64,000 nucleotides of DNA, from positions 2,308,001 to 2,372,000 of the forward strand of contig NC_134035.1 in assembly GCF_964204645.1 (NCBI RefSeq), written 5' to 3'. Both the position numbers and the translations under genes were made by a program. This DNA comes from Tubulanus polymorphus. Taxonomy: Eukaryota; Nemertea; Palaeonemertea; Tubulaniformes; Tubulanidae. How positions within the stretch are numbered: position 1 is the first letter of the stretch; the number at the start of each line of letters is the position of its first letter. Of this stretch, positions 1 to 64,000 are shown piece after piece. Below the pieces are notes generated by a model. The model saw nothing but the letters and a program-made list of their open reading frames with translations, was not told the origin of the DNA and ran no database searches.

Positions 1-336
1 CTTATCTCGTCACAAACGACGACACTGGTCTACGGAATGCATCCTCAACAACAGCCGATTGTCTACCTGAAGCAACAACAGACCCAACCCGGTCAGATCA
101 TATACGGTCAGCCTTTACAAGTTTACGGTCAACCTACAGCAAATCAGCCGCCGGGGTACGGTCAGCCTGCCGTCACTACTCAATTGCCCTACGGTCAGCC
201 CTCGACAGTACATCCGTCATATGTGCAGCCTACAGTACCACCAGCGCCACATACTGGAGCCGACGACGCCATACCCGGGATTCACGGGCTGCCAAGCTAC
301 AACGAAGCTGTCACCGAAGTAAAATCTAATTATTAG
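1..336 (+). CDS. CD20/MS4A-like tetraspan protein, C-terminal part only
   Basis: The reading frame is open from base 1 to a TAG at 334-336, so only the last 111 residues are seen and the gene starts outside the window. What remains is a cytoplasmic tail rich in Gln, Pro and Tyr, with repeated YGQP units, ending in GIHGLPSYNEA and a short acidic/basic tail. The same ending, GIHGLPSYNEA, closes the complete gene at 2426-3298, so this is a tandem paralogue whose four membrane segments lie upstream. The LPSY motif resembles the L/PPxY motifs that bind WW domains of NEDD4-type ligases; that role is inferred. The 3' flank (337-420) also resembles the 3' flank of the next gene, which fits a tandem duplication that carried the UTR. 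Confidence 0.8.
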   Translation, partial: LISSQTTTLVYGMHPQQQPIVYLKQQQTQPGQIIYGQPLQVYGQPTANQPPGYGQPAVTTQLPYGQPSTVHPSYVQPTVPPAPHTGADDAIPGIHGLPSYNEAVTEVKSNY

Positions 337-1265
337 GAGCTGAAAAACTGCCCGTGTTGTGATGATTATATAAAAATCCCACAAACAGTTGTAGCAGTAA
401 TACGACGTCATCCATGGAACTGGCCATTTCTCACTACGATTTGAATAATGATTAATTTCGTACATGGATGAGGCTGGGCCATTGTCAACACAATGTCAAA
501 ATATATAGTAAGATAAAAAGTAACTATATGCGGATTTAAAGATTTTAAAATCAAGAACTTATTCAATCAAAAATTAAAATTGCACGGCGTTTCAAACTCT
601 CATTAGAATATGTTTAAAGTGGGTTTTATCTTTCTGTCCTCCACGTTTGAGGACTATGTCAAAATATGTAAATATTCTATGTAAATATTAATAATACTGT
701 GGATTTCTGCGGATATTTCTGCGAACTCAATGTTTAGAGTATATGAATATCTTTTCATTTTCTCTCATTTTCTACTACAGCTTACAGAAAAATGCCCCTT
801 AAAATCTTTACCAGAATGTTTGTCTGAACTCTACTATAAGACTCTCTGTGAACTCTCCCGAGAGTCTCTGTGAACTCTCCCGAGACTCTCTCAGAGCCTT
901 TAACATTTACAATTTGGGCCTATCTAAACAAATCCATCTTCCTAGTGTCAAAATTGTGACTTACTATTTCTTCTATGAAGAATCATTTTTTAGTGACATC
1001 TCAGACAGGAAAATGCAATTGTTATACAATTTTATTGGCACGTGATATTTTTACGGAAAAGAACCAGAACAATTATTTTTGATGGACGACTCGGCGGGGA
1101 GAAACCCGGAGATAAAGTCTCAATTATTTTGAGAGAACTGAATTCCTGTAAGTAACACGATTATGATAGGGAAGTAAGTATTATCTAAAAACATTATATT
1201 TTTTTGTGAAAATGATTTATAATAGGGAAGTATTCAATAGTATTTCAAATTGACATTTCAGTATG
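337..1265. other. Intergenic stretch after the first CD20-like gene
   Basis: AT-rich spacer with the 3' UTR of the upstream gene. No coding exon is recognised. A short direct repeat of a CTCTCCCGAGA-type sequence lies near 840-890. The ORF at 848-1045 has no family signature. Confidence 0.5.
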
Positions 1266-1367
1266 TATATAAACCAGACGCTCGAATCGTTTCTTATCAT
1301 TTGACGCGTGCGTGGTAAGAGCGGATAATAAAAAGAAGGTTGTTTTTTGTCGTTCGTTGCGGTGAGT
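1266..1367 (+). promoter_or_regulatory. TATA box, non-coding first exon and splice donor of the second CD20-like gene
   Basis: TATATAAA lies at 1266-1273. About 90 bp further on, the sequence CGTTCGTTGCG ends at 1361 and is followed by a consensus donor, GTGAGT (1362-1367). The same exon end and donor recur at 4816-4832 before the third gene, embedded in about 80 bp of alignable sequence (shared TTGACG near the start). A start site near 1295-1300, an untranslated exon to 1361 and an intron from 1362 to 2402 are inferred from this conservation and from the TATA spacing. Confidence 0.55.
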
Positions 1368-2402
1368 AACTTGAAAATTAAATATTTCGTTCATCATCTC
1401 AGACTCACTCAGTTTCAGTTCAGGTTTTTGCGGTTCGGTAGATGTGGTGCGTTTGTAAGAGCTAAATTGAGGGATTAAAGACGCCAAGATCTCTTTTCTG
1501 GTGTTCTTGTGACTGTTTAATTTCACTTTCATCAAAAAAATCTCAACTCAAAACCAATAAAATGCTCTTTATTTTAATGTACATTTATTAGGTTTAAGGT
1601 CAAACCCTGGTTAAGTATTTCTTCATGTATACGGCTATACTTCATTACGGTCACATCCGCTGAACCGGTCTCAATGTCTCTTTCTCTATTCTGGTCACTA
1701 ACCTGTTCTTTTTTTCGATAAATTCGCTTAATTTTCTGAATTCGCCTCAAACAACTGTTGTTAAACTGTCTAAGATTGGTAAATTGAATGAATAAACCAT
1801 CTTTGCCAAACGACGTCACTTTAAAAATGAATGTTTGGGTTTGTGAAAATAATATCCAATCGTGAAACTACGAATTTGGCGTTCGGTTGATGTGACGCGT
1901 TTGTAGGAGAGCAATGGTTATGGTTTTAAGATGCAAAGATATCTCGTTTTATGGGTCATCATTTCGCGATTCGTTGAATCTCTCTCCGATCACACCAATT
2001 TAGCATCCATTTATTTTGATTAATTGAAATTAAATTTAATTTGATTAATTAAAATTACCGGTTAGATGTTGTTTTAAATGCCAGGCATTATACTAAAATT
2101 GATGGTCCTGATCTGAGTAGTTGTTGAAATTTCGCTTAATTTTTGGAAATGCGTTAGGGCCTACAAACTAAACCACAATCTAAATCAATTATGGTTTATG
2201 TATCTTATTGCTAAGTCGGTCTATTTGTTCTGGGTTGCGTATATCTTATGATTTTGTCGCAACTTGAGGCATTTCTGAAGATGAATATAAGAATAAAGTA
2301 GAAATGTTGAAATAAACTATCAGTACTATACTAGCTCGAGTCTATTTTTTCATTTCAATGCAGGATTTTACATCGTTTTATCTTTTTTCAACACTCTTCC
2401 AG

Positions 2403-2425
2403 CTCTACTCGAGAACAATCATAAA
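2403..2425 (+). other. Splice acceptor and 23-nt 5' UTR of the second CD20-like gene
   Basis: A pyrimidine-rich tract ending CACTCTTCCAG places an acceptor at 2401-2402, just 23 nt before the ATG. Acceptors sit at the matching place 22 nt before the ATG of the third gene and 19 nt before that of the fourth. Each gene therefore has an intron in its 5' UTR and an uninterrupted coding exon. Confidence 0.6.
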
Positions 2426-3298
2426 ATGGCTTCGAAGATGTCCCCGGTATACAGCGCTGGTGGCGCGAGTCACGTGAACCAGATTTCACCTCAGCCACAA
2501 ACGGTGATGATGTCGGCCGTGCCACAGCAACCGATCGCGACGAGCAATCGTCGTGCAGACGGATCACGAATCGGTTTCGCCCATCATTCGGCGCGATATT
2601 GCGGAATCATTCAAATCGTCTGCGGTTTCATCCTGTTGATCATCGGGATTTTGACGATCTCGTCGGGTGCGATATTCCACTTCATCGGTTACGGATTCTG
2701 GGGCAGCATTCTGTGCTTCGTCGCCGGCGGGCTCGGCCTGCACGGTTCGAAAACGAAGAACAACTGCCCGATAATCGGCACGATGGTCATGTCGATTTTC
2801 ACGTGTATGTTGGGTTTCGTGTTGGTCGGGTTTTCGGCGGCTGATATCGAGATCGACGCGCGTCGATTCTATTACCCCCATCCCTACCACCACTCAATCC
2901 ACCCATTCAACTTCGGATTAGCGTGTCACGTGGGCAATATACTCGTCGGAATCGTTTTGATTGTCGTACCGATCATTCAGTCGTGCGTGAGCTGCCGGGC
3001 GATTTGCTGCCCGACGTCAGACGCGTATATCCTTCAACAGTCCATCATCTACACGACGCAACAACAGAGCGGGGCGTCTACACAACCCGGTCAGATCGTA
3101 AACGGTCAGCCTTCAGAAGTTTACGGTCAAACCCCCGCAAATCAGCCACCGACTGCTCAAATGCCCGACGGTCAGGCCTCGGCCGACGCCCAGCTTACAG
3201 TAGCACAAGTGCCACCTACTGGAGCCGACGACGTCGAGCCCGGAATTCACGGTCTGCCAAGCTACAACGAAGCTTTCACCGGTGTTGAATCTGATTAA
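2426..3298 (+). CDS. CD20/MS4A-like four-pass membrane protein, 290 aa
   Basis: Single-exon coding region. Residues 1-57 form a hydrophilic Pro/Gln-rich N-terminus. Hydrophobic segments follow at about 60-83, 88-106, 114-138 and 166-187, with the short TM1-TM2 and TM2-TM3 turns and the longer loop before TM4 (about 139-165) of the CD20/MS4A family (Pfam CD20-like). A Cys cluster (CVSCRAICC, 187-195) directly after TM4 is a likely palmitoylation site. The tail is Gln/Pro-rich and ends with LPSYNEA, an L/PPxY-like WW-binding motif. Family members are plasma-membrane or endosomal tetraspans linked to ion flux or receptor signalling; the role here is unknown. The extracellular loop holds PHPYHHSIHP and no Cys, unlike the next paralogue. 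The start is supported by the upstream acceptor and by the matching M-A-x-x-MSPVY start of the third gene. Confidence 0.85.
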   Translation: MASKMSPVYSAGGASHVNQISPQPQTVMMSAVPQQPIATSNRRADGSRIGFAHHSARYCGIIQIVCGFILLIIGILTISSGAIFHFIGYGFWGSILCFVAGGLGLHGSKTKNNCPIIGTMVMSIFTCMLGFVLVGFSAADIEIDARRFYYPHPYHHSIHPFNFGLACHVGNILVGIVLIVVPIIQSCVSCRAICCPTSDAYILQQSIIYTTQQQSGASTQPGQIVNGQPSEVYGQTPANQPPTAQMPDGQASADAQLTVAQVPPTGADDVEPGIHGLPSYNEAFTGVESD

Positions 3299-4740
3299 TG
3301 GGTTGTCGATGAAGAAAATTGAAAACTTTCCGTATTGTGGATGATGATATAAAAAAATTCCATAAAGAGCCGTGGCAGTAAAATATAAAAATCCCATTTA
3401 GAGTTTTTCTTTACCTGAAAAAAAAATGAATTCGATTAAGTATAAATTCTTCGAAGAGAGAATACTGCTGATTGATAGGAAATTTCATGACTGCGTTGAT
3501 ATTTTATTATCTTAAACACGTTGGTGCTAACGATTTTTTTGAAACTGATAAAGCGGATTGGTCTCGCTGTATCACACATTATACTGTACCATGCACATAT
3601 ACGCTCTAATCTATCTAATCTATCTAATATCTAGGTATTGTTTTATGGCCATATTCTTAACTCGGTGAAATATATACGAACTCTTCAAGAATTACTGAAT
3701 TTTAAGGCAGAATGTCTTTGATTAGCTTTTAGAAAATTTATATTCTAGAATGAAGTTATTGATGTATATACATAAAATATTATTATTATCAATTGTAATA
3801 AATCTAAACTTGTAATAGACATTCAACAACAGATTTTTTTACCCAAGAGACGATTTTGAATGTTTTCCGTAACAGTATAGCAACGCTATTTTTCCGCTTA
3901 CGAATCGTTTCGGGAACTAGCTCATTATAGATGACGAGGACTACGATTTTTCAGTTGACGATAATATTTATTCCAGACGCACTTGGTATGTGTCTGATAT
4001 GATATTTGATACAGACTCCAAGGCTGACTTCACGAAAGTGTCTGAGTGAATGAATGTGTCAGAGTGAGTGTCGATTCTTCTGAATCTTACAAGTTATATA
4101 CAATATTGGTTACAAAAAGAACAGAGAGACATGTGACAGGCAGGTGACAGGTGCCAAATTGGTCATTGTTTAATACATTAGTGGGCATCTGTCTGAGCAC
4201 GGATTAACGAATTACTAAACAAACAAATGGGCAGATAGTTATAGCATGGATAAAATAATACGATTTAAGATACAATAATATCAAAGTAGAAAAGGCTTTG
4301 TTATAACAGAATGCGTGTTCATTTTCGGACTTTTCAATCGTTTTTGTGATTCTTTGTTACGATCTTATCGCTACTATTATGATTGTTGCAATAAAATCTA
4401 CGATTTCGTTGTCAACTTTATGAAAAGTGTTTGCTTATGTTTTAAAGATTAGTCAATCGTAGGGAAGTAAATTTTTTCCATCGGGAATTGTTCCTGGATT
4501 CTCACACGGTCTGGATGCCGAGGAACGGATAAACTATTTTTCAGTTAAAAACCCGCCCGCATGTGAAATACACAAAATGTTTGATATTTGTATGTATTGG
4601 ACAATAATTTCGTACTATCTTATCTTAACTATAGAAAAATTGAACTCGCTTGCCAAAGCAATCGGTACGGGACTTTTTCCTCGCCTGCCAGAGCTAGATA
4701 AAGGTTTTAATATCGACAACATTTCTATTACGTATTTCAA
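3299..4740. other. Intergenic stretch between the second and third CD20-like genes
   Basis: The first 100 bp still align with the 3' flank of the first gene. An AATAAA at 3797-3802 is a plausible polyadenylation signal for the second gene. The rest is AT-rich with no recognised exon or element. Confidence 0.45.
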
Positions 4741-4832
4741 GCCACTAAGAATAAGGCGCTCTTGACGTACGTTGTAAACGGACAATAGAAAGAATCTTCG
4801 AGGTTAATTTTTTGCCGTTCGTTGCGGTGAGT
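4741..4832 (+). promoter_or_regulatory. Duplicated non-coding first exon and donor of the third CD20-like gene
   Basis: From TTGACG at about 4765 to CGTTCGTTGCG at 4816-4826 and the donor GTGAGT (4827-4832), this stretch aligns with the first exon of the second gene. The TATA box of that copy is not kept here: the matching position reads GTATTTC. Downstream intron sequence to about 5400 also aligns in patches with 1370-1870, so promoter, exon 1 and intron 1 were duplicated together with the coding exon. Confidence 0.5.
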
Positions 4833-5677
4833 AAATTCGAAAATTATTACTCAGTTTCAGTTTAGTTTTTAAGGTTCGGTGGGTGTGATACGTTTGTAAA
4901 TTTGTTCAATTTCACTTCAAAAAACCCCACTCGAAACCGATTAAATTTTCTTCATTTTAATGTATAAGGTTTAAGGTTACACCACTGGTTAATTATGTAT
5001 TTCTCTAAATATTATTCTTTGCTCATACGGTCATCCTTATTCCCTTCTGAGTCGGTCTCATTGTCTCTTTCTTCATTTTTCTCCCTTGCATTTTTCTCGA
5101 TAGTTCGATTATTTCCGCAGTACCGAACACCTCGAAAAGTTGACTAGTAGGCTGATATAAATCTCAGTATTCAAGATAAATGAGCAAAACCCAAAGTTGA
5201 TGATTTAACAATTTATTTCCTGACAATTTCGAAGTTTTGACTCCGTCATTAGAGAAACAAAAAACGAATAAATTATCAAGTTATCAACTGTTGGTTTTGC
5301 TAATTAACCACAAATAGGTGTTAAACTGATTAGAATTGTGAATTCGAACGAATAAATCATCTTTGCGAAATGTCGCCTGTTTCTCGTGTATCAGTTAGAA
5401 AAAATAGACTCCATTTTCAAAATGAACGTATGAAGTTTAACTATGATGTTTTTCAGTTTCTACAATGATGATTATTGAAATATAGGCTAGTTCAGCTAGT
5501 CGTGTGTTAACTTCACACTAAAAACACATACAGATTTTTCTTGATTCGAACGCATTTTGAACACGACGCACACCCACCAAACCACGAACCTGACTTCATT
5601 TACTCTCGCGCTCGGTATCACATGTACCTTTTCCTTTTTTTTCAAAATCTTACAGCTATATTCTCAAAGGATCGTAA

Positions 5678-6517
5678 ATGGCTTTGCAGATGTCCCCTGT
5701 ATATGGTGCTGGCGTTGGTGGTGGCAACGTAAACCGGATTGCCCCTCAACCGCAGACGGTAGTTATTATGTCAAACGCGCCGCTGAAACCAATTAATCGC
5801 CGAGCGGACGGATCGCGAATAGGTTTCGCTGATCGATGGGCGCGATATTGCGGAATCACTCAAAACGTCTGCGGTTTCATCCTGTTGATCATCGGGATTT
5901 TGATGATCTCGTCGGGTGCGATGTTCACCGAGATCGGTTACGCATGGTGGGGCGGCGTTTTGTGTTTTGTCGCCGGTGGGATCGGGCTACACGGTGCGAA
6001 AAAGAAGAACGACTGCGCGATAATCGGCACGATGGTCGTGTCGATCTTCACGTGTTTGTTCGGTTTCGTGTTGGTCGGGATTTCAGCGGCTGGAATTGCG
6101 ATCGACGAGCAGCAAAGAAGATGCTTGGAGGAAAGTGCGCAGATGAAATTCCATCCACCCTCCTGCGACACGGCTATGCCCGCACGCTCGATCAGCCAAG
6201 TCAACTTCAGAATAGCGTGTCACGTGGGCAATATACTCGTCGGAATCGTTTTGATGGTCGTACCGATCTTCCAGTCGTGTTTGAGCTGCCGGGCGATTTG
6301 CTGCCCGACGACCGACGCCTGTCTCCCACAGCACACCTCAACGTCGGTCTGCAGAACGCATCCGCAGCAGCAGCAGCAGCAGCAGCCTCTCTCGATACAA
6401 CAACAGCAAGTTGCATTGTATACTTCCCGACCGTATGGTCAGCACGTACAACACTACGATCAGCTCGCTGCAAATCAGCCACTTGGCGTCCAAACTAATG
6501 TTGTCTTGTACGATTAA
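5678..6517 (+). CDS. CD20/MS4A-like four-pass membrane protein, 279 aa, tail shortened
   Basis: Single-exon paralogue of the 2426-3298 gene; an acceptor ending TTACAG lies 22 nt upstream of the ATG. The N-terminus (RRADGSRIGF) and the four hydrophobic segments (about 59-82, 87-105, 113-138 and 179-201) are strongly conserved. The loop before TM4 is longer (about 140-178) and has two Cys (149 and 163) that could form a disulphide. The juxtamembrane cluster CLSCRAICC is kept. The tail carries a poly-Gln tract encoded by CAG/CAA repeats at about 229-244. It ends NVVLYD without the GIHGLPSYNEA ending of its neighbours. In the same frame after the TAA there is more Tyr/Gly/Ser/Pro-rich coding potential broken by two stops, which suggests a recently shortened tail. 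AATAAA at 6831-6836 is a candidate polyadenylation signal. Confidence 0.83.
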   Translation: MALQMSPVYGAGVGGGNVNRIAPQPQTVVIMSNAPLKPINRRADGSRIGFADRWARYCGITQNVCGFILLIIGILMISSGAMFTEIGYAWWGGVLCFVAGGIGLHGAKKKNDCAIIGTMVVSIFTCLFGFVLVGISAAGIAIDEQQRRCLEESAQMKFHPPSCDTAMPARSISQVNFRIACHVGNILVGIVLMVVPIFQSCLSCRAICCPTTDACLPQHTSTSVCRTHPQQQQQQQPLSIQQQQVALYTSRPYGQHVQHYDQLAANQPLGVQTNVVLYD

Positions 6518-7181
6518 CCGGGACTATATTCTTATTCGGGCTACTAGAGTCCGCAGGGCTATAGTCCATCTTTTCGCAAAACTTTCTGATCCCAGCTATA
6601 TATTTATTTCTATAATACCTAATTAGAATACTGGATGATAGGGTCAAAAAGTTTGTGACGTCAGTTTGTTCCTGAGTGCAGCAGACGAATCGGCTGGAGT
6701 ACTCCAGGTTGAATCATCGACTCCGCTTTCGCTGCATTCGTTTGTGTGGCGCAGAATTCCACTTGCTTAGTACGTCAATATTACTCATTGGCCTCCCATA
6801 GTCCGCTTGCAAATGTGTATATATTCTATGAATAAATTATCATCGTGATTACTATGAGAACACGGGATGCCTGATGATGATAATTACAATTATACCAATG
6901 ATTGACGTAGACAAAGAAACCTTGTGAAGTTTTTTCGAAAAATTCAATCATCAAATTAATAGTTGTTTTATAAACTATTGAAAAGAAAACTCGGACGGTT
7001 TTGATAATCTTTGTATTTCGCCAACTTTTTAGCGTCTGCAGCGATATCAACTGCAGGGCAAGTGGATCTTCGAGGGGGCTAGTGTTCCAGAAGAAAACCA
7101 CTTTGAGCAGCGAATCTGAGAATTCTAAGTACGCTAATTTACAATAAGCACTTAGGCAATCAAAGTAGATTTTGTCAAATA
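6518..7181. other. 3' flank of the third CD20-like gene
   Basis: Holds the likely 3' UTR, with AATAAA at 6831-6836. No coding exon is recognised; the antisense ORF at 6826-7239 has no family signature and runs into a transposon end. Confidence 0.4.
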
Positions 7182-7395
7182 AGGCTAAAGATGATACATT
7201 GTTTCTCCTAATCGGCCCGGTCATTTTGTAAAACTGCAATAGAATTTCTAATCAGTTTTTTTTTCTATAACTGCCGGGGGTTTGTTATGGTTAGCTTGAT
7301 TATTTTCTGTTAAAAGGTTATGTACAGGACCAGTCGGATCAACGTTTAAGCTCTGCAGAAAGGATAAACAAGATCAGGATCAATGTTTTTAGCCT
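7182..7395. mobile_element. PIF/Harbinger-like MITE, copy 1
   Basis: The ends AGGCTAAAGATGATACATTG and, inverted, AGGCTAAAAACATTGATCC form terminal inverted repeats that also share a GTTTCTCC / GGATAAAC block. The interior has GCCCGGTC and a GTTATGGT block shared with the copy at 27969-28190. The flanks TAA (left) and TGA (right) fit a decayed 3-bp TWA target duplication. It has no coding capacity. Confidence 0.6.
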
Positions 7396-7671
7396 GAAAA
7401 TGTTTAAATTTCTTTATTCAGTCAAAACTAATGCTCTGTTGTTTGAACGATGACTCATTTATTTCGAATGTTATATTGCTCTTATCAATAGGAATTTTGA
7501 AAATTCAAAACAAGCCGCGGAAGTTTTCTGTTTTGTTAAAGGTCCGTATCACAAAACTATCAACCACAACGAGTCACCGGTATTATTTCATGATAATTCG
7601 AGTTGTTTGAGATGACCCCTGGTTTTCAAGTGCGGTAAGTCCCCGAGTCACCACTAGAGTAAGGGGGTGTG

Positions 7672-7712
7672 CACGTGACGTCATTGTCTGTATGTCGGTC
7701 AGTGCTTATAAA
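7672..7712 (+). promoter_or_regulatory. CRE/E-box plus TATA box, possible promoter
   Basis: CACGTG (7672-7677) overlaps a perfect CRE palindrome TGACGTCA (7676-7683), and TTATAAA follows at 7706-7712. About 75 bp downstream an ATG at 7788 opens a 19-codon frame (MAQSCQTKGC..., stop at 7845-7847). The arrangement looks like a promoter for a short or non-coding transcript, but no known product was recognised. Confidence 0.3.
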
Positions 7713-8509
7713 CAAATGAAAATCGGGGTATTTTCGAATTTCGAGGATCTTTCGTATCAATCAGTTATTATCAGTTTACCGACCGATATGGCGCAGTCAT
7801 GTCAAACAAAAGGCTGCAAGACCGCATTTAAAAACTACAGATCTTAAAAACTTTTCCTGAAGTTCTAATGGTGTTTGTTTGTTGCCTTTTCATTTCTATT
7901 GCAGATAAGCTCTTCTTCCTGGGGACCTCATCTAGTTGTCGATACGAACTGACTGAACCAACCTGGTCAGATGGATGATTCCACAGATCTGAGGGCTGTC
8001 AACGTCTACCAAACTGATAACGAAATAATCCGCGAAACTCCACCCATGAATTTGCGAGTTTGTTGTATAGGAAACTTAGGTTAGGTCGGGTTTAAGCTTA
8101 GTAAAACAGTTGGAGCCTCGTTACAGCAAATCTCTTCCCTTCCTCTGAACTTGTGACCAGTGATTTGTGATTAGATGATTTAGGGTATGACAAATTCAAT
8201 TGATATTCTACTGTTGCAATAGATTTGAAATCTGTGATTTATCGAATGGATGAAACTTTTGATATATTCTCTAGATTTGGATTATTGCAAAATCTTGTAA
8301 CCCGCTTGTACCTTGTTCAATCTCATCATGAATGTTGAATGAAATATAAGGCCAAGGACGATTTCCCGGATTACAACGAATAGAATTTCAGAATAATTCA
8401 CGTAAATGGCTTATTATTGATTATGTAATAACGTTGTTATCTGAGCGGTTCCGGGTTCGGTATATACTTTTCTCACTGCAGTCGTCAATCCATATCGTAT
8501 ACAGAATTG
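7713..8509. other. Intergenic stretch before the repeat block
   Basis: No recognisable exon. A fragment resembling a pogo-like MITE end, with GCCTCGTTACAGC, lies at 8106-8126. Confidence 0.4.
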
Positions 8510-8710
8510 ATTCATTTATTTTGACGACAAATTATATCGTATTTTTCAGGTTGGAGGCGCAAGTTGCATGTTTAAACAATCGGTCCTGGCGCGCTCGAAT
8601 TACTGGAACCATGACCGTGACAGGAACGTGATTAGTCTATATACATTCTGTACATGAGTCAGTTATAGATATATATCGGCTGTCATACGAGACACACGTA
8701 CAGTTTTGTG
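8510..8710 (+). repeat. Dispersed 180-200 bp repeat, copy 1
   Basis: From CGACAAATTATATC to CGTACAGTTTTGT this matches 16457-16643 in the same orientation and 19625-19830 in reverse complement. All three share GGAACCGTGACC/GGAACCATGACC-type sequence, the ACGTGATTAG block (diverged in the third copy) and a GTCATACGA(G)ACACACG block. Nature unknown. Confidence 0.6.
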
Positions 8711-8744
8711 TGGGTTTTGGATATTTTGAATATGCGAGAAACTG

Positions 8745-11393
8745 GGAAAAAAACTGCTCGTGGCATCTAGAACCCGTCGTTCTCTCCCAGACGAAACTAG
8801 GAATATCCCCGATTCAAATTTACTCTTAAGCCTAATTCTTTCATAGAAAATTGTTTCTTTAATAGTTTCAGAGCATTTTTTTCTGGTTACAGTGTTAGTG
8901 GTAGTTGAATGCACGATTTTAGAGAATAAAATTTAATTTGCTTGAAATTCTTCCTTTGGCATGTGAGCCTATCGCTTTACCGGATGCTAATACATTCCGC
9001 TGACAAAAGAGTTCTATCAAAAATGGTTTTAAATTCGTTTTAAAAAGATGATCTCCTTCGAAAAACCTAAAACGATAGTAGAATTATTCATATACAATGG
9101 AATCGTATTAAACATTGAACGAAATTCGGCTAAGAAAAATATCTTGATCACTCGCATGCCACAGTATGATAGCGAGGCTGAGTTAGATATCTACCGTACA
9201 GTGCTGCTCCTATGAATTACGATAGCGGAATTTCTGTGAACTAAAATAGTGGCGCATATTTACCGCCGGAATTTAAATTTCCTAATTACGTACAATACGG
9301 ACCAGTGTGGCGCCTAATTCTGATTGAATATGACACTATGAAAACGTTCTGAATTTTGTATGATATTGCTTTATTTTTTAGGTAACATATTTAATTCTTT
9401 TTAACTAAAATTCACTTATTTATCAATTAATATGATATTTGTATACAGAATAACTGATTCATTTACATTTTTGAATGATAAGTTATCATCTGAATTGACA
9501 AAATGTCCATATTTTTTCTTCGATATATTCTAATTGCGCGCAAATAATCAGGGAACATACAAACACCTGTCGTTCTATCCCAGACCATACTAGAAATACC
9601 CCGATTCAAATTTACTCTTTCAAGGCTTATTCTTTTATAGAAAAATTGTTTGGTTCAAACGTTCAGAGCAGTTTTCAGAGTTTAAGAATTTTCCTCGGAA
9701 TCCGGCCCGCAAATCGGTAATTAGTTCGTCCACTACGGCCGTTCGAAGACTTTGGCAAGCGAGTATTATGTTAGTTCACATTTTCCACGCTATCGTTATA
9801 TATAGGGGCAGCACTAGACGGTCGAGATTGAATCGATCGCGCTATTTTTACTGTGGAGCGGGCTCAATTCAATCGCTAATTCTTTATTTACAGTGAACTA
9901 TTCCCTCAATTGATAAAGACTTCAAAGCCACGATGATTTTAAATGTACGAATTTTGATATTGGGTAAAAAGATAAGAATTCATGATATTTCATGTCCCCA
10001 GTTGACTTCGCGGACATGTCACGACAGTGAGCGGGGCCCCGGCCCTGACTCGACCAGTTAGTTACAACGTCAACGGCTTTCTCCCACAGTACACTGCCAC
10101 AGGCTGGGCTCTTGTGTAAAACGAGAATCTGTTAATCCAGTGTGACTGAAAACTGCTGAAAACTTTTGCTTCAGCCTTTACTATGTCAGAGTAATTGTAC
10201 TGTTTTGCTTCCCTTTTCACCCATCCTCCCTCAACCTCACCTCATCCTGCCTCAACCTCACCCCAACCTCTCATCCCATTGGCATTGTCCTCTCATCCCA
10301 TCCTCCCCCAACCTCTCAGTCAGTCTCGCTGTTAATGTGATTTCTATTTTAGTATTTCAGGTTTTCCTCTGTCGGGCTGTCGTGTAAACTTCATCACGAA
10401 TACTGGATGTGGTGGACTTCAACTGAAATTTATCACAGTTTTACTTCTTCAGTCAACTTCTTCCGGACTACTAGTGAACTAACTGGACTACTAGTGAACT
10501 AACCAGACTATTAGTAAACTAACTGGACTATATGTGAACTAACCAGACTATATGTGAACTAACTGGACTATTTAGTCAACTAACCGGACTGAAGTGGATG
10601 ATACTCATAAAAAACAGTCAGTGGTGGACTCCAGGAGGTGTGGAACTCTGTATGTGGATTTGTGGAACTCGGTGGACTACCATTACTGCTAGACAATGGC
10701 TGGTGAGTGTGTGAGTAGAATTTCTTATAAGTTTCCAAAACAATTATGAGAAAGCAGTTTATCTTTAAACACTGTTTACACTGCATTTCATAACAATTGT
10801 CAATGGGGTTATTTGTAGTAGCCTGTAATTGTGTTGCAGGAATATAATCATAATAATATCTCAAAAACTCTGGGGTCCAAGGCCTTTTGAAAATTTAGGG
10901 GGTCCCCCCAAAAATTCGAATTTCTCATTTTCTGGGCCTAGGATCCGAAAAATTCTTTCAGATTTGTAATCAGCACCCGAGAATACATGTCTGTACTGAA
11001 TTTCATCGAAATCTGAGACAAAAATGTTTTGACCCCTGACACTCATTTTGTGGAGTAGCCTACCTTAGATTGCCATTTCTCTGATACACCGGTAACTAGA
11101 CTTAACTCTAACTCTGTATGTTTGATTGGTGGCCTCAAATCTATTAAGTTTCATGTATATTTTTTAGGATGTTTGTCATCATTAGGAACTACATGCATGT
11201 ATTGACGTTTTTGTTTGTTGATCAGGACTACATCAGATGAACTGGATAAGCGTTAGAACTCACCGAGAGGATAAAGAAACAAACGAACACATATTGGGAG
11301 AACTTGACTTCAGTTATAGTGAACTTTATGTCCACGAGGACTAAATATGTGACACTACCGATTGGCAATGTTTGAACTAAAAACAGGGCAACT
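8745..11393. repeat. Tandem segmental repeat, unit A (about 2.65 kb)
   Basis: The sequence from ACTGCTCGTGGCATCT onward is repeated nearly base for base from 11394 (unit B) and from 14566 (unit C), with scattered substitutions and small indels. Shared landmarks are the CGACGGTCGAGATT-type block, a pyrimidine-rich CCTCAACCTCACCCC stretch, a GGACTA...GTGAACTAAC minisatellite and a GGGGGTCCCCCC palindrome. Compared with unit B it lacks about 580 bp after position 10850. No coding domain was recognised. Confidence 0.75.
10457..10590 (+). repeat. About 21-bp minisatellite inside unit A
   Basis: Roughly six degenerate copies of GGACTA-YTAGTGAACTAAC in tandem. The matching array in unit B (about 13096-13199) has fewer copies, so the array has changed length since the duplication. 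Confidence 0.65.
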
Positions 11394-14300
11394 GAAAAAA
11401 ACTGCTCATGGCATCTTGAACGCTCCCAGACGAAACTAGGAATATCCCCGATTCAAATTTACTCTGAAGCCTAATTCTTTCATAGAAAATTGTTTCTTTA
11501 ATAGTTTCAGAGCATTTTTTTTCTGGTTACAGTGAATTAGTGGTAGTTGAATGCACTATTTTAGAGAATAAAATTTAATTTGCTTGAAATTCTTCCTTTG
11601 GCATGTGAGCCTATCGCTTTACCGGATGCTAATACATTCCGCTGACAAAAGAGTTCTATCAAAAATGTTTTGAAATTCCTTTTAAAAAGATGTTCCCCTT
11701 CGAAAAACCTTAAACGATAGTAGAATTATTCATATACAATGGAATCGAATTAGATAATGAATGAAATTCGGCTAAAAAAAATATCTTGTTCACTCGCATG
11801 CCACAGTAAGATAGCGAGGCTGAGTTAGATATCTACCGTACAGTGCTGCCCCTATGAATAACGATAGCGGAATTTCTGTGAACTAAAATAGTAGCGCATA
11901 TTTACCGCCGGTAAAATGCCCTTATTGCGTACAATACGGACCAGTGTGGCGCCTAATTCTGATTAAATATGATACTATGAATACGTTCTGAATTTTGTAT
12001 GACATTGCCTTATTTTTTAGGTAACATATTTAATTCTTTTTAGCTAAAATTCACTTACTTATCAATTAACATAGTATTTATATACAGAATAACTTATTCA
12101 TTTACATTTTTGAATGATGATTTATCATCTGAAGTGACAAAATGTCCATATTTTTTCTTCGATATATTCTAATTGCGCGCAAATAATCAGGGAACATACA
12201 AACACCTGTCGCTCTCTCCCAGACCATACTAGAAATACCCCGATTCAAATTTACTCTTTCAAGGCTTATTCTTTTATAGAAAAATTGTTTGGTTCAAACG
12301 TTCAGAGCAGTTTTCAGAGTTTAAGAATTTTCCTCGGAATCCGGCCCGCAAATCGGTAATTAGTTCGTCCACTACGGCCGTTCGAAGACTTTGGCAAGCG
12401 AGTATTATGTTAGTTCACATTTTCCACGCTATCGTTATATATAGGGGCAGCACTAGACGGTCGAGATTAAATCGATCGCCCTATTTTTACTGTGGAGCGG
12501 GCTCAATTCAATCGCTAATTCTTTATTTACAGTGAACTATTCCCTCAATTGATAAAGACTTCAAAGCCACGATGACTTTAAATGTACGAATTTTGATATT
12601 GGGTAAAAAGATAAGAATTCATGATATTTCATGTCCCCAGTTGACTTCGCGGACATGTCACGACAGTGAGCGGGGCCCCGGCCCTGACTCGACCAGTTAG
12701 TTACAACGGCTTTCTCCCACACTGCCACAGGCTGGGCTCTTGTGTAAAACGAGAATCTGTTAATCCAGTGTGACTGAAAACTGCTGAAAACTTTTGCTTC
12801 AGCCTTTACTATGTCAGAGTAATTGTACTGTTTTGCTTCCCTTTTCACCCATCCTCCCTCAACCTCTCACCCCATCCTGCCTCAACCTCACCCCAACCTC
12901 TCATCCCATTGTCCTCAACCTCTCATCCCATCCTCCCCCAACCTCTCAGTCAGTCTCGCTGTTAATGTGATTTCTATTTTAGTATTTCAGGTTTTCCTCT
13001 GTCGGGCTGTCGTGTAAACTTCATCACGAATACTGGATGTGGTGGACTTCAACTGAAATTTATCACAGTTTTACTTCTTCAGTCAACTTCTTCCGGACTA
13101 CTAGTGAACTAACTGGACTACTAGTGAACTAACCAGACGATATGTGAACTAACTGGACTATATGTGAACTAACCAGACTATATAGTCAACTAACCGGACT
13201 GAAGTGGATGATACTCATAAAAAACAGTCAGTGGTGGACTCCAGGAGGTGTGGAACTCTGTACGTGGATTTGTGGAACTCGGTGGACTACCATTACTGCT
13301 AGACAATGGCTGGTGAGTGTGTGAGTAGAATTTCTTATAAGTTTCCAAAACAATTATGAGAAAGCAGTTTATCTGTAAACACTGTTTACACTGCATTTCA
13401 TAACAATTGTCAATGGGGTTATTTGTAGTATAGAGCCTGTAATTGTGTTGCAGGAATTATAATTCAGGCTTTTAGTAAGAGCATCAATTTCTACCTTAAA
13501 AATTAATTGAATATTTGACATCGTTGAATAAAAATCGTTTTTGGACCGAATTTTGCGGGCGAATTTCATAAAAATTTGTGACGAAAATTAAGGGGGTCGA
13601 AACACAAAATCCTGAATATCTCATTTTAGGAGCATCGGATCCGAAATCTAACCTCATATTTGTAATCAGCACCCCAAAAAACACGTCTGCACAAAATTTC
13701 ATTAAAATTGGGCCAAAAAAAAATTTTGACTTTGTACCCCATTTTTGGGGTGCATATTTTGGGCATTAAAACCCTTATTTGCTCATGAAGATGAATTCCG
13801 ATTCAAAATCTGATTGCGGATCCGGCATCTACACCTCACAATACACATTCCTACTAATTTTCGAAGAAATCAGAGAAAAAAAATTTTTCGCCGAAAAAAA
13901 ACTCCTGGACTAACACCTTAGATTTTAGCCATTTTTTGCCAAAAAATTGAATCTCTTCGATTTACTTAAGATTTTAGTCCTCTATATTTTTAGGGGTGCT
14001 GATTCCAAATCTGCAATCAGATTTCGAATATCTCAAAATCTCTGGGGTCCAAGGCCTTTTGAAAATTTAGGGGGTCCCCCCAAAAATTCGAATTTCTCAT
14101 TTTCTGGGCCTCGGATCCGAAATATTCTTTCAGATTTGTAATCAGCACCCAAGAATACATGTCTGTACTGAATTTCATCGAAATCTGAGACAAAAATGTT
14201 TTGACCCCTGACACTCATTTTGTGGAGTAGCCTACCTTAGATTGCCATTTCTCTGATACAACGGTAACTAGACTTTACTCTAACTCTGTATGTTTGATTG

Positions 14301-14565
14301 GTGGCCTCAAATCTATTAAGTTTCATGTATATTTTTTAGGATGTTTGTCATCATTAGGGACTACATGCATGTATTGACGTTTTTGTTTGTTGATCAGGAC
14401 TACATCAGATGAACTGGATAAGCGTTAGAACTCACCGAGAGGATAAACAAACAAACGAACACATATTGGGAGAACTTGACTTCAGTCATAGTGAACTTTA
14501 TGTCCACGAGGACTAAATATGTGACACTACCGATTGGCAATGTTTGAACTAAAAACGGGGCAACT
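11394..14565. repeat. Tandem segmental repeat, unit B (about 3.17 kb)
   Basis: Second copy of the unit, collinear with unit A except for extra sequence at about 13455-14035. That extra part is itself made of diverged copies of the neighbouring module: GGATCCGAAAT followed by TTTGTAATCAGCACCC recurs at 13636-13680 and 14110-14155. Confidence 0.75.
13455..14035. repeat. Extra 580 bp in unit B built from a degenerate module
   Basis: Absent from unit A at the matching point. It contains two or three diverged copies of a module with GGATCCG, a GGGGTGCTGATT or complementary AATCAGCACCCC block, and runs of A. It is either an insertion in unit B or a deletion in unit A. The short ORFs across it show no domain. 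Confidence 0.5.
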
Positions 14566-15714
14566 GAAAAAAAAACTGCTCGTGGCATCTTGAACCCGTC
14601 GTTCGCTCCCAGACGAAACTAGGAATATCCCCAATTCAAATTTATTCTGAAGCCTAATTCTTTCATAGAAAATTGTTTCTTTAATAGTTTCAGAGCATTT
14701 TTTTTCTGGTTACAGTAAATTAGTGGTAGTTGAATGCACTATTTTAGAGAATAAAATTTAATTTGCTTGAAATTCTTCCTTTGGCATGTGAGCCTATCGC
14801 TTTACCGGATGCTAATACATTCCGCTGACAAAAGAGTTCTATCAAAAATGTTTTGAAATTCCTTTTAAAAAGATGTTCCCCTTCGAAAAACCTTAAACGA
14901 TAGTAGAATTATTCATATACAATGGAATCGAATTAGATAATGAATGAAATTCAGCTAAGAAAAATATCAGTATTACTCGCATGCCACAGTAAGATAGCAA
15001 GGCTGAGTTAGATATCTACCGTACAGTGCTGCCCCTATGAATAACGATAGCGGAATTTCTGTGAACTAAAATAGTAGCGCATATTTACCGCCGGTAAAAT
15101 GCCCTTATTACGTACAATACGGACCAGTGTGGCGCCTAATTCTGATTATATATGATACTATGAATACGTTCTGAATTTTGTATGACATTGCCTTATTTTT
15201 TAGGTAACATATTTAATTCTTTTTAGCTAAAATTCACTTACTTATCAATTAACATAGTATTTATATACAGAATAACTTATTCATTTACATTTTTGAATGA
15301 TAATTTATCATCTGAATTGACAAAATGTCCATATTTTTTCTTCGATATATTCTAATTGCGCGCAAATAATCAGGGAACATACAAACACCTGTCGCTCTCT
15401 CCCAGACCATACTAGAAATACCCCGATTCAAATTTACTCTTTCAAGGCTTATTCTTTTATGGAATAATTGTTTGGTTCAAACGTTTCAGAGCAGTTTTCA
15501 GAGTTTAAGAATTTTCCTCGGAATCCGGCCCGCAAATCGGTAATTAGTTCGTCCACTCCTGCCGTTCGAAGACTCTGGCTAGCGAGTATCATGTTAGTTC
15601 ACGTTTTCCACGCTATCGTTATACATAGGGGCAGCACTAGACGGTCGAGATTGAATTGATCGCGCTATTTTAACTGTGGAGCGTGCTCAATTCAATCGCT
15701 AATTCTTTATTTAC
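14566..15714. repeat. Tandem segmental repeat, unit C (truncated)
   Basis: Matches the first 1.15 kb of units A and B up to TTCTTTATTTAC at 15714, where homology stops abruptly. A and B continue as CAGTGAACTATTCCC; C continues as TAATTGAGGTC. The break marks the end of the tandem duplication. Confidence 0.75.
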
Positions 15715-16456
15715 TAATTGAGGTCTACGTTTAAAGTGAGATTGAAGTGAAATAAAACATTAGAACGGTTACAGTTAGATTCCTTGTTTCGTGTCAATGT
15801 TATCGTTCGGTATTCATATTGACTTATCAGTCACTTGCCTGGAAATCAGAGATAACTCATTCGATTCTAAGCAGATCAAGTCAGGGAAAACAACATGCAT
15901 GCCAGGGAATAGTCAAGGAACTGATTTAGAAACGACTGCATTGTTTTCAGATACCGACTCTACCGACCGTATCTGTGATACACTATAGAAACAGTCGTTT
16001 CTAAAATAAGTTCAAGTACGTTAGACAAATTAACTACGTTGCCCCAATTTACTAAAACTATGGACAATGCGAATGAATGTTGAATTCCGGGTTCTACTAC
16101 TATTTTTACTAACAAATTCGAGGTCTGATAATTTCTTTGTGTTGTCGAAAACGGTTTCTAATTCATTTTCAGGTTTTCATTTATTGCCATCCAACGATTT
16201 TGTCATTACTGGATGTACTAATGATGACTGAGACGAATTTGTTTTTAACAGTTGAAATGAGTTCATACTCATTTATTTGAGTTGCATAAGAATCCTCCTG
16301 AATTTGAAAGGAGCTGGATTAACCGAAAGATACGACATCGCCCGCCCGCACCAGGTGGTTTCACTGAACCCAGGACGCCTGGTGGGTCCAGCTGGATAAC
16401 TGCCCTAGACAGCATGGAATCAATATACCCACTAGAATTCATGCACAAAATTTGTT
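15715..16456. other. Non-coding stretch after the tandem units
   Basis: No gene recognised. At 15930-16005 a TAGAAACGACT ... AGTCGTTTCTA hairpin is followed by AAGTTCAAGTACGTTAGAC. A related hairpin with the same 3' flank, in the same orientation, occurs at 20131-20240, so it is a small dispersed element. Confidence 0.45.
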
Positions 16457-16643
16457 CATTCATTTCGTCGACAAATTATATCATATCATTTTTCTGGTTG
16501 CAGGCTCAAGTTGCATATTTGAACAATGACCTGTCGCGCACGACTAACTGGAACCGTGACCGGGACGTGATTAGCCTATATACATTCTGTACATTAGTCA
16601 GAGATATATCGGCTGTCATACGAGACACACGTACAGTTTTGTA
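16457..16643 (+). repeat. Dispersed 180-200 bp repeat, copy 2
   Basis: Second copy of the 8510-8710 repeat. It also marks the left outer limit of the inverted duplication around the palindrome; its inverted partner is at 19625-19830. Confidence 0.6.
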
Positions 16644-17304
16644 GGGATTTAGGATATCGACTCTGAGAGAAAATACGTGAGATTTTTGGAACGGAAATAC
16701 ATTATTTGGAATTCTCAAATTCGAAATTTCAAAAACCCTCGTTCGTATCAGGATGATATTGACTCCGTAGCTGCAAGCTAATAGTTTTTGAAACGGGAAT
16801 TCGCTATCCGACTAACACGAATCCGAATTCTCGAATTCATCGTTCACATCTGGATAAACTGCAGCAATCAGTGTTAGAGCTGAGGATATCGTAGAATGGA
16901 TTCTCGTTGTAGACGACGACGCTATAAGAAATCTGTAAGGGATAAACTAGTGTAATATCGGGATATAATAAGCTGATAATCGATCAGTGTATCGGACAAT
17001 GATCATCGGATTAATTATCAAACGTGATCGCTAATTGAGAAAACCTTTGGTGAGACATTTTAGTGATGTTTATTTGAATTCATTTATTTTCAAACTTGAG
17101 GTTAAGTCAGATTCCTGTTTGTTCTTCGTTAATTCATTCATGTATGATTAACCATGTTCAAAAATAAACATAAATATATCATAATTAGTATTCTATATTG
17201 GATGTTGTTTTATTCATTCCACTCTTATTGTGATACTCTAAAGATATTTAATGACTGGGAGGATTCGATCATAGGACAGAAGCTCTAAAATACCCTGGCA
17301 GGCG

Positions 17305-17600
17305 GTGAATAACAGCGCTGGCAAGTGAGGAAATTGGCATGTTTTTTCCCTGGCAAGCGAGGAAACTGGGAGGTCAGGAAACTGGCTCTTTTTTGCCCTG
17401 GCAAGCGAGGAAACTGGTTCCTTTTTGCCCTGGCAAGCGAGGAAACTGGCTCTTTTTTGCCCTGGCAAGCGAGGAAACTGGCTCTTTTTTGCCCTGGCAA
17501 GCGAGGAAACTGGCTCCTTTTTGCCCTGGCAAGCGAGGAAACTGGCTCCTTTTTGCCCTGGCAAGCGAGGAAACTGGCTCCTTTTTGCCCTGGCAAGCGA
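17305..17600 (+). repeat. 32-bp tandem repeat array, left arm
   Basis: About nine head-to-tail copies with CTGGCAAGCGAGGAAACTGG and a T-run spacer. The period is 32 bp, so every reading frame cycles through the array, which explains the long overlapping ORFs on both strands. A single remnant lies at 24698-24735. Confidence 0.85.
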
Positions 17601-18034
17601 GTATCGGTCCGGTCCCGCATATTATAGGTCCGCATCCGTAAAATGCCTGCCTCTCCTGGGGGAAGAGGCCTCTTTGGCTCCTTTTTGCCCTGGCAAGCGA
17701 GTATCAGTCCGGTCCCGCATATTATAGGTCCGCTTCCGTAAAATGCCTGCCTCTCCTGGGGGAAGTGGCCTCTTTGGCTCCTTTTTGCCCTGGCAAGCGA
17801 GTATCGGTCCGGTCCCGCATATTATAGGTCCGCTTCCGTAAAATGCCTGCCTCTCCTGGGGGAAGTGGCCACTTCGCCTAGGAGAGGCAGCCACATTGCG
17901 GAAGCGGACCTATAAAATGCGGGAACGGACCAATACTCGCTTGCCAGGGCAAAAAGGAGCCAAAAAGGCCACTTCGCCTAGGAGAGGCAGCCACAATGCG
18001 GAAGCGGACCTATAAAATGCGAGACCGGACCAAT

Positions 18035-18345
18035 ACTCGCTTGCCAGGGCAAAAAGCAGCCAGTTTCCTCGCTTGCCAGGGCAAAAAGCAGCCAGTTTCC
18101 TCGCTTGCCAGGGCAAAAAAGAGCCAGCTTCCTCACTTGCCAGGGCAAAAAAGAGCCAGTTTCCTCGCTTGCCAGGGCAAAAAAGAGCCAGCTTCCTCAC
18201 TTGCCAGGGCAAAAAAGAGCCAGTTTCCTCGCTTGCCAGGGCAAAAAGGAGCCAATTTTCTCGCTTGCCAGGGCATCATGGGGCCAGTTTCCTCGCTTGC
18301 CAGGGCATAAAGGAGCCAGTTTGCTCACTTGCCAGGGCAAAATAG
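18035..18345 (-). repeat. 32-bp tandem repeat array, right arm (inverted)
   Basis: About nine copies of the same 32-bp unit in the opposite orientation (CCTCGCTTGCCAGGGCAAAA), decaying toward the outer end, where the spacing and the T/A-run change. Confidence 0.85.
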
Positions 18346-18637
18346 AGCTCATTTCCTCACTAGAGCTCGGGCTCTTTTTTATCGCCTTCCAGGGTATTTT
18401 AGAGCCTCTGTCCTCAAACCTATGAGCGAATCCTACCAGTCATCAAATATCTTTAGAGTCTCACAATAAGAGCGGAATGAATAAAACAATGATAACAACC
18501 AATATAAAATATCAATTATGATTTATTTATGTTTATTTTTGAAAATGGTTACGAACAGAACAGGAATCCGACTCACCTCACAGTTTTAATATCATAGGAT
18601 AAATGAACCCTAATCAACGCTTATAACACTATCACTT

Positions 18638-18795
18638 AGTGGAACCTCGTTACAGCGAACTCTACGGGACCGGAAAATATGTTCGTTATGACCGATAGTT
18701 CGTTATGTCCAGTTTAATTAGGGACAAAATTCTATATTTGTTATTATCCGATGAATCTTAATTGTATACGAGTTCGTTGTAACGAGGTTCCGCTG
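18638..18795. mobile_element. Pogo/Tigger-like MITE
   Basis: About 158 bp bounded by GTGGAACCTCGTTACAGCGA and its inverted counterpart TCGTTGTAACGAGGTTCCGC. This is the GGAACCTCGTTATAACG-type end seen on pogo-family MITEs in many animals. A second copy lacking its left end lies at 20485-20628. No coding capacity. Confidence 0.65.
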
Positions 18796-18820
18796 AAATA
18801 CACATGTTCTCATTAAAAGG

Positions 18821-19200
18821 CTTTTATCAATTAGCGATCACATTTGAAAATCATTCCGATCAACATTGTTCGAACTTATAATCCCACGAGAATACACACG
18901 TTTATATTCTATGATCAGTTCTTACATTGATTGCTGCAGTTTTCATCCAGATGTGAACGATGAGTTTGAATGTGCGAGTTAAATACAGGAATCAGTTTAC
19001 AAACAACAAACAGTTATCCAACTTTACAACCGCGGTTTGAAAATAAATCATATCTTATCAATCTCGCACGTAATGTAACATAAGTCTCTGTTTCAGTTCA
19101 AAGCGATCGCGTTTTATTATTATTCCGATGAACACGCGCATGTCCGATACACTATCAGATTATTATATCCCGATATTGCACTAGTTTATTCCTTACAGAT
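18821..19200 (-). repeat. Inverted duplicate of 16840-17050, partly repeated
   Basis: CAATTAGCGATCAC, GATTGCTGCAGTTT and CCAGATGTGAACGATG match the reverse complement of 16850-17040. A second stretch, ATATCCCGATATTGCACTAG (from about 19165), matches the reverse complement of 16940-16980. Order and spacing differ from the left side, so the outer part of the inverted repeat has been rearranged. Confidence 0.5.
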
Positions 19201-19624
19201 TTCTTAAGCGTCACAATCTTCAACGAAATCGAGCATTTATTCGGCGAGTATTCTGCGATAACAGTTTTGACTGATCGTTTCAGTTTTGTAAATCCAGATG
19301 TGAACGATCGATAAGTTGATGGTTCAGATGAACGCGTAATCCAAAAAATGAATCCCATATTCTTTAGTTGCAGCTGCTTTGAGTCTCGGGGCTCGTATTT
19401 AAAGTTTGACGGTGAACTGTAGCGATCCAGTCCCCCGCCCTGTGCTTTGAGCTAATATTCCGGAATCGCTACAACTGAACTGTAACCCTACTTAACTACT
19501 ACTGTAAGCTCGGCCCAACTTCGGTTATCTGGGCAACTATATAGTCGAACTAAGTGAAACCGAATACCGTCAGTTAGTCGGAATATTCCGGTTAGCGTAT
19601 TCGGTTATAGTTGCGACCACTAGT

Positions 19625-19830
19625 CGAATAGATACGAAATCTGGCCCTGTCCGTGTGTCGTATGACATATATTTCCAACTGATTCATGTACCGGGTACAC
19701 AATGTCACGTCCCGGTCACGGTCGTGGTTAAGTTAATCGTGCGCGACGCTGCGCATTGATCTAATCATGCGACTTGTAAACTTCTGAACTGAAAAATATG
19801 ATTTATAATTTGTTAATACATGTCAAATAA
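19625..19830 (-). repeat. Dispersed 180-200 bp repeat, copy 3 (inverted)
   Basis: Reverse complement carries ACGACCGTGACCGGGACGTG and ends near AACAAATTATAAATCAT, matching copies 1 and 2. It forms the outer right limit of the inverted duplication around the palindrome. Confidence 0.55.
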
Positions 19831-20484
19831 GTGAAACCTGCTAGATTGCGACAGAGCATAGATTAAAAAATCTTTGACCCATCAAATCAAAACATTAAAA
19901 TGTATATGAAAGTAGAAATAAAGGCAAATGTAAATCTAGTGTACGCGTTGTATGGCAGGAATATTGGGTCGTTTTCGATATTATTGAAACTGAATGGGGA
20001 CGGGTCTGGGCAATGAGTTTATTTTCCTATGAACCTACGTTTAGTTCGACCCTCCAGAAAGATGTTGAAAATCTGATGTTCAGATATGGCCCCCCGTCAG
20101 GTTTCATCACATATAATTATCAACTTATTTAGAAACGACTGGTTGATGTACAGCACAGATCCCGCCTGATACCTGTCAAACTGAAATCATACAGTCGTTT
20201 CTATCCAAGTTCAACACGTTTGAGACGAATTAATTACGTCGCCCAATTAACTAATCTGCTGGTAGTTTGAACAAGTAATCCATGAATGCAATTAAAGAAA
20301 TCATCTTTTTTGGGTTAATCATGTTCCTCTAAACCTCCATCTAGTGGATTTACGGCGAACTATAACCCAGTGAAAAAATTCATAGAAATCCTTGAGAACT
20401 GTTTTGGAAAAGAATTTACCTCGGGTCCAGGATGAAGCAAATCAAAGTTCGAGAAAATCCTCAGACCAGATGATTGACCCCTTC

Positions 20485-20628
20485 TGGCATCAAAATATGT
20501 TCGTTATAACCGATAGTTCATTATATCCAGTATGAAATTAATCAAATTGCTTTACTTGGGACAAAGTCCTATATTTGTTATATCCGATAAACCGTTGTAT
20601 CCGAGTTAGTTATAACGAGGTTCCACTG
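20485..20628. mobile_element. Pogo-like MITE, left end missing
   Basis: Same orientation as the 18638 copy. The shared interior is ATATGTTCGTTATAACCGATAG and the right end is TAACGAGGTTCCACTG, followed by TA at 20629-20630. The left inverted end is not present. Confidence 0.55.
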
Positions 20629-22135
20629 TAGTTTCCTTGTTAAACCCATATCCCTAACACGAAACAATCAGCATTTCTCCTCTGTCGCCCTCCTCAATTC
20701 AAAAATTGAAATCAAAAAGAAATTGTAAGTTATATAATAATGCTTTTTTTATTTCCTAAAATATGTCAACATCATAACAAGATCGCATTAGTATTTAAGC
20801 ATAGAATTTCTACCAAACCATTCTCTTCGGAGAGGTTGCAAAAAGCAACCGGTCATGTACAGAGAATAAACTTACTAACTCGTCATATAAATAAATGACT
20901 GGTAAAAAATTACGTAATGATAAAATTAGTTAATCTAATTACCTTAAGTCAATACGAATTCCTAACTAATTCTTAACTTCAGAATAAAGTAGCCTAATTT
21001 CAAGTGGACCTGCGCAGGCTGAGTACGAGCAGGGTAACTAACCAACTGGTTTTAGGTTGATTTAGGTTGATGGTACAGGAACGAACCGTTACCTCACTAT
21101 TAAGCCTAACCTAAGTATGATCCTAACCTTTCCGTTGTAAAACAAGTCGTTTAGGTAACTTGCCATCCCTGAACATATTGAAAACCCTGCGATTAACTGA
21201 TAGACATTTCTGACAATTTAAAATGAGCTGGGATAGAGGGAGTTAACACGACTGAGTGAGAATTACTGACCAGGGTGAAGTGTGGTTAAGTCAATACAGT
21301 CGAATGCGGTGAAGTCGTCGCTATTTTTGAGTCCAAATTAGTGTATTATCAATTCAGTTAACTAAAGCGTAAGTCATTTAATTGGATATGTCGTTAATGA
21401 AATGACATCATCAAAGCTAGGACAATTTCAGCGAGTTAAGACTTTCGTTCCCAGTGCTGGTAGTGGCTGTATCGACAGAGTGATCTACGTGTTGCTCTAC
21501 GACCGCTGTGCTGCATCAGACACTACTACGGTATTTGAAGTACATTCATAGATGGGTTCTCGGTGAAGTTAGACTGTGCGTATACATGTAATGTTACATT
21601 CATAGTTTGGTATATAAAAGAATTTTCAAAAAATTTCATTGTATTGTCATTGTATTTCAATACCGAACACCTAGCTATTTACAGCAAATTTCAGAGATGG
21701 TACGGTATAATTAAAATGTTATCAAATAAACTCTAATATCAGTATTTTGCGTATTCATCAGTTCACTCTGACTATGGTAGAGCTCCTCAAGAATGAATTG
21801 CGACTCAAAATTTAAATTTCAACCGCCAAATGATGACATTGCAACAACTTTTCGAATAATTATCTCGAAACCACTTTTTGGTTATCGGAGTTAGTCGACT
21901 ACTCGTGCGAACTAACCGAATTTCGGTTAGTCTGAACTAAAGTCCAGAAATGGTCGACCACCGGATGCAGCTTGTTCTAAGATGGCCGACGCTACGAAAC
22001 GCAATACGACTGAACTATAGCGCATTCGGTTATCAGTTCCGAACACTCGTCGACTAGCTACAAAAACCGATGTTCGCCCTAACCACTAAACAGAGTTACA
22101 CGTAACGATGACCGACCGGGAATTGTCCGGTTCCT
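20629..22135. other. Intergenic stretch downstream of TRAF7
   Basis: Probably contains the TRAF7 3' UTR. A diverged inverted pair (TTAGTCGACTACTCGTGCG near 21891 and CGAACACTCGTCGACTAGC near 22045) may be another MITE. No coding exon is recognised. Confidence 0.4.
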
Positions 22136-23917
22136 TCACTGCCAGACCTTAACGGTACTATCGACGGCGCCGGAAAATAGTCGACCACGGGACACGGCGA
22201 GACACGCTACGCTACCCTGATGTCTAACCAACGTCTGCGTACAGATCAAATTATCCATGCTCCATACGCGTAACGACCGATCGTACGACGCGCTGACGAC
22301 TTTGGTTCCGGACGTCGTCTGCACGGCGGACAGCGCGTACACCGTTCCCGAATGTCCCATCAACGTCGTCACCTGCTGATACGAATCCTTCTCCCACACG
22401 TGTATAAGATTCTCGTACGTACCGCAGAGAATGTGGTGATTCGTGATGCACAACGAATAAACGCTGCCGCCCGACGTGTCCAACATCTTCACGCATTCGA
22501 ACGAATCGAGATTCCATATTTTGATCGTTTGATACGAGCCCGTGTAGAGGTAACTCTGCGACGTCGTCAGAACGCGAACCCAGTGATTCAAACCGGATAT
22601 TTCGCGCATCAGCTGATGCGTATGCACGTCCCAAACCTTGATTATTTTCAGAGACCCGCTGAACAGCATGTTCCTCGCGCAGCACAGCGTACAAACCGGG
22701 TTCTCATGCGCTTCGATCGTTTTTATTTTCTCGAACGTTTCGATATTCCACACGGCTATCGTCGTGTCCTGCGAACCGCTGTATAGTTTATTCCCGTACA
22801 CGGCCAGAGCGAGCACAATACCGTTGTGTCCTTCCATCGTTTTCAAACATTTATACGTCGTACTCAAGTCCCACGCCTTGATCGTCTTATCCGACGAGCC
22901 GCTAAACAAGAAGTCGCCGTGCACCGACAAACACCACACCGGGCCTTGGTGACCGACGAACGTTCCTTTGCACTTGAATATTTGCTGCGGATCGTAGGCG
23001 CCCATCGGAACGCCTAAATTCAACCGCGTATTAATATGCGCTAACTCGTCGGTAAATACGGCGTATTCTCGTCGACGTTCGACCACCTCGTTGAGCAACT
23101 GATTCTGATTATTTTCGAACAGGTCCATTTTTTCGGCGACGCCTTTCTCGAGTTCTTCGACGCGTTCGGACACTTTACCGAGCATCGAGCGCAAAAACGC
23201 GATTTCCTGCTCGCGTTGAGCTAACGTGAATTGTAGATCGGCGAGTTTATCGTCGGTACGCTGCAGAAACTCTTTCATCGCTTCGAATTTACAATCGGAC
23301 AAATGTTCGTGTAGAGTGTCGACCGTACCGGAAAACTCGCATCCGTATTTATGATGCGGACACTTGATATGATTGCACACGCTCAAATGCCGATCTAAAT
23401 CCTTTTTTAGGACGACCGAGCAGTTCGGATTGTTCGGACACCGCGTCGGCGCGTAACCGCACACCTCCTCGTGTTCCCTCCTCGACGCGAGTTTAATCGC
23501 TTTCGGACAACCTCCCGGATCGACCTCGAAACCGGTCTCGTCGGTTTTAGTCGCGCAGCCGTATTTACAACGAATCAACAGTTCGCCGATCTGTTCGGAA
23601 ACCGCCAGGTTCGTTACGACGACCTGGAGCTTGTTATGATCGACCGGACACGAACCGTCCGGACGCGAATCGACACATCGACGGCAGAACGTGTGTCCGC
23701 ACGACGTGATCACCGGATCGGTGAATACTTGATTGCATAAACGACAGTTCAGTTTGTCGTTCGGTTCTTCCAGGAAAACGATTATTTCGCGTTCGGCTTC
23801 CGGAGATGAGACGAACGACGAGCCGGCGGAGATATCGGATTCCGAGAGGTCGCGCGTTACCGACAATACCGGCGGTCCCAACGTAGCCACGATTCCTTGG
23901 TTCATTTTCTCAGCCAT
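22136..23917 (-). CDS. TRAF7: TRAF7-like RING/WD40 E3 ubiquitin ligase, 593 aa, single exon
   Basis: RING finger at residues 58-93 (Cys58, Cys61, Cys73, His75, Cys78, Cys81, Cys90, Asp93; the last ligand is Asp as in human TRAF7). A TRAF-type zinc-finger region follows at about 120-215 ([20 protein letters not shown]), then a coiled coil at about 220-300 ([11 protein letters not shown]) and seven WD40 repeats at about 317-593 ([15 protein letters not shown] to DSTVKVW). Human TRAF7 is a cytoplasmic ligase whose WD40 region binds MEKK3 and feeds JNK, p38 and NF-kB signalling. The 593 codons are uninterrupted, whereas the vertebrate gene has many exons. The N-terminus before the RING is about 70 residues shorter than in human. 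A splice acceptor (GTTTACAG) ends 12 nt before this ATG, and the frame stays open to it, so an upstream exon could add residues or only UTR. Confidence 0.93.
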
Positions 23918-23932
23918 ATTATCAGTTTTCTG
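23918..23932 (-). other. TRAF7: Splice acceptor just upstream of the TRAF7 ATG
   Basis: On the minus strand GATGTTTACAG ends at 23930 and is followed by 12 nt before the ATG. The frame between acceptor and ATG is open, with a stop only further upstream. Either an upstream coding exon joins here or the 5' UTR is spliced. Confidence 0.5.
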
Positions 23933-25252
23933 TAAACATCAGATTAGATTGCAGCTCTATATCATCGGATTACGTAGGCACTCTGTCATCATCGGAAGTA
24001 GTATTCATTTGTTTTCTTCCACAGAGCATTCAGCACTTTATCAGTTTAAGCATGATGTATTATGTCATTCAAAAATCCTGTACTTTGATCGGATGGACAT
24101 CGTTTATCACTTCAAGACATGCTAGACCAGGTATGGACTGAATCCAGTTGAATGAATTCTAAGAAAATCTATGACTATGACACTAAAAATAAGAAATTTG
24201 GAAATTTGAGCGTTAAAGTTCATACGTAAGCGTGTAAATCCGGGAAAAATCCAGCTTATGACTGTTAGGCCAGCATCTTAGCTACGCATCGAAGTGGTTT
24301 TCGCCCAACATACCCAAACAATATTGTGAAATAATCAGACCTTTATAAATGAGAGGTATTCCAATGCTATAAGAGGTACGTTTCAGCCTATTTTTGCAGG
24401 GAATCCCCCACCATGTTTGGTGCTCTCACTCCAGACAAAATAGTTCTAAGAAATCCTCGAGTTAATTATTAATCTGTCACTGAGACCCTAACATTTCATA
24501 AACATAACAGTTAACCATTACATTTCCTATTTGTATAACTATGATAACTTCTATGGGGGACGCCCTGTTGATTTAAGGTACTATTTCTTTTGGACGCGGA
24601 ATAACTTTATACTCGCGTGCCAGAGTCTTAAACTGACATCAGAGACAGACTATTTACCGAAAATAAGTTTCCAAAACAACGACATCCGGTGGGTTATCCT
24701 CGCTTGCCAGGGGTCAAGTATCGGTCTGCCCCGAGCTCGCCTCCAACTCCAGGGAACAGCTTTAGCGTAGTGCGTTCTCGAATCCCTTGACGGGTGAAGA
24801 TCATATGGGCCCGCGGTCAGAAGAGTACTGACCGTCATTAGAATTCCCACTCGGTAAATAGTTTGTCCGGTTTGCCGGTTCAAAGACTCTGGCAATCGAG
24901 TAATCAATTAGTTCTCGTTTTTGCCGCCTTCGTTATACACAGCGGCAGCACTGGACGGTTGAGATTTGCCATTCCACTGATGGCACGCGAGTAAAATAAC
25001 CTCGCGAAACTATGGAGTGAGCCCACTTATTGAACCATAGAACTACGATTGAACTGAAGCTAGATTATTAGATGAAGAAAAGGATGTGAATAAGATCGTG
25101 AAAGGAGAGGAAATATGATCTAAAACGAAGAGCAGGGGAGCGATTTCCGTGGTTTACTGGTTAACCCAAAAAACTTAATTACCAAGTGACAAGTGACAGC
25201 TGGACTGGAAAGTTCATCCAATCAAGAAAATGAAAAGCTTTCTTCATCATAG
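23933..25252. other. Divergent intergenic region between TRAF7 and the fourth CD20-like gene
   Basis: Should contain both promoters, because the flanking genes point away from each other. No TATA box stands out. Two fossils are present: one 32-bp palindrome unit (24698-24735) and a diverged copy of the CGGTTCAAAGACT...GGCAGCACTGGACGG block found in the tandem units (24845-24975). Confidence 0.5.
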
Positions 25253-25271
25253 TCACTGACTTGCAAAGTAA

Positions 25272-26231
25272 ATGAATTACAATTATGGTATCACGAATAA
25301 CCAGGTCGGTGCGGTCGGCATGAATCAAGGAAACGTATCATACGCCGGCGCTACGACGACCGCACAGAATCCGTCATCATCGACGAAACGAGCGAATTTC
25401 GCACACGATTCCACGCGACGCTGCGGAATCATCCAGATTCTGTGCGGATTCGTTATAATCGGCACAGCGATCGGTTTGATCGTCGAGAGAGGCTATCTAC
25501 ACGAGATCGGACACGGATTATGGATCGCTATTTTCTGTTTCATATCCGGCGGTTTCGGCGTGCAGTCGGCGAAAACGCGTAACAAATGTCCGATCGTCGC
25601 GTCGTTGGTCATATCGATATTCACGTGTTTGCTCGGTTTTATCTTGTTGTTTTTCGGCGCGCTCGGCGTCGGCCGCGAAGCCACGATATCGCATTGTCTA
25701 TTCGGCGTCGACGACGACGCCGAAAAAGACGATCTCGAGGCGTGCTACGAAAAGATGAAAGAAATAAAAGAAAACGACGAAATGGACAGTCTGCCGGAGA
25801 CGCGCGAGCAGCTGAACGCCATCATCGCGTTACACGCTATTAATATCGTAATCGGGATATTGTTGATGTTCGTGCCGTTGATTCAGTCTTGTCTCGCGTG
25901 TAAAGCCGTTTGTAGTTGCTGCGGAGATCCGCAAGCGCCGAAACCGGTCATCCAGTACTGGACAAATCCCCAAACCGGATTCGTCGAAACGAGAATCGTC
26001 CACAACAATGAGACATCGGTGCAGCAACAACAGATACAGCCATTCGGGTATCCGGTGCAAGCTGGGTATCCAGTACAAGCCGGTCCGGACTTGTCAGGGT
26101 ACGGAGGAATGTTTGGTCCACCTCAGAATTACGGAATACAACCGGTTTTTTACACGCAGCAGCAGCAGCAGGATCCGTACGGATCACCTCCACCTCCGTC
26201 CTACTTCGCAGCTACACAAGGGCCGATCTAA
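25272..26231 (+). CDS. CD20/MS4A-like four-pass membrane protein, 319 aa, diverged paralogue
   Basis: Single-exon frame. The acceptor TTCTTCATCATAG ends 19 nt before the ATG, the same layout as the other three genes. Hydrophobic segments lie at about 51-71, 80-98, 106-132 and 183-206; KRANFAHDSTRRCGIIQILCGF matches the family entry to TM1. The loop before TM4 (about 133-182) is long and strongly charged (VDDDAEKDDLE) with Cys142 and Cys158. TM4 ends IQSCLACKAVCSCC, a probable palmitoylation cluster. The tail is Gln/Tyr/Pro-rich with a YPVQAG duplication and a clear PPSY (308-311), a canonical WW-binding PPxY. It is less similar to the other three than they are to each other. AATAAA at 26788-26793 is a good polyadenylation candidate. 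Confidence 0.85.
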   Translation: MNYNYGITNNQVGAVGMNQGNVSYAGATTTAQNPSSSTKRANFAHDSTRRCGIIQILCGFVIIGTAIGLIVERGYLHEIGHGLWIAIFCFISGGFGVQSAKTRNKCPIVASLVISIFTCLLGFILLFFGALGVGREATISHCLFGVDDDAEKDDLEACYEKMKEIKENDEMDSLPETREQLNAIIALHAINIVIGILLMFVPLIQSCLACKAVCSCCGDPQAPKPVIQYWTNPQTGFVETRIVHNNETSVQQQQIQPFGYPVQAGYPVQAGPDLSGYGGMFGPPQNYGIQPVFYTQQQQQDPYGSPPPPSYFAATQGPI

Positions 26232-26787
26232 GACATACGACAACAGCAGCGATATCTAGAATTGAGTACTGCATCGAGTCTCAGACGCTTCGCAACAGAA
26301 CCTCGAACTGCGTCATCCGATATTAACAAACAATTCATCAGGTATAAAGAAACCTAGAATTTCGCCCCAAATATATTCCTTCAATTTCCCCGATTCTCAA
26401 CTGTGATACTTGAAATATTTACAGTCTTAACGCTGACAAGTTGTAAGGTGGAGGAGTCTACTGTATTTTCTTTCCGTCCTTGACAATTTATTATTCATTC
26501 CATGACTCGGGTTGACTCTGTATTAACATTGTGATCGCTGTTGAATATTTAATAACCTCTATGATGTCTACGGGACAATTCACAAAGTAGGTCTTATGGG
26601 CATAGGGTAATATGTTGATAAAAATCCACGCTCAAAAGCCCAGATGACCAATAAAATGTTATGCAGATTTGTAGTTTATTTTTTATTGATTTATGTATTA
26701 ATGCATGTTTTTAATGTCGATTGTTCTTTTTAAAGATAATATTTAAACTGTTGAAGCTTATTGACTAGGCTTATATTTCAAACTAGT

Positions 26788-26793
26788 AATAAA
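26788..26793 (+). terminator. Candidate polyadenylation signal AATAAA
   Basis: Lies 557 nt after the stop codon of the fourth CD20-like gene. It is followed by GTTGTTACAAAC and then T-rich sequence, as expected for a cleavage region. Confidence 0.4.
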
Positions 26794-27632
26794 GTTGTTA
26801 CAAACTTTATCTTTTCGCTTGGTTGAGTTAGTTAGTTGTTTTTTACTTTCAATCGCATTTGTTCCGACGAACTGACAACGCATTTGGATTTTAGTTTTTT
26901 AGTAAAATATTTCAACTGCCTACCGCTAAAATGGCATCTTTGTGCTCAGAGCTTCCGTAGATCATCAGGTAACAGGGGGACAGCATGACGTCACTGGTGG
27001 GAGATAAGAAGGTTAAAATGTCAGAAATAACCGCGATAAATTCAAAGATCTTTAAAAAAACAAGCAAATGATCGATCATCCAGTAAAAAAATTCATGAGA
27101 TTCGTATCATTCTAATTAAAAACAACTATTATTATTCTCAAAATATAAGCAACAACAAATAGGCTACAAATATCGTACGCATAAAACAGTAAACCTTGCC
27201 TTATCTCGTGACAAACCGTACGGTATTTAGAAAATGTTATTTACTGAAAAACAAAGTATGGAGTAAACCCCATCTAACTCGGGACAAAATTACCGCCAAA
27301 ATCAGTCAGAGGTAAGAGAAGTCCGAGTTAATTAAAGAAAGTAAAGTACGTTCAGAAGAAGTCACAAAAATAATTTTGCTTTCGTCCAAGTTAGTCATAA
27401 GTTGGCCATATCTGGGTAAGTTAACTGTATCAACTCTGATTAATAAATAGTCGATAAATAATCCACATGCTGATATTACGTACTGGTTAAAAGGAAGGTT
27501 ATTGTATCCAAGCAGCCGACGAAATCCTGCAGACGTAAACTAATAGATTTCGCGTGGTCATTTATAATGCAAGTCCTATAAACCACAATCCAGCGACACT
27601 ACAGAATTCTTCATAACGATAGCGATGATATT
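26794..27632. other. Convergent intergenic region
   Basis: Lies between the 3' ends of the fourth CD20-like gene (plus) and SDHAF2 (minus). AT-rich; no exon recognised. Confidence 0.4.
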
Positions 27633-27748
27633 CTAGAGCGAAGGCAGGTTCGGCTGTACGAGTCTTTCTTCTCCGGTTGAGTTTGAAACGTGCTCTTTTA
27701 ATAAGTCCATAATTTCGCTCTGATATTTCTCCGGTGTCGGTTTCACCC
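27633..27748 (-). CDS. SDHAF2: SDHAF2 exon, C-terminal (residues 116-153)
   Basis: Acceptor CTACATTTCAG; the frame with the split Gly runs VKPTPEKYQSEIMDLLKEHV to a TAG at 27633-27635, matching the family C-terminus. Confidence 0.88.
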
Positions 27749-28928
27749 CTGAAATGTAGAGACGGCGCAAATTGAATCGGGTTCAACTTATCGCAATATA
27801 TCCCCTTCTCATGGTACAGTACTTGACGTTTGAGGAATCAATTGATATTCGAATTGAATCAAAAACGATTTTCTGTTGAACCTCTTCATTTTTTTTCATG
27901 AACAAAACCATGCATATATTGGGACTTTTACCGTTGATTTAAATATTTGGTTCCAAAATTTACGAGTAAGGCTAAACAAAAATGATACCTTGTTTCTCCA
28001 CAGCGGCCGGGTCATTTTTGTAAAATATGATAAAATCTGTAAACAGTTCATTTCTATGGCGGCCGGGTCTGTTATGGTGAAATTGATCGCGATTTAAAAG
28101 AATGTAATGTATAGGGTAGATAGGCGGCCGGCGGAGTCAACTTTAAAGCTCAGCAAAGCGGAGAAACAAGGTATCAATTTTTTTCAGCCTAATGTGCAGT
28201 TTACTGAATACGATCAATTTCACTGGTTATCATGAAATGGATTGAACAGTTTTACTATAACAAATAAATACCTGTCGCCCAATAGTAAATTTCCCAGTCG
28301 TTGCTCGGTTTGTTGATCAAGTCGTCGTAAATATCCAGTTGTCCCTCGTTGAAGGTGTCTAAATATTTATGCGCAAATGTACTGAAAACACCAAATGCAC
28401 CCATTAAATAAGACTTACTGAATTCATAGCACAGTAATGTATTATATAAAAGACACAATTAATGAAAATTTAACAAAAATTTGGCCCGGTTTTATAGACT
28501 GGTATTAACTTTACTGGCGGCTTGAACTCTTCATTCAATTTCAAGCGAGATAGCCCCAGGATTTAAGTTAATACTAGTCTACAGAATCAGACCCCGATGT
28601 TTCAGATGGAATATTTCTACATGAATTGCTGAAGATGAATAGTATGGATCGAGAGTCGAAACTCGATATGTTTGAGCGGAGATAAAACCTACCTGAGAAT
28701 TAAACCGTTTTCCGTCATTCCGCGTTTGCGGCTCTGATACAGCACTCTCGCTTTCTTCACTTTGAAACTTTCGCCCGTGCGAGGAATATATTCCGGATAA
28801 ATCGGTTCCTCGTATTCCACGTGGATGACTTTCGGCGGTTCGGAGTTCGCCTCGGTCGTAGACGACGAGGGTGGACCGGTCGATTTAGACGAGGCGGTTA
28901 GTCGACTGATTACTGTCACCGGTCTCAT
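27633..28928 (-). CDS. SDHAF2: SDHAF2 (SDH5/YgfY family), gene span, three exons seen
   Basis: Exons 28693-28928, 28272-28381 and 27633-27748 join in phase to 153 aa. SDHAF2 works in the mitochondrial matrix, binding the SDHA flavoprotein and promoting covalent FAD attachment before complex II assembly. The core is diagnostic: KKARVLYQSRKRGMTENG (58-75) and LINKPSNDWEIYYWAT, then a C-terminal stretch KPTPEKYQSEIMDLLKEHV. Residues 1-30 are basic and Ser/Thr-rich, fitting a targeting peptide. Length is close to the human 166 aa. The first exon follows an acceptor and is open to it (RAVWCG before the Met), so translation may begin in an unseen upstream exon. An out-of-frame ATG 10 nt upstream argues for that. 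A Harbinger-like MITE sits in intron 2. Confidence 0.9.
27969..28190. mobile_element. PIF/Harbinger-like MITE, copy 2, in SDHAF2 intron
   Basis: About 30-bp inverted ends (GATACCTTGTTTCTCC and GGAGAAACAAGGTATC are exact complements) with TAA on both sides. The interior repeats GGCGGCCGG blocks. Same family as 7182-7395 and 39900-40128. Confidence 0.75.
28272..28381 (-). CDS. SDHAF2: SDHAF2 exon, central (residues 79-116)
   Basis: Acceptor GTGTTTTCAG, donor GTATTT; phase 2 in and 1 out. It encodes TFAHKYLDTFNEGQLDIYDD and the PSNDWEIYYWAT signature. Confidence 0.92.
28693..28928 (-). CDS. SDHAF2: SDHAF2 exon, N-terminal (residues 1-78)
   Basis: The acceptor TTTGATTTCAG ends at 28947 on the minus strand and the donor GTAGGT is at 28687-28692. 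It ends in phase 2 (AG of Ser79). The CDS start at 28928 is the first in-frame ATG; the exon itself begins at 28946. Confidence 0.85.
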
Positions 28929-30271
28929 GCCGCACCATACTGCACGCTGAAATCAAACAGAGTCATCGCTCAGAATCTTGGACCGTTCCCAAAAAGGGGT
29001 CTGGTTTTGAACAGCCTTTTTTGTTTGTACCTTGTCACTCTTTTTTTAATTAAGGGTTCAAGTTAATGAAAATCAGCAAGATTTGTCTGTTTGCTTTGTT
29101 TAATTCAGATCTTGATTTGCCAAGACTAACCCTATATGATTGTTCATTTCTCATTTAAACCTCTCAATAAAACTTAATTTGACTTGACTTAGGCCTGTTA
29201 CGTAAATATTCGAATTTCAGTCCATTTTTCAGGGGTATCCTGTTTCGGTTCGACTGGAATAAAAGAGGCGTTTGATCTAACGAAGTGAGAGCTATTTCAA
29301 ATAAATTACTAACCGTAGTAAACATCCTGAAATTATCAACACTTTAGAAATAGATAGACAGTTTTTGGGCGATTACGCAATGTCAATGTGGAGCATCCAG
29401 ATGGCGCCACCGCACGGTCACTTCCTAATTGTACATAATTATGTACCCTGCTTGAAATGTACATTTACATTTGTAGCTTTGTTGTCATGTAGATTTCTTG
29501 TTCCAATCACCCGAATTGATTTTGGTCTGTTTATAATAATGACTAAAAGAGAATTCCAAATTGAAGCCTTAATTACTAAGAAACATGCAAAAATCCTGGC
29601 ATCTACTGGACTGGTCACTCACAACTTTTTACAAACAACTCTACAACCATGTTATCCTACTATTGGGTCACTGTCCTCATTAGTGCTCGTGCATTCACCG
29701 AAGAATTCTCATTCACAGGTTTTAGTCCAAAAGTGGTCTCATGTCGCAAATCTCGAGTTATTGGAACTGGTCTTCATCTTAAGTCTTTGCGCCCTGTCTA
29801 TGGACCTGACCCCCCTGGATTGCTATAGCTCACTATAGTATTGATCCTCTGGAAACAGCAGCTAGATAAAAGACCAAAACGATTTTAAGCGCAAAATATT
29901 GAAGTCAAGAAATAATTATCATGAAATCTACTTTTAATATACATCTTGTTTGTTTTTTTAAGTCATCCATAAAAACATACGCATACAAATCAACAAGTTA
30001 TTCATCATCATCATCACTTGAACGTTCTCGCACACGTACCGGTACGTTCACACACTCACATACCGGTACATACATACATACAGACATACAATATTATACA
30101 CAGTAGATTCTTCTTTTGTTTATTTATAATATAATATAATTATATAAATAGATTGAATACAACACGTTTCGTACGCGATCTTGAAAATAATCTTCGCTCG
30201 TAATCCGGATGAATCGCTCGAAAGCCGCATTCATCCGACGAGGGAAAAACCCAGCAGACGCACCGTGAAAT

Positions 30272-30434
30272 CAGGGGCGGATTTAGGGACTTATCGGTTC
30301 CTTAAAGGGCACTTCGACGTCCAAAAAGGCAGTATCAATCGTACTCCTGCACTAAAATGCACCAATTTATATCTTTGTCGACAAAATTTGTCACTCAAAA
30401 AATTTGATAGATTTGCACCTCTTGATCCGCCCCT
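30272..30434. mobile_element. hAT-like MITE (AGGGGCGGATYYAG end family), copy 1
   Basis: Left end CAGGGGCGGATTTAGG, right end TTGATCCGCCCCT. Related copies sit at 58957-59134 and 59696-59945. The ORF at 30181-30528 simply reads through it. Confidence 0.6.
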
Positions 30435-31149
30435 AAAAACAGCACGAATGAACGCGTTGAACAGTAAACCTTGCTTTACTTTGAACCAAATTCTGAGCGA
30501 TAAATTTCGACCGCCTGATTCGTCCTAGAGAGTATTTAAAACCCGGAAAGAGTTTTAACCAGAGTTTAAATACATATTGCACATGAAACTCGGCATAACT
30601 CATTTATTTTTCATGAGACAACAAGAATTATGTTGCTCTTTCACATCATACTACTAGCTGGTACTTTTTTTACAGAGATTCTCAACTGTTTTTACACGAT
30701 ATTAACACAGCAGTAAACTCCTTCCTATTATACCATTATCTTTTCATTGACCATTACGGATCAATTAAGATGATTTTGATATCTAAACGCTTCGAAATCA
30801 AAGATAAGAATCACCGATCAAACTCGAACACAAATCTAAGAACCATTGCTATAGAATATTGATTAATTTTCATGGTTGAACTCGAAACAAAAACTGCTGG
30901 TCCCAATTTGTTTGGGTAAGGAGTCTACCATACATCCTATCTTATATTGCCATGATAAATGTGCCAATTGCGAGTACAGTAAAAATCCTTTTAATGCCAC
31001 TTTGGAACCAATGAAAAACATGTCAAATTTGGCGTTACGAAGAATTGTATTTTAATGAATTTGAGTGAGATTGGGCAGATTTGTTCACTGAATAATGTTG
31101 GCGTCAAGTAACAGCGGCATTAAAAAGGATAGACTTTAGAGGATTGTCA

Positions 31150-31418
31150 AAAGTATGAACGATGCCATCAAAAAAATTCCGATTGCTTGTCCTTAGATAA
31201 CTTTATGTAAATGATAGGTTGAAATTTGGTAAAATTTTCGCGCGCATACGTTATGAATATCCCCCTAGGTTTCACATATACAGAAAAGTATGAACAATGC
31301 CATCAAAAAATTGCCATTGCTTGTCCTTAGATAACTTTATGTAAATGATAGGTTGAAATTCGGCAAAATTTTCGCGCGCATACGTTACGCACATTCCCTA
31401 GGTTTCACGTATACAGAA
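31150..31418 (+). repeat. Two tandem copies of a 134-bp sequence
   Basis: AAAGTATGAACGATGCCATC at 31150 recurs as AAAGTATGAACAATGCCATC at 31284. Both copies include TCCTTAGATAACTTTATG and TTTTCGCGCGCATACGTTA and end near ACAGAA. Confidence 0.8.
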
Positions 31419-34400
31419 TAAACAGTATATTAACAAGATGTTCAATGAATGGAATGAACAACTATCGTCGCATATTTCTGGGGGAATGGAAAAAACGCGA
31501 AATCCAGTTTTATGCAACGACCATTGCATTTTTGCTTTTCTTACTCGAAAAACTCAAACAATAAGCATTTTACTAATATATACATATACATATAGTGTAT
31601 CGCATTTCGACAGATATTGTTTGGTAAACACATGTAACGTCAATCAGCTCAATAAAATAATGGATGGAAAATGTACAATTAAAATTCCAAGTCAATGCCC
31701 GATGATGCGAAAACCACACATAAAATCTGAAATCTATCAGCAAAAACTTTCCACTTGAAAATCAACTTCTACTTCGCGTACCGATTTAATCACGCGGTAG
31801 TAGGCAGACGCGGCAACAATTTCTCAAGTCTCAAACATATAGTTAAGTGTCACGGCAACAAAATAATCGGAGAAACAAGTCGAGTATAATAAACTGATCC
31901 CGAACAACTTCCGAATAACTGGTTTAGGCTACAACTTAGAAACATGAGATGGCGATAACGCAAAAACCAACTGTAACGCTCGAGACACGGTTAAGGTTAC
32001 TTAGTTCATTTTCAACATTTTCAAATTCCTGGGTCGCATTCTAGAGTTGTGAGTTAGAGTTAACTCCGAGTTGAAGTCAGTTCAATTTCATGGAGTTCAC
32101 TCTTGAGTCAAATCTTAACTGGATCCTACAGTTCCACAGTTGTGAGTTGAACCATTGATAATGGACTGATTTCAACTCAGAGTTAATTCTAACTGACAAC
32201 TGTGGAACCAGGCCGTAAAGTCTGATTGAACCCAGAACTGCAGAACCGAGTCCTTTTTCGTTATAACTCTGAGTAATGTCGAGGAGATTTGTAAAACCGT
32301 TCTAGCGGGGACGTATAATGAAACTGAAACTACAGTAAGGGGAGGGTATCTATAGACTGTCAGTTCTCTCATCTCGCGACCATGAGACAACAAAAAACTT
32401 AATTTACGTAATTTACACAACAAACACGACCATCACAGATAATAATAATAATAGTATATCTTATCATACAATCACAATATAGAATATCGAACTCGACAAC
32501 TGACTGATTGTTACAGCTCTAAAATCTCGCCGGAACGCAGCTCGAATACGCATTACTTCAATCAACGAATGGCTAAAGAATTATAGATTTTCTATATTCA
32601 ACAGACCAGAGTGTCTAGATCAAGCGCAGATGACTCGGGCTAAAATCAGACTCAGCTCGTGCCTTCTAAGAGAACGCGTTCACACGTAAACCACTTATAC
32701 GATACTAAGCATAGCACGCTAGAATGTCCTGGCCCAAAAAAAAATTGGTCGGGCCAAACAGGCAATGCCCCTTTTAGAATATGTGTGAAAATCTGTTCCA
32801 AGCCTAAGTTGGCATGGGCTAAACATGCGATTGCGGCTATTCTCAGACTTACTCGATGAATAACAAACTTCAGAGAAATACCATTCGAGCTGCTTTATCC
32901 CGAAGATCATAGTCATTTCAGCTTAAGTTGATTTCATCAATGTGCCTATAGTTTACGATGAAGCGAACAATTTTCTCGGAAAGTGTGAACTTGCGTACGA
33001 TACATCGATTAGAAATGAACCTTTTTTTTTACAGGAGATGATTATCATACAAATAATATTTATTATCATACTACATGAATTCGGTCCCAAATTTTACTAC
33101 CTATAAAAATGTTACGGCTATATATCATCATTCCCTGAATCATCTTCATTTGTACCTTGAAATTTTATACCTGATCAAAAATTGATATCGAAAAAAACAA
33201 AAAAAATTAATACGAAATTTCCTTTCAAACGTTTTGAATTGAATACGTTCAATGGGCGTACAAAAAGTATACACGAAATTTCGTGCCTATAAATCGCAAA
33301 TGAAACCCTGGAAATCATAGCATAATTTATTAACTGAGAATAAATCATTAATGATGAATTTTGTTAATAAACAAAGAAAAATTTGGGTGAAAATGAGCGT
33401 GGGCCTGCAATAATACCATCCTTTCTCTCTCGCAATAGAGTTTCTGGTGTACTGTGCAGTGCTCGTACCTAGCCACATTTTCGGAAATCATACATTTGAA
33501 GCCAATTTTTCAAAAGAACATTTGAAAGCTGCATCTCGTCCAAGCTCAGACTCTTTCAATCCGTTAATGGATTGAATTCGAATCAGGATAACGAAAAACA
33601 AATCAGAAATGTACACACACCCAAACCGTCCAGCGCGACGGCCACAGCGCGGAAATACGCACGACCTCTATTCAGAAAAATAGGTCTAAATGAGAACACC
33701 GAATAAAACAATAAAACTCTAACTCTAAGAAACGAAAAGAGAAAAGAACGAATGAAGAAACAAATGAAATACCAAGTAAACCCTGAGAATATAAAAATCA
33801 CATGTCGAATCGTTTTTTTTTTTTCTTCTAAAACTCGAAAAGCAGCATTCATAACTCGTCGATTGAGTGCAAGTGAGGTACATTTCGTTGAAAGGCGAAA
33901 CGTTGCTTACTCAGTTTTAATCGTATTTATATTTCGGATAACGTCGCGCGTCGGGCTTCGTTCAATACGAACTTATATATCATTCATTCAAATGTAGAGA
34001 AACATTTTCATTTACAATTTTATACACGAACATACATAAATTCGATCTTGTTTATAACCGTGATAGGTAAGGAGGGATGGACGAGTTAGTTCCACGGTTG
34101 CGCATTATCTTGCAACGCAAACTTAATCGAACCCGTAACCGCGGAACTTGTACCCGAATTAAAGCCGCGTTCACACCAATGCCGGTCAGTCAGTTCCTAT
34201 TTGGCCCATAGCCATAACGGACCAATTTAGAACGGACCAAATCAATTTTAAAATCAAGATATTTACATTGGTCCAGCGAGATACAACTCTGCGATTGGCG
34301 GAAAATTGAGTTTCTACAATTCACACACGAAGAAATAGTCCATTCTAAATTTCAGAATGGACCAAGTATTTACACTAGCAAAAAGAAGTCTGTTCTAAAT

Positions 34401-35108
34401 TGGTCGATTCAAAATTGGAACACACTAAATTCAGAACGTTCTATAAACATTGCATGAACGCGGCTTGTATCAATCAAACTATGAATCCGTACTCATGCAG
34501 AGAGACCCCAATTGATAAATTCTACTATTCTATCGATTTCGCTTGGAAAACAAAATGGCCACCGGGTCGACGGGCAATACCGACCTGTAGCGCCATCTAT
34601 GCACGAACGATGCAACCAGCGCTTTATGCCCACCATAGACAAGAACGTTCGCGCTTAGCTACGAAAGAGAGAGAGAATACATGTTACATTTAGCACCACA
34701 AATATCGTAATAGTTCTTCGCAAGAGATTCCCTGAAATTTCAGGCAATTCGTAAAGTTGTTTCGTTCGTTCGAAAAGTTGCGCCTTTTCAATCATTCATT
34801 CGTTCATTCATTTGCACGAATCTATCCACGCGCGAGGAAGTACAAGTCATTCGGGGAACCGTTTCTTAGAAATAACAGTTACTACAGTAAATTCATGGAC
34901 AGCGAATACGATTGTCAAATCGTGATATCGAGTTAGAGTCGATTTGATTCGCTGCGTTCGACCGTCAACATCTGACTGCGTTGGTATCATCAACCTTTGG
35001 CATATTTCAACTACAATTTCTCATCTCAAAAATAGTAATTCAATTGAAAATGAATCAGAAACCCTTTAGCATTTGAGCATTTTCTTTACATTTTTAGGAG
35101 TAATTCAG

Positions 35109-35394
35109 CAGGGCTGCCAACTGAAAAGTGATATCAGTAACAATTAGTGTTCTCTTCAGTAATCAACAGTAAGACTCTCAGTAACATCTTTCATATTTCC
35201 GTTCAAATTAATCAGTAATCAACAGTAAGACCCTCAGTAACATCTTTCATATTTCTGTTCAAATTAATCAGTAATCAACGGTAAGACCCTCAGTAACATC
35301 TTTCATATTTCTGTATGCATCAAACGAATCATATCAGTATTTCTCATTGCAGAAAGTAACAAATACTGAAAATCAGGAATAGTTGGCAGCTCTG
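35109..35394. mobile_element. MITE with GGCTGCCAACT ends and internal 56-bp repeats
   Basis: Inverted ends CAGGGCTGCCAAC (35109-35121) and GTTGGCAGCTCTG (35382-35394). Inside are three tandem copies of a 56-bp unit, CAGTAATCAACAGTAAGACY and so on (about 35157-35325). The CAG...CTG ends suggest a hAT relative; no clear 8-bp target duplication is visible. Confidence 0.6.
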
Positions 35395-36455
35395 GACTAG
35401 CGGTAGTCAGGTGGTGACGGTCGAAATTGGGCAAAATTTTTTCAAAACGAACTGAAAATCTTTCCCATGGGTTAGCCCGGAGTAAAATCCGGGTATAAGA
35501 CGATCAAGTGGAAAAGGAACCATTTTCTAAACATACAAACAGTCAATATCTACGCGTATTGACGTTTCTACAACGTTTTCCATATGTCCTAATGATGTCC
35601 TCTCGCGATCGAATAATCAGTCATATTTATATATATATTATATATATATACTATTTACACCACGCACACAGACGCACGAGAGATGCACCTGCAGATAATG
35701 ATGACAAAAATTCAAAAGTGCCGTTCATTCTCTTAACAAAACTTCAACGACGACGACGCGCGGGCGCGTACAAATAATAATATCAATAGTAACAGAATGT
35801 GTGAACACGAGGACATCATTGAATATCCCGAACGACGCGACCCGTTGATGATAACGACGACGATGATGACGATGATGATGTGCGGTGATTGTCGAGAGAT
35901 CTGATTACGCGATGCAATCTGCGCGACGAAACGGGTTTCCGACGAAACCCCGCAGCAGCGATTCCCGATTGAAAACGCTCCGCCGGCCGCTTCTATCCAG
36001 TTTACAGATTTTACGCTTTCGCGGAATATGTAGAGCTTAGCTTCTGGTCGAAACGAACGCGACAGAAAATTCCGGAAACCAATGGAAACCTGCCGCACGC
36101 AGCGCCCGTTAAGAGTGGCGTACACCACGCAGTTATAGCGTACAGCAATAGAGTAACCGCCATTTTGAATATTTCTAACAATCGAATGCGGTCGACTTCC
36201 ATCGCGAATAGGTTCTGTTTGATTAACGTCGATGATCGATATAAAATTGCAACTGAACCTCTTCGCCCTATTCCGTGTATTACGAATCATTCATTCGTAT
36301 ATATATAAGAAATAAATGTGTTGCGTCCAGCTAGATACTGTTTATAGTATAAAATGAAATAAGACATGTTTTAAAGTTGTAGAACACTCATTCTCGATCA
36401 CTCGCGCCTCACTCACTCACACACGCATGTGTTTAACTATGAACGCCACCTAATA

Positions 36456-37022
36456 TCAAATCGACGTTTCTACGCTCGGCGTCGATAACAGAACCTTCTC
36501 CGGGTTCGTTTCGTCGTCAGCCGCCGTCGACGACGAGGATTTGGTCCGTCTGCTCGCCGCCGCCGATGTGCGAGACGGCGTCGGCGCGCGCATCGTCACG
36601 CCGGGCGACATGTGCGCGCGATTCTCGGGCGCGTGCGCAATCGACTTCACGGTCGCTAGTGGAGGCGCCGTTAATTTCGGCGTCGCCTGGTATACGAGTT
36701 CGGTTCTCGGTCGCGGAGCCGCCGCCGGTGATTCCGTGTAACCGGGCGGTCCGTGAGGTTCTAATTCGGGAGCGCTGTTACGATGCGACGACGTTTTACC
36801 GTCGGCGTCTGCGCGCTGTTGACCGGCGTGTTCCTCCGGGTCGGACAGCGTGCTGAAACGGTTCGTATAAACGTGCGATGGAGACGACGATGTACCTTCT
36901 TTGTTGCTGCTGTTGCCGTCGTCGACCTTTTTCTTATTCGAAGCGCAACACGTGTTTGGATAACAATTCTTGTCGGGTCCGCACTCGAGGGCGCAGTGAC
37001 GACCTTCCTTCGGCTCGGTCAA
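36456..37022 (-). CDS. SLC30A1: SLC30A1 exon 8 (Cys pattern and Ser/Pro-rich tail)
   Basis: Acceptor CGTTTATTTCAG, stop TGA at 36456-36458. Starts LTEPKEGRHCALECGPDKNC with a Cys-rich patch comparable to the CELACRTQCALKQCC region of human ZnT1. Then about 150 residues of Ser/Pro/Ala/Thr, likely disordered, ending ETSI, a class I PDZ-ligand pattern. Confidence 0.88.
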   Translation of the reverse strand: MTEPKEGRHCALECGPDKNCYPNTCCASNKKKVDDGNSSNKEGTSSSPSHVYTNRFSTLSDPEEHAGQQRADADGKTSSHRNSAPELEPHGPPGYTESPAAAPRPRTELVYQATPKLTAPPLATVKSIAHAPENRAHMSPGVTMRAPTPSRTSAAASRRTKSSSSTAADDETNPEKVLLSTPSVETSI

Positions 37023-40000
37023 CTGAAATAAACGATTAGTAAATTCATCGAAACTGAAAGAACAAGTTCACATCTAATTCTGATGGAGTGTGGAGGTGAT
37101 GGACAGACAGTGAGGTGTCTGTGCTGAGAATTGTGTTCATGCATGATTTCTATCCGCTAGAACTATTCAAAAGTGGAGACTATGCTAACACACCTTGAAC
37201 CATACACATGACCCAGTTGCCCAACAGTGATTTATTCTTAAATCATAACACTGGTCTTAAATTGTTAGATTGGCTATAGAACCAAAATGAGCTTAGACAG
37301 GTCTTAAGATGCCAGTAAGATTTGTTATGGAACTAAAATGAGCTTTGGCAGGTCTTAAGTTGTTAGATTAGCTACTATAGAACCACAATGAGTTTGTAAT
37401 GGTCTTTAGTCGTTAGAATGGATATAGAACTAAAATGACTTCAGACTGGTCTTAAGTTGTTAAAAACCAAAATGAAGTTGAACTGGTCTTAGGTTGTGAG
37501 ATTGGCTATAAGACGAACTAAGCCGTGAAAGGGTAACTGGCCTATATTCGTTTTCACATCATGTACTCATGTTTGCAATGACTCGATTAAGACAACTAAC
37601 TCTGTACTCACGTCTTCAAACTCTGGTTGTATAGTCGTGGAATGGATGCCTTCGTCGTGAAAGAACTCTTTCACCTGTTCGGCGATGCGCATGTATTCGC
37701 CGAGATTGCGACATCGAATGTGGGCAGACGCGATAATCCGATCACCGGCCAGACGCCACACGTGGAACTCGTGTACAGCCAACACGCCATCTACCTGTAA
37801 ATATACAAAATAACAACACATGACAGTACCAGCGTTTACAAATTCCCTGAGTTTACCATGTGATTATACATTATTCCCCAAGTGAATCAGAGAAATTTCT
37901 AGATCCAAAATGTTACATATCCTTCAGTTTTCATTGAATCACACAGTGAAATGAAACACCTGGTCATATCTATAACATTATCAAAATTTCCTGAGTTTTC
38001 TTGTAAAAATTTCTCAAATCCCTGGTTTTCCAGGATCACCCAGTCCAGTGGTTGTCTCCACAGAGATCTCCGTCGATCTACGATCCTAGTGTAACCAACA
38101 TCAGTACACTAAGTTTCTTGGTGAAGTCATTGCCCACTCTGAGTACTAGCCCTAAGGTTCTTGGTGAATACATTGGCCACCCTGAGTACTAGCCCTAAGG
38201 TTCTTGGTGAAGTCATTTGCCACCCTGAGTACTAGCCCTAAGGTTCTTGGTGAATACATTTGCCACCCTGAGTACTAGCCCTAAGGTTCTTGGTGAATAC
38301 ATTGGCCACCCTGAGTACTAGCCCTACGGTTCTTGGTGAAGTCATTGGCCACCCTGAGTACTAGCCCTAAGGTTCTTGGTGAAATCATTGGCCCACCAGA
38401 GAACTAGCCCTGTTCTTTATCCCGTCTACTGCCCGAATTTCCTTCAGTCGATCGTAACTTACATTCTGTACGAGTCTATCCTGGATTTCTTTCACTTGTA
38501 TATGAGTAGGTACGGTTTGTAGTAGAATTAAACTTGTCTCTTTTACTGAAATATAAAAACAAAGCTGTAGCGAAATCGAAAAATCAATGGAGACGAGGCT
38601 TCGAGTCAGACAGACGCGCGTAAGAACTGCATGTCATTTCATAGAAAGGTGTCTTTGATCTTATTTTCATGGACTGAAGCTGCTGGAAAAATGGATATTC
38701 TTTGAAATCAAGCCGAAATATATCTGAAAATTCGTACAACTTTTATCTCGGTAATTTCACATTTTTTTATCTCATTAACAGCAGTCTATGGGGTACATTC
38801 ATAGTACGAGTACCTGTTGACTATTATCAAAACTATGTACGATATTTACAAAACTTTATCAGATATGGCTAAGAACCACGAGTCCATATAAACTCTTAAT
38901 TAATACTTTGGTCTTTAGCAATGTGCACAACACTCACAGATAACACAATCATGATACAAAGGTTGAACTAGGAAAAGATGAAGACAAAGGCCCAAATAAG
39001 GCATAAGCAGAGACATATACCAAGATTTGGGGAATGCATTTGCGGTCAAATCATTTAGGCTATTTGACTCAGAAGCTTTTAGGCTGATATTTACAGCCCT
39101 TTGAAATATAAGACGGGCTGTCCAAATGCCCTAAGAGAGCCCTCTAGATCAGCCCTAGAGAAGTTCCTTTTCGTTGAACTCAAGCCCAACATACATGATC
39201 AAAGGCAATACAGAAGACACAGAACCATGTTTCTGAACATTTGCTTGTGTCGTTTGCTTGATTCGGTTTACGGGAAATCCAGATCAAAGTCACGATTGCT
39301 AAAACACTATATCCGTGTTGAAGCGATGTAGAGAGAATCCGACAATAATAACGGAAAAAACAGTCCGAAAATGTAACTGAAGCTAGTAGTTTCCACTATA
39401 TCCTATTAGTCATCTTCAGGAATAATGATTCTGTTTTTTCGTTATTATTGTCCGATTCTCTTTAAAGTCATTTTCTTGTATACTAATGAACAAATATGCT
39501 GCAAATATCGTCCGGATTTTCGGATTAGCATATTCACCATTCGGTGAAAACTGCAAAGACGGACGAACACATGTGACTTACGTAGAGGTATGGCAGACGC
39601 GAGCATGATGAACACCATCACCATACTGAGTCCCGGATCGATGTAGTACTTCCAGTCGCCGTCGACGAGCCAGATCACCAACGCCGATATGATCACGATC
39701 ACGGAGCCGAGAGCGTCGCCGAGTACGTGCAGGAATACCCCTCGCATGTTCAACTGAGAACTGGCGCTTTCTTCTGCAAATACGCGATAAAACACGAAAT
39801 ATATATTATTCATACTTGTGACAAATCAAAAATGCAATGCGTCGTTCAAAATGTACATATCCTGACTGAAGAAGTTTGATGCTATCGTAACGAATTATTA
39901 GGCTAAAAAAGATTGATACCTTGTTTCTGTCTCATTTCTGCCGAGCTTTAAAGTTAACCCGGCCAGTCGCCTATCTACCCTGTACATAACTTCTTTTTTT

Positions 40001-43000
40001 TAAAATCATGATCAAGTTAACTATAACACAACTGGCAGCTATAGAAATATACCGATCACAAATTTCATTGCAGGTTACATAAGTGACCTGGCCAATTAGC
40101 AGAAACAAGGTAAACATCTTTTTGACCTTATTGCGTCATTTTATAAGAATTCATGACACGTTCAAATAGTGAATAAACAAGAGAATGCTCTAAACTGTTA
40201 TCATTTTTTTGGATATTCCAGTTTCAAAATTTGTTAGATTTGTAATTAAGTAAATAGGCTTTCGCCCGAAAATAAAGAGACCAAGTGAACAAGTGCTTTA
40301 GGATAATTTATACGAGCATCGATCTGTAACCTGGCATAACCACCTGCTTCAGATATTCATTCAACATTTTAGTATGGACCGTGTCTCTTCAGAACAGTGG
40401 CCAATAAAATTACTACGTCTATATACCTCCCGGGATTTGTGGTTAATTAGGAAAATAAAAATGTCCCAGGCGGGTGAACAAAACGAACAGAGTCTGAATG
40501 ATTAGAATTGAAATTGAATGTCTGAAGGGTTGAAGCTACAGATTGATACATGCTTAATGGAGGCATTGAACTTCTCTAGCAGAAGATAAAATACAGTATT
40601 GTAAGAACAAGAATGTCAACACAGAAGCATGTCTATACATATGTATGCACATATCTGTACATGCTACATGCACATATCTTAACATGTAAATAGCTGTACT
40701 AATTGCATATACATGTATATACATTTACATGTTACGTGAATGGACACGCTACATGGACATATCATGGAGTAATCAGATGAATTACTCCAAGTCTTAACAT
40801 ACTACTTGTACATGTCTAGACATTTACATGCATGTGTCTGGACATGTATATACATGTACATGAACATGCTTCATGCACATTATATACATGTCAATAAACA
40901 TGCTAGATGTACATACGTATCTGTACATGTTACATGCACATAGCTATACATGTACGATGCCAAGAACACTTGATCTATAATACATGCCAACTCATAAATT
41001 GCCAGAAAACTATTGGACAAACAAACAAATCAACAAATACAGACAAGACAAACTAAAAAACATGTGCGAATAAGAATTTCTTGCAGCATAACAATAATTT
41101 TGAAAAAGAAGGCATTCCCCACTCGAGAGACAACTGCGACAAATTGTAAAGCTACCACCAAAACTAACGACAAGTTCAAATCATTTAGTTTTTTTTAGTT
41201 TTGTCTTAATTTTTAGAAAATTTCATTCGTTGAAGTGACCGTGTACACATTGCAGCGAGTGAATAGGGTAGAGATAGTGCGTAGGATAGCGACACCTATC
41301 ACCGAGCATGAGCACTGCTAACACCGCACTTGCGGGGTATTTAACTACGCGAAGCGAAGCCATCCTAATTCGGCAGAAGTCGGCGAGGTTTATTGCGCAA
41401 TTCATGGAATCGAATAATTGGAAATGCGAACAAATTTGGAAAGTTCCACAAACGATATCGAAGAACGCTTGCTCCTCGTGGCTGTGTCGGTCGAACTTAC
41501 TTAAATCACAGTTCGTAAGATTGTTTATCTATAAGACTACGAGAACTGGGATGTTTTGGCACAGGCGAAGTTGGCCCGGATCAGACCGGAGTCAAATTTC
41601 GCCCGCGTTTAATTGGAGAGCGCGTAAATCAAACGTAAATCACTCCCTCGTTGGTAAAACGCCGTTAAAATGATGTCGTTTGCAAGTGAAGTGAGTCACT
41701 TCCACAACAATTTAGCATTCATATGCAAAAACGCTTGCGTGATCGCAGCTTATATCGTCGACTTATCCAAACGGTGCCTTACACTTGGTAGGCTACAAAT
41801 TGGGACTAAAAACATAGAGAAACGGCTTAAGTGAGTTCGACCAACAGTTACGTAAGATTTTTGAATTCAAATGAGCGCGGAAATTTCCGGTGAAAATAAC
41901 TATGCAGGGAAAACCATTTGAGCAAGCGTATCTCGATAACGATGGATATATCATCGTCTGGAGTCGGTACCAACCTTCGAAACGAGCTTCCAATGAACTG
42001 GGTTGTTCAGGGCCTACGGGATACACATACAATTACATAATCGCTCGATGAACTTTTAAACAACATTCTATATATTCTTAAAGATATCGAAATCCTGAGC
42101 TTGTTTTTCACTCTGCACATTGATCGGCGCGCACGGAAAGACGAAAGACATTTCACGTATAATTGTTAATTTCTCGAGTTAACGCCTAGTGCTTTTACGT
42201 TTGTTAAAATACATGCAAATTACGTGACGAGTAACATGACATTTACGTCGTTAAGATCCATTAGAATTCTAAAAATTGATTTTTTTGGAAAATAAGTGCG
42301 AACTTGAACCGATAAAACCTGAATGTACTTGAGTATTAATAAGTGCTTAAAATATGACGAAATCGAAATCAGTTTTCGGAACGCGAATGTCATGTTTTTA
42401 GATTTTAACCGAGGACCTAGCTCCATATAGTTACGGGTTGAAGAAACTTTGACTACGAAGGCAAAATATAGACTAATCTGGAGCCGGGTCCAAAGCAATG
42501 GCATCTAATGACTATGTACATATCTCGGCTACTACGTACATGAAGTGGTTTTTTTCAAACCAAAACAAAAAGAAAAAATAGTAAGACAAAGCAAGAAAAT
42601 ATTATATAGCAACAACAGTTTCAAACAGGCATTTGACTATAAATAACTTCATAATCTTTTAAATTGTTCGATAGAAATAAGATTTTTTTTTAAATAAGAA
42701 AAAAAAGAATATGAAAAATAACCCGAATCGGACCAATTTTTGACAAATGTCATTGCTACACACACGTTAAAGTGAAAGGAGATAAATTGAGAAAAAACAA
42801 AGAAGAGAAAAAAATGAACTGAAAAACGTTATTGTGAAAATAGGACGTGACGAAATGAAAGTGGAGAAATAAGGGATGAAGAAAAAAATGGGAGAACGTA
42901 TGGAGAAAAACACGCGGAAAGAATCGCGGGTAATGAAGGGTTTTAAACGAACGTTACCTTTCTCTAAAAACTTCACTGAAAAAATCATCGAGAAAATGCA

Positions 43001-46000
43001 AAATGTAAGACAACACGTAATAACGATAAATCAAGAAAAACGGCAGACGATAATAAGACAATGTAATGCAATACAGCAGCAGACCCGGGGCCGGTTGCTC
43101 AAAGATTTGTCAAAGTTAACCAGTGGATAGTTGACATGGTGACAATTAAAAGTTCATTGTTGCTATGGTATTTATCCGCCGGTTATCATCTTTAACCAAC
43201 TTTTGAACAACCGGCCCGAGACTACCTGATATCTGACCACACTAGATTGATATATCTCTAATTCTAGAAGTTTTTACCAAAATGAGAGTAATTTGACTTC
43301 AAAATTTATTGAAATTGGACTAGAAATTATTCTGACTTCAGGAGTATTGTGATATTTTATGGTAGTTGAGCTCTTAACACGTTCTCTGCGACCGTTCTCT
43401 GGTGCCGCCCCCAGATTGCCACGACGAGTTATACTTTTAGTCGACAGTGAACGTGTCAAAAAGAGGAGACCCAACTCTCAAATAGTAGCCGTAGTCAGGT
43501 CTGAATATACACAATAAAACTAAGGACACCGTCGGAAATAATTTGCCGATCGAGTCAGAGATGTTCGTTAAATCGACCGGCGACTAATTCCGACCGTTAA
43601 TTCTGTCTATCAAAATTTTGATAAATATCGAAGTACACGACCGATAGTAGAAGAGCGACCACGAATCTCACGACGATGAAAGTACAGTTCGGTAAATCTA
43701 TAGCGTGCGTAGATTTGTGGTCACCCGCTATCAACTCGACTAAGCTACGTTATTTATACATTCGAAACACCGTGAAGCATGCGAACATGCGCTGAGTTTC
43801 ATCGTCAGATAAAGAAATGAAGAGAAGAGTTTACGGCCAGAGAAAAATTGTCATTGAATCAGCGTTTTGAAATCAACCTTAACAGTACTGGGGCCGTTTG
43901 GGGGGGGGGGGCCACTTATCATCGAATATGCATGCATCCCTCGAGGTAAGTTAACCTTTACAGTACTAGGGCCGTTTGGGAGGGGGGCACTATTCATCAA
44001 ATATGCATGCATCCATCTGGTAGTATAGTAGATTCATTGGGTCATACAAAACGCTTAAATCGGCATCTACAACAAACGCTCCCTTAACACTGCTGTATAT
44101 GGAGCTGAATTGATATAGCGAACTGCAGTACAGTTGGTCCAGGGAGGTAATGAGCAGTCGACCGGGAAAGAGCGTCAGAATCGAAAAGGATCGGACAAAG
44201 AAAAGGTTTCAGACAGCGGATTAGAGGGTAGAAGGAATCATAGCCGAAGGTCGTAGAAACAAAGGTAGAAAATTGCTTCAGAAAACAGGGGCCAAATTGA
44301 AGATATGTAATTGATTTAATAGAGTTTTGATCGGTTCAGAATAGGAAAGTTTTACAGTACGAGGTGATTCAGTGATTAGGTGAAGCGTTATACGGCGAGT
44401 ACAGAAAGCAGCTCTGGTATGTGAGGAAGAGGAAGGATCAGGCGTGGATTCCTCGATCGTACGTTACGCGGCGAACTCACCTTCTTCGTGTTTCGGTTCT
44501 TCCTTTTTACTTTTCGAGAATTTCTTCAAAAATCCGAAAGGTTTGCCGCGCGTTTCTACGTCGGGCAGTTCGTCGTCGGGACTGCCGGGCTTCGAAGTCG
44601 CCGTGTTGTCTGGTACCTGCCGGTGAAAATAATAATAATAGTAATAATAATAATAATAATAATAATTTAACTTAATAAGTTAACTAAAAACCTATGTTGA
44701 AGTTTCTTTTCAAGGTAATGTAAAGGTCTATATATGATGATTATCTTGCAGTCACGTTCAAGAGGACTAAGCTTTTCAAACCCTTCTGAATTTGCCGACT
44801 AAAACCCAGTAGCAGGTGGTAGGGTCTACGCTATTATCTGAGCTTTAAGCGCGGCACATTTGGTAATTGAAATAGAGTGAAAATTATCTAGTATATTATC
44901 ATTATCTATTCGCGAAATGCGAGATCCAGTTTGACAGATACGAGTCAGAGTTAGAGTCATAAAATTCATTAATTTTCAATGAGTAAACTCTTGAGTCAAG
45001 TCTCTACTCCGAATGGTGGAACCGGGTTCTGATTTTCGGTTGAAATTCAAATTACCTGTATAACAATACTGCCGGTTTCTCCGTTGCATAGTTGTGGCGG
45101 TGATTTCACCGAATCGGGAGAATCTACTTTCGGTAATAATTTATCCTTGTGTCCTCCGTGCGAATGGCCGTGCCCTCCGCCGCCGCCGCCACCACCCCCG
45201 CCATGAGAATGGCCGTGTCCGCCACCCCCGCCGTGAGAATGACCTGCGAAATGGAAACAGATATACATATGAATTGTAAAAATATATCGTAAAAGTCCGG
45301 CTATATGCAAAATATTTGAATTCAAATTTATTTCAAAATTGGAATCTTAATAAATGTATCACAGCGAAGGTGTTAAGATTAACTGTTGTTAGTTAGGATA
45401 TTGTTTATTAAGAGTGGCCGGAAATAAGTCAATTTACTTATTGAAAAGTGTATGTGTCACAGATACACGAGATGAAGTCACGAGATGAAGTCACGTGTTG
45501 GAGATAGAGAGATAGATAGAGAGAGAGAGTGTGTGCATTACTAACTCTTATCTTATATAAATATAAATACACGTCATACTCATCACTGCTATGAATACCT
45601 AGCATAAACCTTATAGATATACATTGTGTAATCAGAATCACGATTCTGATGAAATGAGAGGGAGAAAGAATTTTGGAAGGAAAAAGGCATGCCCCCTTAC
45701 ACTTCATCTACCGAGTTTGCCTCCATACTTTAATGAATATCTGAAAACGTTTCCCTCTCACGGGGTTCATAGCATCAATGCTTGGGCTTAAGTGAACACT
45801 TTGTAAGAGCTTTTTGCATAAAAGCAGGTACTTTATAAAGGCAAAAGAGAGACTCTTCTATTGTATCCTAATCGGCGACTCAACATAAATCATCATCAAA
45901 GCCAATATGTTTAATACCGGCAATAATATTCCCCTATTTGTCCATAAAAATAATCAGTGACACCCCGAGTTAAAAAGTAAGCACTTTTTAAGCTAGCGAT

Positions 46001-48193
46001 CTTACCGTGCCGATGAAACAGCGCCAAACCGATCAGATTGACTAAGAGTCCGACGGCGCCGACGATGAGAAGCAGTTTCGGTTCGCGGACCGGTTCCATT
46101 TCGATGAACCGCTGCAGAGATTCGACGATGATCGTGAAGCACAACGCGATGAGAAAAACCGTGTTCACTAAAGCACCTAATACTTCGGCGCGTTGCCAGC
46201 CGAACGTGTTCTTTTGCGTATGCCATTTCGATATCTGTATAAAAAGAAGACAAGAAGTGAAATTGTTATCAGAAATTTGATCAATTCATACAGGATCCCT
46301 ACAGATCAGCCATTCCTGGATATAAGGGAGTTTTTATTTGGAGGAAGCATCTGCATCACTATTTTATCCCAATTACAGTAGACTCATCCTAAATGAGTGC
46401 TGTTTATCTATCTCGTTAAACCGGTAATTTTATGGTCTCATAAGAAACTTTTTCATCCTATACACTACCTGAACTCAGTTTTGAATTTGATAACCACCCA
46501 ATTGGGTAAAAACGAATCCAGATCCCAACTGTACCGATTTAGGCGTAGTTTACTGTACAACTTTAAACTAGACAAACATTTCTAATTGCCTATTTCTCAA
46601 AATTAAAGGAGTTTCAGGCATTTTTTGCTCAAATTAAAGCCCCTTTAAAGCATTTTCTGTTCAGCAGTAGAGAGTTCTAGGGGACCTAGAACCTAGAACC
46701 TTGCTTTAGCGGTTTCGAAATTTCATACACGTTCAAACCAAGGACTTTAGATCATTTTAGATAGAGTTCATGCTTAAACCCACGTCAAACAGTCTGCGTC
46801 GAGTTGGTCTGGACTGGAATCACACTATACACGAAGGGGCCTTTTTGACGCTAGTTTTTGTAAGGACCGAGTGACACTCTAAATAATTGAAATCTTATCA
46901 GTCGAAAAACAAATATATCAATTGGCGTATTCAGGTTCGATTACATTGTTTCGAAGCGTTCCAGGTCAAAGAATTGCTCTAACTCAATCAATCGCGATAA
47001 ACTAATATATCAATTACGTAATGACAACAGAAAGGTTTTACCAATGAATATTTTCACCAATGAACCTAGAGATATCTAATCGCGCAAACCAGGGACCTAT
47101 TTTCTATCGAATGGTCGAAATTTACAATATGTCAACGCAATTTTGCATAAACTCGTATGTTTAAAACCCTTTCAGTGCGTCTAGTACATAGCATCTCTAC
47201 TAAAACATGGCAGCAACCGTGAAACATAGTGAAATATTAGTAACCGACGATACACTGTGCTGTAGTGTAGACGCATTATAGCTGTATGCCTGTTATACGA
47301 CTACACTGGGGTAGAATTTTTTTAATGTTTTCAAATTGTTTCGAACACTTTAGGGCGAGAATTAGTCAGCATTGAAAGGGTTAAGTCACTCCGCAAAAAT
47401 TCCTCCCCCAGGCTCAGACTATCAGACTGTGATATCTGTTATTAAGTTCATACACTGGCCACTGTTCATATGTAAGCACGCACGAATGTCTCTTTCATAC
47501 AATGTCATACGTATATACATACATAAACCCACGCTTTCTTATAGATAGACACTATTGTGGTTTTCCGGCCATCCACATAATTTCCAATTCCAAGAATCGA
47601 ATTTTTAAGATCCGTCAACCCACTAGGCCTCAGTCATCGCATTATTTTTTATAGATTGATAGATTTGGAGTTTCTTGTACATTCTTAAAACAATTTGGTA
47701 ACGTGACTATCATGGGATACTCCCCCGATACAAACAAATGACACAGGATTCATAACATAGTAAGACTGGGGCATAAGTAAGCACTTTCATAAGGCAAAGT
47801 GACACTTCTCAGTCAAACTCTCACTCAAAACAGTGGAACTGGATCCAGTAGCTTTGACTCATTAAAAATGAACTAATTATATCTCAAAGTTAACTAATTA
47901 TATCTCAAAGTTAACTAATTATATCTCAAAGTTAACTCTAACTCATAACAGAAGAACTGAATACAGTTAACTAATACAGTTGACTCGAGACCGTTGAACT
48001 GAGTCCGAATACTTACCCGAACCGACGCGAATCCGACGACTAGCGCCACCACATCGGACAGCATGTGAAACGAATCGGCAACGAGCGCGATCGAGTTGGC
48101 GATGTAACCGACGGTGATCTCGACGACGAAGAACGACGCCGTCAAGCCGAGCATCGTCAGCAGACGACACGTTTTACCCGTATAACGACCCAT
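36456..48193 (-). CDS. SLC30A1: SLC30A1-type zinc exporter (ZnT1/CDF family), gene span, eight coding exons
   Basis: Exons 48017-48193, 46006-46234, 45056-45243, 44481-44616, 39582-39773, 38463-38545, 37612-37794 and 36456-37022 join without a frame break to 584 aa (human about 507). ZnT1 exports cytosolic zinc at the plasma membrane. Zinc-site pairs are kept: His43/Asp47 in TM2 (DSFHMLSD) and His259/Asp263 in TM5 (FLHVLGDALGS). A His/Gly loop (about 137-170) links TM4 and TM5. The cytosolic domain reads VHEFHVWRLAGDRIIASAHI ... GIHSTTIQPEFED, a ZnT1 signature. TM5-TM6 are joined by a short loop instead of the long Cys-rich loop of human ZnT1. The tail is long, Ser/Pro-rich and ends ETSI. The start matches human ZnT1 spacing exactly (His43). 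Confidence 0.93.
37255..37515. repeat. Degenerate tandem repeat in SLC30A1 intron 7
   Basis: About five diverged copies of a 50-65 bp unit with GGTCTTAAGTTGTTAGATTG and ATAGAACCAAAATGAG. The same motif is inside the MITE at 58750-58890. Confidence 0.6.
37612..37794 (-). CDS. SLC30A1: SLC30A1 exon 7 (cytosolic zinc-transporter C-terminal domain)
   Basis: Acceptor GTATATTTACAG, donor GTGAGT, phase 0 in and 0 out. 61 codons with VHEFHVWRLAG and HSTTIQPEFED. Confidence 0.94.
38110..38411. repeat. 43-bp minisatellite, seven copies, in SLC30A1 intron 6
   Basis: Unit has AAGGTTCTTGGTGAA, then TGGCCACCC and TGAGTACTAGCCCT. Copies are contiguous with few substitutions. Confidence 0.9.
38463..38545 (-). 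CDS. SLC30A1: SLC30A1 exon 6 (post-TM6 hinge)
   Basis: Acceptor TTTATATTTCAG, donor GTAAGT, phase 1 in and 0 out. Gives LKETSLILLQTVPTHIQVKE, the conserved KES-LILLQ-VP motif after TM6. Too short for ordinary ORF finding. Confidence 0.92.
39582..39773 (-). CDS. SLC30A1: SLC30A1 exon 5 (TM5, TM6)
   Basis: Acceptor GCGTATTTGCAG, donor GTAAGT, phase 1 in and 1 out. Encodes QLNMRGVFLHVLGDALGSVI with the second zinc-site His/Asp pair, a short loop (DGDWKYYIDP), then TM6. Confidence 0.93.
39900..40128. mobile_element. PIF/Harbinger-like MITE, copy 3, in SLC30A1 intron 4
   Basis: Ends GATTGATACCTTGTTTCTG and CAGAAACAAGGTAAACATC are complementary; TTA lies on both sides. Interior CCGGCCAGTCGCCTATCTA matches copy 2 in reverse. 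Confidence 0.75.
40625..40960. repeat. ACATGTA-type palindromic low-complexity tract
   Basis: Dozens of irregular ACATGTATATACATG / ACATGCACATA words. Strongly self-complementary and non-coding; lies in SLC30A1 intron 4. Confidence 0.7.
41220..42060. other. Less AT-rich part of SLC30A1 intron 4 with unassigned ORFs
   Basis: ORFs at 41308-41673 (plus, 120 aa) and 41793-42032 (minus, 79 aa) overlap this part. Neither shows a domain, repeat or conserved splice-site pattern that I recognise. Could be a decayed element. Confidence 0.3.
43087..43218. mobile_element. MITE with GGCCGGTTG ends, in SLC30A1 intron 4
   Basis: Inverted ends GGCCGGTTGCTCAAA and TTTGAACAACCGGCC with one mismatch; 132 bp. 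Internal GTTAACCAGTGGATA and CCGCCGGTTATC suggest further dyad symmetry. Confidence 0.7.
43875..44014 (+). repeat. Two 70-80 bp copies with a 12-G run
   Basis: AACCTTAACAGTACTGGGGC and AACCTTTACAGTACTAGGGC begin copies at 43875 and 43953. Copy 1 holds 12 consecutive G (43900-43911), copy 2 GGGAGGGGGG. Both end ATATGCATGCATCC. Confidence 0.75.
44481..44616 (-). CDS. SLC30A1: SLC30A1 exon 4 (charged cytosolic linker before TM5)
   Basis: Acceptor TTTTCACCGGCAG, donor GTGAGT, phase 0 in and 1 out. Encodes a Lys/Glu-rich linker (GFLKKFSKSKKEEPKHEE). It has no strong family signature; it is placed by splice sites and phase, which match both neighbours. Confidence 0.8.
44627..44667. repeat. AAT microsatellite abutting the exon 4 acceptor
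   Basis: About 13 AAT/AGT triplets ending 11 bp from the acceptor of SLC30A1 exon 4. On the sense (minus) strand it reads (ATT)n, so it forms the tract upstream of the AG. Confidence 0.85.
45056..45243 (-). CDS. SLC30A1: SLC30A1 exon 3 (His/Gly-rich metal-binding loop)
   Basis: Acceptor CATTTCGCAG, donor GTAATT, phase 1 in and 0 out. Begins with the split Gly, then HSHGGGGGHGHSHGG, a run of ten Gly, and HGHSHGGHKD. The GGC/GGT codon run makes its length prone to change. Confidence 0.92.
46006..46234 (-). CDS. SLC30A1: SLC30A1 exon 2 (residues 60-135: TM3, TM4)
   Basis: Acceptor TTTTTATACAG, donor GTAAGA, phase 0 in and 1 out. Encodes QKNTFGWQRAEVLGALVN, nearly identical to the ZnT1 stretch before TM3, then TM3, TM4 and LFHRHG. 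Confidence 0.93.
48017..48193 (-). CDS. SLC30A1: SLC30A1 exon 1 (residues 1-59: TM1, TM2)
   Basis: ATG at 48191-48193, donor GTAAGT at 48011-48016, phase 0 out. An acceptor (GACTCGTTTCAG) ends at 48255, so a 61-nt 5' UTR piece precedes the ATG and at least one untranslated exon lies upstream. Confidence 0.92.
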
Positions 48194-49500
48194 TATGTGA
48201 CCACCAGGCGGCGCTGCGATGAACCGACGATCAAAATATGGAAATATGGAGTATCTGAAACGAGTCAAAGTTAAATACAATTAAACAGATTGAGTCATCA
48301 ATATTTATGAGTCTAAATTTGTTTTCTAATTCAATTTAATTGAAGAGTAAGTCATTTGATAAGTCGTTACTGAAATCGTGTTCATTTTCCTGAAGTCTAA
48401 ATTTGTATTTCTAATGCAATTTACTAAGTGTAAAACATCATCGCGTAATGCGTCACTATTTTTGAATTACAAGGGCCATTGTAAAGTACAATTTGCAAAT
48501 TCCCTGCCTCGCTCAGGATAGATTCGGGGAGTTATCATCGCTGTGATGATGGGTAATCTAGCACGCGCGATGATCAAACCAACGATAGGCCTTCTACGCA
48601 ACTTGCAACTTATCGCTTCAAAAACATTCAGAACCGATAAAAATTACGTCGAAAATGATGAAATAAAGAATTTTTGCCGTGTCATCGGTCGAGGTCGACG
48701 ACACGATCACACAGCTGTTCACAGTTAACACTCCTAATTCACTAAAATCAATAATCCCTAATGATTTATACTAGTAATCATCGCTGCTGCGACACCTGCA
48801 CGTCCTTCAACATCAGACAGATGTTCACTATCGGACGCGACACACGCACGTAACCATTTAATTATCTATTAATGAAGATCGAGATTAGTTTCTTTCCATT
48901 CCTCTGGTGAGGGAACGGGGCGATACTGGCCGGTTCGAAAAACACCGTTTCTTGATTTCAGCAAAGAGGTCCGAGACGAACCTGCCATTTTAATACATAG
49001 GCCAATTTGGTTTTCACCAAAAATTTACGATCATAAATAGTATGATATTGATTGAACTCGAAATTATTCTGATTTTGATGAGAGTATTTTGATATTCTAA
49101 GGAGTTAATAGAAACCTCTCTCAAATAGTAGTCATAGTCAGGTCTGCCTTGTGAACCCTGGGTTGACACGGCTAATGGCTGAAAATTAATCCGCTAAACC
49201 TCTCGAGTCTGAGAAGTTCTTAACAAAATCTACCAAAAGCTATGCTTTGCGTTATACTTTCAACTACTAGTACAGCTTAAGGCCTAATACTCACTTTCTA
49301 ATCATCAAGGTTCTCAAACAGATTATTTACAATGAATGAATGAATGAAGGTCGATTCAACTGAATGGTCGTATAATTAGTTATTAAGTAAGTTATGCGTA
49401 ATAGTTTTTAGGGCCGTGCAAAACAATTCAATCAATGCCAACATGTCATTATTAGAATGAATCCTGAAGAATGCTGGATTTTTAAGGAGGCATTTGACAA

Positions 49501-49582
49501 CACGTAAAGCGCTCTGAGCAACCTGGTTGTATTTAGCACTACATAAATCGCATTATTACGATTATCATTATTATTATCCTAA
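49501..49582 (+). mobile_element. SINE-like 3' tail
   Basis: GTAAAGCGCTCTGAGCAACC, then TTGTATTTAGCACTACATAA and an ATT-rich end resemble the common animal SINE/LINE tail (AAAGCGC..GAG.. CTATATAAA..(ATT)n). The head of the element was not found. Confidence 0.4.
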
Positions 49583-50116
49583 TAGGACAAAAATGAAATA
49601 CTTAACAAGTCGTGATGGTTGGGGAATCTGTGAGCCTGATTACTCAATCATCATAATTTGTGTCCATACTATGTTAATAGGCTACAAATTCAGATAAAAG
49701 GTCGATGTCCAAAGGCCTCGATAAAATCAGAACATGATCGACATACGGGCTAACCTGAGCCAAGCGATCACACACGCAAACAATTTGGCCCAGGTCAAAC
49801 TAGCCGAAAGGATGTACTGCGTCCTAACGAGTTCAGTTAACCGATGTCACAAATATAGAACTAATTTACTTTCTCATAGACAAGGAGCATAAATACATTA
49901 TATACTGGCTGTGAGTTGGAAACCGGTCGTACGCATTTCCTGAGCTGAATAATTAATTACGAGCCGATATACGAACCAAACTGGTTCCGAGTTTTCAGCA
50001 TCGAAACTGGCCTGATATACGTCTTACCGGGCCTAAACAATATTACTATCTAATCATCGGCGAGGCTGTGTATAACGAGCCGCCCCCTACCTCGCTGAAA
50101 ATGAGACGGCGGCACT

Positions 50117-50173
50117 GAGCTACTAGCGCCTAGCTACTAGCGCCGAGCTACTAGCACCGAGCTACTAGCGCCA
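50117..50173 (+). repeat. 14-bp tandem repeat, four copies
   Basis: GAGCTACTAGCGCC repeated four times with two substitutions. Confidence 0.85.
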
Positions 50174-50417
50174 GGCTTAGAATGAACAATAGCAATGAAA
50201 AACATAGTGGAGCGAGTGCAATAATCAAACTGGAACTGAGACTAAACTATAATAAAGCTGTCTACATATGTACTAATACGCCTTTCAAATTTACAGACAT
50301 ACAATTTTAGACTTAATTCATACAAAGGTTTTGTTTGGGGCAATGAATTATACAAACAACATACATTTCAACATTCATTAGAATGCACTTCGTCTTTTTC
50401 ATTGGGCCTTATTAGAC

Positions 50418-50977
50418 CTAGTGGTTTAGTCTAGATAGACCTCGATCTCTGAAAATCCACCAAGGCCTTAACTCAACCAATGCTACATCAACGAAATCCG
50501 GCATTAACGGCGCTGATTCAAAGTTTGGTAATGAGTGGTGAATCCAGGGGGTGTGCGTAGGGGTCTGGACCCCTAATATTTTGAGGCCCCTGAAAAAATT
50601 CCATCCACAAATATTCCTACATCCATATTGTTAGTATATATATATGTATGAGTATAATATGAACATGAAGTGTGCCCACATGTCTGACATACACCTAGTA
50701 GTTAGATCTAGATAGACCTTGATCTCTGAAAATCCACCAAGGCCTAAATTCAACCAAAATGTTACATACACAAGATCTGGCACGAACAGTATTTCGCCGA
50801 TTCAAAGTTTGGTAACTGGTGCCGGATCCAGGGGGCATCCATGGGGGTCCGGGACCCCCTCATATTTTGAGGTCCCTAAAAAATTCCATCCTCAAATATT
50901 CCTACAATCATATTGTTAGTATATATATGTATGTGTATAATATGAACATGAAGTGTGCCCACATGTCTGACATACAC
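50418..50977 (+). repeat. Tandem duplication of about 280 bp
   Basis: Copy 1 (50418-50694) and copy 2 (50695-50977) share AGACCTYGATCTCTGAAAAT, GATTCAAAGTTTGGTAA, ATTCCATCC, a TATATATGTATG stretch and GTGCCCACATGTCTGACATA. Confidence 0.85.
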
Positions 50978-51748
50978 GCCGATTATAGATTTTCCATTTT
51001 TTCACCGGCTGAAAAAAGAAAACCAGCAGCACACCATTCTGTTCATTCGTACAAATTATGTCCGGTTCGCAGGTTTGTTCTATGCGTCTCGCGTTGTACT
51101 ACATTGTATTGAGAGATATCGAATGAAGACATTCGCGACAATTGTACTTCGTAATTCGCGTGTATATACAAAAACGAAACGTCGTCGAAATTGAAAAATC
51201 GCGAGCAAATATTTTCTATGTCTGTACGTATCGAGCAGACAATATAAATCATTAGACCTCTAGCGAGCGAGCGGTATTCAAAGTTTACGTTGTACGCCAA
51301 AATTAGTATAAACACTTTATTTTCGACTAAATACACCCCTAGCTCGACACTGTATTTAGTAGATACGACGATTTCATGGAATTAGGTTTCATGTCTCATG
51401 ACTCGAGGCTTCGAACAATTTCTTCGCGAAGCATTCAAATCGATGAATATTCATCCTATCAGGATTTTAATTTTCCTGGATTTTCCCCGCCATAACCATT
51501 GATATATATATATATTTCGTAATGATTAACAATAGGTAGAGTATAGGCACATCGACATCGCATACAAACCACAAATTACAGTCAGTATCACAAATTAATA
51601 TACTTACATGAGCATTCGGTGTAAGAATTAATCACACGTCTGAATAAATTACTAACTATTTTGTGGATGATTACTACTCCTGAATGCCGGCCACCACCGA
51701 CCAAAAGCTGGCGGATGATAAAGGGCTTTGTTAGATGTTAGACTTGTT

Positions 51749-51968
51749 TGCACGCGGTCTCTCTTTATGTTATTACGCTCGAAACAGATTAATTGGTATT
51801 AAAAGTCTATTCGGACCGAGAGAGAGAGAAAAGAGGAGAGAAGAGAGGAGAGTGCGTTGTAGACAGCAGCAGCGTACAGCGTTCACTGTTGAACAGGTTG
51901 TTGCTGTGTATTTGCACCCAGTCGAGTCACTCGCTGCCACTGATGCACGAAGACCACGAGTTGCACAC
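51749..51968. promoter_or_regulatory. Cluster of three metal-response-element cores (downstream cluster)
   Basis: TGCRCNC cores at 51749-51755 (TGCACGC), 51913-51919 (TGCACCC) and 51962-51968 (TGCACAC). MTF-1 binds this core in metallothionein and ZnT1 promoters. Link to SLC30A1 is inferred from position upstream of its start. Confidence 0.3.
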
Positions 51969-54532
51969 ACTCACTCACTAGTTCTAGTGTATCGATACAC
52001 CCCTCACCAATCTGGCGACGTCGGTCGGTCGGCCGTCTCACTCATCTCTCAATTACCGAAATCAAACATATTATACTCATCATCTCTCAATCTATCGCCG
52101 AATTCAAATACATTTCTCTAGCCTCATGGAATGAACCAACCTCGAAAAAATTTAAATCCACTCATTTTCAATTGAGAAATTAATAAAAAGTTATACTTGT
52201 CCCTTTAGGCCTGTTACGACTGTTACATTGTCAGAAATCACTCAGAGTCCGAGTATCAAATCTTTCAATTTTTGTCCAGGGTGTTCCGAGTTTAAGTCAT
52301 TCACCGGCCCGTTGAGCAGTCAAGTTTTACCATCAATACTAAGCCCATTTCAGTGCTAACCGAACAATACTCTTATCATTCAACAGGTAAGACCAGTATT
52401 TGAATGACATCACCGATGGGCCCAGGTAGGCCTACTTCAGATTTCCTTTCAAATTTAGTAACTTTCATCCGAAGAACTTCGATATTTTTGGACGAGATTT
52501 TGTCGCAGACTTTTGGGATGAAATCTGCGTTTAAATTCTGAACTGACTAGTACGACAACATGAAAATATGATATCATCATTGCTTATGACACGTACTTAG
52601 GAAAATAAACAGATGCCACATACACCCTTAAATGTACAATTCATTCACAGGTCTATTGATTACTACTAGCTCAGAGTCAATAATATACAGGCTAAAAACA
52701 GTGGACTTCAATAACAGGTTCAGTAAAAATGAGGCAAGCACATTTCTGATTGTAGAAGCTTTTTTTTAAAAGCATTTTTGCAAGGAAAAAGTGACACTTT
52801 TCTTTATTATCCAAGACCACAGCCCTCGTCCTAATCCACAGAAGCCCAAGACACTGGTACCTGACAAATCTTGATCTTTAAACTTCTTAATTCTGTATCT
52901 AGTGGGATTTTTGTCATCACTTTATGAAGTTTTTTTTTTCATTCGGTGAAAAGTAAGCACTTCTTACGGCAATTATTTCACTTCTAAGCGCTTCGGATTC
53001 TCGCTATGATTCCCGCGTAGCCGAATACCTGGAAGCTAATTCTACAGGGAATGAATGCTCGTTTCGACATAGTACTCTAAATAACGACTAATGGGGTAAC
53101 ACACACCGAGTTAATGTATAACTACAGTCCAGGAACTAAAACTATGACAAAAGGTTCAAATCGCTAAAAATCGCTGATACCGTCAATAACTAAAAAATAA
53201 GTCCAGATCAAACGTGATATTTGTGTAAGATGAACATGAAGGAAAACCCAAAATAAAACCCAAAATAATTCGACCAAAGTTCTCGATTGAAAGTGTATTT
53301 CGAATCAACGTTTCGACTATAAACTAATATCATTTAGAAAATATCCACGCAAACACTGATTAGATTCATAGAGGGTAATTGAAATAGCCCGATAAGGTAG
53401 GACTATAGGCCGAATGGATAGGCTAACACTGACCTGATTTAACCAACTACAATCCTTATAGGATCGAACATTCCAAGAGAATGTTCTTAACCTACAGCGC
53501 CGTCATTAGGGATCATATTCACTGGCCCCACAATGCCGAACAATGTCAATCTCCTGAAAGCTCATAGGGCCTATTCATTTCATAGAGACAGAATAATGTC
53601 CCAATCAGGGAAATATAAACCAGTTCCAATTTTAGACAAGTCCGTTTTGATAGGGGATAGGGTAAGACCCCTTCTTACCATATCTGACAGACCTTACCCT
53701 GACCCTTACCCTTATCTGCTCCTATCCTCGGAAGAGCATTCGTGAAGTCAAATAGGCCTATGTCAAACAAGAAACTAAGCCCTGTTTAAAAACTGAAAGC
53801 TTCGTGCCAGGCGATGTCTAAACCTACGGAAAAATATTTCTTTTTTACATGAAAGTGTCGTCTTTCTCTCACCACAAAGATGTCACAAAAACTTATCTTC
53901 GCGACAGCTGCACAACTGTGACAAGCACGAGGACGACTCTTATCTCGTTCACGTACCACCGGAACAGAATACCAAGTCCAAAACTGACGACGATAGTATC
54001 GCAAATCGCGGAAATACAATGTGCGATATAAAATGTGAAGGGGCCTGACGCGAAATTCAACCCATTTTCAAACCCCCCTTATATAAATCTACACTTTTTT
54101 AAGCATTATTGACAGAAAGCGAGACGTGGCCAATTCTATGAATCGGTTTAATCAGATCATCTCGGAATTAGACCTTAAGAGAATGGTTATTAGGCCTACA
54201 ATGAGAAAATAGACTTTAGCACAATGTAGTAGACCAGACATTGTGATATCTTTAATTGTAGTAGTTTGCACCAGCAGAATTGAGAGTAATGTGACATTAA
54301 AAACAGTAGTTTGAATAAATTGAAAATGAACTAGACTATTCTGATTCTCAAGGAGCCTATGTCGTAGTTGAGGTCCTTGTTGTTCTCTCTCCCTCTCTCA
54401 AATCATAGTCATACCGAGAACAATTATCAAAAAGATAACATTTGGAACAATTTGAAAACTCGACGGAACATCTGATGTCATAGGCCCACCCGAACCGAAC
54501 CACTGTCAACCACAAACCTCCAAAATACTCAC

Positions 54533-54757
54533 CAGCAGTTATTTTCTCTTCTTTACTATACACAAAGCAATCCGACCCGTTTATTCCTTCATGAGCCGAA
54601 TTTAAATTCTCCTCTAACTCGTAGTCGTGCTCCAGCTCGGGACGTCCAATGACGAATTGTTAAATAGTAGTTTATAAGAGATGAAGAATTTTGCACTCAA
54701 CCCAATAAATCCACAGCTCATTGCTTGCACCCGGCGGGGTAGGGCTGAGAGAGTGCA
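54533..54757 (-). promoter_or_regulatory. SLC30A1: Candidate SLC30A1 promoter/first exon with three MRE cores
   Basis: TGCRCNC cores at 54692-54698, 54726-54732 and, on the minus strand, 54751-54757. On the minus strand they are followed by a consensus donor, GTGAGT at 54527-54532, after AACTGCTG. A short untranslated exon ending at 54533 could splice to the acceptor at 48255 before the SLC30A1 ATG. The exon's 5' end is not visible. Confidence 0.35.
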
Positions 54758-56248
54758 CGGAGATCACTCGTTCCGGAGCCGATTCGACGTAAATCCTGAT
54801 GCGAATTTTACCGTTAACGCACTCGTGGTATCCAGTAAATGAAGCTGTACCGATCCGAATAGAGATGTTTCGTTTTCCGAGCCGTTATAACGCGATAAGA
54901 CGCGTTTGTTTGCTGTAAAACGGCGCCGAGCGTAAACACACAGTGTACCGACTGATTCTCGCCTCTTAACACCGGAGACCGGCTTACACCGTCCGGTGGC
55001 GCCGCCATCCGGGTAAATTAGAAATGACTCATAGTTGAAGTGTACTTTTATTGTACTGACTCACCACATCCTCAGTAGTACAAAGCAATAAAGAGTGCCA
55101 TATCTTCGATGCAAGGATTCAAACCTCCTCATTCCCGGTGCCAAATTTGATCTATTTCAAAATTACAATGCAGATCCAGTTCATCACCAACGGTATAGTT
55201 CTCGCAATAAAAGATGAAAAAGGAAAAAATACAAATCATGGAATAATATTACTTCAACTCATTTTTATTTACTTAATCAATAAAAGTCTTTCGATAAATT
55301 CATCCAAGTCATGATATAAAACTCAATTTTGGCTTTCGTTATTTACAGTAAACTAAGCACATTCTTCATAAATCACATATAATTTTTTTGCATAACATTT
55401 ATTTACTCATTATTTCAGTTTAGGTTCAATTTTATCTATCCCATCAACAATACATTTCTCTAACTGGACACAGGTTCATATCTAGGACCAACACAGTTAA
55501 ACGTTTAACTCTATCGACCATATTTTCAATTTTGACTACAAATTTCATATAGAACTAGGTCCTGGTCAACAATCATCTATTCATTAATCTAGACAAATCT
55601 ATTTTCAATCATTATTTCATGAAGAGACTGATTTAATATTGATCATAAACATTCAAACTTATTAAACGCCAACATTCTTCTTTCGAGAACAAATATGCCA
55701 AATCTCTCTCAACACTTCAAACAACGCCAAATTCGTTTTAATGTCTCAGCATCTTTCTTGGTCCCAACGATGGCTTTATAAAAGATTTTGTACGTCATAT
55801 ATTTCCGTGGCTTGCCACCATTCTTATCACGATAATCATCGCGTAGTTTCATAGTTAAGACCCATGATTCCAAATAATTTTCGCTACTAAAGAATATCTA
55901 TCTGATTATCATCATTCGCTTGATTTTCTAGGCACATTCACATTTCAGATTTCACCGGTATTTCGTTATCAATTACGCAGTAATTTCCGAGAGTTACGCT
56001 AAAAATCTGAGACAATGGTTGCACTGTCAAGACTCAAGATCAGACGCGGTTAACACGTTCGCTGCCATACCTGTAGTCGTGTACCGCACCGCCTTCGCCA
56101 AAATATACACACCTCACATAGATATTCACATAGATATACACACCTCACATAGATATTAATTTTTCGTTCGGCATTTTTGATGAACTGAAAAGTTCAGTTA
56201 ATTGCCACAACGTCAGCAAAAACAGCAGGTATGGCATTTATCACATAG

Positions 56249-56414
56249 GGATCATTCATTTATTACGTATGCATAAAATTTGAGTTTTTCAACCCCCCTC
56301 CCTTTGTACGCAAAATCGGCCATTTTTTCATATACATTAAGCATTACAGTACGCAATTGCACTGTCCCCTCCCCCTTCCCCTTGATGCGTTCGTAATAAA
56401 TGAATGACTCCATA
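56249..56414. mobile_element. MITE with ATTCATTTATTACG ends
   Basis: GGATCATTCATTTATTACGT on the left and TCGTAATAAATGAATGACTC on the right are inverted; CCCCCCTCCC-type tracts lie inside. The AATAAA it carries on the minus strand (56259-56264) may serve HSDL1 by chance. Confidence 0.6.
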
Positions 56415-56669
56415 ACCAGTGTGCCAAGAGCTTATAACCATTTTCTAATAGTATATGCATACATACGCACATGCTGGCAAAATTCAGCACCCTTCCTTCT
56501 TATATATCTACACGGCTGGCGGCTAACGTGTTAGCCTTATTTTCTTCCTAAAGACCTTTCGAACAAATTTACACACGTCGCAGGATTGAAGACTATTTTT
56601 CGGCCGACGTTCCGACCAGATACTAGAACGACGATAACAATACACACGCGAGTCTCACACTTATATCAG

Positions 56670-56921
56670 TTATACGGTAGTTGCTGGATCGGTAGGCGAT
56701 ACGAACGCGCTGCTGCCATCTATTGGTAACGACGGACGACGGTGCGACGATATCGACGCGAAATCCGACAACGAACTGGAAGACGGACTGCCTCCGCTGT
56801 ATAGTGAACCGCGTCCGGAGCGGTGGCGTTTGCGGTGTTCGGCCTGACGACGTAGCGCGATGTTCAACCGGGTCGCTCCCCACATATATATACAATCGGG
56901 AATCCACTGCAACAACCAATG
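56670..56921 (-). CDS. HSDL1: HSDL1 exon 9 (C-terminus)
   Basis: Acceptor TTGTATTTTCAG, stop TAA at 56670-56672. WIPDCIYMWGATRLNIALRR is collinear with the human C-terminus; the remaining tail is Ser/Arg/Gly-rich and not found in the human protein. Confidence 0.85.
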   Translation of the reverse strand, partial: HWLLQWIPDCIYMWGATRLNIALRRQAEHRKRHRSGRGSLYSGGSPSSSSLSDFASISSHRRPSLPIDGSSAFVSPTDPATTV

Positions 56922-59900
56922 CTGAAAATACAACGAAGACAAATAAGTCTTTTTTTAGTGAGCGACCAAAACGATATTTGGTCGTCTCAAGAGGCAACTG
57001 AAACCGCTTCTCACATGGTTCCCACAGTTAAATGAATTAGAAATTCCCAGGTTTTTCCCAAGTATTTTCGTGGGTGATTTTTCAATTTTCCCAAATGGAA
57101 ATGAACAGGTATCATCATACTACAGTCAACATTCTATTTTAGTGGTGCCTGGTTGATAAAGGTGATTCTCAAGGGAAACTACTGAAGAAAGTCGCCCTTG
57201 GCAAATGAAATACATGAAATGTAAATGAATTTCCCAAGTATTTCCCTGATGAGGAAATTTTTCAAATTCCCAAATATTTCCAAACTGGGAATTCTTATTT
57301 CAAAATTCCCAAGTTTTTCCCGATTTCCCTGTTCTGTGGGAACCATGTTCTCAAAAACAGATGAGAGTGGTGAGGCCAGAGAAGAACCCTCAACGAAGTC
57401 TATATACCTGTAACGTATGAGGCCAGTAACCGGTGGTTTTTCTCGCCCAGCCGAGAGTTTTCAACGCATGACGAGCGTAAACGCTGGCAGACGGTATGAA
57501 GAAGTTCGTCGTCGACAGCGTTTCGCTGTAGGCGGTCATCCGCGTCGCGACGTAATACGGCGTTAAACACTGCACGATTACTCCGCTGCTTCGATACTCG
57601 TATTCCAAACAATACGACAAATAATCGAGGTATGACTGCAAAAAAATAGTAGAAAACAACAACGAAAATAAGTCCTCGAGACTCAGAAAATCTGAAATTC
57701 TAGACAATTCTGGAAAATTGAAAATACGGTGCCAAATTCAGGTCAGTAATTCAATTTTCCAGATTAAGAATAAATTACTATGTAACTGGGGGATATGGAG
57801 AACTGAAACACACTGACATTCTGGGTTTCAGAAGATTCACAAAATTCTGTTATACTTGGAGCAGAGTTTTTTTTGGAGGAAGCAGGTTAAAGACACTTTT
57901 ACACAAAAAATTAGGAATTAGTAGGCACATTATGACAGGGAAAAGTATGTAGGGCCAATAGACAGTCTAACTGAGATGCATCATTGCAACAGATGAATAT
58001 ACTCGTATAATGTACAAACCTTAGTGGCCGAGTATGCGGTCATTTGAGGGGTCGGTTTTAAACAAGATCCCGATGAAATATTTATCACAGCTCCGCGACC
58101 TCTAAAAAGAAATACCAATGAAACATGATCGTCAAAATCATATTTTAAAGAATTATTTCAACATTAGAACTTAACGTTTGTAAATTGAATCAGAAATAGG
58201 CTACAAATAGGGATTCAAAATAGAGACGAATTCAGCAATGCGGCAACTTATGTCCAATGTCTACTGGGTACTAACACTGAGGATATTGAATTAGAAATAC
58301 ATACATGTACTGATATAATAAGTGGGAATGAAAATAGTTGGACAACTCATCCAAATGAAGACTAAGGTACACTTAGTAAATTGAGTTGGAGATATGCAAT
58401 TCAGGACTAAAAGATAGTGAGAAGTAAACCAAGTTGGACTGTATTTCATTTCCCGTTTCTGTGCTGATTGTATAATAGATCAAATATGTACATAAACGAT
58501 ACCTTTTAACCATCTGTGGCATCACCATGTGAGTCATCTAAAAATCAAGTGCCAAATAGAAAATATATACAAGTTCATCGGAATGAGAATTTTCATTAGT
58601 ATTTTCTAACGAATAATTCACAGCAGTCCCCGATAAGAGAAACACCGAATACTTACGATTGTCGCTGCTATCACATTCACGTAAACTAGCTGCCATAATT
58701 TCTGCAAAAAATATAATTTGAATAATTGTTAAGCGCAATTCAGAGGACTAGGGGCCAGTTACAAAGTCGTGACCTAGGTCCAAAAGTGATCTCAAATCTT
58801 AAGACTGGTCTTAAGTTGTTAGATTGGCTATGGAACTAACTTGGTCTTAGACTGTCTTAAGTCTAAGCCGTGCCTTTGGAAGTGGCCCCTGAAGATGATT
58901 AGTTATGATGAATTTTATTGTCATAATCAACCTGCTGAAAGTGGCCAATCATATTTAGGGGCGGATCCAGAGGCTGATCCTGAAGAGCAAGTCCGATGTC
59001 CAAAAAGGTGAACTCCCACACATAGGGACCAATTATGACGTTCTCCCACTGTTTATCATTGCAGACAAAATGAAAAGGCCACTCAAATTGATGGACTTGT
59101 TCAAGTGTCATAAGTCCCACTGGATCCGCCCCTGCATATAACTAGCTACAGGTCATCGGTACTCACCTCTTCGGGTACATCAAGGAAGTACTGTGGATAT
59201 GAATACATTACTCCTACATTATTAACTAAAAAACAAACACAACTAAGAATCATGTTGTATTACTTAGTAGAGTGATAACAACGACTTTCTTCTCAGTAAT
59301 TATTGTTAGTATATAACATTTCGACAGATGTTAGAAAATTTGACTGGAAATTTACTAATACTAATCCCTAAGGCAGGTTTCAATTGGTCTTTATACCGTT
59401 TCCGGTCTCCACCCATTCTGGAATTCTCTCTCAGTTTTGGCGTGTTTGTTTCACCCAGAATTTTACAGAAGTATTTAACGTAAGTAATCTAGGGTGAACC
59501 AAGCTTCATCGATGCTTACCTAAGATACCTATATTTTTGTCACCTATTGCCTCCCGTATTGTATTGTACACGCTGTGGCCATGAGTAAAATCAACAGGAC
59601 ACGTAGCGACCTCTATATGAAACTGTTCCTCTGAAATATAAACCGTAAAACTATTAGAGAATTTGTCACTTTTTATCACATATGAAATAAACAGACAGGG
59701 GCGGATCTAGGGGTCTGATTTAGGGAGGGTGACCCTCTCAAATACAGCATATCATTTAATTAGAAAGGCACCCTGAAAGAAAACTCATCAGAGAACATTA
59801 CCTCATTTTTGGAAGTACAGGGTGCAATCTAACCTTTTTAAGCACCAGTTTAATATTTTTAATCTTCCTGTAAAATTTCAAGGCATGTTAACATTTTTTA

Positions 59901-62900
59901 CATTTTTAGGGAGGGGGGTGCGCATCCCCCTTGGATCCGCCCCTGACAGACCAAGATATTAGAGAAGCTTAAACTTATAAGCATGTTATACTGAAATGGC
60001 GCTTTTTTAAAGTTTCATAATCTATCAGCCAAAGCTCCGAAGGGAAGCAGAGTAGATTGTAGCATCACTGCGTGTGGCCACGTGGAATAATGGAAGTCTT
60101 ACGTACATGCATCAACTATAGCCCGAACCTCCTTCGACTTTCAAATAGTTCCGGCTCTACCGCAACTTCAGAATTCACTCGAAACATTTTGAAATTGAAA
60201 AGGAACTACAAACACCAGGCATCAGCCATTTGATGAGGAAAATTTCAGAATGTGATGTCCAGGCATCATCTGTATGAAGTGGGTAATTACAAGCAGGGTG
60301 CAGGTTTATAGGAGGTACAGTACATGAAAGGTAGAATCATGCAGAGTCGTATATTCCTTATTATAACCCTACAGATTCAGGTTTGAGAGACAAGAACTTC
60401 ATTATCAACGAAACTTTGATACATTGTAAATCATCGATCTGTACAACTCGCTTAATTTGGATTTTTCTATCGAGATTTCATTTAATTCGGATGAAACATT
60501 TTGGTCCGAATTACCTGGAACTGTGTAAACTATTAGGGCCTACTCATTATTTGGATTTTACTTCATTCAGAGAAGAAATCTAAGTCGTCCGAATTAAGTG
60601 AGCTCTATTGTGTTATTACCGTAGTAACGCAAATTAAGTGATTCGTCGATTCATTCAATCGTGATTCTACATATCGATCGACGTTATTCAGAAAAGCGAA
60701 ACATTTTTTTCCATTTCATCAGATAATTTTTGCCACAGTGCAATAATAATTACCGTATTAGTGAAAATACACGAAAGGAAACATTTCATAAAGCAATCAT
60801 TGATTAGGCGTTTTATAGTGTTTTATGAAAGAGTGTGTGTGCAGCCGAAATATATGGAGCGGTGTCCACGTACAAACTAAACCTACACTGTTCAAGATAC
60901 GATACATATGATTAGGAAGAGATTTTTGGACTAAACATTACAATATTTTTCAATAGACTCCCTGTTAACCTCCCTGATACAATTAACCTGTCTAATCTGG
61001 ATCAATTTACAGTCCGCCTATATAACTTAAATATATAGGTTGCGTATGTTGAAAAATTCAGTGGTCCTCATCGGAGATTTTTTGAAATTCTAGCCTTTTT
61101 CACCGATTCAGTAATTTGCAATTTGAAATTTTCTTTGCAAAAGTATATTGTATACCCATTATTCAACACATCGGGGCGCAATCTTTTTAAACTTTTAAAT
61201 CATCTCCAGTACTTTTGGGTATCAACAAGTGAGCACTGAAAGGGTTAACGTAGATTCTCCCCTAAAACCCGAATATCATATCTTGAACAGTGAGTTTATA
61301 AGATTATTCATATTCGTATCGTCGCTTCGCTTACCAAATTCGTTGGCCAATTTATCAAGTTTGCCTTGGTTGCGACTTAATAGCAGTAAGTTAAGCCCTT
61401 GACTGGCTAATTCGTGGCAGAACGCCCTCCCAATACCCTCGGTACAACCAGTGACAACTTAAACGACACAATGAAATAATCACATATTTAGGGTGACACA
61501 ACATGAGTATCTATATATATATATAAATATATATATGAATCTTTTTAACTGGGCGTTAAACAAACACAGAGCTGAAGACATAAAACATAATATTTTTCTC
61601 AGCAAAAATACTCATTTAATATTAACAAATGAAATAAATTTCTATAACTTTTTTTGCAATTTAGGCCAATATTTACATTTTAAATTATTGGTATTTGGAA
61701 AATTTGCTCTTTCATGCAGCATCACACTTAGGATTCTATGGCTAGTGGATTTGTATGCCACATTTCGATTTCAATCTATAAAGCACAGTTCTTCTATATC
61801 ACTGTTATAAGCTCTATGTCTTTAACTCTGGTTGGATTAACGAGTTAAAAAGGCTAACGACAATTTGACATAGTTTACCGTTATAGCATATAGCGCATGA
61901 ATAGGGTCTGCGGCACTGCTACTGTGGCAAGCAAGGATTTAGCGATAATCCACCAGGTGTCGCAAGTGGCACTCGGTTACCGCACTCCTACATTTCAATT
62001 AAATTCGAATCTAATTTTCTCATCAGTAAATCAATTTTCGGCGTACCATAAACTGAGTGAGAAAGTCAATCTTATATCTACATATTCGATGACTTGTTTG
62101 ATAATATTCGATTTGGAGCTCCAAAAGTTAAGCTCAAATTTTATTGAAAATGAACAAATTTCCACAGCGAATAACTCGGTGCATTGTTGCGCCATCTGGT
62201 GAGTGCCGGTGCCCCATTAAACTATAGGCCTTTTTATGAACCAGCAAAATCGAAATAGATTAGCTATTTAGATTATATAGCCGATTAGTGTCAATTAGCA
62301 TAACCGGGTATGTTGTTTGATAAAAACGCCAGGTAGAAATTATTCAATTATGGCCTACTCAGTAGCGACTTCTACCGAGAACACCATATCGGTTGGATTA
62401 GATAATCGGCATACTTGCTCGCCGAGCGAGTATGCTGAGTATGCTAATCGATTATGATAACCAATGTTCATAAAAATGACGGATTATGACATAATCCATG
62501 CTCATAAAAACGTTTTGCATACTCGAATATACTAATCGAGTGTTCATAAAAAGGCCTTATGTCATTTGCCTTCTTGTTTACGCATAGCCTACCTCTGCAT
62601 CGCGATGACGTATTTTGAGATATCGTTCACAAATTACTCAACTTGAACTAACATCAAATCATTCTTTCTTTCATTTTGGTTTTGAAAACAATTTGTTTCC
62701 CTTCGACGTTTTCGATTTTTTAAATATGAACATGAACACCATCCGCCGAGATATCTCAAAATATGTCCCCTTTACGCGAGAAGGCAGTTCACACCTCGCG
62801 AGAAAAAAAAACGAAAAAACATTTATTAGGCTATCAAACTTTTACGCATCGACCTTACCGATCTCCTTGGCAACTTTCTCTAGGAAAGGCTGGTCGGGTT

Positions 62901-63622
62901 TACTTATCATGACGAGATTAATGCCGTGACTCGCTAGTTCCTGCGCGTACGCCTTTCCGATACCCTCGCTGCATCCGGTAACCACTGACAACAGCAGCAG
63001 CAACGACAACAATCAGATACATAATAAACTTTATCAAGCTTGAATACAGTTAACCTCGTTGATTTCTTCTATCGAGATGGATATGATGACTTAAGCAAGG
63101 TTAACAAACATTTCTAATTAGGCCTTTAGTAATATAATGTACAGTTAGGCCTCTCTTTAGTAGTTATCAGATTTAACTTTTTTATTTGAATTTAGAGCGC
63201 CAACAAATCTTGAGACTTCCGAAAGAAAAAGATTGTTTCTTCTTCAACAAGAACTACAGCTTCAACGAGAACAACAGCTTGCATACTAAACTTAACAAAA
63301 TGCATATCACTGCAAGGTCTTAAAACTAATGGTTAAAATTTAACAGGAGTCTCCTTCATTCAAGGAGAAGAGTCCCACACACAGAGTAGTAGACACACCA
63401 CATGCACGTACCTGCCCATTTTCCAAATTTGTTCTTGAGGTTTATCGGAGCTATTCTGCTGATAAAATGCGCGCCGACAGCGTTCAATATCGCAGCTACA
63501 GCTCCTATAGTCTTCGTGCCGACGTAATATGCCCCGATTGCGGCGAACGTGTCGTTAACCGACGTGAAAACATTGGCTATTTCTTTTGACAGATGCTCGA
63601 AGTTGTCAACGGCGGCGGCCAT
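56670..63622 (-). CDS. HSDL1: HSDL1-type short-chain dehydrogenase, gene span, nine coding exons plus one alternative exon
   Basis: Exons 63412-63622, 62859-62984 (2a), 59520-59630, 59167-59225, 58657-58701, 58503-58537, 58020-58101, 57408-57635 and 56670-56921 join in phase to 382 aa. The hydrophobic N-terminus MAAAVDNFEHL...KFGKWA matches human HSDL1, not HSD17B12. SDR motifs: TGCSEGIG (73-80), NNVG (from 151), Ser206, and Tyr219-x3-Lys223 (YSATK). Human HSDL1 has Phe at that Tyr and is considered inactive; here the full catalytic set is present, so NAD(P)H-dependent ketone or alcohol chemistry is possible. Human HSDL1 is mitochondrial. The C-terminus (WIPDCIYMWGATRLNIALR) matches HSDL1 and then adds about 50 Ser/Arg-rich residues. 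A second in-phase exon 2 lies at 61335-61457. Confidence 0.9.
57013..57348. mobile_element. MITE with perfect 15-bp ends, in HSDL1 intron 8
   Basis: ACATGGTTCCCACAG (57013-57027) and CTGTGGGAACCATGT (57334-57348) are exact inverted repeats. The interior repeats TTCCCAAGTATTTYCC-like words. Confidence 0.75.
57408..57635 (-). CDS. HSDL1: HSDL1 exon 8
   Basis: Acceptor TTTTTTTTGCAG, donor GTATAT, phase 0 to 0. Encodes SYLDYLSYCLEYEYRSSGVI, then YYVATRMTA and the RKTTGYWPH stretch typical of HSDL1. Confidence 0.92.
58020..58101 (-). CDS. HSDL1: HSDL1 exon 7 (catalytic Ser/Tyr/Lys)
   Basis: Acceptor TTTCTTTTTAG, donor GTTTGT, phase 2 to 0. Encodes AVINISSGSCLKPTPQMTAY, then SATK, so Ser206, Tyr219 and Lys223 lie in one exon. 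Confidence 0.9.
58503..58537 (-). CDS. HSDL1: HSDL1 exon 6 (microexon, 35 nt)
   Basis: Acceptor TTGATTTTTAG, donor GTATCG, phase 0 to 2. Encodes MTHMVMPQMVK plus the first two bases of Arg, matching the family's LPGMVER-type stretch. Confidence 0.82.
58657..58701 (-). CDS. HSDL1: HSDL1 exon 5 (15 codons)
   Basis: Acceptor ATTTTTTGCAG, donor GTAAGT, phase 0 to 0. Encodes KLWQLVYVNVIAATI, with the SDR helix Asn in VNV. Confidence 0.85.
58750..58890. mobile_element. MITE with AGGGGCCAGTT ends, in HSDL1 intron 4
   Basis: AGGGGCCAGTT and, inverted, AGGGGCCACTT bound 141 bp. Interior GACTGGTCTTAAGTTGTTAG recurs in the repeat at 37255-37515. Confidence 0.6.
58957..59134. mobile_element. hAT-like MITE, copy 2, in HSDL1 intron 4
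   Basis: AGGGGCGGATCCAGAGG at the left and CTGGATCCGCCCCT at the right are inverted. The minus ORF at 58899-59120 lies inside it and is not a gene. Confidence 0.7.
59167..59225 (-). CDS. HSDL1: HSDL1 exon 4 (NNVG motif)
   Basis: Acceptor GTTTTTTAG, donor GTGAGT, phase 1 to 0. Encodes VNNVGVMYSYPQYFLDVPEE. Too short for ordinary ORF finding. Confidence 0.9.
59520..59630 (-). CDS. HSDL1: HSDL1 exon 3
   Basis: Acceptor TTTATATTTCAG, donor GTAAGC at 59514-59519, phase 1 to 1. Encodes EVATCPVDFTHGHSVYNTIR and ends KNIGIL. A GTATCT nine bases earlier is an in-phase but weaker donor that would drop the conserved Gly-Ile-Leu. Confidence 0.88.
59696..59945. mobile_element. hAT-like MITE, copy 3, in HSDL1 intron upstream of exon 3
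   Basis: CAGGGGCGGATCTAG and TTGGATCCGCCCCTG are inverted; ACAGA lies on both sides of the element. Same end family as 30272 and 58957. Confidence 0.7.
61335..61457 (-). CDS. HSDL1: HSDL1 exon 2b (first Rossmann element, alternative)
   Basis: Acceptor GTCGTTTAAG, donor GTAAGC, phase 1 to 1, 123 nt. Encodes VVTGCTEGIGRAFCHELASQ, then GLNLLLLSRNQGKLDKLANE. It replaces the same segment as exon 2a; including both would duplicate the nucleotide-binding start without breaking the frame. Confidence 0.82.
62226..62557. mobile_element. MITE with perfect 16-bp ends between exons 2a and 2b of HSDL1
   Basis: AGGCCTTTTTATGAAC (62226-62241) and GTTCATAAAAAGGCCT (62542-62557) are exact inverted repeats, flanked by TAT on both sides. 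A GCATACTTGCTCG / CGAGCGAGTATGC hairpin lies inside near 62410-62437. Confidence 0.75.
62859..62984 (-). CDS. HSDL1: HSDL1 exon 2a (first Rossmann element, alternative)
   Basis: Acceptor GCTGTTGTCAG, donor GTAAGG, phase 1 to 1, 126 nt. Encodes VVTGCSEGIGKAYAQELASH, then GINLVMISKPDQPFLEKVAK. One codon longer than exon 2b and than the human segment. Confidence 0.85.
63412..63622 (-). CDS. HSDL1: HSDL1 exon 1 (residues 1-70, hydrophobic N-terminus)
   Basis: ATG at 63620-63622, donor GTACGT at 63406-63411, phase 1 out. Ends NKFGKWA, just before the Rossmann strand. Confidence 0.9.
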
Positions 63623-64000
63623 GTTTGAACTGCCCGGCCGACCAACCGGATGGGGATGTGGAAAACTGGCCGGACGGCCGGACCAGGATCAACTGTTTAG
63701 TGACTCCACCGTCACAGTGTTAATCATTGACTAGTATATTGGAACCATTTCGGCATCAATCGCTTTGATTATTCTACGCGAATAAATATCGAAGCCAGGA
63801 TTCGAAAAACTTCTCAATTACCACAGCCAGATCCTGTTTGAAAAAATTAGTTTTTCCAAATGTTTTTATGGTCAAATCACCCACATTTCTACTGAAGAAT
63901 CACACAACTGCTTAACATTTTTCAGTTTTTACCCAATTCTAGTTAGTAACCTAATCGTTGGTGGTAAGGTTTTTATAATCGGATGGGCTTATACCAGCTT
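63623..64000. other. HSDL1: Upstream flank of HSDL1
   Basis: Probably the HSDL1 promoter and 5' UTR. The first 80 bp are GC-rich with GGCCGGACGGCCGG; no TATA box at a useful distance was seen. Confidence 0.4.

Follow-up and report, generated by a model that had tools for sequence, protein, structure and literature searches.

The window analysed here, 64,000 nucleotides of a Tubulanus polymorphus contig (NC_134035.1, positions 2,308,001 to 2,372,000), harbours on its minus strand an HSDL1-like SDR gene that runs from an ATG at 63622 to a stop codon at 56670 over nine exon positions, the second of which is occupied by two candidate exons. Exon 1 (63412..63622) has a phase 1 end, its last base being the G of a Val codon at the donor ..GGGCAG/GTACGT, and is followed by exon 2a (62859..62984; 126 nt, phase 1-1; peptide (V)VTGCSEGIGKAYAQELASHGINLVMISKPDQPFLEKVAKEI(E)) and exon 2b (61335..61457; 123 nt, phase 1-1; peptide (V)VTGCTEGIGRAFCHELASQGLNLLLLSRNQGKLDKLANEF(E)). 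Exon 3 (59520..59630), behind the acceptor TTTCAG/AGGAACAG, can follow exon 1, 2a or 2b without a frame shift, and the remaining coding sequence comprises exon 4 (59167..59225) with the NNVG motif, exon 5 (58657..58701) with the helix that carries the catalytic Asn (YVNVIAAT), exon 6 (58503..58537), exon 7 (58020..58101) with the catalytic Ser, Tyr and Lys (ISSGSCLKPTPQMTAYSATK), exon 8 (57408..57635) and exon 9 (56670..56921) with the C-terminal end and the stop codon. Isoform A with exon 2a has 382 and isoform B with exon 2b 381 amino acids, the protein being otherwise identical. The features of classical SDRs, TGC[ST]EGIG (TGxxxGxG), NNVG (NNxG), the N-S-Y-K active site and YSATK, are complete in either isoform, and the whole isoforms reach similar scores with the Pfam model adh_short (142 and 147 bits) and with SDRs of the PDB.

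The assignment to HSDL1, already made in a preliminary description of this DNA, is probable: the N-terminal leader, the domain start KFGKWAVVTG, the segment SYPQYF and the C-terminal WGATRLNIALRRQ are present and seem to resemble those of vertebrate HSDL1, and the genome has a separate HSD17B12-type paralog. In vertebrate HSDL1 the catalytic Tyr is replaced by Phe, whereas exon 7 retains the active-site Tyr (MTAYSATK, 58020-58101) with no Phe in its place; Phe is not known to define invertebrate HSDL1. The gene is a single copy in the 268-Mb genome, where all matches to isoform B with at least 80% identity fall at one locus and the 2a peptide finds below E 0.05 solely 2a itself (E 8e-22) and 2b (E 1e-7). 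A duplicate of the whole gene or of a genomic segment elsewhere was rejected, as the genome searches returned this one locus, and a third copy of exon 2 was not found at positions 50001-64000 of the window. HSDL1 is assigned to the SDR12C family (Meier 2009, as cited in PMC9859523). Eight SDR genes are clustered in tandem at G000:C2:6116881-6130685, and in every one of them the SDR domain is encoded by one frame without interruption.

Rereading of the sequence reproduced exactly the coordinates, AG/GTAAG borders and phases that had first been given for the two exons. Exon 2a is bordered by CAG/TGGTTACC...GAGATCG/GTAAGG and exon 2b by AAG/TTGTCACT...GAATTTG/GTAAGC, and both begin with bases 2 and 3 of a Val codon and end with base 1 of a Glu codon that is completed by exon 3. 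The agreement at about half of the positions noted before corresponds to identity of 22 of the 40 whole-codon residues (55%). As the alignment score of 112 lies far above the maximum of 13 reached in 2000 shuffles (mean -23, sd 8.7), the likeness is not due to chance and the exons are homologous, while doubling by haplotypes or by the assembly was rejected, the DNA being just 72% identical over the most alike 69 nt. The isoforms differ by 18 substitutions and one inserted residue, the latter, in the loop after strand 2, being the sole difference in length. Exon 2 encodes the glycine-loop residues, the following helix, the second strand and the start of the next helix; both copies provide the TG-x3-GxG loop as TGC[S/T]EGIG together with its helix, the first part of the Rossmann unit, as had been described.

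The frames of both exons are open and their splice sites intact, and the exchanges between them bear the signature of purifying selection. Changes at codon positions 1, 2 and 3 number 13, 7 and 25; pS is 0.74, with synonymous sites near saturation, versus a dN of 0.34, which gives an omega of about 0.1. In a codon likelihood calculated by grid search with kappa fixed at 2 and equal branches, on a basis of 40 codons with saturated synonymous sites from one genome, a model with both copies constrained outperformed a model in which one copy evolves neutrally; its lead was 4.3, 6.1 and 4.9 log units under three gap placements, and over an omega of 1 it was 8-10 log units for the same placements. 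A simulated neutral copy retained an open frame and both splice dinucleotides in about 12% of cases at 54% identity (branch 0.3) and was intact in 1.6% of runs at a branch of 0.75. Purifying selection has thus very probably kept both 2a and 2b, in line with what the preliminary description had suggested from the intact frames and splice sites.

The duplicated unit can be compared with a paralog of HSD17B12 type that lies near 8.896 Mb of the same contig (C11). Exon 2 of this paralog is split by one extra intron but has the same outer borders as the HSDL1-like exon 2, and these shared borders indicate that an old, natural exon was duplicated. In one alignment, 2a is identical to the paralog at 23 of 41 and 2b at 21 of 41 residues, compared with 22 of 41 between 2a and 2b, while changes private to one exon number six in 2a and seven in 2b. 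As the identity between 2a and 2b is no higher than that of either exon to the paralog, the duplication would be either old or followed by fast change, the paralog comparison favouring neither. The about equal distance of the two exons from the paralog argues that neither is decaying. This bears on the reading that one copy is a relic, silenced too recently to show it; the likelier candidates would be 2a, on account of its unusual KPDQP loop with one added residue, or 2b, on account of its weak AAG acceptor. Against such peculiarities stand the open frames and intact splice sites of both exons, the lead of 4-6 log units for the codon model with both copies constrained and the symmetrical change relative to the paralog, so that a decayed copy was disfavoured and the relic appears highly improbable, although a very recent loss of use is conceivable.

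Two enzymes with different nucleotide-binding folds, as proposed initially, are not borne out, as the same fold is encoded by both exons. Classical SDRs of the NAD type are marked by a characteristic Asp, which is absent in both 2a and 2b. The segment after strand 2 reads S-K-PDQPF in 2a and S-R-NQGK in 2b, such that the first residue after the strand is basic in both (Lys and Arg, respectively) and is preceded by Ser in both; in alignments with SDRs of the PDB, the Lys of 2a falls in the column that holds Arg in other SDRs. The glycine motifs, TGCSEGIG and TGCTEGIG, share the same Glu, and neither there nor after strand 2 do the exons differ in charge class. Classical SDRs that prefer NADP(H) characteristically carry a basic residue within the glycine motif, directly behind strand 2 or at both places (cases worked out in PMC5797133 and PMC8007833). 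Judged by this usual rule both isoforms look NADP(H)-type, and a difference in cofactor choice, which the initial argument had derived from the same segment, is not predicted; that argument would require one exon to be devoid of the basic residue, which applies to neither. A switch between NADP(H) and NAD(H) controlled by splicing, a sub-case of the tandem-exon explanation preferred below with which its likelihood overlaps, would draw on the fact that the only length change and a cluster of the differences are located in the loop behind strand 2, adjacent to the ribose of the adenosine. With Lys and Arg at the same basic position, Ser and the glycine-motif Glu in common and the NAD-type Asp in neither exon, such a switch is very doubtful. 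Relative to 2b, the loop of 2a has one added residue, two prolines and one Asp, and this altered loop could change affinity or loop mobility.

Mutually exclusive use of 2a and 2b, putative and judged from the exon class to which the pair belongs, is the most likely splicing pattern. All four combinations, 2a, 2b, both or neither, keep the reading frame, so NMD cannot enforce exclusive use, and the 2a-2b intron (61458..62858), with 1401 nt at present and about 1070 nt before a transposon inserted, gives no steric block. The acceptor of 2b, AAG, recurs at no other internal exon of the gene, that of 2a being CAG, and the exonic part of the donors TCG/GTAAGG (2a) and TTG/GTAAGC (2b) is weaker than that of most other donors of the gene. 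A search for complementarity at the locus revealed no convincing case of paired intron sequences that join 2a to 2b; docking/selector pairing was rejected, as the only long complementarities consist of transposon ends, a stretch of 73% complementarity spanning the donor of exon 1, and a stem that lies downstream of 2b, none of which links the two exons. This stem (61274-61292/60886-60904; 18 of 19 nt paired, 369-nt loop) begins 43 nt past the donor of 2b, its arms fall outside the repeat copies found, and it may represent either old transposon ends or a splicing element.

The four frame-preserving combinations, an intron between 2a and 2b long enough for splicing and the lack of a visible exclusion mechanism at the locus are what would be expected if 2a and 2b were cassette exons under separate control, both or neither of them being present in a real share of the transcripts. 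A protein with both would however carry two glycine-loop units, that is a repeated strand-helix-strand, and a protein with neither would carry none, and both products should be non-functional; moreover, tandem duplicated exons of equal phase are tied to exclusive choice (PMC9741552, PMC9013439). Use that is not strictly exclusive is considered unlikely.

Several repeats reside in the introns of the gene. The transposon between 2a and 2b (62226-62557) is a young MITE-like element of 332 nt with perfect 16-nt inverted ends (AGGCCTTTTTATGAAC), and the 97-99% identity of about 40 scored genome copies (698 candidates) identifies it as a recent insertion. Inverted ends CAGGGGCGGATC, as in hAT-like elements, occur at 59696-59945 and also near 58960-59130, and an old interspersed repeat of about 100 nt, with about 40 scored copies at about 80% identity, lies downstream of 2b (61144-61250).

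Taken as a whole, the locus is quite likely to contain a mutually exclusive, tandem-duplicated pair of exons 2 that gives rise to two full-length SDR isoforms, both NADP(H)-type, tuned rather than switched. Tandem duplication would long ago have copied the exon that, in an HSDL1-like SDR, encodes the initial part of the Rossmann unit; both copies would be transcribed, one per mRNA, with exon 1 spliced to 2a or 2b and then to exon 3, to yield the predicted isoforms of 382 and 381 amino acids with an intact N-S-Y-K active site. The differences between the isoforms are predicted to sit on the side that binds the adenosine half of the cofactor. Exchanging the exons would most likely tune how tightly the cofactor binds, how stable the enzyme is or how it contacts its partners, perhaps depending on tissue or stage. 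That splicing programmes, under regulation by tissue or stage, a pair of active SDRs whose swapped cofactor-binding units make them differ in redox behaviour, whether in affinity or in preference for the cofactor, is a more far-reaching proposal that we regard as unlikely; if true, this would be the first SDR in which exclusive exons control the cofactor site of the Rossmann fold. HSDL1 counts among the orphan SDRs, its human and zebrafish members being reportedly inactive (Meier 2009, as cited in PMC9859523), and the retained Tyr together with two selected cofactor exons argue for a regulated nucleotide-binding role in this lineage. The exon pair also provides a natural swap experiment at the cofactor site of a Rossmann fold, all else in the enzyme being unchanged.

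Mutually exclusive exons that arose by tandem duplication form a well-documented class (Hatje 2017, PMC5740500; Martinez-Gomez 2022, PMC9741552; Ivanov and Pervouchine 2022, PMC9013439). Exons 2a and 2b resemble this class in being adjacent and homologous, of near-equal length and of the same phase and splice-site type with compatible GT-AG sites, and in that both appear to be under selection with change confined to one homologous region; joint inclusion of 2a and 2b keeps the frame, frame-breaking being an optional feature of the class. Among enzymes, exclusive exon pairs are exemplified by PKM 9/10 and KHK 3A/3C. A further enzyme example is OGDH 4a/4b (PMC7969005), the exclusivity of which is enforced by distant branch points, whereas the AG-free stretch upstream of 2b, with 51 nt, is no longer than those of the other exons of the gene (15-66 nt). 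A search confined to openly available papers turned up no pair of mutually exclusive exons in HSDL1 or any other SDR, which is a weak indication that none has been described. The kind of exon is thus known and its place, an HSDL1-like SDR, unusual, the pair itself being real and probably functional. The likeness to PKM, KHK and OGDH lies in a metabolic enzyme that would be tuned via the swap of one homologous exon; while those are other enzymes with other folds, the unit swapped here would be the cofactor-binding start of the SDR Rossmann fold.
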